A stretch of DNA of 64,000 nt from the NCBI GenBank assembly GCA_002189035.1, contig NEEC01000008.1, forward strand, positions 1,178,001 to 1,242,000, given 5' to 3'. The number at the start of each line of letters is the position of its first letter. Position 1 is the first letter of the stretch. The stretch comes from Utricularia gibba (lineage: Eukaryota; Streptophyta; Magnoliopsida; Lamiales; Lentibulariaceae). The translations under genes were made by a program, and so were the position numbers. Below the pieces are notes generated by a model. It had not been told where the DNA came from. It saw nothing but the letters and a program-made list of their open reading frames with translations, and ran no database searches. Positions 1 through 64,000 of the stretch are shown piece after piece.

Positions 1-358
1 CAGCCCTCTTTCCTCTGTGGCATTAGCCCCTTTTGAAAGGTACCTACACTTTGTTCAGCACATGTTAGGAGATGACAATAGGGTTGTGTACAGCCGGCCA
101 CTCATCACTCTACATTTTCTATTTATATTTTGGAACAAAAATTATGTTAAAATTGTTTATAAAATTTTTTTTTTAAATCATACAGCGCAATCACCAATAG
201 ATAAAATAGGAATAACCAACAAATGATAAATAAATAGGATAAAAGGGGATATTGAAATAGACCGAATTCGGATGGTAAAGGGGTCGGGTCGAAGCGGTGA
301 TCGGCCCAAAATTGTAAAGGCGGTGGAGTTCTGCTGTGAGGGCTTTCCTGGTTCCTCC
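1..358. other. Upstream region of the VPS36-like gene
   Basis: No gene is supported here. The left half is AT-rich. The right part, from about 260, becomes GC-richer and is the likely promoter and 5' leader of the gene that starts at 359. The reading frame of that gene stays open upstream to 272, but similarity to VPS36 begins at the ATG at 359. Confidence 0.5.
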
Positions 359-2550
359 ATGGCCGGACACTTCCTTCCGCCAGCCGAGCTCACTCCGAGC
401 GGCCGCCCGGTGCTGAAGCATGGTGAGGTTGAGTGCACGCTTCTATCGTCCGTTGACCTTCTCTCCGAGGAATTCCCTTCATTCCCCCATCTTAAGTCCG
501 GCCTCCTCATCCTCACCACACATCGCCTACTTTGGCTTCCGGGAGACACCGTGGCGCACAAAAGTTCGTCTTTTTTCATCCCTTTATCGGCAGTGCAGCA
601 AATTTTATCTAACAGGAAGTCGATCATGTCCATGTTCCATAGCCCGAGGATCCGCTTCCATCTTTCCACTTCGGAAGATGGGAGAGTTTCAGTCAATGGA
701 GTAGGAGCAAAATCATTGGTGATCACTTTGATTGTGAGGGATAAAACTGATACAGATTCATTTTTGGAGAAATTTTGGGATGTTTGGAGGGGTCGAGCAT
801 GGGAAGCATCGCAATCGGATTCTAGTCGAAATTCTGCGAGTGAGGAGGGATCGGATCATGGGTCATTGGCGATTCGAATGCCGGTTGTGGGAGTTGCAGG
901 AATATTGAGGAAAGAACAGGAAATGTGGGAGAACACGGACAAGAGTTTGCAGGATGCTTTTCAGGATCTGAATGCTCTCATGGTCTGTAAGTCCGTGACT
1001 GGAATTTTTCTATTGGGTTATGTTCCTTTATTGCTGTTTTGTTTTCATCTCATTGATGGCCTTGCTGCTGATGCATTGGTTGAACTTTAGAGTAAAGCAA
1101 AGGAAATGGTGATGCTCGCTGAGAAGATGAGATTAAAGCTACTATCAGGTCCAAGTAATCAAGGAGGTGGGCCGAACGATGACGAGACTGCTACTAAGGA
1201 AGAGATGCAGGATTGGTTGTTGAGTGTTGGTATTGTCTCTCCTGTCACCAAGGAATCTGCTGGTGCTTTTTACCATCAACAGTTATCACGTCAGGTATTT
1301 ATTTGGTCCAGTTAACGGCATGCCACTCGATATGCTTTCGATGATCAAGAATCTGTTCACGGTTAGTTGGCAGATTTTGTCAAGATACCTTTAGAAAGAG
1401 CTGGAGGTATGATGAACCTAATTGATATCTATTGCCTATTCAATCGTGCCCGTGGAACAGGTGTGTATTTTCTTGCGTTAAATTTCCTTCATTTTCTGCC
1501 TTTCTTGAAGTTCAATTGCAGTGGATCACGTCAAGTCTTTAGTATACGCTGTTTGCTATAACAGAGCTGATCTCACCGGATGATTTGCTTCAAGCATGTT
1601 CTCTCTGGGAAAAAATCAATGTGTATGCAAGCTTCTTTCTTGAGCTCATTCTTTGATTAAAAAAAAGGGTTGTCTTTTGGCTTTTTATGTTTATCTACTG
1701 AATTGGAATTACCACTGTCTCCATTAGTTTGAATATTTGTTTTCTATATGATAGTTCCGTGATGCTGAGAAAATTTGATAGTGGAGTTATGGTTATCCAG
1801 AGTAAAAGCCACAGTGACGATGAGGTGAATTCCTATTTTCTAGTGCTTGTTTGTGTTCATTATTGGTTCATGATCGGAGCTGTGTGACATTTTGTGAGAA
1901 ACGCTGTTCCTCCATATGTGTGGTCCTGAGCATAGATCCTAATGCTCTGGTTTCACATGTATCGCACACCACCTGTGCTACTGCATCTTGCGTTGTCGAT
2001 TCACAATCTCTCCAGCAGATTTTGGGTGATTTGCCTCTGAAACGTTTTAGGTCCTACCTTTTTCTCCTAGTCTAAACAAACCATGGTTCTTATCCCTAGC
2101 TCTAGGCAGTGATAATGTATAAACTTGCTCTTCTTGGGTGGCTTTCATCTTCTCAGAATGAAATATCGAAAAAATTGTCTTTCCCAAAGCATCTGTTGTG
2201 AAAGTGGTGTGTATTCCTTGATGGTGACAGTGGTATCTAAAATTTCCTCTTCTTATTCAGGTATTTGAAAGAATCCGGAAACTGGTTATGCAGCGCAACG
2301 CCTTGTTGACTGGCATCAGTCCCAGTGATGCTGCAATGACTCTGGGTGTGGCTCCAGCAATGGCAAAGGAGTATCTCCTCGCTGCTGAAGGAAAAGGCAT
2401 GCTATTTTTAACTCGCATCTTCAGCTGTTCGGTGACTTCTTATAGCAATCTTTGGTTGCAGGATTGCTCTGTAGAGACATCAGTCCTGATGGCTTCCGGT
2501 TTTATATTAATCTGTTCATAGAACTCAATCCCCGTGATCTGTACTGGTAA
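359..2550 (+). CDS. VPS36: VPS36-like ESCRT-II subunit
   Basis: The product is the ESCRT-II subunit Vps36, which sorts ubiquitinated membrane proteins into multivesicular bodies at the endosome. Seven exons are proposed: 359-982, 1091-1294, 1367-1460, 1565-1622, 1755-1824, 2261-2396 and 2462-2550. They sum to 1275 nt, or 424 aa. The N-terminus is a GLUE-type PH domain, with the block [15 protein letters not shown] near residue 50. A helical linker containing [13 protein letters not shown] follows, then the winged-helix EAP30 region ending [14 protein letters not shown] close to the stop. Length and order match plant Vps36. The intron after 2396 has no usable in-frame GT; the best donor is GC (AAG/GCATGC), giving a GC-AG intron. 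The first donor, GTCTGT at 983, is also weak. The ATG at 359 was chosen because family similarity begins there. Confidence 0.93.
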
Positions 2551-4280
2551 ATGATACTGCAAACAGCATCATATTCACTGCCTTTTTTTTTTCAACGCAA
2601 GACTCTCTCATCACTCAGAAACTGTTCTCTGTATTTGATGGGACAGTGTGAAGGAGCACAGCAGATACAGTGCATGGAGCCAGGCCATCCTAAATCCGTA
2701 AAATGTCAGTTTTTCATGTGTGTGCCACAGATGAGAACTGTGAACTCGCAGTCTCTGGTTGTTTTCCTACTGAAATGGCAGGTGGAGGCAACCAAAGAAT
2801 ATTTCTGGTGGATGAAGAAGCCACCCCATCTTACAATGCTGGTGAACGCCTTGATTGCTCGATTGGAGTATAATGTTTACACACATTTCAGGTTTCATGA
2901 ACATTACATTTCTGATAGGCTTCTTTTCCAATCAGAATATGGTATTTGTTGCTGAAGCTTGTGCATCTGCAGCATTCAAGATCATTTTCCATACACTGAG
3001 CTTATGAAACCTATTTTCCGATCTTCTTTGATCCATTGACTGTCAAAGTTCAGTTCCACTCCAGATGCACATTTTTCCAGCCCACTGAGCACCAAGAGCT
3101 TGCAAGATAGACTGGTAGCCATCACTGAGTGCCTGGAAGTACCTGAAGTCCATTCAACATCTGATCCTGATGAGCAGTAATCAGAACATGGGGCTTGGCT
3201 TGGTATTTCACCATGAAACTGAGTCGATATTCGACGAAATCTCGACCGGAAAACGCAGGCGAACGAAACGAGACAAGGTGTGTACCTGAAGGCTGAGTCC
3301 ACTCAACATCTGCTTCTCCAAAAGGGAAATTAAACCAACACTAGTTTAGGTAGAAAAGCAGTCCCTGGGAATGGAGGAATGAGTTCACGAAAACGTAAGC
3401 CAAGAGCCCTTTGCAGTGCACAGAATCATCTCCTTCTCCTTGATTGCATCACTTCCCACATGATGTGCCTTCCTTCTCCTCTCCCAGCACTATCCCTCCC
3501 CATATGGCATATGGATCAAAAAATGAACATGAACAAATTTTTCGGGTTTCGAATTCGTTAATACAATTGTTTTACTTGGCTCCAACTAAGGCATGGATCT
3601 AAATTTCACTTTGCAATGTTATATGAAGGCAGGTGTTTCAAAGAATACTAGCAACATTTTGCTTATTCAATTACGTGCAGTGCATGGGAACATGCATCAT
3701 GACGTAGGAGAATACCCATAACTTGTCCCGTGTCCATACAAAACTATCAAAAGAAGATCCGTGTCTAAAAAACTGGTAACATTAGTGAGACGAGAATTTT
3801 CACTTAAGTTATGTTTGATTCCTCCTTTCGAGAAATATTGTCCGGGAAATATTTCTTGTAAAATAGAATTTGAATAATTCTGCAGATGATTATTATAATT
3901 TTTCATTTTTTATGAAATATAATAGATCGTATTTGATAATAAATTTATTTATGAAAAATGTTTAATGTAAATTAGTTTACTAGTTTTACATTATTTTTTT
4001 TTGTTATGTAAAATGAATTTTGGATTAAAATAATAGTATTTTTATTAAAAAAAATTAGGAAAATAACGAAAGTACTTAATTACAAAACACACCATTAGTG
4101 ATTGGGCCACTTTTTTAATTATTTGGTTCTTTGTGGTAGAAAAAATAATAGAAAAAGGGAATGGGTGGGGCAGGTAAATAGCAAAGTACCAAGGACCATT
4201 TCCTTATTTGGGCAATTTTAGGGACCACTTGGCGGAATTTGGCGGACATATACATACACTCACCCGTCTCTATCACACTT
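2551..4280. other. 3' UTR and intergenic region
   Basis: This follows the VPS36-like stop. The first 700 bases or so are of mixed composition and are probably 3' UTR. Short open frames occur on both strands (2551-2955 plus, 2982-3302 minus), but none resembles a family I know. From about 3900 the sequence is very AT-rich. No RNA gene or mobile element is supported. Confidence 0.4.
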
Positions 4281-4282
4281 TC

Positions 4283-4292
4283 TATATATATA
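4283..4292 (+). promoter_or_regulatory. Candidate TATA box of the GAMYB-like gene
   Basis: A CTATATATATAG stretch lies about 610 bp upstream of the MYB start codon, in otherwise mixed sequence. The distance implies a 5' leader with at least one leader intron; a pyrimidine-rich tract followed by GTGCAG ends at about 4844. This is inference from sequence only. Confidence 0.4.
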
Positions 4293-4897
4293 GATATTTA
4301 CAATTTATACCGGCTATCTCTTCTCCTGACTCCATGGCTTCCCCGCTTTCTTATCTGGTTCACCGTCAGGCGCCGTTTTGTTCTGTGCGTTTCTTCCTCA
4401 GATAAATGTATGTTGTATTGATGAAATTGGGTAATCGTAGTTGATGTGTGGAGATCTGCTGTGGTGTACGAGGTCGTAATTATTAGGTCAAACTCGCATT
4501 TATTGAGGATGCATTTTCACGTCTGTGATTTGTTGGTTAATGGGGATTTATTAGATTTGAGAGTGCTTTTTGCTGGCTTCTCTACGTATCCCGATTTTTG
4601 GTAAACTGTTGCTTTTCAGAGTTATGGTTTGATTCATCTTGGATGGTTACAGCTTACAGGGACAGGGTGGGTTTATCTTAGTTTTTTATTTATTGCTTCA
4701 AAATGTCGTACGTGCTTTTAATATCTTCTTGTTCATTTATGATGACTGCGGATCTCCAGGTGGAGATTAATTCCTTATTTTTTACTGGTGAGTTTCTTGG
4801 TGACATGAAAAAGCCTATGCAACTCATGATTTGTTTTGTGCAGTTGAGATAGTGCCCGTTGGAGTTTGTGGAAATTCTCTTTCTCTGCCGTAGTAGA

Positions 4898-6475
4898 ATG
4901 GGTCAACATAGCGCTTCTGAGAGTGAAGATGGTGGTGCATTCTCTGCAAATTCACCACTGAGTTCCAATGAAGGTGATAGTATTGGTGGAAAATCCACTG
5001 GCAATGGTGTTATTCTGAAGAAGGGTCCATGGACATCGGCTGAAGATGCAGTTTTGATGGATTATGTAAGAAAGAATGGCGAAGGTAACTGGAATGCAGT
5101 TCAGAAACACACGGGACTTGCACGGTGTGGAAAGAGCTGTCGTCTGCGTTGGGCTAACCACTTGAGGCCAAACCTTAAAAAAGGAGCGTTTACATTAGAA
5201 GAAGAGAGAGTAATAATCGAACTTCATGCCAAGATGGGAAATAAATGGGCAAGAATGGCTGCACATGTAAGTTTCTATCTTCTCCTGAGATGATCATTTC
5301 AATATTTAATGGCCAAGGTAATTAATTGTATACACTAATTTGTTCTCCTCGTCCGCTTTTCATAAACTTATATACACTATTTTTTCCCCACATGCTATTG
5401 AGAAATGGCAAGTCGTTTAGGGTGGTTCGTGTATGCTCTTTTTGTTTTTTGAAGGTTTATCAGCATCATCATATCATTCCAAACGTGAGCTAAGAACACC
5501 TAACATGTGTAACGGCTTCCTTTGTTTCAGTTGCCTGGGAGGACAGACAATGAGATAAAGAACTACTGGAATACTAGAATAAAGCGACGTCAGCGTGCTG
5601 GTCTGCCGCTTTATCCTCCTAATCTTTATCTTCCTGAACAATCGAAGAGCCATCAGCCACTTAGTTCACCTAGCAACTGCACTGAAGATTTTACAAGTTA
5701 TGATGATATTCTCCTCCCATATAATGACCACACGAAATCTGATTCCATGTCTGGTCTTTTTAGTAATTCTCACCAGAATCCAGAGTATGGTATATCTCCA
5801 AGTCTCTCAATTATATCTCCTCATAGCTACACTATTGCTGAACGACAAGACGAACCTGTGCTACACCATGTAAGCAGTGATGCTAGTGAGCCATCTCTTT
5901 TTGTTGCTTCTCGAGCTACTAGTCTTGAAGTCAACTGTTTGTCTCAGTCTTTCAGCATGACGTTTCCGGGTGACCACAGTCATTCGAGGAAAGCTATTGG
6001 TTTCTGTCAAGATACTCAGTTTGTATCTGGCATTATTCCCTCTGCTCCTAAGCATCCAATAGATGCTCAGAAGCTGGAGCTCCCTTCACTCCAATATCAA
6101 GAGACCAGTTCTGGTTTCTGGGATCCAAAATCCAAAGCATCGGATACTGTTACCCACTGCCCAGTATCAGGAGCTCTCTCATGGAATTGTCCTACCTCAG
6201 GAGGTAGTGGCCTGTTAGAAGATCTAATCTATGGAGCTAAGGCTCTGAGCAATTCAGACAGTCACTCTGCCTGCTGGGCCACTCCATGTAATATCAACCT
6301 TGAGGATCTACCTGGCAATTCTGCTTCAAATGGATGCTCAACCGGCAAAGCCAATTTTGATCCATTCTTAACTTCAGACTATCTAGTTGAGTTGGATTCC
6401 ATTGGACGAGTCGCTACCACCACCATGGGAAGTTCACTGGAAGACATCATTGGTAAGCATTATCCATCACCATAA
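4898..6475 (+). CDS. GAMYB-type R2R3-MYB transcription factor
   Basis: This is a nuclear DNA-binding activator of the GAMYB group (Arabidopsis MYB33/65/101 relatives), known for roles in gibberellin response, anther and seed development. Coding exons are 4898-5266 and 5531-6475 (437 aa). The R2 repeat ([17 protein letters not shown], then [16 protein letters not shown]) is followed by R3 ([12 protein letters not shown], then [20 protein letters not shown]). The intron between the two exons splits R3 just before [11 protein letters not shown], a position typical of R2R3-MYBs. [11 protein letters not shown] directly after R3 is characteristic of GAMYBs. A miR159 target site at 6075-6095 encodes LELPSLQ. 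The start at 4898 was chosen because the in-frame sequence upstream (from 4859) does not begin with ATG. A further exon from 6658 may replace the last codons. Confidence 0.93.
6075..6095 (+). promoter_or_regulatory. miR159/miR319-family target site in the GAMYB-like mRNA
   Basis: The 21 bases TGGAGCTCCCTTCA...CCAAT are nearly complementary to miR159 and close to the sites known in MYB33 and MYB65. The site lies in frame within the second coding exon and encodes the conserved LELPSLQ. The transcript is therefore predicted to be cleaved or repressed by miR159 in vegetative tissue. Complementarity was judged by eye against the known miRNA. Confidence 0.88.
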
Positions 6476-6785
6476 TCAATACTCTTTGCCCAAGCAGTTT
6501 GTTTTGCATCATGAGCAACTTGTACATTTTAGTGTTCTCCTCCTTTCTTTCTTTGAAAGTCACTTAATGATTACATAACACAAAAGCACATGTCTTTGAA
6601 AAAGCTTTAGACTATCAAAATTTCCGTGATGATACCTTTTCAGTCTGATCCATGTAGTGCACCACTTCAGACCGGTCACCGTAGACGAAAGCTGGATGTT
6701 ACTTGATGAAATGGGAAATGGTATGCATACTCTGAACAATTCCATGCCTGCCACAGTACTTGAATCTTGTGGGGATGCTAATTGA

Positions 6786-8469
6786 GTAGCCTATTTGCAT
6801 CAGATCACCGTTGCTCGGATGACTCTATTGCAGCTACTCTGGGTGATGCCTCAAAGCATCATTCTTCTTCTTCTACCTCTTGCCTGGAATAACATGCCTG
6901 CTGCCTGTCAAATATGAGAAACTCCTTGAAACTGGTATTGCATGAAGCTGAGGATGGAGTTCCTGATTTCCACCAAAGAAAAATGTTTGTCCCTGTAATC
7001 GTTTTGGCAACATTATTTCTGCCCCTGTGCTGTATGCTCGATATGGTGCACTCCCTTGTAGCCCCTAATTGCCAAACGCACCATTTACCCACACTACCTG
7101 TTTTTCCTTTTTACATTTATTTAAATTTAAACTTTAAAATGTAATCATTAAATTTTAAAAAAAAATTACTTATAAAATATATATTATATGTTTATAAATG
7201 AAACTGTATTTTGTATATAAATTTTATGTGTATGTTTACAATGATACTATATTTGTATATAGGTTATTAATATATGATAAAAAAATAGATTAAAATTCAC
7301 TTAATTAAAAAAAATTATGTGAGACTAGAGTTTTTAAAAATACGGTTTGAAGGATTATGTAAATATTTTATAATTATTTAACTTAGGAGATCATAAGACT
7401 TCAATTAATAAGATCATGAGTAATCATCAAAAAAACTTTCTAAAATTTGCTGGTAAAAAACCAAAAAACTTTCTGCAAAAAATTAGGATCTTATCCACTT
7501 GAAAGCAATTTTATTACTTTGTTCTAGAAATCCAAAGTCTTTAAACCTAAGAATACATAGGTAATTACTCTGCATAATTCAAATCTTACAAAAGATCCAG
7601 GACAATTACTCTACAACTTTTGCAATATTATAAAGCCTCCCAATTGAATAATACAAGAGGTCAAAATGTTCAATCAAATGAATGTATTGTTATGTATGAG
7701 TGTTACCGAAATAACAAATTGATCGAAAAATTAAAAAAACAGACATCAAAATTTTATATAATTTACTATAAAATAAAATTGATATTCATGTTTAACTTCG
7801 AAAAAAATTTACTATTTCACCATAATAAATATAAATAAATTTACTTTAGGAAATTATTGGATTTTCCAAAAATTACATAGAACCATAATCATAAATATGA
7901 ATTAACATTATCTTTATTCAATCTTAGAAAATCACACAAGTTACTATTTGTTATTAGAATTCATATTTAGAATACTTGAGAAAGACAAGTTATTCTCTAT
8001 TTATAGAGTCGAATAACCAGTCAACATAGATTATAGATTTTATTCATTTTTTTTGTGGGCTACACACATGATAATTATAACATGAACACATGGAAATAGA
8101 AACATGTGATGACTTTGAAAGATTGTGCAAAAATAGTTTATTTTGTAATATTTTGAGTTGTACGCCGTGGTGTGTAACTTGTACCCCCTCTTTGTGCAAG
8201 GGAGGAAAGCCCTTGCTCGGAAATCCAGAAAGGGACAAAACCAAAGGGCTCTGTTGGAATCGCCATTGAAGCTGGATAGTCTATAGAAATAGGCTCCCTT
8301 TCATCTGGTCTTTGGATCTGGGTGGTGGGAATTCAGTTGTTTATCCGCTTAGATCTTCTGCTTATATTCGATCCGGGCTCTAACCTTCAGCTGAGTGGCT
8401 CGGCGTTTCTGGGTCATACCCAAGTTGGGATATCTTTTATGCATTCTTTTATGGTTGTGTGAATCTTGC
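6786..8469. other. AT-rich intergenic region and leader of the NC2-alpha gene
   Basis: 6786-7090 is of mixed composition and is probably the 3' UTR of the MYB gene. 7100-8050 is extremely AT-rich with no credible coding sequence. 8150-8469 becomes GC-richer and is probably the promoter and 5' leader of the next gene. Confidence 0.4.
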
Positions 8470-10060
8470 ATGATGAGGAAGAAGCTGGATACACGGTTCC
8501 CTGCTGTAAGTTGATCTGTTTTTTCATCTCACATGTTCTTTTGTTTCTGACCACTGATCTGTTCTTGCGTGTTTGAAAGGAAAAAGTGAGGTTATATTTG
8601 CGTAGTTTTAATTGATGATGTTGGGATTCTGTTCTCTCTTCTTTTCACAATGGTGTCGATCTTTATGAAAATGGAAGGATCGGTTTTGTAGTATGATGGA
8701 AGGAAGAGATGAGCAGTTTCAATGAAATTGTTTACAAATTACACCATGCTAGCATTTTTCTGATTTATCTTCAAAAATATTACGTGCTGGGACTCTCAAA
8801 AGATTTCAACTTGGACGATTTTTAGCTTCATGAAACATAATGAACGCTTGCAATCTCCAGGCTCGGATCAAGAAGATAATGCAGGCTGATGAAGATGTTG
8901 GGAAGATTGCAATGGCAGTGCCTGTTTTAGTCTGTAAGCTCATGGTCTCAAATAGCTTTTCTGGTTTCTTTTTCCTTTTTTTGGTGGGGTGGGATTGAAT
9001 CTTAATTTGTTTTGTTGCTTCGTTTTTCATCCAGCCAAAGCGCTGGAGCTGTTTCTACAAGATCTTTGTGACCGCACATATGACATAACAGTACAGAGAG
9101 GGGCGAAAACGGTTAATTCACTGCATTTGTAAGTGCCGTTTTTATCATAAATGTAAACATGTTACTTTTCCTGTCATTTTATCTATCAAACCGCATCCTG
9201 ATACTGAGTCACTTATTTAAAATATCTAAGCTTCAGCTTCATTTCTTCTCACCATGCAGAAAGCAGTGTGTGCACAGTTATAACGTGTTCGACTTTCTGA
9301 AGGAAGTTGTTAGTAAGGTTCCTGACTTTACCAATTCCGATGGTGCAGCCGACTCATCCAAAAGAAGGTTTACACAGTTTTTTTTCTTCTGTGTATCTTT
9401 ATTCTGCTGAATGATTAGCCATTGATGGTACCTTCACTTTCAGCATCAGCTACGAAATCATATCTTTTTCCCTTGATTTCCAGGAGGATTGTTGCCAATG
9501 AATCAAATGACAGTGATGAAGAACTCAAGAGGGGAATCACCGTATGATTATTTTTTGATTCACTCAAAACAGTTTCTATGATGTATCCACAGTAATGCAA
9601 TCAGCTTCCATGGCATGTTCCAACTCGTTATTCTTCATTGCAGCAAGAAACATGTCACCCAACTGGTGCCGGCCGTGGAAGAGGAAGAGGCAGAGGAAGG
9701 GGGCGCGGACGAGCAAGCCGTGCAACTGAAAGAGAACCCCCTCACACCGAGACTGAAACTATTCCCTCTACTACTCATCAGAACACAAAGTTGACTCCTA
9801 GTTCAGATAACCACTACAACATCGATGAATCCACCAAGGAGGATCCAAAAGCTTCAGACTCTAGGAATTTTGATCTGAATGCTCAAGTAGACCACAGCTC
9901 AGATAAAATGACTTGCACTCCTGCGACGGCCGCAGCAGCATCCTCTGATGATTTTCCCGCTCTTTCTGAGATTGATAGGATGCCCATTGATCCAATTCAC
10001 ATCATGGAAGCAGGTTCTCGACCAGAAGAAGAAGAGGAAGACTACGACGAAGAGGTTTAG
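8470..10060 (+). CDS. NC2-alpha (DRAP1-like) transcription corepressor subunit
   Basis: This is the alpha subunit of Negative Cofactor 2, a histone-fold protein that pairs with NC2-beta (Dr1) on TBP-DNA and blocks or remodels pre-initiation complexes. Six exons are proposed: 8470-8505, 8861-8933, 9035-9128, 9260-9367, 9484-9541 and 9644-10060 (786 nt, 261 aa). The histone fold covers about residues 8-85, with blocks KKLDTRFPAARIKKIMQ, VSKALELFLQDLCDRTY and LKQCVHSYNVFDFLKEVV. The tail is of low complexity: a (GR)n run encoded near 9670-9720, then an acidic C-terminus. Two ATGs are adjacent (8470 and 8473), and either could start the protein. Arabidopsis NF-YC11 is the expected relative. Confidence 0.93.
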
Positions 10061-12375
10061 GCCAATGCTGACCAGTTAGCCATCTTCTTATCGTGGAACA
10101 CAATCTAGTTGTGTTTTAGAGGTAGTTTGGTTGTATACACAGATTTAGAAGGGACGCCAGGCGTCTGTGACAGTAGGAGTTTGGAAAAGATTTGCTCTAC
10201 TTCAACTTCGCCGTAGTTTTTATACAGTTATTTTGTTCTTCACAGCTGACATATGGAAGGAGACACGGGTTGACAAGGACACGGGGACACGTGTCCATAT
10301 TATACGTACGGTCGATTTTGTGGTGCTTTGCACGACACGCCAACTATGGCATGGTTTTTTCCCTTTCAAAAGGATCTCGTTTTTTAACTTATGAGGGTGT
10401 TTTTTTCTTACTGATGGGATTAAAAAAAATGAATATAATATTTATAAATTATGTTACTTTTTTTTAAAGATCACGTTTGATTTGAGAGTAAATGATTACT
10501 TTAATTTAATTTTATTAAGGATTATTTGTGAAAATTATCCAACTTTATCTTATAGACCGTTTGGATAATTAGAGATATATAATTAGATTGTTTAGTAGAT
10601 GAATTTGATATAGTTTAAAATAGCCAATTAAATAGAATATACGTATTTAAATGAATTTTTGATTGAGATAATTTTATTTAATCTCGCTTGTGAGTTGTGA
10701 TACTGTTCTGTAATTTGATATTAGAATTCATATCATGCAGAATAAAATGATTTTTAAAATTATAAATTATTTTATAAAAAATACAATATTGTATTATAAA
10801 ATTTAAATTATAAGTTATAAAGTTTAATATATTAAATTATTATAAAAATTAATATAATAATATATATGTATTTTGAAGTACATGAAAATTAAATAGTATA
10901 ATTTTTTGAATAATCTTTTATTTAATCATTAAAATGTAGACGAAATAAATTTAATATTTTTGAATTTACTTTAAAATCTTAATTTTTTTCTTTATTATAA
11001 AACAAAAAAATATTAGAATTTATAGAAATTAAATTAAATCAATTCAAAAAAATTAATGAAACACAACACTGATGTATTACAATATTTTGAAAAATTTTTA
11101 GAATTTATTTTTACTTTTCAAAAAATAAAAATAATTTTATTCTAGAAAACGATCAATTATCAAAATTAATTTGAAATAATATTAAAATAATTACTTTTGA
11201 AAAAATAATTAATGGTATATTATTACGTATATTTCTATTTTTTTACATATTTATTTGATTTGAAAAATAATTTTATATCTATTTTTATAGTTTTTTAGAA
11301 TAATTACAATCTTTTTTTTATTTATATCAACTATTTTTAACTTTCTAAAATATTTTTGAAAAATTAAAAATAAACTCTAAAAATTTTAGATAACGTTGAT
11401 TACATGTTTCCTTTATGTTGTGTAATCCCCAAAAATTTTTTTCTTACTAATTAATTTGTTTACGATAATTTTATCAATTTAAATAAACTAAATTAGTTAT
11501 ATTTGAAATTTGAATTCCCTAAACCAAAGGTACGGGAATGTGATCAGATTGCGCATAAACCTCAAACATATTTGTGTAGGCGTTAGGGCGATGCCCCGTG
11601 CGATGGTGGAACAATTCAATGGATGGTTTGAGAATTACCACATCGTGTCGGTTTAGTTAGTAGCAGCAACAGTGTGTGGGCTGCATCCATAAATGGCTTA
11701 CCATCACAACACAAACATGAACATGGGCAGAGAGAGAGATGAGTGTGTGGGCGGGAGCAGTGAGGTGGGGCTGCCGCATTCAATGGTGGGATGTTTTTGG
11801 ATTCACAAGCGCAGTAAATGCGCATCGGGTGAGTAGGGTCTTTCTTAAATGCTGTTTGCAATTCTGCAGAGAGGGGAACAGTGGAAAAAGAGAAGAGAAG
11901 AGAAGAAGCGCTTGTTGCTTCTGCACCGGTTCAAACAAACAGACTCTTGGAGTGAATACCAACAAGTTTTCTGGCTGACTGCACCGCTTCAGGTAATGAT
12001 TCCCAGCGAGAGAAGGACGAAGATGAGGGAGTTCAAGCTGGTTAGTGTTCCTGTTTGTCTGATTTTCAGGCTGGTGGCGTGGGGGCGCTGTTTCTTGGCG
12101 TTCTCTTCATCCCCTTCTTCCAAAAGTTGATCTTGAGAACGAGAATACATCACTTGCTCTACGAGCATTCTGAGTGAATCAGTTTCTAAACCTCGTACTC
12201 CTGAGAGGGTCTGCAAACGTCTTGTGGTTGAATGCAAGTGCTATTCTTTTTCAGGAGAAACCCCCTTGTGGTCTGGAATTGATTCCTGTACCCCTGAGTT
12301 CCCTTTTTCTGGGATGAATTGAGTTGCTGGGAGGTTTGAATCAAGAACTGGGGAAGAGGGTTTCTGCTCAGAAGG
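10061..12375. other. AT-rich intergenic region and long leader of the MOCOS-like gene
   Basis: 10061-10400 is of mixed composition (3' UTR). 10400-11520 is more than three quarters A+T, with no gene or clear inverted-repeat element. 11530-12375 is GC-richer and is probably the promoter and long 5' leader of the next gene. Splice-like signals and several short upstream open frames are present there. Confidence 0.4.
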
Positions 12376-15047
12376 ATGCATCTTTCATCGTGGAATCCCT
12401 TGTCTCATTGTGCCTTTTTGGTGTTGGATAAAAGAAGCCGCAGGAAAGATGAGGACAACTTTTCAGTGGATGAAATCAACCCCAACCCAGCGGTTTCCAA
12501 GAAACTGCACGAGCACAAGCTCAGGGAGGCCCTTGAAGATGGCTCCCTGGCCATTCAAGACGAGGCCTTGGCTATTCAAGATGAGGGCTTTTGCAGATCA
12601 CGGTCCCTGGTTCGACTTACTGGTCGTAGAGATTTTCTCAAAGCCACAGCACTTGCAGCAGAGCGAACATTCGAGTCAGAGGACTCTATTCCGCAGCTTG
12701 ATGAGGCGTTCTCCAGGTTCATGATGATGTACCCAGATTACCAGTCATCGAAGACAATTGATCAGCTGCGATCAAGTGAGTACTCCCACCTCTCTGGAGA
12801 TGCTTCCAAGGCGTGCCTTGATTACTGTGGTTTTGGGCTGTTTTCATTGCTGCAGACGATCAATTACTCAGAATCTTCTACCTTCAGCTTGTCTGAGATC
12901 AGTGCCAATCTGAGCAATCATGCTCTGTATGGCGGAGCTGGGAGTGGGACAGCAGAACATGATATCAAGACTAGAATAATGGATTATATGAACATCCCTG
13001 AGAACGAATACGGCCTCGTTTTCACCGTTAGCCGTGGCTCTGCTTTCAAATTGCTGGCTGAATCATACCCATTTCAGATGAACCGCAGATTGTTGACGAT
13101 GTTTGATCATGAGAGTCAGTCTGTGAGTTGGATGGCACAGTGTGCGAGAGAGAAAGGTGCCAAGGTTGAAGCTGCCTGGTTCAAATGGCCTACTCTTAAG
13201 CTCTGTTCAGCTGCCTTGAGGAAGCAAATCTCATCCAAGAAAAAGAGGAAGAAGGATTCAGCTTCTGGGCTTCTGGTGTTCCCAGTTCAATCAAGAGTCA
13301 CCGGTGCGAGGTACTCATATCAGTGGATGGCTCTAGCGCAGCAAAACAATTGGCATGTGTTGCTTGATGCCGGGGCACTAGGCCCCAAGGACATGGATTC
13401 TCTCGGGTTGTCACTGTTTAGACCAGACTTCATCATAACCTCGTTTTACAAGGTGTTCGGTTACGATCCATCGGGTTTGGCTGCCTGCTGATCAAGAAGT
13501 CAGTTATGCCAAGCATTCAGAATCAATGCGGTCAAACTGGATCTGGAATGGTGAAGATTTTACCTGTGTTTCCCATGTACTTTAGCGACTCAGACCATTT
13601 TCTGGGATTCACTGATGATGGACAAGCCAGTGGAGGTGCAAATGGTGATGTTGATGACTCTGAAACTCAGCACCCCTCCGAACTTCCAGCATTTTCAGGT
13701 GCTTTCACTTCTGCTCAAGTGATGGATGTTCTGGAGGTCGAGGGTGAGATGGAGCCTGACAATGCATCAGACAGGGATGGTGCAAGTACCATGTTTGGAG
13801 ATACAGAGAGCATATCGGTTGCCGGGGAAGCATCACGAAGCCCGGTTTTTAGTGAAGATGGATCATCAGATAACTCACTGTATATTGATGTAGGCCAAAG
13901 CCCTCTGGGACTAGATGCTGGAAACCATTCTAACAGAGGAAACATGTCTTCTTCCACGCCACCAGCCTGGTTTCCTCAGAGGAGGAACAAAAAGCTGACT
14001 TCAAGGTTGTTAAACAGCCCTGTTTTTGACAAGGAACTGACAAAAAACGGTGGTCAAGTGTTGTCATTTGATGCAGCTGTTAGATCTGTCTCCCAAGAAG
14101 CTGATCATCTTTTTCAGGAAATCCCTGAGGAAGAACGGTGCTCTCCTTCCACGAAACGTGGGGCAATCGATGATGAAGGCCTTCACAACATCAAAGAAGA
14201 GCTCAAAATCGATAAATCATATAGCTTTGGGAAAGACAATGCAATAACAAGAGAGACAGAAGGAGAATTCAGGCTAATTGATAGGAGGGACCGAAGAAGT
14301 GGCCTGTTAGCTAGCAGCAGACTTTTTGGAGCTGAAGAGACAGAGCCAAGCAGCAGAATAGGGAGAGTGTCCCTCACCACAGGGGATCATGTTGTCGAAC
14401 CAGGAGAGTCATGTACCCGTGAGGATGATGACTATGGAGAGTATGGTGGAGACTCACATGACTCGGACAGGAATGAACCTGAGATAGTCTGTCGGCATCT
14501 TGATCACATAAGCATGCTTGGTCTCAACAAAACCACTTCACGGTTACGGTTCCTGATCAATTGGCTTGTTACCTCAATGCTGCAGTTGCGGCTTTCCAGT
14601 TCAAACGGAGGCGAGAGTGTGCCACTCATAGAAATCTATGGCCCAAAGATCAAGTACGAAAGAGGTGCAGCTGTTGCATTCAACCTGAAGGACAGCAGTG
14701 GAGGCCTGATCAAGCCAGAAGTCGTTCAGAAACTTGGTGAAGAGCATGGTGTTTCTCTTGGGGTTGGAATACTCAGTCACATACGGATCTTAAACACCAC
14801 AAGCAGCAAGCAGCAACACAGATCATCGTCCACTTGTGACGATCTCATCACCAGGAAGGCAGTTAAAAATGGATGGCAGAATGGTAAGAGTGGGTTCATT
14901 AGAATAGAAGTGGTAACAGCATCACTTGGTTTCCTAACCAACTTTGATGATGTGTACAAGCTGTGGGCATTTCTTGCAAAATTTCTAGACCCTTTGTTTT
15001 GGAAAAGGGAACCAGAGGCGCAAGACAGAGACCTGGTGTCCGGTTGA
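12376..15047 (+). CDS. MOCOS-like PLP-dependent transferase family protein, with one apparent frameshift
   Basis: This resembles a plant-specific group of aminotransferase class V / molybdenum-cofactor-sulfurase-like proteins (Arabidopsis At2g23520, At4g37100 and At5g66950 type); the biochemical role is not established. It is a single coding exon read in two frames. 12376-13491 covers the N-terminal PLP fold, including [28 protein letters not shown] and the presumed PLP-lysine motif [11 protein letters not shown]. The frame ending at 15047 continues with CLLIKKSVM and the acidic middle to the conserved C-terminus. A single missing base in the GGG at 13473-13475 separates them; with one more G the gene encodes about 890 aa, the normal family length. 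An imperfect tandem repeat encodes [14 protein letters not shown]. There is no MOSC domain. The break may be an assembly error rather than real loss. Confidence 0.88.
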
Positions 15048-15291
15048 GGATAGCAATCCGCTTCAGGCATTTATTTCTGTTTGCTCCCTTCAACAGGCAG
15101 AACATAGAAACTGAAACGGAAGAGCTTGTTTTGTAACATATCTCCATTCTTCTTTATTGGTAGCTTCATCATTCTTCATTTTTTTTTTCAGTAGATTTGA
15201 TACCATCACCACCAGAGTTCTCAAAATTAGTCTCAGGCCAATTGTACCAATAGAAATTTTACTACTGAAAGTTACAAGTTTAAACCAGGGT

Positions 15292-16307
15292 CTATTTGAG
15301 CTTTTTCAAAATGGCAGAGGATCTTGGCACCATCATTTTACGTTTCTTCAAGAAGTCCACTGCGTTCTGTGCACATTGGGCAGCGGCTTTGTCCTTCAGA
15401 TACAAGGGTTTGATCCTGTGCACAAGGAATAAGGAAGAGGAGAATGCATCTAGTAAGATATTGTCCCACGGGCTTCCAAATCATGCCTCCTATAAAAAAT
15501 GAGAGACTAACCCCAAGTTTTGGAGTCCCATCTTTTTTACTGTGGGTTTCTTCTCGACCTTGTCGTCTTCAGATTCGGACGTGAAAACCGTTCTGAGGAT
15601 GGAAAAACACACGCCAAGTTAAGGGGCTTTATATCGTACTCACAACATCCAAATGGAAAACTGTAAGCATGAAACAGCATGGGGGAGGAAACATTAGAAT
15701 GCATACTTCTTCTCTTGAGCTGCAAGAAGATCTACAATTTCCTTTGACAGCATTCCTTTGTTTACGATAGCCGCTTCATCCGTGTCAGTTTCCGATTCTT
15801 CTTTGGCAGCTTCCTTTTTTGGAGGTGCCTTTGGGGTCAAATTCTGCAGCCGCTTTCTGCGACGTTCTTTTCTCTCATGGATCACCCTAAGAAACAATGT
15901 TGTTCAGCATACGTTAGCTATCAAAAGAAGCAACAAAATGCTTCAAATCGAACTTGAAAATTGATCCTGCGTCAACAAAATATTTCTACATAACTCATGG
16001 CACCTCTCGACCAATGGAGAACCAATGTAACAGGCGACCGCGAATTTACACGTTTTATTTCTTTCGAAGGACAAGACACAGTTCAAGCAGAGGTGAGAGT
16101 TGGAATTCAACCTGTCCTTACTTTTCTTTATCACTCTCTTTATCTCTTCATACTGCTGCGCTCCCTGAAGATGAAACTCAGAAATAATAAAAACTGAAGT
16201 TCCAACATACAACCAAACAAGCTCTAGATGCTGCATTCGGAGCAAACCTGTTGAGAGGTGAACTCTTCCGGCGCATCGGAGTCAATATCCCCGTTTTCGT
16301 CCGACAT
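15292..16307 (-). CDS. Small basic conserved plant protein of unknown function
   Basis: Five minus-strand exons join in frame: 16307-16248, 16164-16112, 15886-15707, 15592-15512 and 15415-15292 (498 nt, 165 aa). The N-terminus is acidic (MSDENGDIDSDAPEEFTSQQ). A strongly basic helix follows (RVIHERKERRRKR), then a Lys/Glu/Ser-rich middle, and a C-terminal block NAVDFLKKRKMMVPRSSAIL. I recall plant homologues with the same order (an EEFT start, a KERRR helix and an FLKKRK end), but I cannot name a function. The composition suggests a nuclear or nucleolar protein. It is convergent with the MOCOS-like gene, with 244 bp between the stops. Confidence 0.72.
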
Positions 16308-17437
16308 CGCAGCTCTGAAACCGTCTCCGTGGATCGAGAATTAGGGCTCCTGCAACTTGAGAAGGATAGAATAACAATGCAATTTCTTCCAAGTTATTGG
16401 GCCCAGCCCAACTATAATAGAAATCTATACGTGGGCTCCATTCAAGGAGTTGGGCCACGTACAGATCTGCTAAAATCCCAAAAGCTATATTTTAAAATTG
16501 GATTTCAAAATCAAATTAAGTTTTTATCTATTCATATTTAAGTATACATTAGTTTTAATTTTTTATTTATATATTAGTATGTATAAAAAATAATTCTAAT
16601 TCAATAGTTTATTTCAATATAAAAAATAATGCAAATATGTTACTTTCAATAAGATAGAAAAATTAAAATAAATAAATTGCAAACCACAAAAAAAATAAAT
16701 AATTAAAGCATATATTTTATTTATTTTCATCAAATAAAATTTGAATATTAAAAATATTTATTAGTTTTCATCATCATGATAAATCAATTGATTAATTAAT
16801 ATTTATCGACTATCCATTTTTAAATACAAAAAATTTCATAAATACAATTGATTTGAATGCATCCTTTGAGGATAATATATTGTCATTCTTCAAGATCTAA
16901 CTTTCATCACATGACCGATCTTTAATGTAATAACCTTCAAAATGTATATTATATACAACGATAAATATTATAATTTATATGATATTAGAATATTTCTATT
17001 GTACTCGTTATAAAAAACAATATATTATGTACAACGATAAATATCATAATTTATATGATATTGAAATATTTCTATCATACTCGTTATAAAAACGTTCTTT
17101 GAAATCTAACATGTCACCATACTTTGAGACCCAATCATTTTGACGATCAAGTTTTCATAAACCAATATGACCTACTCGAAACAAGGTCTTTATTAGAACC
17201 GGATGGATGTTGGACAACAAGACTGGGCATGAAATAAAAGATCTTTTTTTTTTCAAGGGTCGATTTTAAATTTATATATTTAAGATGATTTATTTGACGA
17301 GGACGAATGAAGCACACGCCTTGCCTTATTCCCCTTCTTCCTACTCGACACGAACATGACAGTTACATCGCCGGAATGCAACCGCGACCCGATCATCAGA
17401 GAGATGGGCCAGTGGAATCATCGGCGCAATGGAGTTT
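16308..17437. other. AT-rich intergenic region
   Basis: 16308-16470 is probably the promoter of the small basic protein gene, which is transcribed leftwards. It contains several TGGGCC/GGGCCCA motifs. 16480-17280 is AT-rich and holds a 76-bp tandem repeat (16945-17096). 17290-17437 is the 3' UTR side of the kinase gene. Confidence 0.4.
16945..17096. repeat. Two-copy tandem repeat, 76-bp unit
   Basis: Two adjacent AT-rich copies (16945-17020 and 17021-17096) share blocks such as ACAACGATAAATAT and ACTCGTTATAAAAA, with few mismatches. This is a simple tandem duplication in intergenic DNA with no coding content. Confidence 0.8.
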
Positions 17438-20410
17438 TCAGTGAGGTTTAGTACGGGGTCTGCCGGAAACGCCGTGCAACAGCTTCACGTATCCGAGGAA
17501 GCTAAGCTTCCCATCACTGTGTCTTATCCAGTCATGAAGAACAGCATGAACTGGCGCGGCGGGGTTAAGCCCAAGTTCCTGAGTAGAAACAGATTCCATG
17601 ATTGACGATGAATTGCTCACTTTGTGGGGTGAATGGGAAGATGATGGATAGGGTTCTTACAGAAGCTAATTCGTCGATCATGATGGTTCGATTCCCTTCC
17701 CTTTCGAAGAATTCGTATCCGCAACGAGCATGCTGCTCCCATCTGTCAAGAGCTTCGAGCTGATAGATGCCCAGTGCTGCAGCACAGAACTCTTCGAAAT
17801 CCATCCTTCTGTACTGGAGCGCATTCAGCTGTTGGGAAGAAAACCATGTTTGTGAAAAGGGGATAGGTAGTGAACTGGGATGCCAAAAGATCAAAGCAGA
17901 CCGAGGACAGGAAATCAAAGATCTGAGATTCGATCATCGAATCTGTTGCATTCTTCTTCAGTGCCTGCAAATGTGAAGCACAAGGGATTTAGATGCGGGG
18001 CAAGCAGAACATGCATTATCCAAGCATAAGATGTAGAAGAAAACCGTCTTGATAGTTTCCAGGCTTATAGAGCCGTTTGTGTTTGGCCCCAGCAGAGAAA
18101 ACTGCAGCCTGAGGTAGAAGAGTTCATCCTCAGTCAATGTTTTCGACAATGCCTGCATGAACAATCATGAATCCTCAGTAACCACAAAGAGCTCTTCAAT
18201 GATGAAGATGGAAGAAAAATGAGAAGCAAGGCACCCGTAAAGCCGCCTTGCGCAGCGGTGACGAATGCATATAAGCTTTCATGAGCTTGAACACCAAGAT
18301 ATCTAATGGAACTTCAATACTGTTTGTGTCTCTGATCCATGGATGACCTGAATGAAGAAAATAGCATAGAAGCTTAACATCAAGAATATGGTTTTTTCCA
18401 CTGTTTAGACTGGATATGATGCTCACACAAGGCTTGAGCTGCAGTCATTCTTTTTCTTGGATCCTTGTTCAGCATCCGCTTGACAAAATCTCTTGACTCA
18501 GGAGACAATGTTGGCCAAGGTGGTTCCTCATATGTAGGGTCAGCTTTCACAACAGCTCGAAAGATTCCAGATTCAGTTCGAGCCCAAAACGGACGGCTTC
18601 CACAGAGTAGAATGTATGCTATAACTCCAACACTCCAAACATCAGCCTCAGTGTTGTAGGCTCTATGCAACACTTCAGGTGCTACATAATAAGCACTTCC
18701 AACAATATCATTAAGCCTCTCATCTGGAAAAGATTGAGGATTCTTGGTTTAGCATGGAAGCTGAGATACAAATTTAATTTTGAATTGAACTGTGTACCCG
18801 ACCTGCTCTTACAAAATCTGATAGCCCAAAATCTATCGCCTTCAATGTTGAGCTTTCCTCTTTGGACGCAAACAAGAAGTTCTGGTACCGAACAAAAAAA
18901 AAAGCTCAGGCCATGTTATGGTAGAGAAACCAAAGAAATGAATCTCCAACCTCGGGTTTAAGATCACGGTGTACCACTCCTTGAAGATGGCAGAATGCAA
19001 CAGCATGTAGTATTTGTATCATCACAGTTTTAGCATCATTTTCTGCGTATTTTCCACCCCTGTAACCAAAAGAGAATTTACTTGATTTGGATGCGACCGC
19101 ATTGGTTCCCTTGTTTTATTCATGAGCATTTCATATGATAATAACCTGGAAAGGATCCTACTCAGGAGCTCGCCGCCTTCACATAACCTGAGGTGTTAAA
19201 ATGCAATTAGTGAATCAGCAAAAGCATGCCATTACAACTATATAAAGGGTTTTTGCCAACTAATTAGTGTTGATGGCTAAGATCTATGCACAAAAAAGCT
19301 GTCTTTTGAAAGCCAAGTTTGTGAAACTTTTTCTACTTGCGTTCCTGTGGAATACGCATAAAATGCATATAGTGCAGTGCAAACGGTAGGTACACAATGT
19401 ATAGAACTTACTCCATCACTATGTAAACATTGTCACTATCTTCAAATGAAGAGTAAAACTGTACTAAATTGGTGTGCCCCGACAATGCTTTCAGGATCTT
19501 CACCTCCTTCCTCACATCCTCAATGGCGATCGCAGTGGTCATCTGTAGAGTCATTAACAATCAAAACCAAGAAACATATAACATAGAAACGTGAATTAAA
19601 ATGGGCAAAAAAACAAAGAAATTTGCAAAAAGCTGCTGGTCTGAGCACAGCCTCCTAATTGGATCACAAGCGCCAATTCCAAGTACAATAAGACAAGGGC
19701 GTTTGTCTGCATCAGCTTTCGCATCCACAGTTTAAAACAATATGCAGCGAAAAGTCCAAATGCATCAGGACAATCAGGAACATGATAAGCAGAAACTGCT
19801 TCTTTCGGCGTAGCTCAAGCCAAAAATAGCTAATTTTGATGCCACAAGAGGCTAAATAAACAGTCAACTCTGAATAAAGAACCTGAGAAGAAATCCCCCA
19901 CCTTTGCTTTGGGAATAACCTTAACAGCAACAGGTTTCCCTTTGAGTTCCCCTTTCCTGAACTTCGCACGACAAGTATACCCAAAATGTCCCCTCCCCAC
20001 CTCCTCCCCCATCTCAAACTTGCTGTAAAAGTTCCTGGAAAACCCAAAACTCTTATCCAATCCATTCCCTTCAATCTGACTCTTGTTCTCCGGAATCGAG
20101 GGTTCACTATGCTTTCCCGACCCGTGACGCCGGAGAAGAGCCTTGATGTGCTTCGCCGGAGACGGCGGAGGAAAGGGGCGTTTAAATAGATTGCTGGGTG
20201 TCCCATTCGGCGCCGGCGACTTCTTAGAGAACAAATAATGGGCTGGGCTGGGACTGTAAAACGGCAGAAAGGGAGTTTTTTTGTAGGACTCATGATTGGG
20301 CTGCTCCCCCTTCCCTTCCCCTGGCCGGAAGTAACTTCCGGTTTGACTTCTTCCGGCGAACCAAACGTGGGCTCCGAAGCCTCCTTGGGTTTCGAAACAC
20401 AAACCCCCAT
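17438..20410 (-). CDS. CDPK-related protein kinase (CRK), with one apparent frameshift in exon 1
   Basis: This is a Ser/Thr kinase of the CRK branch of the CDPK family, expected at membranes. Eleven exons: 20410-19902, 19542-19412, 19187-19146, 19059-18951, 18881-18803, 18723-18427, 18347-18235, 18152-18045, 17964-17902, 17828-17661 and 17578-17438. MGVCVSKP at the N-terminus fits N-myristoylation plus palmitoylation. [17 protein letters not shown] is a CRK hallmark. Kinase motifs include GRGHFGYTC (glycine loop), [26 protein letters not shown] and VAPEVL. The C-terminus has degenerate EF-hands ([12 protein letters not shown]), as usual in CRKs. A run of seven T (seven A on the coding strand) at 20276-20282 breaks the frame. 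One more base gives exons summing to 1761 nt (586 aa), the normal size. Confidence 0.92.
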
Positions 20411-21283
20411 GAAGCTTCAGAAACACCAAATCACTCAACTTCTTTTCTTTTCTCTCCAATGGCGAAAAAAACCAGCCTTTACAAAGATTCGAATACCCAA
20501 CTTTATGCTTCCACAACTTTTGTTGGTAGTCAAGTGCCCACACAGAACCTGGGAGAGACTACACCAAACCTTAGCTCCTACTGCTTTTTCCAACTTTTCA
20601 TTATTATTACTATTTTTCTATTTTTTATTCCATATTTGGTGAAGTGTCAGCTGCATATTATCCTAAAATTTTATCTTAAGTTGATATATCAATATGTATT
20701 ATAAAAATTAGTTTTGTTAATAAATTAAAAATTTGTATATAAACGTATAAATTTAAAATAGAAATTGTACAAAAAAAACAAAACAATTTAAGTTTCGAAC
20801 ATTATAAAGAATTTAAACATCAAGTTTCAAAATTGTAAAAAAAAACAATTTAAATTATCAAAACTATATAACAAATATCCAAATAGTTTATCAAAATTTT
20901 TAAAAAGTGAATTGATTTACGAGGATGTAAACCACCTTTAGTTTAACACCTAATAAAATTTAGTATTAAAGTTTTTTTTCATTCACATATTAAGTTGGGT
21001 GAGTCAAAATCATTTGTTAGGATTATATTGTGTCTCATTATTTTTAAAATTCGATGAGAGTAAAAACATCAAATGAGGAGAAATGAAAATTATGAATACT
21101 GTTTACAATGATGCATCGTTACAATGACGTTAAGATCAAAATCAATTAACTTTCATAATATGATGAGTTAGATATATAATTTCATAAATTTGGGATCAAA
21201 CTATTTATAAAAAAATAAGTTAAAGAACTTATAATATAATTTTGAAATTTGATAATTCAACTTTTTATATTCATTGTAACTTA

Positions 21284-21969
21284 AGGCTCGTTCGGTGGGA
21301 GGTGTGAGATGATATTATTTTAAATAACATATCTAAATCACACGTTTAGTATATAGTGTTATATAACATCATAGATTGTATATTTCAATAAATTTCTTAT
21401 TTAACATATTATATATAGTTAACACAAACTCATGTGGGTACATGGGTTTGTTAATCCAATGATAATAAAAAAAATTCCTCCAATAATCATTTTTGTTTCC
21501 TCTTTTTTTTTTTCAATTAATTACTATAACTTCTTTTGTTGGTCTCATAATTTTTATATGTATATAAGAAATACGTAATTTGATGGTACAAAATGGAGGT
21601 AGTGAAAATAGATTATTCCTATGGAATATTATTAGATCAAGACATGAAATTATTAGACATATGGTCATTCTTCAAAAAGAAATCATTATTTCAAACTATG
21701 AAGGAAATTATTGTTGTTGGATAGAAATCTAAAAATGGGTTCAAATCAGGTTAGTTGCAAGCAAATTATAGTAAAGTTATACATAAATTAAACATGGGTA
21801 TTTTAGTAAAATTGTATATAAATCAAATTATAAACCTTCATACCAAACACATAATAAATTATACTTTCTACAAAAGATACTCATGTTTTTTAAATCCCCC
21901 ATTTTACTATAAAATAATCCCATTTGAATTTAACAATGTGTAAGTTAAAACATGGTACCAAACGAGACT
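21284..21969. mobile_element. Tourist/PIF-Harbinger-like MITE
   Basis: The 686-bp AT-rich element is bounded by imperfect terminal inverted repeats. The left end is AGGCTCGTTCGGT (21284-21296) and the right end is ACCAAACGAGACT (21957-21969), whose reverse complement AGTCTCGTTTGGT differs at two positions. Both ends are flanked by TTA (21281-21283 and 21970-21972), the usual PIF/Harbinger target duplication. There is no coding capacity, so it is non-autonomous. Family membership is inferred from the ends only. Confidence 0.68.
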
Positions 21970-22178
21970 TTAGAGTGTTGTGGATAAACTCCATCCAAAT
22001 TTAAAATTATTTCTTATTTTTAATAAGAAAAATAATTTAAATAATTTAACATAAATTTCAGGGTGCGAATGATCTCTCGTGTACTTACTTGTACTTAAGA
22101 TTACAAAAAGATATTATAAAATGGTAAAATATGTTTTTACACCGTGGCGGCAGGTGAACAGTATAGATGTCGGAATAC

Positions 22179-22220
22179 AAGAGTGGTCGCAATAAAAAAA
22201 AAAAAAAGAGTGGTCGCAAT
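22179..22220. repeat. Short poly(A) tract flanked by a 15-bp direct repeat
   Basis: AAGAGTGGTCGCAAT occurs at 22179-22193 and again at 22206-22220, separated by 12 A residues. This looks like a target duplication around a minimal poly(A) insertion. A slippage duplication is also possible. Confidence 0.7.
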
Positions 22221-22657
22221 TAGTTTTTTTCATTTATTATTATTTGGTCTTTATTTTTTGTCTAGACGTTAGATGCACTTTTAAATTAGAAACAAACAGA
22301 CAATTTTCCTTTTTTAACGAAGAAATCGATAAATTATTTTTATTTATTACATGTTGAAGAATTGCTTCTAGAACTTCCCTCAAAAGTCCAAAATAGAAAT
22401 CGACTCTATAAATAAATAAATGACGAGTGCATGACGTCACAGCTCACAGAGATGTAGTGGACCCATTGGGGGCATTTATCTGAAAATGGGCTTCGGATAG
22501 ATTTTTTTCTCCAAGCTGTAATGGGCCTCTTTTACGGGCCCTTTTGGGTTTGCGTGCGTCCGTACGTCTTTAATTAAACTCTTAATAAAAGAAATTATAA
22601 GTATCTCTGGATAAGCTTTTTTTCGTAAGGGTTTGTAACGGCCGGTGGGTATCGGCG

Positions 22658-25600
22658 ATGAGCGTCGCTGACGATCGGGATTTTGTGCGGCTTTCCGACC
22701 GGAAGGATGAGGAAGGGGTTGATGGAGAGCCATCTATGCCTACAACCAGTGCTTCAGACTCCGCGTGCGTGGAGCTCGGGGCGCTCTGTTCTACTGAGGA
22801 TATTTCTAGGGTTTTGCACTCGGGCAGCGATGGATCTGCTGAGGCGACGATTGTTGGTGATGTGAAAGATGTGGTGTGTCTGGAAATAAAAAAGGAGGAT
22901 GGTGTAGTCGGAGATGCGAGTGCGGGGGGTGTGGAGAATCAGGCTACTGCTTCTGTTTCTGCTGGGAACGAAGGTGGTGAAGCCATGGTTGAAGTTGTTA
23001 AATTTGAGAGTGGTGTGGAGGACTACGATTCAATGCTGTTTGAGTTTGATCGTTTCGTGTATAAAGCGGGGGATGAAGCTGTTGGGTTTGGGTATGAAAT
23101 TGGGGATATTGTATGGGGTAAGGTGAAATCCCACCCATGGTGGCCAGGACAAATCTTTAACGAGGTACTTGCTTCTCCTTCGGTTAGGAAGCTTAAGCGT
23201 GAAGGCCATGTATTGGTTGCATTCTTTGGAGACAATAGCTATGGGTGGTTTGACCCAAAAGAATTAGCTCCATTTGCAGGGTGTTTTCATGAGAAGTTGC
23301 GGCAGTCGTCTTCTCGAGCTTTTTTGAAGGCTGTGGAGGAAGCAATGGATGAGATATCCAGAAGAGCGAGTTTAGGATTGGCTTGCCGGTGTAGAAATGA
23401 GTTTAATTTTTGGCCCTTCAGTATAGAGGGTTACTTTACAGTTTATGCTGGTGATTATGAACCTGGTGTTTACTCAGCGAGTCAAATAAAAAGGTCGAGA
23501 AATGATTTTCGACCCAGTGAAATGCTTTACTTCATTCGAAATTTGGCGTTGAGACCTTTCAATAATGATCTCCGGACAATCGAGTCTGTTAAAAGCAAGG
23601 CCATAGCTTTGGCTTACAGGAAAGCGTTGTTTGAGGAATTTGATGACACATACGCACAAGCCTTTGGTACTATACCCCAGCGACCTCCTCGGCCTACTGC
23701 TCCGGTTGCTGTGGATCCATCCTGGGGTAAACTAATATTTCTGGTGTATTGGCAACGGCATATTGTTTTTTTCTGATGTCGGCTGCAAATGAGCTCAACA
23801 ATATGAACTTTCCTTCTCGAGAAGTGTGGCACATTAAAAATGTTCTTGTCATTGTGTTATTTTTTCCACATAAAATCCCTGTTTTTTTCTCCAATGGGAT
23901 TTCTGTCTCTCCTGGTTCAAGTATCGCGTTGTTGTGTTTCAAATTTGTCTCAATTGCAGTCATTCCCTTGAATATTGTTTCCTTATCTGCATGCTTCGTC
24001 TTTCGAAATTTCAGCTTCTTTGAGCGGCCGGCTGGTATTCGCTGAAGCACTTGACAATGTGAAACTCTCCACCACACCTAATCAAGCAAGTGATCCAGCG
24101 AAGGAAGAAAAGATTGTGTCTAAGAGCCTAGATGTGCCTGCTAACATGAAGCAAAAGAACGTTAAAGCTGAAGTTTCAGTGCCTCTACCCGATGATGTCT
24201 TGGGCTCATCTGGGACAAGAGTTGATTCCAACATGAAAGTTCACGTGCAGCAATCTGGTCTTCAGGCTCAAGCTTCCGTTAGCGGGCAGATTAAAACTTC
24301 TGAAGGTTTCCGGTTGCTATCTGAAGGCAGAAAGAAGAAAGCTAAAGTAGTTGGAGAGCATGCTGCAGTAGCAAGCCCTGAACAAGCATCTTTAGCCAAG
24401 AAGAGAAAGAAAGAAGCAAACACCCAGGGGCCATCATTAGGCAAGGGAAGCAAGAAGAGAAAGAAAAAAGAAAACTTTGAGGTGCCATTCATTCCTGAGG
24501 AGAGCAACAAGAGAAAGAAAGATGCAAGTTGTCAGGGGCCAGTTAGTGAACATGGGCCTCCACCAATTACGTGGGTTAAGAAGAAGAGATCCATGGTGAT
24601 CAGAAAGGGAGTGACTACTAAAAGAGTTTCACATATGAATTTTGCCGAAGGTCATGTTCCAAAAGCTGCCCAAATGTCCTGTGATGGTCTTGATCATGGT
24701 TCATTTCCAGTGGCGGGGCCACAGCAAGACGCTAAGAGTCTGGCCGTGGCTCTTAGGGATCTCCGTGTGGTTGCACTTGATCCCTTCCACGGGGTAGACA
24801 GTGGTGTGTCTGCAAATATGCGTCTGGTTTTAATGAAATACAGATCTCTTGTGTTTCAGAAGAGCTTGGCTTTGCCTCCTCCACATGAGAACAAAGCAAA
24901 TGAAGTTCATCTGCCTGATTCTACCACTTTACATAAGCCTGCTTACAAAAGCACCGAGAAATCAACTATCAAGCATGCCCAACCGGCAGACAGGCGTGAT
25001 GATCTGACCAGTGGTGGCAAGAAGCCCACCCGAACTGATCAACCGGAAGTCTGTAAGAAAAAGAAGCTTGATGACTCCAAGGATGTATACTTCAAAAAGC
25101 CTGCGTATTCAGGTGACAAGGACAGAAAGAAGTTGATGAATGACTCAAAATCTCTTTCCATTGAGAAGAAGATTCCTCATCAAACTGCTGCGCCACAGCG
25201 TAGAGATGCAAGAGAGGCCCCTCCCAGAAATGTTCTTCCAAACCCACCGAAATCTCTGAAGCGGGATTCTGGTCATGCTGACAAGCCTGTAAAAGTACGA
25301 CAACGAACTGCACTGATAATGAAGTTTCCGAAGGATGCGGCCCTTCCATCAGTTGCAGAGCTGGCCGCAAGATTTGCCCGTTTTGGACAACTAGAGTACA
25401 CTTCGACTCGTTTGTATTGGCAAACATATACCTGTCGCGTGGTTTTCCAGTATAAGGTTGATGCTGAAGCTGCTCTGAAATTTGCGTCTTCAAGTGAAAA
25501 CTTATTTGGATACGAGAATGTGTTCTGTCACCTCAAGGATGCAGCTTCTGACGGGGCAGAACCAGAAACAACCAAGCTCCGGAAAGCCGATCCCGTAACC

Positions 25601-26014
25601 AGATCAGCCGTGCCGCTCAAGTCATGCCTCAAGAAACCTTCAAACGAAGAAAAGGGAAGCGGGAACGGCAACGGCAACGGCAGAGGAGGTACGAGAGTGA
25701 AGTTCCTTTTGGATGATGATGGAGGCGCGAGTGTTGAACAAAACAGTGTTACTCCCACGACACATTCTTCGTATTCAATGGATTTAAGTTCGGAAAACGT
25801 AGTGGCTAGTTTAAACCCACAGCCCATCCTCGCTGGCCAAGCCTCTCAACATCAGATTCCCAAATTCCCAGCCTTCGTCCCACCGGAGTTCCGGCCATTT
25901 GCCCAAATGCCGGTGGACATTTCCGGGGAGCTCCTGAGTTTACTGAACCGGTGCCGGGATGTGGTGAACAGTGTGACCGGTGTTCTGGGGTATGTACCAT
26001 ACCATCCCCTGTGA
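22658..26014 (+). CDS. PWWP-domain protein (PDP-like, Polycomb-interacting type)
   Basis: This is a chromatin protein resembling the Arabidopsis PWWP-DOMAIN INTERACTOR OF POLYCOMBS group (PDP1, At5g27650). That group is reported to associate with PRC2 and influence H3K27me3 at flowering genes. Two exons, 22658-23726 and 24015-26014, total 3069 nt (1022 aa). The N-terminal 130 residues are acidic. The PWWP domain follows (GDIVWGKVKSHPWWPGQIF, then VAFFGDNSYGWF). A long Lys-rich middle has repeated KKRKK blocks fitting nuclear localisation. An RRM-like C-terminal block includes LIMKFPKDAALPSVAELAAR and TSTRLYWQTYTCRVVF. The splice joins DPSW to SLSGRLVFAEAL in frame. It is convergent with the formin gene, with 626 bp between the stops. 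Confidence 0.9.
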
Positions 26015-26640
26015 CGCTGAAGCCTCTCCTTTTCATCCATCATCTTTTGTAACTGTAATGTTCTTGGTTGTTTGTGCTACTGTTCTTTGTAACCGGTTCC
26101 TGACCGGGTCACAGATCGGAACAGCCTCTGAACACAATGTTGGTGCCTACTCTGTATTGGGGGAGACCAAAGGGAGATTTTGATGATTAGTCAATGGAGA
26201 ACAGTATTGTAGTGATGGCAGTTGGGCCCCTATTTCCTTCATTATTCCTACATCACTACATTAGTTTGCATGGATGTGGTCCAAGATTCGAGCCCCTGAG
26301 TGAAACCAGCAAGGAATCATTCTTATTACACCCTTCCTATTTGACCCCTTCACCTGTATAGTTTCAGTCAGCCATGCGTTACTTAATTACCAGGAGGGGG
26401 CTGTAATGGAACCTTAACACAGGTGTATGTGTACCTTCCATTCTTCTGGAATTTCAATTTGCATGTATTCATCGGATGGGATCGCTTGATTGATGGAGAT
26501 GGTCAACATTTGGGACCTTGGGTACCAATACTTTTCTAGTTTGTTGAACAAGAACTGACTGGAAGGACTGACTCTACATGGATTCAGCTGTGGGGAAAGA
26601 ACTTGTTACACAGCAGATTCATTCATCTGATGCAAGCTTA
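26015..26640. other. Convergent 3' region between PWWP and formin genes
   Basis: This interval is probably shared by the two 3' UTRs. No coding sequence or RNA gene is supported. Confidence 0.45.
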
Positions 26641-29036
26641 TCAGAAAGGAGACAATGGGTTAAGAATTCTGGAGCTTTTAATGTTTCTAAGCTCTTTGCA
26701 GACCTGATCCAACATGTTGAGAAAATCTCTTACAATCACAAAGATTCGGAGGGGATTTGTTTCGTCTTTCCCAACATCTCCATGGAAATATTCTGTCATT
26801 TCCCTTACATGTGAAAGCACTCTCTTCTCATCTTCATTCACTTCATTCAACTTGCTTTCTGCACGTTTCAGGAATGAAGACATTGACCTCTGAAACCCCT
26901 GCTCCGCCATGGCCACATCTTGCATGATCAGAGCCCGAATCTTGTCTACTCCGTTCGACAAATTTGCGACGGAGCCAGCAAGAACATCCAGGTCTAAACT
27001 TGCTGTTTTCTTTGCATTGCAAAGCTCTGTGCTCAAGCTGGACACTATCTCTAGTCCCATTTTTCTATACTTCTCTTCCTTGTCTTCCTCCATGCTTGCT
27101 CTCTGATGTATTCTTCCCATGATGCTTTCTGACATTCGGAGTCCCTCCGATCGAATGATTTCCTGCACCACAAAATGTAGCAGTGTCGTCTTCCCATCTG
27201 CACCTTTAACATCAGCCAGCTTGAGAAGAGCATCTAACTTGAATGCTTTTGCTCCACCCCTAATGGTTCCAACGTTCATCCTGTTCCCTGTTTTTAACAC
27301 CGCCTCCAGTAGCTTCAAGAACAGCCGGCTTGATCTCAGCTCAGTACATGCTTCTTCAAGCATTGAGAATGACCTCCTGAGATGAACAACTTCTTCTTCG
27401 AATGTTTCCCTGAAGAACATGGCTTCTATCTTTGAGAAGGCATATGGGATATGAAGCATTGCTTTCACTAATCTCTCTGCTGATCCCAACTCATTCAAGT
27501 CTCCTTTGAAATCCTCAAGCTTTTCTGCTTCTTCCTTTGTGGGTGCCATCTTCCAAAGGGCCTCCAAATCTTGCAATGACAACCCTTCCCCTGTTGTCCA
27601 AAGCAGCAATCAACTGAGAAACAACATAGGATCTTGATATTACAGAATCGAGATCATCACCAGGCTTACCTTGGATAATGGCAGCGCAGACTTGGTCGGA
27701 ACTGGCGTTGAGGGCCTTGGAGAGGATGGTGATGTTGTGCAATCTCTTTGGATCCAGAATGTGTGTGCTGGGTGAAGGTGTTTTTGTGTTGTTTGCTGCT
27801 GCTGCTGCTGACGATTCATCATTCTTGATGGGATTTTGCAGATTGTAACTGAAAAGGGATTCGATCATTTCTTCATCAAATCTGCAATCATGATCCATAG
27901 ACGTATCAGTCAAAAGGATATGAACGACTTGATCAGAAAGTGACATTCTCTCACTCGAATGAGCTTGATCGGAGTTTGTCCCACACAGTTGAACGATTTG
28001 AAGCAGCTCGAACTTTGTCCCAGTGGAGTGGCTTTAGCTTCGGCAGGGAACAAGTGCCACTCCCTCTGAACGGAGGAGGCGGTGGTGGAGTCTCCGGAGA
28101 GAAATTTTGGGGTGGAGGGGAAGGCGGCGCTGGAGTATCCGGTGAGTAATTTCGGGGTAGAGGGGGAGGCGGTGGTGGGGTCCCTGGCGAGTAATTTCGC
28201 GGCGCAGGTGGAGGCGGCGGCGGAGGCGGGAAGCGGGGGTAAGAGGAAATGGTCTTAGATTCAGGAGTCTCCACCGGCAGCGGTGGCCGAAGTGGCGGAG
28301 GAGGTGGAGGAGGAGGGGGACAATGCGAGCCTTTTAGCTGATTTTCCTGAACGGCGATTTGCGAGGATTCACTTACAGGAGGTGAACGGTTAAGTGAATA
28401 GAAAGATTCATCGCTAGAAGAAATGGAGTCATCTTGCTCTTCATCTGCAACATCGATCCTCGATTCACAGACCCCAGAAACCGAAACCTCATCAATTTCT
28501 CCAGAAGAACAATCGGAGGAATCAAGCCCATTTTCTTGTCCGTACTTGTAAACTGGATCGGAGTTCATCTTGCTCTGTAAAATGGAAGAGACAGTGGCGC
28601 TCGCCGTACGCCGCCGTTTCCTCCTCTTCTGTTTCCTCATTTTACGGCAACCCAAGAAGCACAAAACTCCGATTCCGCAGAAAACACACCCAGATCCAAC
28701 AGAAAGCGCAATCATGATCAATGCTCGTTTCGTTTGACTCTCATCTTCCCTCTTGAACTTATGGGTCAGTAACAGAGGGAACCGCGGAGGCTGAGAGGGC
28801 GGCGACGCCTGCTGCTTCGAGTGCATCGCCGGCGAGGGAGAAGGCGCCGCCACCGGCCCCATGGAAGACGAAAGATAGTGACCCTTCTCGAACCCCACAA
28901 CGAATCGAACCTTCCCCATTGCCACAACACCCCTTTGATCAGAATCCCGGGAAACAAAGACTTGAGAAGAGAAAAAAGAAACAAGGAGTAAAAGGAAAAG
29001 GACCAAGAAACGAGCAGCCTGAAAAGCAAAATCCAT
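26641..29036 (-). CDS. Class I formin (FH1-FH2 actin nucleator)
   Basis: This is a membrane-anchored plant class I formin, which nucleates and elongates actin filaments at the plasma membrane. Three exons, 29036-27955, 27881-27670 and 27590-26641, sum to 2244 nt (747 aa). An N-terminal hydrophobic signal or anchor is at about residues 6-24 ([18 protein letters not shown]). A short Pro-rich extracellular part is followed by a transmembrane helix near residues 105-128 ([12 protein letters not shown]...). Next come a basic and Ser/acidic stretch, a proline-rich FH1 region, and FH2 from [13 protein letters not shown]2 motifs include [46 protein letters not shown] and [11 protein letters not shown]. 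Both splice junctions keep frame. I cannot tell which FH number it matches. Confidence 0.94.
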
Positions 29037-30495
29037 TTTGTTCCCAAGAAACCCTATTCTTGCTCCCTGCTATAAATCCCACAGCGCACACAGTGAGGTC
29101 GAAGAAGAAGATGGAGGGAGAGAAAAAGCAGTAACAGTCTTTAATGCTACTCCAAGGAACAAAGAAGAGAAAAACAATTCTTCTTCTCTCCTCCATTAAT
29201 CACACTCCCAGGAAGGTGATTCCGAAAGCTGGGACAAGGAATTAACAATGGGGTTAATTGACACCAAGGAGATAACAATTCTACTTAATCCACAGAGCGA
29301 CCCGCGAGCTAACCAGCGAACACCGACTTGGAAACAGGGGATTGGAGGTAGAAAAATGGCTTGGCTTCTCCGCGATTCCTTCGTTGTTTGGTGTAACTGA
29401 ACATAAATGGAGCATTGGATTCCCCCACCTCCGGTGCATCCCATGTGACTCCATAGTTAAAAAGCTCAGACGAACTAAGTGAGGCAAACAGCAAACTCAG
29501 GAAGTCCGTTTACCGTTGGAAGGCGGGGAGGAGAGATGGCGCCATCTCTCTGAAATGGGCTGGTGCGAACTGGAAGCGCATCTAGTGCACAATAGAACCG
29601 GGCTGGGCCGCCCAATTTTCCTACGAGAAGAAGAATCCTGCAATACGCTGCCTAACCGGACGACTCCACAGGCGTTGGGTGCAGCAATTCGATTCATGTC
29701 TTTCTTGTGTTTCCGTACTGACTTTTCAGTGCATTAAACTGTCCAATAAAAAGCAGCGAATTTCTCGTAAGAAAAACAGGTGATCCCACTACATTTGACT
29801 CCACGAAACCTACTCCTGTTCTGTAGCGAGGTTGCCCTGGTTTTAACGGCGTTTCCGATTCCGACCGTAAAAAGCTGCAGAAACCCAAAAAGCTTGAAGC
29901 TTTTCCGGCGACACGTCGCGTTGACTGTTGGGGTGTTACCTCTTGTTGCCTGTGAGTGTGTTCATCAGTAATTCAATGGTATCCTCCACTCTCCTCTCCT
30001 ACCCCGAGAGTTTTACCAGCGCACCGATCGTAGAATTCAATGTGAAAATTTCTCTCGAGGAACCGAAGTTGGGTTCCTCTCTTCTGTTTCTATTATCCAT
30101 CTGAATGAATCCTTTTTTCTTTTTTTTGGGTTCGATCGATTGGGGCAAAGGTGGGATCTTTTCCCTTTTCTGGAAACAATTGGAGTTGGTTTATGTTGTT
30201 GGGTGATCTGTGTCTCATCCAAGACTGCAACTTCAAACAAAACCACAGGGTTTCCAGCAAAAGGTAGAAAGAAACAAGCAAACACATAGCCTCTATACAC
30301 GTGAACGAAGGTGTTACAAGCTACACAACACCACACATTATTGTCTCAAAACTAACCACCATACCTAAACCCTTCCTGCACCCAGCTCTATCCATGCACA
30401 CGCACACACACAGAGACATTTACAGTACTCAAACCTCTACTGCATCATCAGCCTCCACAGTAAGCTCCGGTGGGTATGGTCTAAGATCTCATATC
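29037..30495. other. Intergenic region between formin and DRM1 genes
   Basis: 29037-29250 is the formin leader and promoter. A possible small minus-strand gene occupies 29281-29697 (separate entry). 29700-30495 has mixed composition, with a short CA-rich tract near 30400, and is probably partly the DRM1 3' UTR. Nothing else is supported. Confidence 0.4.
29281..29697 (-). CDS. Possible small two-exon gene of unknown function
   Basis: A minus-strand ATG at 29697 opens 61 codons that look like an organelle-targeting leader: rich in Arg, Ser and Ala, beginning MNRIAAPNACGVVRLGS. A good donor (AACG/GTAAAC) ends the exon at 29514. An acceptor at 29475 leads to 29474-29281 in frame, for 125 aa in total. 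I do not recognise the second part. An alternative frame there is also open, so the model could be wrong. It may equally be noncoding. Confidence 0.25.
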
Positions 30496-31428
30496 TCACA
30501 CGTCGTAAGGAGTACCAGTGCTCCTTGATCCAACTCCCTTCTCGTACGCGAAGGACGCCGATCGCCGGCGAAATCGATACGCCTCCCGTCCGCCGCCATC
30601 TGGTATTCATCCAAAGAAAAGAAGGATGAGAAACATGCATCAGAACGATACTCTACAGGATCCATGTTTGCGACAGTCTAATGGCCATCGACAGTGAGAG
30701 CTCCGGGATTAGGTGAGCATCTTAGTCGACACTAAATTATGTAGGAGAAATGGTGGACAGGAGTGAAATTACAGGTCTATCCCTATGTGAGTGTACGGCT
30801 GGGCTGGCTCCAAGGAGCCAGGGGTGCAATGACCGATGTGACCCTAGGATTCCTCTAGAGTCACCAATTATTCAGGAGGAGAACTGCGGTAATTTAATTA
30901 TCCCACAATAAAAAAAAAGGAATTACCGATAACTGAATGCAAGTGACAAACCTTACCGGAAAAGGGGGATACCGGTGGAGGGGTCCCTGCCGGAGACATC
31001 GGCGGAGTGGATCCGCCGGGAGAAGCCGAGGGCACCTCCACGTTAGGCGGCGGTCGCCTCACGATCATTATGCTTCTCGTCACTTTAATCGCGTCCTCCG
31101 CCGCCTCATCTCCAAACGACTTCCGATTGTTCACTGCGATACATAATCGCAGAAAAGTTACTCCTCAAGCTTCCGACGATCGATCGGTTAAATCATGGAA
31201 ACCGGAAATCCGACGAATCGCAGTTTCATAAACACGAATTTTGTGAAGGAAAAACAAGATCGAGATATTAAAATTAGGTATGATTCAAAATCGCATCCCC
31301 CGGGGCGTACCCTTGCCACCGGCGTCAGATCGGAAGCTAAACGTCGCGTTTTTCCTTAGTTTCCCAAGGCCGCTGTCCGGTGGCGGCCCGGCGATGGTGT
31401 CGTCCCACAGTTGGTCGACTAACCCCAT
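30496..31428 (-). CDS. DRM1: Dormancy/auxin-associated protein (DRM1/ARP family)
   Basis: This is a small plant protein whose transcripts mark dormant buds, darkness and sugar starvation and are auxin-repressed. Its biochemical function is unknown. Three exons, 31428-31311, 31133-30957 and 30599-30496, sum to 399 nt (132 aa). The N-terminal signature is MGLVDQLWDDTIAGPPPDSG, followed by GKLRKNATFSFRS. The middle carries KVTRSIMIVRRPP and two Pro/Ser repeats of the type TPPMSPAGTPPPVSPFS. The C-terminus is YRFRRRSASFAYEKG ending in PYDV. All blocks, the exon structure and the length are standard for the family. Three CACGTG cores lie upstream of the start. Confidence 0.95.
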
Positions 31429-33679
31429 GACTAAACTACCGGTTACAGAATCGGCGCAGCGTAGCAAAAGAAGCGCACTGTGAGCTCACTCCTCCGTCAG
31501 AGTGGGCGGTAGTGAGGGGAATGTGTGCGTATTTATTGACGGAAGGGGGCGTTAAAGGTGAAGAGCCTTTTCTCTGGATGAAGACGAGATTGCAGCCGTT
31601 GGATCAGAACCTTGATGACGTGGGCGGGCCGTAGGATAAGAGAATGTGCAATCAGATAAGAACGCAAGCTTTGACGATGGAGATGTCTCCACGTGTCCAT
31701 CAATGCCACGTGGTGTGTATCAAGAGGGGCAGTCACGTGAGACTGCCAGAAACCGGACAGAGATGTTTGAGGGATAATTCAGGAATCTCACAAAAAGTTG
31801 GATTCCAATTTTTTAAAAAAAATATATTCAAATTGTTTATCCATAAATAGAAACGAAAGCTTTTCAGAGAGGTACGCATTGCATAGCGTATCCAGGAGAC
31901 ATAAATGTTAACTTACCTTTTATAGTATAAATCATTCAAAATAAAAATTAGATTAAATTTGATATAATTATAATTACCATTAAATTGCTTTACTATAAAT
32001 TGCTCATAATTCATCATTTTTTAATCATTTAAAATACTAATAAAACCAAACCTAATCCCCACAATAAATCACTTTCTAACTATAGTTACACAAATACCCT
32101 TCTATTCCAGCCATCACTAAAAGACGAAAATGGAGAGAACGGTCAATGGCGTATCACTTCAATGTTGGGCCTTTTCACCGAAGGCCCAAAAAGCTGGAGA
32201 CAGCCTTTTTTTGTGGGTATGATGATAGAGGAGGCAGTTCCAATTTTCATAATTAAAAATGTATAATCAATTTTATATAAGTTTATTAATGTAAGTATAA
32301 ATAATAATTATTTTTATTTACATATAAATATTATACTTTCATTTTAAATTAGGATATTCTCAAATTAGTAATCAAATTACTTTCAAATTCTTTTAGATCG
32401 TTCCAATTTTATCATTAAATATTTTTATTTTTATAATAAAAATAATTAAAAATATTTTACTTTTATTATAGAATGGACAAACTGACCATTCATACCAGTT
32501 GAAGTATTAAATACAATGATATTTCTCATCCGTAATTATTAGTAGCTCATAAGGTATATATTCTCTAATAAATTCGATGATAATCATTCCATTTATTTGA
32601 AACATTTGATATTTTTTCAATTCTTAATAATTCAATTGCAACAACACAAATTTCATAGTTCTTTTAATTTTTGGTAATGTTATTTGTGTGGGAAAGTGTG
32701 TCCATATTCATCTCTTATTTTGATTTCAATGTATGCGTTACGACACCATCCTTACATTCAATCAAAGTATAACCAATTGATTAGATTTCAAAAGAGATTT
32801 TTTTAAAAAAAAAATTTAAGGTTTAATATGGAATGAACTTTTAATATGATTAAAATATTATTTTTTAATTAATATAATTTGGAAAATAGGACATTAAATT
32901 ACTAAACAATCTTTTGAAAACAACATTAGATTTTAATTAAATTCTATTTTAATAATCATACTTTAATTGTTCTAACTACAAAACACTTTCAAAAAATAAT
33001 GATCATGAAACTATCTTGTGTTTTAAACTTTGTATTTTTTAAATTTTTTTTAAAAAATATATTAAAAAAATAGAATTCATTTCATTAAGTAAACTCACGG
33101 TGAGAAAATAGTTGATTAAATACGATTGAAGTAGTTATATATATTGATAATAATTTTTTTAAAGTAATAAAAATATTTTTGTGTGGCGAGGGCTTGATTT
33201 TTACATTAATTACAAAAAAGGTCACCAATCTGCCGGTTCAATTTTTTTTGTCTTGCAGTTGAGCTGGCAGACAGCATCTACCACGCGCCGGAAGCTCGGG
33301 GGTTGATGCGACAGCAATATGTGGGCCCCACGGGGAGTCGTAACTCAACCTCAGCATTCAACTCCAATTAGTGATCCTTTTTGGATTCCGCCAAGCGCCA
33401 CTGTCCTCTCCCTCCTCCTCGGGCAGGCATGGCACCTTTGGTATAAGCAGGGCATCTTATCACACAATCTATTGAAAGGCGCCTGGGCTTATCTCTTTGT
33501 TTATAAGATCAGTAGAAAAAAGATGGGCTCCTGCCAAACGCATCCAGACCACCACCTCGCCTACTCTTCCTCTTTGTTCTCGCTGTTGAGCTAGTCGTGG
33601 AAAGCAGTATACGACAAATGCTCTCTCTATTAGTATTAGGCTAAAACATTTATACGTGCAAACACTCATCAGTGTTCTG
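31429..33679. other. DRM1 promoter and AT-rich intergenic region
   Basis: 31429-31760 is the GC-richer DRM1 promoter and leader. 31800-33200 is strongly AT-rich with no coding sequence. 33180-33679 is of mixed composition and leads into the TOPLESS-like pseudogene without a recognisable N-terminal exon. Confidence 0.45.
31690..31739 (-). promoter_or_regulatory. Cluster of three G-box (CACGTG) cores upstream of DRM1
   Basis: CACGTG occurs at 31690-31695, 31707-31712 and 31734-31739, about 260-310 bp upstream of the DRM1 start codon. A further GACGTGG lies near 31616. G-boxes/ABREs bind bZIP and PIF-type bHLH factors, which fits the dark, sugar and ABA responsiveness known for the family. Function is inferred. 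Confidence 0.6.
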
Positions 33680-36045
33680 AACAACAGGGAAAATGAGCAG
33701 CTTTCTAGATATGGTGACACCATGACAGCTCGCAGCATTATGTTGGTAGAACTCAGGAAGCTTGTTTTTCCTGCATTGAAGTCATCTAGATTGAGAACCC
33801 TTATCAATCAGAGGTACACACATACTGGCACATTTGAAATGGATATTTTTATTTTTTGAAAGAAGATTTTGTTGTCCTTTGGCCTTCCGTTCTTTCACTC
33901 CAACCACTTCATTAAGTTTTGATTTGTGGAAGAAGTTCATTGTCACATTCGAAGTGTTAAATTTATGCTACCTAGTAGTTGAACCGGACGTTTTCATGAC
34001 CCCCAGCCTCAATTGGCAACAACAGTTGTGTAAGAATCCTAGGACGAATCCAGACATTAAGACCTGCATATACTTCTCTTGGAGCTCAAGGGTTCATATT
34101 CTTACCATCATGTATAAAATTCATTGTTCAAGGATCTGTTATATCCAAATGCTGCTGCTGCATCATCAGCTGTGCAAGGATCTGTCGTCACTGCATATTC
34201 ATTGCCCTTACCACCTAATCATGGTGAGTGATTGTGCCAACACCATCCCATTGATTTTAAAAAGGTTGTAGAGGAATTCAGGCTAGTGATTTTTTTTTTC
34301 CCAAGGAAAGGAATTGAATTGGTTTTCTATTATTGATGGCTGCTTATCATTGTGAACAGTTTCAATCATGAAGAGACCAATCACTCCTCCGGCAACATTG
34401 GGTGTGGTTGAGCATCAGAATGCTGATCATGACAGCTTGATGAAGCGTTTGAGACCATCCCAAGAGGAGGCTATCTTTAATATACCTGAGATAGATTCCT
34501 GATTCAGATGTGAGTCACTTAAGAACTAAATTATGTTTCGCTTTTATATTCAGGGTGCATATCTAACCTTTCAACAACAGGCATCCTGGAGCCTAGATGA
34601 CTTGCCTAGAAATGTGGTTTTCCCTGTTTCTTCATGTCAGAGTCCCTTTTTATATTTTAAGATGCTTCTGTAAATGATTTGGATGGTGTAACAGCGCGTT
34701 GCAATAATGGGATATAACACTTTGGGAGGCTGGACTGAGGGAGAAGTTGAGCTCCAAGACATTCAAGATCTGGGAAATGCAAGCTTGCACTTTGGCATTC
34801 CAGGTGTACACTTTGCCTTTCATAGTCTCTCATGTAGCATGCTGAATTGGCAGTCAGATTTTACCGGTTGTTAAACTGAGTATTGATGGATTTCTTGTCA
34901 TGAATTTGAGGGATAGTTTCCATGGCCAGGAGTCTACCAGTATCAGCTTTCCCTTTTCAGCAGACTGCTGCTGCCAAAGATGCCCCTTTTTCAGTTGCTC
35001 ATGTTACATAGAGTCCAGATGGATCATTTTGTGGTAACCTTGTCTTTGGCATTTGGTGTGTGATCACAAGTATGCCTAAGAACACTTACCATGTTGCAGG
35101 TGCTGCATTTTCAAAGCATTTAATTCATTTGTATCAATACATGGGGCCAATTGATCTGCGCCCACATTCAGAGGTATATGTATATCTCTACTCGCAGTCA
35201 CCTTGTCAGCATCAGTATTTAAGTTTGAATTCAACACTCTGGGTGCATGTTTGGTAGATGAATTTAGGTATTGTTACATGCAGGGACGACAAGTTGATCA
35301 AAGAGAGAAGAATCTTAATAGTCATCTTCAAATCTGATACAGCTCTTCCATGAGCTCAGTTGTGTGCTTACCTGATCACTTTTGTAGCTTTGCATCTGAA
35401 GTATCGAAACATGGGATAAGAGAAAGACAATTCCCATTCAGTGGCGACACACATCCGCAGTTTCACTCTGATCAAGTTCGTTTCCTTGTTTCTCATGAAA
35501 TCCAAATAGCGGTATATGATGCATCAAAGTGGCGACACACATGAGCTTTCTTCAAAATATTCTCTGAGTGTGTCTGAAGAACGCATCGCTTCTGCTGTAG
35601 AGGGTACCTCAAGAACCTCTTTCTGCCCCCATATCAGGTGCAGCTTACTCGTGCAACAGTCAGCTTATTTTTGCTTCCTTTTGTGACGGTAATATCGGAA
35701 TCTTCCTCCGACTGAGATGCACCATCTGCGTACTTAGCACAAAATGTGCTCAATAGGGGAGAATAGTACTGCTCGCCTGAAATGCATTTGGCTCCCTTCG
35801 ACGGCCATGATAGCATCATCTATGCCATATTTCAGGCCGGGGCAAGGCGTATTCCCAGTGGTGGTGGCAGCGCATCCTCAGGAGCCTAACCAGTTTGCCG
35901 TCCGGTTGTCCGATGGGTCAAGGTTTCGAACCCCTGGAATCCGTTAGCAAGTGGGGTGCATCTCCGCCGTCCGATGACGGGATGGTTAACGGAAGGCACT
36001 GTTCATCATCCACCGCCAGTAACCATGCCACTGATCTCTGATCAG
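33680..36045 (+). pseudogene. TOPLESS/TPR corepressor pseudogene
   Basis: Scattered fragments in the correct order match plant TOPLESS-related corepressors (LisH-CTLH-WD40 proteins). They are RENEQLSRYGDT...RSIMLVELRKLV and SSRLRTLINQ (33680-33811), SLNWQQQLCKNPRTNPDIKT (34005-34064), KRPITPPATLG...LMKRLRP (34368-34502, ending in a stop), ASWSLDDLPR (34581 onward), DITLWEAGLREKL (34711 onward), SKHLIHLYQYMGP (about 35110-35170), QFHSDQVRFLVSHEIQIAVY (about 35455-35520), AAYSCNSQLIFASF (about 35635-35680), VAAHPQEPNQF (about 35860-35895), and a C-terminal SKWGASPPSDDG (near 35945-35980). Between them are stops, frameshifts and large deletions, including most WD40 repeats and about 12 residues in the first fragment. 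Introns are retained, so it arose by DNA duplication rather than retroposition. Confidence 0.88.
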
Positions 36046-36438
36046 ATCCAAGGATGAGAGAAAACCTCATCTGTACAGATGGATTCCGGGATTCTGTTAA
36101 AATATTTTTAAAATATATTGAATTTGATTGGGAAAACTTTTTTGCTTTATATTTTTTTTTTTAAAAAAGCACTTATTTTATGTAAAAAGGCCCTTTATGG
36201 TTGTATGGGCCAGGCGGTTGGCCCAAGCCCAATATGGAAGCTCCTCTAGGGGCATGATTGTTATTTAATCCCACCTCCTCCCTCCCCATCCGTCATTCCC
36301 ATTTCAAAATTCAAACGGGCTGCAGTTCAAGCCTAACGTTGCATTCAATTCATCTTCTTCTCTCCGCCGCTCCAACCGCAAGGAGTTTTTTGTCTCCTTG
36401 AAATCCAGTTTTTTCATTCCCACAACTGAACTTTAACG
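36046..36438. other. Promoter and leader of the importin-alpha gene
   Basis: AT-rich sequence to about 36180 is followed by a stretch with GGCCC and TGGGCC-type motifs (36190-36240) and a pyrimidine-rich leader. The importin ATG at 36439 follows. Confidence 0.45.
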
Positions 36439-39307
36439 ATGCCTCTGAGGCCTAACGACCGCCCCGATGTTCGCCGCAAGACGTACAAGGTGGCTGTTGA
36501 TGCTGAAGAAGGGCGGCGGAGGAGAGAAGATAACCTGGTTGAGATCCGGAAGAATCGGAGGGAGGAGAGCCTCCAGAAGAAGCGCCGTGAAGGGATGAGG
36601 GAGTTCGGTGTCCCGGTTGAAGTTGTTAATGGGGTTGATCAGAAGGTTGCCACTTTAGGTTCTTTTGTCTTAAATCCGTGTTTTGGGTTGGTCTTTGCTT
36701 GATTTATGTGGTAATTATGTGTTAATCTTCAAAAATGTGATGGGAATTTTCGGAATTGTTTAATATATTCAAGGTGCTAGCCTTTCATATAAATGTATGC
36801 TTAGCGGTTTTAGATCCATAGATTATCTCGGGTTTGGAAGCCAAACCATGAATATCTGATACTCTGAATTCGATTATATGCTATGTTTTTTTGCGTTTTC
36901 AGGTGCAGTTAGAGAGCATACCTTCGCTGGCTGAAAGTGTGTGGAGTGAGGATCCGAACAGGCACCTTGAAGCCGTCACACAGTTTCGTAAACTTCTTTC
37001 AATAGGTGAATCTTCTTTTCCGGTCTTCTCCAGGAAACTTATTTTTATATTAACTTACATTCTAAGGTCCCAGCTTTTGATAATGATCATCTGCAGAGCG
37101 CAGTCCTCCAATTTTGGAGGTGATTCAAGCGGGCGTCGTTCCGCGGTTTGTACACTTCTTGACTAGGGAAGACTTCCCCAACTTCAGGTCATAAAACACT
37201 ATCATCTTAAGTCATATATGCAGGAATTTTTTTATCCAAAAAGCACGTCTCCCTGCGAATCTTATACTTTTTAGTAATGCAGTTTGAGGCGGCTTGGGCT
37301 TTAACTAATATTGCTTCTGGAACCTCGGAGCATACAAAAGTTGTAGTAGACCATGGGGCTGTTCCGTTATTTGTGAAGCTTCTTGGTAATTCAAGTGCGG
37401 ATGTTAGAGAACAGGTTTTTGACTCATCCTTTTCATTTGACCGTCTAACTGGCCAGTTTTCAGACATTTCACATCCTTTCTAATTGGTCTGACCGTATCC
37501 TTTTAACGCTACTTAGGCTGTATGGGCACTGGGGAATGTTGCTGGTGACTCGCCAAAATGTCGAGACCTTGTTCTTGGCCATGGCGCTTTGCACCCTTTG
37601 CTAGCACAGTTGAATGAACATGCCAAGTTATCTATGCTTAGAAATGCCACATGGACGCTGTCAAATTTCTGCAGAGGGAAGCCGCAACCCATGTTTGAAC
37701 AGGTTTTTTTTCTTTTTGTACCCTTTCTTGAACATTTGTTAATATTCACATATCTGTTGTGTATATATATACAATGCGAGTATGTTTTTTATTGACATTT
37801 TATTACTCATTATTGACCCTTGAGTGGATTTTTTTTTTATTTGATGTGTATTCGCTGTTTGTATGTTTGTTAAGTTTTATTGTGATTTTTTTCCTTACCC
37901 TGTGTTGTAGAATATTCATTTAACCCGTCTTCTTGAATACTATGTTGCAGTAACGTCCGTAAAAGCGTTCGCTATGCTAGCATTACTTTAATTTTCGTGG
38001 TTCTGTTTGCATAAAGCAAGCAGTGTTTGTTGGGATACTGATAACTTCAACTGCAGACAAGGGCTGCTATCCCAGTTCTTCGTCAGCTTCTTCTTTCAAA
38101 TGATGAAGAGGTTTTAACTGATGCATGTTGGGCGCTTTCTTATCTCTCTGATGGAACAAATGATAAAATTCAGGCTGTTATTGATTCTGGTGCATGCCCG
38201 CGCTTAGTTGAGTTATTGCTGTACGTACCCATTTACTACATTTTCTAATTACCCCGTATCATTGATTGAATCATTGATTTTGGTAAATGAAATGATATTG
38301 GGTTTCAGCCACCCGTCGCCTTCAGTTGTCACCCCTGCAGTTCGCACTGTCGGAAATATTGTCACTGGTGATGATGTGCAAACTCAGGTATGATTAGAAC
38401 CATTGTTCAGGAGCCCAGTTCCCGTATTGTTTATGTTTTCATGAACCTGAATTTTCAATGGGCGTATCTTCAGCACATCATCGGCTGTAATGCATTGCCT
38501 TGCCTTCTGAATTTACTCACCGGCAGCAATATTAAGAAAAGCATCAAGAAAGAAGCTTGTTGGACGATTTCTAACATCACAGCTGGAAACAAAGACCAAA
38601 TTCAGGTGAAGCTCGATATCCATGTTCATGGTAAGCCATCAGAGTTGTTTTTCTTCTGCGGCAATTTGATTTTTTGCTTTTCGAATTCTGCAGGCTGTCA
38701 TAGATGTGAACATAATCGGTGCTCTAGTCAATCTACTTCAAAATGCTGAATTTGAAGTTAAAAAAGAGGCTGCCTGGGCCATATCAAATGCAACATCAGG
38801 TGGCACACATGAACAGATCAAGTGAGATTCTTTCAAGTTCGGCTAAAACTGATAATTTTAATACAGATGTTAATGATGTCAGTCAAATCTAGAACCTCTT
38901 GTTCACAAATGCTTCTGGTTGCATACAGGTATCTCGTCAGTCAGCAGTGCATTAAGCCCCTGTGTGATCTGCTCGTATGCCCTGATCCAAGGATAGTCAC
39001 TGTTTGTTTGGAAGGGTTGGAAAATATTCTGAAAGTAGGAGAAGCAGAGAAGAATCTTGGTCACACCGGCGATGCCAACATTTGTGCTCAAATGATCGAT
39101 GATGTTGATGGCCTTGCCAAGATTGAAGACCTGCAGAGCCATGACAACAATGAGATATATGAGAAAGCAGTGCATCTCCTGGAGACTTACTGGATGGATG
39201 ATGAAGATGAAGAGGGAGTGGAGGTGCTCCCACCAGGAGTTCAGCCATCTCGATTCGGAACCATGGAAGAAGCCACTGCACCTCCTGGTGGATTCAGCTT
39301 CAACTGA
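36439..39307 (+). CDS. Importin subunit alpha, with one apparent frameshift at the end of exon 3
   Basis: This is the nuclear import adaptor that binds classical NLS cargo through armadillo repeats and importin-beta through its IBB domain. Ten exons: 36439-36645, 36903-37005, 37097-37187, 37283-37414, 37517-37702, 38057-38220, 38309-38387, 38474-38605, 38694-38821 and 38929-39307. The IBB is basic ([27 protein letters not shown]). Arm repeats carry the Trp/Asn signatures [64 protein letters not shown] and [12 protein letters not shown]. Exon 3 ends DFPNF plus AG, where the family has a full Gln codon before FEAAW. One base is missing near 37185; adding it gives 1602 nt (533 aa), the normal size. 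Confidence 0.94.
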
Positions 39308-40834
39308 GGAAGCTGTTGTGGAACAAATAATGGGCTGAACCTTCTAAGTGTTTATGGCCACGGTTTGTGTGGCTGAATTTCTGTGTCATGTTCTTTTCTT
39401 TTTTTTTTTCAGTTGAAGGTTTTTCACTCTTGGCAATTCATGATCAGAAATGAAGCATGGAGTTTTTTTATACACGTTTCAGCAATAGACTGCGGATTGC
39501 AAATAGAGGAAGAGGAAACAACAGGCAATCATCTCCAGTGAAGACTAGCACAGTCCCATTCTCTGAGTTCCTCCGGCGATGGCGGCCGCCGGACTTCAGG
39601 GAGCTGACCACATACTGGCGCTTCATGACAGAGGGTCACAACAGAGGCCCTTTCCAAACTCGAATCAGGACACCTGACACAACGTATTAGAATGGCAGCA
39701 TCCAAAAGAACCCTTTACCTTGAAAGTTCATTGAAATAAGGCGAGGGTGTGTGGGTAGGGCACCTTGAGCATGAAAAGAAGACAAACACGAAGGACATTA
39801 TCACCATGAAGATGTGAACTAAACGATAAAAGAAAAAGATGACTGATGCAAGCAGAGAATGAAAAGCTTGATTTTCAACTGTAAACAGAAGCAACCTGCA
39901 GAAGTTCCCAGTTCTGCCATGTCAAAACAATGATTTCTGAAACCATTATCTCCCTCGGAACTATCAGATAGGTCAAGCAATTCATGCTTCCATACATGAT
40001 AAACTACAGCATCATCCTAAATAAGCTTGTGCACCATCTTCACATTAAAAAGAATCATCAGATTCATTCAAAACATGTTACACGCTATGACTCTGAACGA
40101 TTGGTGGTAAGCATACTCAATTATGCAACCATCAAGAACGACTAAAACAGAGTATACTGCGTCTGTCAGCTCCTTAACTTCGAAGTTTCTTTTTTGAAAT
40201 TTGGGTGATGTTCTAGCCAGTTAAATCAACATAGCGGTGGATAAAAACAAAGTTGAAACTGTGCCTGGAAATTCCAGAAGTGACTACCCAAAAAATTTGC
40301 ATAGCTTCCCATCTGAATAGCCACGATTGAACTCAAACATGGCGGACAAAGTGTACAGCAGTTTAAACTCAAAAGCAAAAAAGCAGTGAGCACATTACCC
40401 TGCGTGAAAGCTATTTCGCCTGGTATATTCCTACTCGGACCTCGCTGAAGCCCTATATGCAACGGAATTTTCAGTGGCATTTTTTTAAAATAAAAAAAAA
40501 AAAGAAAATTGCTTCACCCATGAAATAACAGCAGCTGTTGAAGTAAATGATGTATTGCATTTTTGTCTGTTATATATAACTGGAGGTAGGCGAGATTTTC
40601 TTCTACCTCCGGTGGATTGATTTCCACCCTCCTCTCCATTCCTCTGTTTTCCTCTCGTTTCCCTGTTGCTGTCATTCACCCTTCGCAAAGTTTCACAAAT
40701 CAGGGAAAAGTTTCCGATTTTGGCAAGGATCAGTCATTGCCCTCGATTGTTGAGGCCATCTCCGAAAACCCAAATACCTTTAGCTTTGCATTTTTCCGTT
40801 TTCGGTTTGGATTTGTAATTGAGGTATCAAAGCC
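39308..40834. other. Intergenic region between importin-alpha and Di19 genes
   Basis: The importin 3' UTR lies at the left. The rest is of mixed composition with only short unconvincing open frames. From about 40560 it is probably the Di19 promoter and pyrimidine-rich leader. Confidence 0.4.
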
Positions 40835-42403
40835 ATGGATGCTGCCAATTCTTGGGCTGCTCGTCTGTTCTCCGCATCCAAGCGCTACCAATCAGCTCTT
40901 AACTCTCGATCTGGTGCTTTTCTTGTTCACCCCTTTAATTTTTTGTATGGGTGTCTTTCGTAATGATAATTAGGGACTTGTTGTTTTCAAAATGCTTCGT
41001 TTTTACGCAAAAATGTTTCGTTTACAAGACGTTATGAGGAAATTTTGGGCCTTTTCTATGAAAGTTCAGGAAATATGTTTCTTGGTGCTGCGATGGTAGC
41101 TTTTTGAGCTGCACTACCGTTTCCAATCCGTTTTGTATTCCATAATGAAGTTTCAATTTTAAGGATTCTCCCCTATGTATCTGTTATTCGTGTACCTCCC
41201 AGATTTCACCTCTTGTTATTCATTTCTCCCCAAATGCAGGAATCAAAAGGGACGTTTTTGATGCAGATACTTTGATGGGGTTAGAAGATGTTGAAATGGA
41301 TGATGAAATACAGGAGGAGTATCCTTGTCCATTTTGTTCAGAATATTTTGATATTGTGGGACTTTGTTGCCACATCGATGATGAGCATCCCGTGGAAGCT
41401 AACAACGGGGTAATGCTCTGATCATTTTTCACATAAGAGCACTCAAAGATAGTATTGCAGAGTTGGAGTGAATTGATTCTTAGAAAAGTTGCATTCTTCT
41501 CTTCTATATAGCGAGCATATCAAGGGGGTTTCATTTCATTTGTTAAACCGCATACCGAGATGATGATAAGTATCTCGTTTTGGCTGAATCATCTGGAAAT
41601 TATTGACTGAGGAGTTACTAACTTGTTGCATCTTTAAGCCATCTTTGGTTGCTGTTATCCAGTTTTTTTCCCAGTTCCCTTAAAGATGCCAATGAAACAT
41701 TCTGGATTTTCAGGTTTGTCCAATCTGTGCAGTGAGGGTGGCTGTTGACATGGTAGCACATATAACGCTGCAACATGGCAATGCCTTCAAGGTGTCCCTT
41801 CTCTCCTTTTTACTAGGAAGCACTTCGAATGATAAGGTTTCTCTTTGGTAATTGAGATTGCTTCAATCAAAAGCTGTGTTGATTTGACAAGTTCCTTTGC
41901 TGCAATTCCATACAGCGCAAGAGGAAATCACGAAAAGCTAGTGCAAACTCCGCACTCTCCCTATTTAAGCGGGAAATGAGAGAAACGAATTTCAGGTCTC
42001 TCTTTGGAGGGTCTTCACGCACAGTTTCTTCAAGTAGCGCAGCCCCCGACCCCTTGCTATCATCATTTATATGGCCAATGGGTGAAGAGTACGAGGGAGC
42101 TCCATCCAGCTCCGGTGTGGAGTCCGCCAAGAAAACCACCACTGCTGTCATTTCAGACAGGTAAATCACCCTCTCAGTTGTTTAGCTCCCTTGCATCCGA
42201 GCCATCGGTTTCAGTGATGTGTTTTCATTTCCTAGTTGTTTGTTGCATCTTTTACCGTCCATTCCTTCGAATGCCAACTCCCTCTGCGCAGGAAAGTCGA
42301 AAGGCAGCCTCCCTTGTCGGTGAAAGACCAGGAAGAGAAAGCCAAGAGATGCAACTTTGTCCAGGAGCTGCTTCTGTCCACCATGCTCAATGAAAACTTG
42401 TGA
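40835..42403 (+). CDS. Di19 (dehydration-induced 19) zinc-finger protein
   Basis: This is a nuclear Cys2/His2-type protein of the drought-responsive Di19 family, some members of which activate PR genes or are CDPK substrates. Five exons, 40835-40913, 41240-41409, 41714-41791, 41916-42160 and 42292-42403, sum to 684 nt (227 aa). The N-terminus is the family start DAANSWAARLFSASKRYQ. Two zinc fingers follow: YPCPFCSEYFDIVGLCCHID and VCPICAVRV...HITLQHG. A basic KRKRKSRK segment fits nuclear localisation. The Di19 C-terminal domain ends with FVQELLLSTMLNENL. Length and structure are typical. Confidence 0.95.
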
Positions 42404-43478
42404 TGCAACTAACGGCCGATGCTCCGCCTCCGGCCCCCCCCTGGCTGACGGCCGCCGTGCCGGAGATGCGGCCGGTGGCTCCCCTGAGCGTAAATAAGCT
42501 GCCTTAGATGTACCTTCGTTCCAACATGTGTGTTCCAGTGTTGGCAGCCTAAAAGCATGATGACCGTACTTGAACTCATGGGTGTCTTTTTCCTGATAAG
42601 AAAAGGCATATGTACTTGTTTTATTTTTACTAGGTTTGTCCGTACATGAAAAATAAATATTAATATATCAGTTAAAATCATTATAACTTTTAATATTAAA
42701 ATTGTTTTCAAACTGATTTTCAATTTTATTATAATTTTAATTGATCCTTTTTAATAATGATTTGAATTGAATTTAACTCATTGTAAAAATATTATAAAAT
42801 TAACTATTTAAATTTTAATATTTATAAATTTTAGAATTCTTTTAATTTATTATATAAATTCTTAAATCAAATTCAAAAAAAATCATGTATTGAATTGAAT
42901 CAGATCTAATCCTAAATTCAATCCATTTTAAAACATTAGGCCAAATGTATTTGTGCTGAAATTTTGGAAAAAATTAGATTTGATCAAATTTTGGATAAAT
43001 TTCAAAGAAAATTTGAGAATATTTAATTTTGTTAAAATTTAAAATATTGGTTATGAGATAAAACAAAGGAATGTGGGCTGATGAAAATAGATTACAAAAT
43101 GAGCTTTAGATGGGCTTTCTATATTTGGGTCTAGAAGGATTGGGCTTTCGGTTACTTAAGCCCAAAAAGTAGTCAAATTGCCGCTTCGCGGCGCCGTTTA
43201 TGATTGAATTAAGTCCAATGGTGGCTTCTTGCTCCTCCTCATTCCGGCGTTTGCGCCGCCGCTTCAACGGTCGGCGGATCTCTTACCCGGCCAATCTTTG
43301 ATCATTGATGATTTTTGTTGTGCTGGATGCCTGTTTAAATGTGAATAGTTCAATGACGGTTTATCTTTGCTTTCTGGGGCTAGATTTAGTCTTCTAGAGG
43401 GGGAGCCGACCGGAATTATGGGTAAGGTGAGCAGAGTTGTGCATTAGGAAGGTGAAAAAGGTTAAAGTTGATAGGAGA
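42404..43478. other. AT-rich intergenic region
   Basis: The Di19 3' UTR is followed by AT-rich sequence (42630-43100). A GC-richer promoter segment (43120-43400) contains GGGCTT and AGCCC motifs ahead of the RRP15-like gene. No gene is supported. Confidence 0.4.
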
Positions 43479-45060
43479 ATGAAACGGTCGCTCAAAAAGA
43501 GGGTAGGGCAGTACAATTCGGACGAGGACGTGGAGGACGGGAGGAATCTGCAGTCTCCGAGTAAATGTTCTGATGATGAAGATGCTGGTATTCAAACTGA
43601 TACTATGAAATTTACACAAGGAATCAATGCCTTCAGATTAGAATTTAACAAAATTGTTGGGAAGAGTTCCGTTATGGGGGATGTAAAGGCACGCTCTATG
43701 TGTTTCAAGCTTTTTGGTTTGTTTGTGTAATGCATGGTGCTGGTTTTGCGTTAATGACGGTGATCCCGAATTTTTTTTATTCAGATGTAATGAGAAATTC
43801 CTTGTGGAATGTGTTTGGAAAATTAAAGTTAGGAGAGTAAAGCTGTAAACCTTTTTGCAGGGGCCGGTTTTGTCAACTCATCCCAGAAGAAGCTTTTAGC
43901 AGAGAATCTTGGGCAAGAAGCAGCAGAAAAGAAAGCCAAGGGAGAGGCGAAGAAGGAGAAGATATTGGTACTATATGATGCTCAGACTTCAGAGTTGTTT
44001 CACATTTATTTTATTATTAACGTAGAACAACTGCAACTGATTCATTCTTTTGTGTATGATTCATCCGATAAAGTGATATGCAAGAGGTGGCATGTGATGC
44101 CGGAAAACTATATTACTGCGCATGAAAAGTTTAATTTGGGAGTGAGGTGTGGTGTTGTGTTAATTGTCTGAGCCTTTCTCTTCATGCTTAGAGTTTGGAA
44201 ATGACTGATTTCAGTGGAGTTGTTCAATGCTGTTAGTGGCCATTCTATCTAATTTTTTTAGTCAACTTATTGTAGCCCGCATCTCCAATTTTGATACTAG
44301 TTTTCGTTTCATACAGTTAAACAAGGCCCAGAGTGCTCAGAAAGGTTTAGACTTGTTTTCTTTCAAGGCTGTAAGTGGCCATCAAGACTAAAAGACGAAA
44401 ACTTTTACATATCGCCCTGTTTTCAGTTCTTTATTTCGTTGTTTTTGGTGATCACATTCAGTGTCAGGATAATTGTTTGTTTCGAAGTTGTCTTTACCCT
44501 TTTAACTTTAATGGATATTATCCTTCTGGACATGCCAGTATTGAAGAACCCAAGGAAGGAGGCCTTGTTTGTTTCGAAGTTGTCTGTACCCTTTTAACTT
44601 TAATGGATATTATCCTTCTGGACATGCCAGTATTGAAGAACCCAAGGAAGAAGGCCTTGTTTTCAGAGCTTGGAAAGGGGGCCCTCATTGCCTTCTCGGG
44701 CTGATCCTTACTGACTCCCTCCTGCGGGTCAGCATTCCTCGAGACTAACCAAATGTAATACCTTGTCATATTTACAGGTTAGTGCATACAGTGGCTCTGG
44801 TAATGGAGAAACCTCCATCTGGGCACCCCCCCATGCGGGATAACTTCACACCAACAAATCCAAGATTGATTGATTGGGACAAGATACAACCCGGTAAAGT
44901 GTGCCTTCTTCATGTTTTTACATCCAATTTCAGTACATGTATCACTTTTCCACAGGGAAACACCGTTCAGGATGCGTTTGGGGAGCGATCAGATACAGAA
45001 TCCTTAGATGATGGTCATGACTTATTGGGTAACCTCCTCCTCGACAATTTTGTCTTCTTT
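43479..45060 (+). CDS. RRP15-like ribosomal RNA-processing protein, disrupted or error-containing
   Basis: This resembles Rrp15, a nucleolar factor for 60S subunit assembly. Recognisable in order are KFTQGINAFRLEFNKIVGKS (exon ending 43682), GPVLSTH then KKLLAENLGQEAAEKKAKGE (43861-43967), HVMPENYITAHEKFNLGV (about 44090-44146), ELFNA (near 44220), LNKAQSAQKGLDLFSFK (about 44317-44367), LKNPRKKALFSELGK (near 44610-44680), and WAP plus MRDNF...RLIDWDKIQP (44818-44890). The frame breaks between GPVLSTH and KKLL (CCC at 43882-43884) and again at a run of seven C (44826-44832). A 92-bp tandem duplication covers the FSELGK exon and its acceptor. The start at 43479 is the first in-frame ATG of the conserved frame; the true N-terminus is unclear. 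It could be a decaying copy or a gene with several assembly errors. Confidence 0.55.
44473..44656. repeat. 92-bp tandem duplication inside the RRP15-like gene
   Basis: The unit at 44473-44564 is repeated at 44565-44656 with two single-base differences (T/G and G/A). Each copy contains an intron tail, the acceptor CATGCCAG and the coding start TATTGAAGAACCC, so a splice acceptor and part of an exon are duplicated. Confidence 0.92.
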
Positions 45061-45203
45061 TTTTGCAAAAAAGTTGGTAAGTCAACCAGTTAACACACGT
45101 GGGGCTGCGCAGAATGTGAATGATCCACAGAATTTAAGGCACGTGGTGGAGGACTATAACTACGCTCCCTCCGGCATCCAACAAGGCGTACACACTTGAC
45201 AGG

Positions 45204-45677
45204 ATGAATTCCACGACCCCACGACAGGACTGCTGCGCCGGGTTCCCCGCCGGAGTCACATTCTCCGCCGCGGTCTTCGCCGTCTTCGCTCTCCTCACCT
45301 ACGGCTCCTACAAGTGCCGTCGATCTCTCCCCCAGTCATCACCCGCCGGAGACCCAACTCATGATGACGACGACGATGATGATCGCCCCAGAGGTCTCGA
45401 CGCCAAGGTCCTCCAATCCTACCCCATGTTCAAGTACCAAGAGCTAAAGAGAGACGACAGGACAGGGATGTCGTGCGCCATATGTCTGGCCGATTACAAC
45501 GACGCCGACCCGGTAAGACTGCTGCCCAACTGCGGCCATGTCTTCCACGTCGGGTGCGTCGACGCGTGGCTGGTTCGACACGCCTCGTGTCCCAACTGCC
45601 GGAGCTCGCCGGAGTTCCTTACCCTTGTTCAGGCTCCCCCGGTTGGCCCTCGCCAGATGACGCCGCATGCTCTTTAG
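45204..45677 (+). CDS. ATL-type RING-H2 E3 ubiquitin ligase (copy 1)
   Basis: This is an intronless gene of 157 aa, a typical small ATL-type membrane ubiquitin ligase. A single transmembrane helix lies near residues 17-37 (AGVTFSAAVFAVFALLTYG), followed by an acidic Asp run. A GLD-type motif precedes LQSYPMFKYQEL. The RING-H2 domain begins SCAICLADY; NCGHVFHVGCVDAW supplies the middle Cys/His ligands and SCPNCRS the last pair. It lies 1.2 kb from a closely similar gene in the same orientation, so the pair is a tandem duplication. Substrates are unknown. Confidence 0.92.
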   Translation: MNSTTPRQDCCAGFPAGVTFSAAVFAVFALLTYGSYKCRRSLPQSSPAGDPTHDDDDDDDRPRGLDAKVLQSYPMFKYQELKRDDRTGMSCAICLADYNDADPVRLLPNCGHVFHVGCVDAWLVRHASCPNCRSSPEFLTLVQAPPVGPRQMTPHAL

Positions 45678-46872
45678 CCCCGCTCTATCTATTTGCCTCT
45701 CCATAGAGTGTAGGGGTTTGGGGGCCATTGATTCCCATTCCCCCAGTTGCACATTCAATGTTCAACTATCATGCCTCAACTATTTTAATCTTTTAGACTT
45801 TAAATCACTTTTTTTTTATAATCTTTTCTTTTCTCTTTGTTGGTTTCTTTGGATGCCCATAAAGTCAACATGTTCTGCCAATAAGAACCTCGACCTATAT
45901 TCCTCATAATGCGTCTAGATGGTATTTTAATTAATGGAAGTACTTGAATTATTTATATCTAGTTACATACATATAATATGAAAAAACAAAAAGAAGTGAA
46001 ACTTGGCTCATTACGAGAACTAACATAAAATAAGAGCTTTTATCAACATTATTCTAGAATTTATTCAACCATTTTACAAATCATACATGTATTGGGAAAC
46101 GTGTATATCAAACACAGATTGTTTTATAATATAGTAAATAAAATTTATACTCATGTTTATATATATAATATTACTTGATTGATTAATATATGTATGTCAA
46201 CCTATTATATTTACATACTATTTTTTGAGTTTGTGGTTGATGTACATAAATAGAGGGAAGTAAGGGGCAAATTATATTTATACTAATATATTCAAATTTT
46301 TATTTTCAAATATAAAGTATTATATATAATTGACTATATATATACTCAATTATATTATACTTAAACATACTAATACTCTTCCATCAAGCTATATCATATA
46401 ATTATCAATATGTGCATGCTAAAAAACATACACTAAATTTTTGTTTTAGAGATTATCTACTTTCAAATAAATAAATGGTTTTATTATCAAATGCTAACAA
46501 ATTATTTTCTAAAAACTTCAAAAGTATAGAAGTATTTATTATTTTTAATAAGATAAAGAATTTCGATTAGATTTAGAGATTCGACATTGTGATGAATACA
46601 TGATAATTCATTGTTTAAATCATATGTATGTAATTTAAATGATAAATTTGGTGCTTCGCATTTGGGAAATTAATAATCTGATCTACTCCATGGCCTAGAG
46701 AAGGGAAGAGAAGAGAAGAGCTGACTTTGAACGGGTGGCCATGGTGCAGCTTTGTTCTCATTGGCCGGCAGCTCCTGACCACATGATCGCTGTTCCAAGG
46801 CTACTAAAAAGCATGGCAATTGGGGATCCAACGACGGGGGGAGGGGCCATCGTTTTGTTTTGTTCCAACACA
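45678..46872. other. AT-rich spacer between the ATL paralogues
   Basis: 3' UTR sequence is followed by very AT-rich DNA (45950-46680). A GC-richer promoter segment lies ahead of the second RING gene. The reading frame of the second gene is open back to 46735, but family similarity supports the ATG at 46873. Confidence 0.45.
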
Positions 46873-47319
46873 ATGAGTGCAGACTACGCCGGCGTCGCCC
46901 CCGGACCTGCTCCCACCGCCGGCCTTCCGGACGGCCTCATACTCTGCGCCGCCGCTTTCCTACTCCTCGGTGTTCTCGCTTACACCTCCCATAGGTGCCG
47001 CCGAGACCCTCCCCCGCGGCCGTCCGCCGGAGAGGGGCCCTCTCCGCAGGAGGGTCTCGCCGCCGAGGCCCTTCAGTCCTACCCCATGAAGAAGTACGAG
47101 GAGTTGAGGAGAGACGGCGGCGCGAAGGGAATGGCGTGCGCCATATGCCTCGCCGACTACAACGACATTGATCCGGTGCGGTTGCTGCCCAACTGCGGGC
47201 ATGTGTTCCATGTCAAGTGCGTGGACTCGTGGCTGGTTCTCCACGCCTCTTGTCCCAACTGTCGGAGCTCGGCGGTGTTTCTGTGTCCGGTGGCGGCTCC
47301 CCCCGTCGGCCCTCGATAG
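46873..47319 (+). CDS. ATL-type RING-H2 E3 ubiquitin ligase (copy 2)
   Basis: This intronless gene of 148 aa is a paralogue of the gene at 45204. The N-terminus is rich in Pro and Ala, with a hydrophobic helix near residues 18-37 (PDGLILCAAAFLLLGVLAY). LQSYPMKKYEEL is followed by a RING-H2 domain: ACAICLADY, NCGHVFHVKCVDSW and SCPNCRS. The ends of the two paralogues also match (APPVGPR), but this copy stops there while copy 1 continues six residues. An upstream in-frame ATG at 46735 would add 46 unrelated residues and is less likely to be used. Confidence 0.9.
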   Translation: MSADYAGVAPGPAPTAGLPDGLILCAAAFLLLGVLAYTSHRCRRDPPPRPSAGEGPSPQEGLAAEALQSYPMKKYEELRRDGGAKGMACAICLADYNDIDPVRLLPNCGHVFHVKCVDSWLVLHASCPNCRSSAVFLCPVAAPPVGPR

Positions 47320-48381
47320 CCGCCGCACCGTCTGTCCTGCATTTCGCTGTGTGTGTGTAAATGAGGAAGATCGCCACACAATAAGCAGCAGGTGTAAAAC
47401 GAGCCCACAGTATGTATCATATATTCCCATCCAATCCATTCAATTAAACCATATTTCAATTAGGTTATTTATTATTTAAATTGAATTTGGATTTGAACCG
47501 TACTATTCAACCGTATTTAAACACATGTTCAATTACTTTACAGAAAGACGAATGACGAGGAAAGGAATGGAGGTGAAATAAAAAAATATATTATTTCCAC
47601 CATTTTCAGATATTTGCCAAATTAAGATGATGTTCTATATATCTTTTTTGAATCACTTCTACTTCTATAACTATAAGAATATAAGGGTTAGATTCAAGAA
47701 AGGATGTAAAGATATTATGCAAATTTTATATTAATTACAAATAAAATTGAAGTACAATTTATATACAAATATATCTTTTATCCGGTATGATGTTTTTTTT
47801 TTTTGAAAAAAAATATAAAATGGTGAGAATTAACTACATTAAACGGAAAATATTATAAGTAATTTATAGATCATTATATTTGGTATCCTAAAAATCCTAT
47901 AATTCAATGTTATAAAATCCAATTCAACCCATTATTTTAAAATATTATTGTTTTAAGTTGAATTTATAAATATTTTAAAAGTAAATATAATTATTAAAAA
48001 AAATTCTAATTTTTTATAAACATCATTAATTCTAAAAATCATGAATTCGAATTGATTCTTCAATCTCCAATTTCAAAACAATGCCTTATTTCATTTTTAT
48101 TAAATGTCAATTATTAATTACTTAATTAAGCCGGCTCCGTTGTCTTTTCTTTAATTACTAATAATTATTCAATACCATAATTAATTCAAATGAAAGGAAC
48201 AGCTCAGCTCAGAGGACTTCCCGACACCAGATGGTTCATGTAATCTTTGCTAAAAATTTGTGATTCCACTAAAACAAGAAGACATTGCGGCATTTTCTTT
48301 TTCTGGGTCTTGCGTTCTTCAACAAGATCACAACATGATGATTCACTACAAGGCGTACGGAACCCTCCCCTCCCATCCAGT
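47320..48381. other. AT-rich intergenic region
   Basis: A short 3' UTR is followed by strongly AT-rich DNA to about 48190, then the 3' UTR side of the minus-strand DUF1997-type gene. Nothing else is supported. Confidence 0.45.
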
Positions 48382-49881
48382 TCAGAGCTTACCTGTCCCA
48401 AGAGGCTGCCTTGATGCATCTCCTGACGCCCAAGCTTGGTAATCCTTCACCAACTACAACATGAAGCAGAGTAAGTGAAGCATGGAGATGACTGATTCAT
48501 GCTGATTTACGGGAATTGTGCAAGAATGTCTCGTTCCCAAACCTCTGCCATGAATCGTGGAAGCATGGCCCTGAGTATTCCCTCTAGCACTTGGGAGCCA
48601 GTTGATTGGATTAGCTTCGCAGGAATGACGCGGAAAGCGAAGGGAACCTCAATGCTGACCTGCTCATGAGGTAAGGGGTCTTATGCAGAAGTTATTCCAC
48701 ATACCCAAATTGGATTCTACCTCAATGGTTGCGTCTGAGGTCAAGGTCTGAAGTGGAGAATCAACTCTTGTTGTATCGAATGATATCCTGTTCTCCATCG
48801 AAGCTGCATTCCCATACCAAATCAGTGTCAAAGGAATCCTGAAAAGTTTATGCAGTACTGTTCAGAATCTGAAATCTAGAGCGGCAGAGGTGTGTGAATG
48901 GATTCAAGGTGATCCTCCTCAAGATTTAAGGAAATGTCTCCAGGAGATCAGAGAACAAAGGCTCCACTCCACAATCATGATATGAAAAGATGGAGTTTGC
49001 CCGTAAGAAAAGATGGACACGAGAGGAAAGGAAAGCTTAACTACCCATGAACTACGTCTGATCCCCTTTCGAGATAAACAGCTAGTTGTTACACAAAAGA
49101 GTACACAACGAGGTATGAAGTTGGAATTTGAGAAAACGAAATTAGGGGAGGATGCTGACCATCAAATTTGTCATTTTGGGCGACCACAATCGGTGAGCCT
49201 TCGAGCTGCAGTTAGCAAAGGAAAACATCCATTCCATTTAGTAATGCTCAGGCAATATAGTGTGCTGTGTGGTCCTGCTGTTGCTACATTTTCTCACACT
49301 ATTCCAAAACAGGAATCCACACATGAAACGAAGAAAACGTACACAACTTCTAGAAGAAAAAGGGAACGAAAAAATGAACAATGTAGAATTGTACCTTACA
49401 GGACAAGAGCTTAATGCAACAGCCATTGGGCTGCTCCTCCACTCTCACCATCAAAACAGGGCAAACTTCAAAAGCAAAGAACTTGAACCTATGTACGAAA
49501 CACCTGAATGTACACTCATCTACTCGCTCAATTCTCTCCGCATCCAACACCGAATACTGACTCGCGGGCAAGCTCATATACTCAGCTGAACAAGAATAAA
49601 CATATCAAGATGCGCCGACATTTCAAAAAAAATTAGATAAAAAAATTAGGGTAAAAATTGTAACCGAGCGGGCGCTGGAGCTGACGGACGGATATTGATT
49701 CAGTTCGGCGGGCAACAAATCGAGCTTTTGGGGAGGAATCAGCAGAGACGGCGGATGACGCGGATATCAACTTGGAGAAGACTAGGCGCCGTTGAGGGAC
49801 CGAAGCGGGGAACGGCGCAAGAGGATCCCTAGTCCTTGCCCTGGGCCTCGACAAACAAGAGGAGCTCAGGGAGGAAGCCAT
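48382..49881 (-). CDS. Plastid-targeted DUF1997-type protein of unknown function
   Basis: Six minus-strand exons, 49881-49665, 49585-49395, 49205-49160, 48803-48721, 48659-48543 and 48453-48382, sum to 726 nt (241 aa). The first about 65 residues look like a chloroplast transit peptide: MASSLSSSCLSRPRARTRD, rich in Ser/Arg/Ala and poor in acids. The mature part has the plant/cyanobacterial pattern YMSLPASQYSVLDAERIER, FKFFAFEVCPVLMVRV, LEGSPIVVAQNDKFDA, VSIEVPFAFRVIPAKLIQST and GILRAMLPRFMAELVKDYQA. I assign it to the DUF1997 type from memory of such plastid proteins. The molecular function is unknown. All junctions keep frame. Confidence 0.85.
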
Positions 49882-51974
49882 GGATTGCAGATGGATCCGA
49901 ACCAGTCACTGCCGGTTGCCGGGACCCCTTTAGCAGAAAAGCTCTGTTAAATTTTAAAAAGTATTCTAAAAATACAAAATTAAATAAATTACCTTAACAT
50001 CCACCATTATTTTTTTTAAAAAAAAAAACAACGAAAAGATTCGAAATTTAGTCCCGCGCAAGGTATCCTTCAATGTCCAATACTCAAGATCCTTAAAATC
50101 ATCGAATCAAAAGCGCTCATAATTACGTTTTTTTTGGTAATATACACGTAATTTGTAAAACATTTGCATAATTATCATGATTTGAAATATATAGTATAAT
50201 TAGTTTTAATGATTAATCATGGCCCAATCCAGAATTAGAATATGACCCAGCTCAGACGTTTATTGTGGTCCATCCAAGACAGTCAAGATGGCCCAGCATA
50301 GTAGCCTTAGCCCAAACCAGAAACACAAGATGGCCCACTGGGTAATCATGACCGTGCCCAAAAATTCAGGTGGCCCAACCCACACATTTGATATGGACCA
50401 GCCCATAAAGTCAATAACGGCCCAGAAACTATTTGTGGCCCAGCTCAGACATTCATTCTAGGTTGCACCAAAATATTTTGCTGCGAGATTCGGAGTGCAT
50501 GTATGCAGCAACATTCGTTGATTTCAGGAATCTGACTTTTAGGGTTCAGTGTCTAATCTTAAAAATATATATATATTATATAAATTAATATGGTCATAAA
50601 TAAAATAAAAGTAATTTATCAAATGCAAAAACTAACATATATTATTACGCATCCCGCGAATCGCGCACGCCAGCAACTTAGCATTTATTACGGCACATGG
50701 AAAATGGAACCCGGATCCTCGGCCCATTTCGTTATTTGGGCCTTCTCGTTGATAAGATCGGGATGACCTGGAATACAGTCCCTTGGGCCCCATCTTCCTG
50801 GACAAGATTGTAATGAAAATGACATCACATCCATCCCTCAATTTAGAAATAAAATAAAATAAAAAACAGATGCAATTCTTTTGCATTCCCTTCTACAACT
50901 CATACCCACAAAACCCTGAGATCCCTGCAAAACAATTCATCCAAAAGCATTGCTATTTTACTATTTATAACCAAATTTTCCTTTTTTTTTGTACTTTTAA
51001 AAGGAGACATGCTGAAGTGGCAATTCCCATAAATACACTTAAAAACAAGATAAGGATGGCTTGCTGACTAGATTCTAGAGTCGTTGATTCCGACAACCCA
51101 TTCTAAAAAAACCTCGCCGCTTGTCAGCATATAATTATTATACACATTATTAAAATTATAATTTTAGATTATTATTAGTCTATATTAATAAAAAATGAAA
51201 TTTTTGAATTAACAATATGGGTGTAATACTTTTTTTGATTCGGTGCGATAGAGTTCACTCCATGTGTTGGTGAGGATGATAATTTAACCGATATATTGGA
51301 AAATTGGTATCCTTATTTAGTGTATGATAAAATTAATCATCGTAAATACAAAAAAAAATTGATTTTAGTGTGAGATATAAAATTACAATTTTAATTTTAT
51401 AAATGTGCGTAATTTAATGGGGTAATTAGATTTACTCGGCGGACATAAGTTGCCACGTGGCTATTTGTGGAAGGATAATAGAGGATTCATCGGCAATTAC
51501 TAACGGATATATGGCAGCAACCCACATATTTTATGTCCATCTTCATCTTGAATCTTCGGCAGTTTGTGTTGCAACTCGAGATTCTGGATCTGGGGAGGGC
51601 TTCCTACTCGGGAAGTCGTGTTTGTTTTGCTTTTTGAAGCTTGATTATTCAGAAGGAAGAATCTTTAGAAAAAGGGGGAGGATCCTGTGGGAGAACCTGC
51701 CATTGTCCCCCGCTTCATCACATCTGCGTAAAGGTAGAAACTGTCTCTCACTTTTCCCGAGAGTTAAAGTGAGATACTGATACCCTATTCGGCTGACGGC
51801 TTTTGTAATTCTGGTTACTCGAGTTAATGGGCCATCTTTGTTCTTATTCTCTAGTGGTTATTCAGTCCTGATTTTTCATGTATAGCAGAGTTTGCAGGCA
51901 TTGTATTAAATATAATCTGTGTTTTGACTGAAGCTGGAACTTGGTGGAACAGAGAGGTCAAGAGTGCCGAGGAA
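49882..51974. other. Divergent intergenic interval between DUF1997-type and AVT1-type genes
   Basis: The left part is the promoter of the minus-strand plastid protein gene and includes a GGCCCA-rich degenerate repeat (50221-50442). 50560-51440 is AT-rich. 51440-51974 is probably the promoter and 5' leader of the transporter gene; the frame is open upstream of 51975 but has no ATG there. Confidence 0.45.
50221..50442. repeat. Degenerate GGCCCA minisatellite
   Basis: Exact GGCCCA cores lie at 50221, 50290, 50332, 50372, 50419 and 50437. Decayed versions (GACCCA, GGTCCA, AGCCCA, GTGCCCA, GGACCA) fill the gaps at 50244, 50267, 50310, 50355 and 50395. The period is about 18-25 bp over 11 units, and a longer shared phrase CCCAGCTCAGAC occurs near both ends. 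On the other strand each core reads TGGGCC, the site II element bound by TCP factors. Confidence 0.7.
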
Positions 51975-54546
51975 ATGAAGAACTCTATACCTGAACACCA
52001 ACTGTACATAGAGAGTGAGGAGGAGGAAGAGGAATATGGGAATGCTCATGAGAAAGATGGGGATATGGATGCCGGGAATGACTCCGATTCGTCTCATTCC
52101 TCACGCGAAGATCGCCCACGAAGCAAGCCCAATTCTTACAATCCATCTTGGCCTCTGAGTTACAGGTGTGCTCTCCATTTTGTGCAAGTGTAATATTTCA
52201 TTCTGCAACTTGTTAGCATCACGCTGATTCCCAATACATTTCGTTGCAGGCAGTCCATCGATTTGTACGGCAGCATTCAGTCTCCAACTCTGGACTTTCT
52301 GGGAACACCAACTTTGTCAAGAATTAGTGGGTCGTTCCTTTCGACATCGCTTGTCCGAAGGCATACACCTGAGATTCTGCCAGATCTCAACAAGCCCCTA
52401 CTTGATGGTAAGGAGGAGGACGCGAAACCGAAAGAACGGCGAAGCTCGCATTCCCTTCTGCCGCGTCTTCACTCGAGGAGATCCAGTTCAACGTATGTCT
52501 TACCTGATGGCAAAGTTCTTGACTCCCATGGACTTCCGGCCATGCGCAACTGTTCATACGGCCAGTCGGTATTAAACGGTAATAGAAACCTACTGCTTCT
52601 TACCTTACCAAAGCTTCATTCCTTTAATACACTGGCGTTGTTTCTGTATATTTCGTAGGCATAAATGTCCTCTGCGGAGTCGGAATCCTTTCTACGCCTT
52701 ATGCTGTGAGAGAGGGAGGCTGGTTTGGATTACCCATTTTGTTCATATTTGCCATACTTTCATATTACACGGGAATCCTTTTAAGGGCTTGTATAGATAG
52801 CCGGCCCGGGATCGAAACGTATCCCGATATCGGTCAGGCTGCCTTTGGAACAACAGGGAGAATTGCAATATCTGTAAGTTCAGTTATTTCCGTCATGGAA
52901 TCAGTTCTATTCTGTTCTGTTGCTCTTCATTGCTAACTCTTCACATCCTTTCTGAAGGTAATTCTGTACGTGGAACTATATGTAAGTAAATCCAATCCAA
53001 GCACCTGTGAGAAGAAAACTCATCAACTAAATTGAAGTTAGCTTGAGAATGTGGTTTTTTATTATTTTCAGGCTTGTTGCATCGAGTACATAATCTTGGA
53101 AAGTGACAACTTGTCGTCATTGTTTCCCAATGCACATCTGAACTTTGGAGCTCTGGATTTGAAGTCAGAGCAGCTTTTTGCTGTTTTGGCTGCTCTAATT
53201 GTTCTTCCAACTCTATGGCTGAAAGACCTGAGGATTCTGAGCTACATCTCCGGTGAGGTTCCTTTCAAAAGCAAGATACTTGTGAAGCCACCGGCTGTTT
53301 CATTAATCATAGTTCCTTTTTGTCTGTGAACCTTTAGCTCTTGGAGTCGTTGCTTCATTCTTAGTGGCTGCTTGTCTCTTCTGGGTCGGCATAGTGGATG
53401 GTGTCGGGTTCGAAGCTTCAGGGACGACACTGAATTTATCAACTCTCCCGGTTGCTATCGGTCTATATGGCTACTGCTACTCGGGCCATGCTGTTTTTCC
53501 CAACATCTATTCATCAATGAAGAACCCTAACCAGTACCCTGCTGTCCTTCTGGGCAGGTAACTTGAACTTTTCATCCTTTCACCTCCAGAAAGCGCATTC
53601 ATATTCACTCATCAGAGATTCAAGTTCAGTTTTTAACTGCAGCTTTGGATTCTGCACTCTGGTGTATGCTGCTGTTGCTGTTTGTGGATACCTGATGTAC
53701 GGGGAGTCAACTCAATCTCAGTTCACTCTCAACTTGCCTAAAAACTTGGTTGCTTCAAAAATTGCTGTCTGGACCACGGTAAGCCAAGTCAACAGCTACC
53801 CAGAGTTCAGTTTCGCTTTCAGCATCATTTAAGTTGTTGGTGCAAGAGTTCTCCTCTGAAAAAACATCCTTTTGACGCAGGTGGTGAATCCTCTAACAAA
53901 ATATCCTTTTTCTGTGATCCGTTCCTTTGTTGTTGATCCCTAACAAGACTTTGATTGTATGATCCTTGACACTAGCTACATATGCCTTGACCATGTCCCC
54001 TGTTGCTCTGTGCCTTGAAGAACTGATCCCCTCAACCCAAAATAAATCCTACATGTACTCAATTCTCATAAGAACAGCCCTTGTCATATCAACTCTGATC
54101 TTGGGACTCACCATCCCCTTCTTCGGTAAGCTCAGAACCAGGTAAATGTAACACAAAGGTCATTTCCCAGCATATCTCATCTGGTTTCCTTCTTGCTTTC
54201 CTTTCAGGTCTGGTTATGGCCTTGATTGGCTCTTTCTTCACAATGCTTGTGGTATGGCTGTCTCCTAACTCTTTCGAATCCATACATATGGCTCAATATA
54301 CATTGTGATGTGCAGACACTCATCCTTCCTTGCGTCTGCTACCTGATCATCTTGAGGGGTAAAACAAACATGTACCAGGTACAGAACACAAGAACATAAC
54401 CCTCAATGCATCAAATGTGTGTTGTGATTTGTTGGTTTTGTGCGACACAGCGCACAACGTGCACGATGGTGATCATCGTCGGCGTGGTATCGTCGGCGAT
54501 CGGAACCTACATTGCCCTCGCTAGGATCATCTCCAACTTGGTCTGA
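51975..54546 (+). CDS. AVT1-type vacuolar amino-acid transporter
   Basis: This is an amino acid/auxin permease (AAAP) family transporter of the AVT1 type, expected in the tonoplast. Twelve exons sum to 1665 nt (554 aa): 51975-52165, 52250-52578, 52659-52873, 52958-52981, 53072-53252, 53338-53557, 53643-53778, 53881-53900, 53980-54125, 54208-54251, 54316-54378 and 54451-54546. The acidic cytosolic N-terminus (ESEEEEEEYG) is long, as in AVT1. The first membrane block has NVLCGVGILSTPYAVREGGW. Later blocks include ACCIEYIILESDNL, GLYGYCYSGHAVFPNIYSSM and GYLMYGE. The C-terminus ends IALARIISNLV. Exons of 24 and 20 nt are unusually small. The intron 53901-53979 is U12-type AT-AC. The start at 51975 is the first ATG in the open frame. 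Confidence 0.94.
53901..53979 (+). other. U12-type AT-AC intron
   Basis: The donor begins ATATCCTTTT, the canonical minor-spliceosome AT-AC 5' splice site. A near-consensus branch site TCCTTGAC lies at 53963-53970, about 10 nt before the terminal AC. Splicing after CTAACAAA joins ACA AA to A TAT GCC, restoring TKYALTMSPVAL. No GT-AG choice nearby keeps the frame. Confidence 0.9.
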
Positions 54547-54810
54547 TTTGGTCTCCAAACTTCTGCACAGGGATGGAGTGAGGGTGAAAGAACATTATTT
54601 GCTTATTTGCTGTTACATAGATGCATCTTGATGACTGGCCCAGAGCCTTAATTCAAACTTCTCATTTGGCATAATGCATACAAGCATCGTTGCAACTCAG
54701 GCAAGCTTCCTGACAAGACAATGCCAGTACAGGTCAAGGGCTAAGCAAAACAGCCCTACATTGTGCCTACAACTTATTGAATGGCTGAAGGAAAGCTTCC
54801 GTTTTCTGAA

Positions 54811-58406
<3,596 letters not shown>

Positions 58407-59396
58407 ATGGTCCCCAGTCTCGCAGATGAGATTGACTCTGCATCAAACTTCTTTGATCAAATCGACGACTTGATCAAATTTCCTCCTGATATCGAATACT
58501 TGGTTGGCGCCGGTGACTCCAATGATATTCTTCCGACCATGTGGAATGTCTCATTGCCTGATGCCGACGATGCGTTCTCCTGCACCCATGCCGATAAACT
58601 CTTAGCCGAGCTTTCAGTTCCGGTGAATACCTCCGTCTTACGATTATGCTCGTCTTTCAGTGTATCCAATTTTGAGTGACGTTTTCCTGGTGCAGCATGA
58701 GGATGTCGTGCAGCTCGAATGGCTTTCGGCCTTCGTGGAGGATTCGTTTTCTAGTGGAGGAATGACAATTGGAATGGAGGATAACTTGTGCAGCAAAAAG
58801 GATCTCTCAGTGCAGCAGTTTCAAACTTCAAGTCCTGTGTCTGTGTTAGGAAGCACGACCAGCAGCTCTTCCAAGTGCGTTGGTGTCATCACCCTGAGTC
58901 CACCTCAGAGCCCGAGCCGCCAACGTGCAAGAAGCAAGCGCCCTCGCCCAGCAACATTCACTCCCAGAGCAGGGATTCACCTCATTCCCCTTCTTCACCC
59001 CCCCGGCCGTTCACTGAGAATTTCAATGCCGCCCCTGTGAAGAGCAACATCATTGAACCAACTGCAGTGGAACCTCATAGCAAGAAGGTAAAGATCACAA
59101 CTCCAAAAGTCACCGTTGACGCGGCATCACCACCACCGCAGATGATCAGGAAATGCATGCACTGCGAGATCACCAAGACTCCTCAATGGCGTGCCGGTCC
59201 GATGGGGCCGAAAACGCTGTGCAATGCCTGCGGCGTTCGTTATAAATCCGGGCGACTCTTCCCTGAATATCGCCCTGCTGCAAGCCCAACCTTCATCCCA
59301 TCTCTGCACTCCAACTCCCACAAGAAGGTCATTGAAATGAGAACAAAGGGCGTGGAAGCAACATCAACTACTACAGCTTCAGCTAAGCCAATCTAA
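58407..59396 (+). CDS. GATA transcription factor, with one apparent frameshift
   Basis: This is a type IV zinc-finger GATA factor of plant subfamily I. Two exons, 58407-58622 and 58696-59396, give about 305 aa once one missing base is allowed. The N-terminal exon is acidic and ends LLAELSVP, joined to [18 protein letters not shown], a standard subfamily block. [15 protein letters not shown] precedes the break. The zinc finger is [20 protein letters not shown] followed by [15 protein letters not shown], and [11 protein letters not shown] and the [12 protein letters not shown] tail follow. The frame changes inside the run of seven C at 58998-59004. One more C would join LIPLLHPP to [11 protein letters not shown] and continue through the finger. 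Confidence 0.92.
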
Positions 59397-61493
59397 AGGG
59401 CACACTTCAAAGCTCCATATCTCAATCCCGGTTCAACTTTCAAGTAGTTTCCTGCAAGTTATTCGATTTCTTGGTTCGTTGGTTCTTTCTAGGGAGGATG
59501 ATGATAAGCTAGTTGGAGGGCAACATATTATAGGGAAGGAATGAGTTGTTGCTGAGTTCATATATCCTTTGTATGTTCCAGTTATGTGAGTTGTATGATT
59601 CTTCTCTGTTTCGGCTCCATCTGGTAACCGGGATGCCATGCGGGTCATTTTCAAACACAGGCCCGTGAAAGATATCAGGCTCGGATCCGAATCCAGGCCC
59701 ATTTATGCATAACACCGCAAATAAAATTATTAAACAAATACCCATTTATGCTTCGATTGGGAGCCATCAGGAGGAGGAACGTGGGACCCATGCATTGACT
59801 ATATTCCAGATGGCGGCTGCTTATAGGAGCACTCAAAAAATGCAAGCGGGCCCACATTCCAAGTGGTGGTGCGTGTTGTCTAAAAGCGTCCACCATGATT
59901 TGGGATCGATCCCTCCCGTGTCCGATCCGGACCCCACCGTGTCCTACGGAAATCAAAGCGGAGGAATATTTTTGTTAATTTTTTAATTAATTTTCAATTT
60001 CTATAAATAACCATAAATACAGTTTGGAAGATCAGGCAGCCGCAAGCAATGCTTTGTGATCGATATAGAAATTGCTTGATATAGATTTTTTGAGACGCCC
60101 CTAAAATGGCGGAGATTTTCTAATCCATTACTATTCACGGAAAGCGCGATTGGACGGTTGGCTGGCTGCTGTCCTCCTCCTCCATGATCAAAAAGCAGGC
60201 ACGATATAAAGATGCCAAGCACCAGACTGACTGTACGGCCCATTTATGCCATGTCAGCAAAAGCCCAGTTTTTAAAATATTATTATTTAACTAAGAATAT
60301 GTTTTTATTGCAAATTTAAATTATATAACACATTAAAAATTCGAGTTGAACCAATTTCAATTCAATCCAAAAGCATAATTAAAAAATTAAATAATTATTT
60401 TTTTATTTTTTTGTAATATTTCTGATTCATTAATTGTCAAAAAGTACGATAACACATTGGCATAAAACATTGTTTTTATTCCCCTAAAAATTTAAATAAA
60501 ATATTGTATGTATTTTTTTATTTATAATTTTATTTTAATTCTTCATCCTACGTTTTCTGAACTTTTATTGAGATAGCTTGTTAAATGAAATTAAAATTTA
60601 GTATTAATGAAATGAATTATATACTAAATTATATTTTAATTTGATTAGATTATATAATATTACAATAAAATCTATGTATCACCGTTTATAAATTTCCAAT
60701 TACCTTTTCTTGAGTTTTTTTAATGTAAAGTATGTGGAAAATAACGGTTAAAAATGGTGTATAAAGAAGGAAGAATAAATTAAAAAGCAAAGGTCTTTAG
60801 CAATATTTTTTTAAAAAAATTGAATGAATTATATGATTTAATGATGTATTTAAGTTCACTATTTTATAATGATTTTAAATGAGTTTTAATAATATTTATT
60901 ATATTTTAAATTCGAAAATTAATAATTATTAATTAAATAGATGAAATATATTTTTAAATTTATTATAACAGTTGAGGGAGGAGTTTTTGGGAGAGAGAGA
61001 TGCTGTCGTCCGTTCTTTTTAAGAGGAGTGTAACAGTGACAGACAGAGGCCAGAGGATGATTGCTTTGTGGGACTGCGATGGAGGGGAAGGCCGGCGACA
61101 GCAAAAGTGGGATACGGAGCTTGATCCCCCATGCGAATATGCCCACTTGGCTGTGGACTCCAATTTACGCCCACCACTTGTTTGTTTGTAAGCCTCCAAA
61201 AAGTTCGAATGCCCCCACGCATGGGCACCTTTCTTTTGCTTTGCATTTCCGGGTTTTGATGTTTCGCCCTGTTAGAAGCAAAGCAAAGCATTATTGGCGA
61301 TTTGGGTTTTCTGGTACACCTTCTCTGGCCTTCTCCAGCTACAAGGGGCAAAATCTCTTTCACCAAAAAGGTCCCAAAAGATTGAGAGAGGGAGAGCAGA
61401 GCAGACCGGTTCTTGGAATTCGTTATTGCTGCTTCGGCTCTGTTTTTGTTAGATCTTTAGTGAGAGGAGACTCTGGGTCTGGGTGAGTATGCT
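59397..61493. other. Intergenic region upstream of the SMXL gene
   Basis: 59397-60250 is the GATA 3' UTR plus a moderately GC-rich stretch with short open frames that match nothing I know. 60260-60970 is very AT-rich. 60980-61493 is the promoter and 5' leader of the SMXL gene. Confidence 0.45.
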
Positions 61494-64000
61494 ATGCCGA
61501 CACCGGTGGATATTGCCCGCCAATGCTTGGCCAAGGATGCGGCTGGGGCTCTCGACGATGCAATCGCGGTGGCCAAGCGCAGGAATCATGCCCAGACGAC
61601 GTCTTTGCACGTTGTCGCTTCTTTACTTGCTCTTCCTTCTTCCCTGCTCCGAGATGCCTGCACGGTCTCCAGAAACGTCGCACACTCTCAGCGCCTTCAG
61701 TTTCGGGCTCTGGAAATCTACGTCAGCGTTGCTCTCAACCGGGTTTCGGTTTCAAAAGCCCCGGGAGACGAACCGCCGGTTTCAAATTCGCTGATGGCGG
61801 CGATTAAGAGATCTCAAGCAAATCAGCGACGGCACCCGGAAACATTTCTGCTGTATCAGCAGCAACTGAATTCCAATCCCGACAGCCCACCCTCGGTTTC
61901 GGCCGGCAAAGTCGAGTTGAAGCACTTCGTGATGTCTATTTTAGATGACCCAATCGTCAGCCGTGTCTTCAGCGACGCGGGTTTTCAGACTCAAGAGATG
62001 AAGTTCACGGTTATGAGTCCTTCCACTGTTTCTCGATTTACGTCTACTATTTCTCCGTCTCCGCCTCAGTTTCTGAGCAGATTGAGCGATTGCAAGAAAA
62101 GTAAACTTACCCATAATTTCCCCTTTTTACTAGAAGATGGTGATGGGAAAGCTGGTGGGAATACAAAAAGAATCAAGGAGGTTCTCTGTAAACCAACACG
62201 GAGAAATCCTTTGCTTATTGGGGCGTGCGCGGGTGATGCATATACCCATTTTCTTGATTCCATGAAGATTGGTGGAAATGGAATCCTCCCTGATGAAGTT
62301 AAAAGCATGAATTTGGTGTCTCTGGAACATGAAATTTCAGAATTCTTAAGTGGGCGTTTAAGTGATGTAGCGATGGAACTGAAGTTAAAGCAATTTGATG
62401 ACAGTCTCCCGGGACGTGGAATTCTTGCGCATTGTGGTGACTTAATCGCACTTGTGAATGCTCAATCTGCCGATCTTGTTTCGTGCGTGGTTACTAAACT
62501 GAAGAAATCAATGGTGAACCCATGCCGGAAGCTTTGGCTGATTGGATTCTTGGTTGGTGATGATGTCTATAAGAAATTGCTAGAGCGTGTTCCTTCTCTA
62601 GAAACGGATTGGGATTTGAATCTGCTTCCCATTACATCCTCCGCTATTGGAGAAAAGTGCCTAAACCCCAGGTCTGTGATCCATTTTGTTATCCTTTTTC
62701 TCCTTTCGTTCTTGTGAACTGTTTGATTTTGGAACTTCATTTTGAGGTCCTCGGAATATTAGGATAGCAAGGATGGGTTTTGCTGCCTTCAGCATTTTGA
62801 AACATACGACTTGGGATTGCAAATAGACTTGCATGAGAGCTTAAAAATGAAAACGCTTTGACCCTTGTTCGCTGGTTATGGTTTGAACATGAAACTTAAG
62901 AATAGTGATATAGGGCCTGCTGGGGTGAACCCGTATCCTGCATTTTAGTATTTGCATCTTTGACTTCCTAACTTTCCCTTCTACTCTCTGCATTTGTGCG
63001 TGACTCTTACCCATTTTGTGATAATCCTTGCAGCTTAATGACGACATTTGTTCCCTTTGGGGATTCTTTTCTGCCAGGTCTGAGCGTGGAACCATGCGCC
63101 CCAATGCAAATATACTGTTGGAACTATGTGAGTGGTGCAATGAGCAGTACAAGCAAGAAGTTTCGGCAGTTTATAAAGGAGAACTTATGGACACTGCTGT
63201 TAAGCAGCCAGAAAACCAGTATTCATCTTTGCAAATAGGTAAGATATCCAGTGCTTTGGTGGTTAGTCAATCATTTGAAGCATGAATGGCTTATGCTGTG
63301 AATTTTCAGTTGGAAGATGCATCATAAATACAGCCTCTGTCTTTTTCAGTGCAGATCAAAGAAGGGAATTTAGAATTGAGTACTAGGGTCGCTGCGCTGC
63401 AAAGAAAGTGGAGTGATGTTTGCCGGAGGCTTCATGCTTTTAAAAAATCTGGTGGGTGTTTTTCCCTCAATGGATCCGTGGTTCCTAGTGAGAAGAAGCT
63501 CCCATTTTCTAAAGATTGTGAGCGAGGGGATGTATCACATCAAATCATTGCAGCACAAAATATAGATTTGAATGACATCCACCAAAGCACACAAATGCCA
63601 ATGGCCTCTAAGTGCTCCAATCTTGTGGGCATAGATTTGAGGCTTGGAACACATCTTGGATTTCTAGATGAATCTCCAAGAAAGCGAAAAGCAAGAGAGG
63701 ACGATGGTGGGAAGTCTGTTGATCATGCAACCCATTTATCATTTCTTTCTGGTCATCTTCGCAAACAGGCGTTTGGAAAGGAATTAGAAGTTCCTTGGAA
63801 TGCTTTGGCCGAGATGGTTTACTGGCAAGTGGATGCAATTCAGGCTGTCCATAGAGCCGTGACACGTTGGAGGCACGAGGAAAACAAGGGCTGCCTTTGG
63901 TTCACTTTTCTAGGACCTGATAAAGTTGGAAAGCTGAAAACTGCTGCATTGCTATCTGAGATTGTTTTTGGACCAACTGGGAACTTTGTGTGTCTTGATC
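61494..64000 (+). CDS. D53/SMXL6-8-like strigolactone-signalling repressor (3' end outside window)
   Basis: This is a Clp-ATPase-like nuclear repressor degraded on strigolactone perception through D14 and MAX2, partnering TOPLESS corepressors. Exons within the window are 61494-62671, 63034-63238 and 63350 to the edge. The Clp-N region starts MPTPVDIARQCLAKDAAGAL, with HAQTTSLHVVASLLALPSS and the signature SNSLMAAIKRSQANQRRHPE. The first ATPase-like region contains NPLLIGACAGDAY. Exon 2 has CEWCNEQYKQEV, and the exon near the edge has FTFLGPDKVGK, a degenerate Walker A typical of the second ATPase region. The frame breaks at the GGGG at 63059-63062: SLMTTFVPFG is in one frame and GFFSARSERG in the next. 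One extra G repairs it and restores splice phase. The RGKT degron and EAR motif would lie beyond the edge. Confidence 0.92.

Follow-up and report, generated by a model that had tools for sequence, protein, structure and literature searches.

How a broken TOPLESS/TOPLESS-related (TPL/TPR) gene came to lie next to an intact-looking importin-alpha gene, and how it was lost, is the question raised by the window analysed here, a stretch of 64,000 nucleotides from the genome of Utricularia gibba. An earlier note, made from the sequence alone, had placed at least ten ordered TPL/TPR fragments at positions 33680-36045. The locus is almost certainly a non-processed (duplicated) pseudogene and, more exactly, a fractionated ohnolog, the native TPR copy of the window.

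The window's own assembly (100.09 Mb, 516 contigs) was searched for related sequences. It contains seven TPL/TPR loci with near-complete exon sets plus the one fossil. When the fossil interval was used as a query, ordered matches were obtained on one TPR gene, C3:1925.8-1931.1 kb, minus strand (best E 4e-97, 68-89% identity, introns included), and weaker series of matches at C98:97-102 kb, C304:3443-3449 kb and C412:650 kb, while the shuffled fossil sequence used as a control gave zero matches. Exon models of the C3, C98 and C304 loci, each of which carries one TPR gene of 25 exons, were built with a spliced-alignment script. An Arabidopsis TPL sequence guided the exon finding, and its influence is confined to the exon models and to a single tip of the tree; the fossil itself was compared DNA to DNA inside its own genome, independently of this guide. 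In the partner gene on C3 (C3:1,925.8-1,932.3 kb), all 25 exons were modelled and no stop codon was present. Its predicted product contains the LisH_TPL, CTLH-containing and zf_topless domains, and among solved structures its N-terminus matches rice ASPR2/TPR1 (4zhe) best and Arabidopsis TPL (5nqs) less well. A single break was seen in this gene: exon 11 lacks one base (at about C3:1929.21 kb) that is kept in the fossil, C98 and C304. On a branch that is strongly constrained, this gap is either a very recent frameshift or an error of the assembly. The C304 model has imperfect exon ends at two places (ends of exons 7 and 24), which barely touch the comparison.

Direct alignment to the C3 gene identified 12 of the 25 exons (4-12 and 23-25) at window positions 33,658-36,066, in order and with intron sequence between them. 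The core of the interval given by the earlier note was borne out, and its fragments were recovered as 12, but its limits were slightly too narrow, because the alignment also takes in a 5' region and the 3' end as far as 36,066. Identity to C3 is 79-90% in the exons and 65-85% in the alignable introns (4-11, 23, 24 and the 3' end of intron 22), in agreement with the proposal that intron remnants reflect duplication at the DNA level. The features of the locus, all on the + strand, are as follows.

33227-33625, + strand: former upstream/5' untranslated region of the TPR gene (71-85% identity, ordered blocks, C3:1932.9-1932.4 kb)
33626-33657, + strand: junction of a deletion of about 1.3 kb, exons 1-3 gone (LisH and most of CTLH); C3 1932399 and 1931100 adjoin in the fossil
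33688-33813, + strand: exon 4 (end of CTLH/CRA), 126/159 bases aligned, 90%; 33-base in-frame deletion, donor GT kept
34007-34092, + strand: exon 5 (SLNWQHQLCKNPR zinc-finger region), 86/175 aligned, 85%; 89-base deletion
34146-34223, + strand: exon 6 remnant, 78/133 aligned, 87%; 5' end lacks 55 bases
34360-34490, + strand: exon 7 (KRPITPPATLGVVEHQNADHDSLMKRLRP), 131/131 aligned, 86%; donor GT changed to AT
34554-34644, + strand: exon 8 remnant, 91/136 aligned, 79%; 3' part missing
34695-34803, + strand: exon 9, 109/110 aligned, 84%; 1-base frameshift
34964-35033, + strand: exon 10, 70/70 aligned, 89%; in-frame stop TAG at 35,009-35,011
35101-35173, + strand: exon 11, 72/72 aligned, 88%; retains one base absent from C3
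35258-35302, + strand: exon 12 remnant, 45/96 aligned, 84%; donor GT changed to GA
35328-35354, + strand: junction of a deletion of about 2.4 kb, exons 13-22 gone (most WD40 repeats); C3 1928999 and 1926577 adjoin in the fossil
35388-35534, + strand: exon 23, 147/183 aligned, 84%; stop TGA at 35,397-35,399, frameshifts
35601-35756, + strand: exon 24, 156/176 aligned, 80%; 12- and 8-base deletions, donor lost
35839-36057, + strand: exon 25 (C-terminal tail), 212/217 aligned, 81%; 5-base deletion, 7-base insertion

In C3, the counterpart of the 5' region precedes the start codon by 150-650 bases; the part at 33,246-33,420 has an E value of 2e-34. The partial preservation of the 5' region would suit a remnant with continued transcription and a role as RNA, for instance as a source of small RNAs that lower the expression of the C3 TPR gene, as would the exact 21-base words that the fossil has in common with the coding sequences (45 with C3, 1 with C98, 0 with C304). 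However, the 43 shared 21-base windows in aligned exons fall within the range given by random placement of mismatches (median 24, 95% 4-56), so that perfect 21-base identity with the C3 gene is not in excess; moreover, the fossil stands in sense orientation, carries indels throughout and has no sequence feature that calls for such a function. We regard a role as RNA as very unlikely. That a transcribed remnant might regulate the surviving C3 gene specifically through shared short sequences is, judged from sequence, highly improbable; if true, a dead ohnolog would serve as dosage regulator of its twin.

The lesions are those of a pseudogene. The fossil exons contain two in-frame stops and ten gaps that break the frame, of which nine are deletions (89, 55, 1, 31, 20, 17, 1, 8 and 5 bases) and one is a 7-base insertion. 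A single event may have caused both gaps of exon 12 (31 and 20 bases). The base by which exon 11 exceeds its C3 counterpart is no lesion of the fossil, being the one that C3 lacks. With exons 1-3 deleted, the LisH and CTLH N-terminus is absent and exon 4 is the sole remainder of that part, and with exons 13-22 deleted, most of the WD40 propeller region is likewise missing. Frameshifts, stops and lost splice sites leave no continuous reading frame after splicing. A fossil with a broken frame and without LisH, the greater part of CTLH and the bulk of the WD40 repeats should be unable to make a TPR protein; the stops, frameshifts and large WD40 deletions that had been noticed at the outset are all real. 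Apart from the two large deletions, the fossil differs from C3 by 32 pure deletions, 625 bases in all, and by 20 pure insertions that add up to 115 bases, although intron events are unpolarised and part of them could be changes in C3. Flanking direct repeats were not in excess at deletions of 5-150 bases (mean 0.64 bases versus 0.75 at random, p=0.71), with the exception of the 33-base deletion in exon 4, which is flanked in C3 by the 7-base direct repeat AGAAGCT.

Constraint was assessed by assigning changes to the fossil and C3 branches, with sites at which C98=C304 giving the outgroup state. At codon positions 1, 2 and 3 (401, 405 and 332 sites), the fossil branch has 27, 26 and 37 changes and the C3 branch 13, 7 and 30. 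Positions 1+2 thus changed 2.6-fold more often in the fossil (53 versus 20, p=1.4e-4), whereas position 3 changed alike on both branches (37 versus 30, p=0.46); together with the disabling lesions, this relaxed constraint upholds the earlier verdict of clear decay. Within the fossil branch, positions 1+2 (0.066 changes per site) were slower than position 3 (0.111, p=0.011), so that the copy was not neutral throughout. The slower positions 1+2 fit a late death but may also reflect some lasting constraint. A simple two-phase estimate with block bootstrap gave a neutral share of the branch of 0.47 (95% 0.21-0.87), and these values suggest that the copy was first constrained and then neutral for about half its life.

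The same slowness of positions 1+2 over the whole branch, and the survival of several acceptor and donor sites, could also be expected of a shortened working gene, such as one for a small CTLH/zinc-finger or C-terminal protein. Against it, gaps or stops that break the frame are present in 8 of the 12 remaining exons (5, 6, 9, 10, 12, 23, 24 and 25), the start exon is deleted and positions 1+2 changed 2.6-fold as often as in C3. We therefore reject this reading, which retains only a minimal probability.

The position of the locus identifies it as a native copy. When the whole window was compared in translation with a 70-kb segment around the C3 gene, ordered matches related window 3.3-48.8 kb to C3:1964-1898 kb in inverted orientation. 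MYB, kinase and Di19 genes belong to this collinear block, in which the TPR fossil sits exactly between its expected neighbours. Because it is collinear with C3 and in the expected place, the fossil is the native gene of its homeologous segment. The earlier note had expected a source copy elsewhere in the genome; surviving copies do exist on C3, C98 and C304, but the locus is in its original collinear position and there is no transposed source. The C3 gene is the sister (ohnolog) of the fossil, not its parent. Two further observations were made. About 130 bases at window 42,772-42,902 match C3:1923.56-1923.69 kb (74%) in the opposite orientation to the block and out of order, as a small repeat or a local rearrangement. 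A kinase exon matches C328:2409988-2410176 and C338:23824-24012 with equal score and identity, so that one of these contigs is possibly redundant.

If the C3 gene had been copied into the window by dispersal or retroposition, a close relative with all exons would be expected elsewhere, as is the case, but the introns are present and the position and neighbours are those of the C3 gene; synteny has already refuted this reading, whose probability is close to nil. A processed pseudogene (intronless and inserted elsewhere) is ruled out by the retained introns and by synteny.

The divergence of the fossil is that of a duplicate from a shared event. Third-codon-position divergence is 0.251 for C3/fossil and 0.222 for C98/C304, 0.41-0.44 between the two pairs, and 0.19-0.29 between window and C3 for the four flanking genes of the block; the fossil hence matches the other pairs expected from one event. 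In the protein tree, (C3, fossil) (95/91) is sister to (C98, C304) (99/97), and the group of C3, C98 and C304 that includes the fossil has 100/100 support, placing it inside the TPL/TPR family. Third-position divergence and protein tree together indicate two rounds of duplication that produced four TPR copies, one of the youngest pair being dead. Single-base gaps may occur in this assembly, as the missing base in C3 exon 11 may illustrate, but an artefact in which a working gene was joined wrongly or polished insufficiently was rejected as vanishingly improbable, given that 25% third-position divergence from the nearest copy, two deletions of kb size and multi-base indels by the dozen are not base-calling errors and that the flanks are collinear.

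C98 and C3 are collinear outside the TPR gene (C98 111.6-124.2 kb corresponds to C3 1933.7-1948.1 kb, in matching order). This favours a segmental or a whole-genome event as the older round. Other TPL-type genes of the genome are likewise paired (C1/C412 and C142/C375), as would be expected if the young event was genome-wide. The two successive duplications of large chromosome segments were most likely whole-genome doublings, a reading based on one pair of segments compared at depth, in which segmental duplication is not formally separated from duplication of the whole genome.

Gene loss in this block was not confined to the TPR gene. The neighbouring gene starts 0.4 kb downstream of the fossil.

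36439-39307, + strand: neighbouring importin-alpha gene, intact-looking (Arm_3/Arm Pfam matches; exon matches elsewhere in the genome, none on C3)

On C3, three short 3' pieces of it are found at C3:1919.1-1919.6 kb (E 3e-11 to 2e-6), collinear and inverted, which correspond to window 39,092-39,628. The loss of importin-alpha is therefore opposite to that of TPR: the gene is reduced to scraps on C3 and intact-looking in the window. A PWWP gene (from 22.7 kb) and a formin (FH2) gene (26.6-29.0 kb), together spanning window 22,658-29,036, had no match in the examined C3 segment, and the genes common to C3 and C98 (C3 1933.7-1948 kb) are absent from the window. Losses have thus occurred on both homeologs. 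The proline-rich part of the formin gene contains a 45-base tandem repeat (3.4 copies, window 28,075-28,225).

These data fit a simple course of events. A recent large-scale duplication, most likely of the whole genome, would have given rise to the fossil locus and the C3 gene together. The TPR copy would have kept protein-level constraint for a time and then lost its function; substitutions, numerous short deletions and two of kb size would have followed, and redundancy with the C3, C98 and C304 copies presumably permitted the loss. The order of the lesions in this scheme is conjectural, and the locus probably yields no functional transcript. Its introns, disabling lesions and relaxed constraint are those of a non-processed pseudogene, and its collinear position in a duplicated block and its divergence, equal to that of same-event pairs, are those of an ohnolog.

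Compared with the plant TPL/TPR co-repressors (Groucho/Tup1 type), the fossil is alike in exon order, peptide motifs and tree position with C3, C98 and C304, but differs by its broken frame and by the deletion of LisH, much of CTLH and the majority of the WD40 repeats. In maize homeologs, direct repeats of 3-24 bases were described at fractionation deletions (Woodhouse et al. 2010, PMC2893956). As in maize, one homeolog loses the gene through many short deletions while the other keeps it; by contrast, loss here runs through a recognisable pseudogene with introns, the deletions generally show no excess of flanking repeats (apart from the 7-base case), and both homeologs of the window/C3 block have suffered losses. 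For U. gibba, two recent duplications in a genome assembled from long reads to about 100 Mb (PMC8333044) and strong fractionation (PMC10663240) have been reported; the two-round history and fractionation at the TPR locus, in an assembly of 100.09 Mb, are in line with this genome contraction. Among titles and abstracts, no study of TPL/TPR genes in U. gibba was found.

The fossil adds one more case to a kind already known, the textbook form of fractionation, in which a duplicate decays as a pseudogene and is lost by deletion. It catches the loss of a duplicate part-way. Since one genome contains the dead copy together with its living twin and the two older copies, that genome allows estimates of the constraint, the time of death and the way in which DNA was lost. 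With importin-alpha, the fossil provides a case of adjacent genes lost on opposite homeologs. General views are unchanged by this ordinary but unusually readable duplicate loss.
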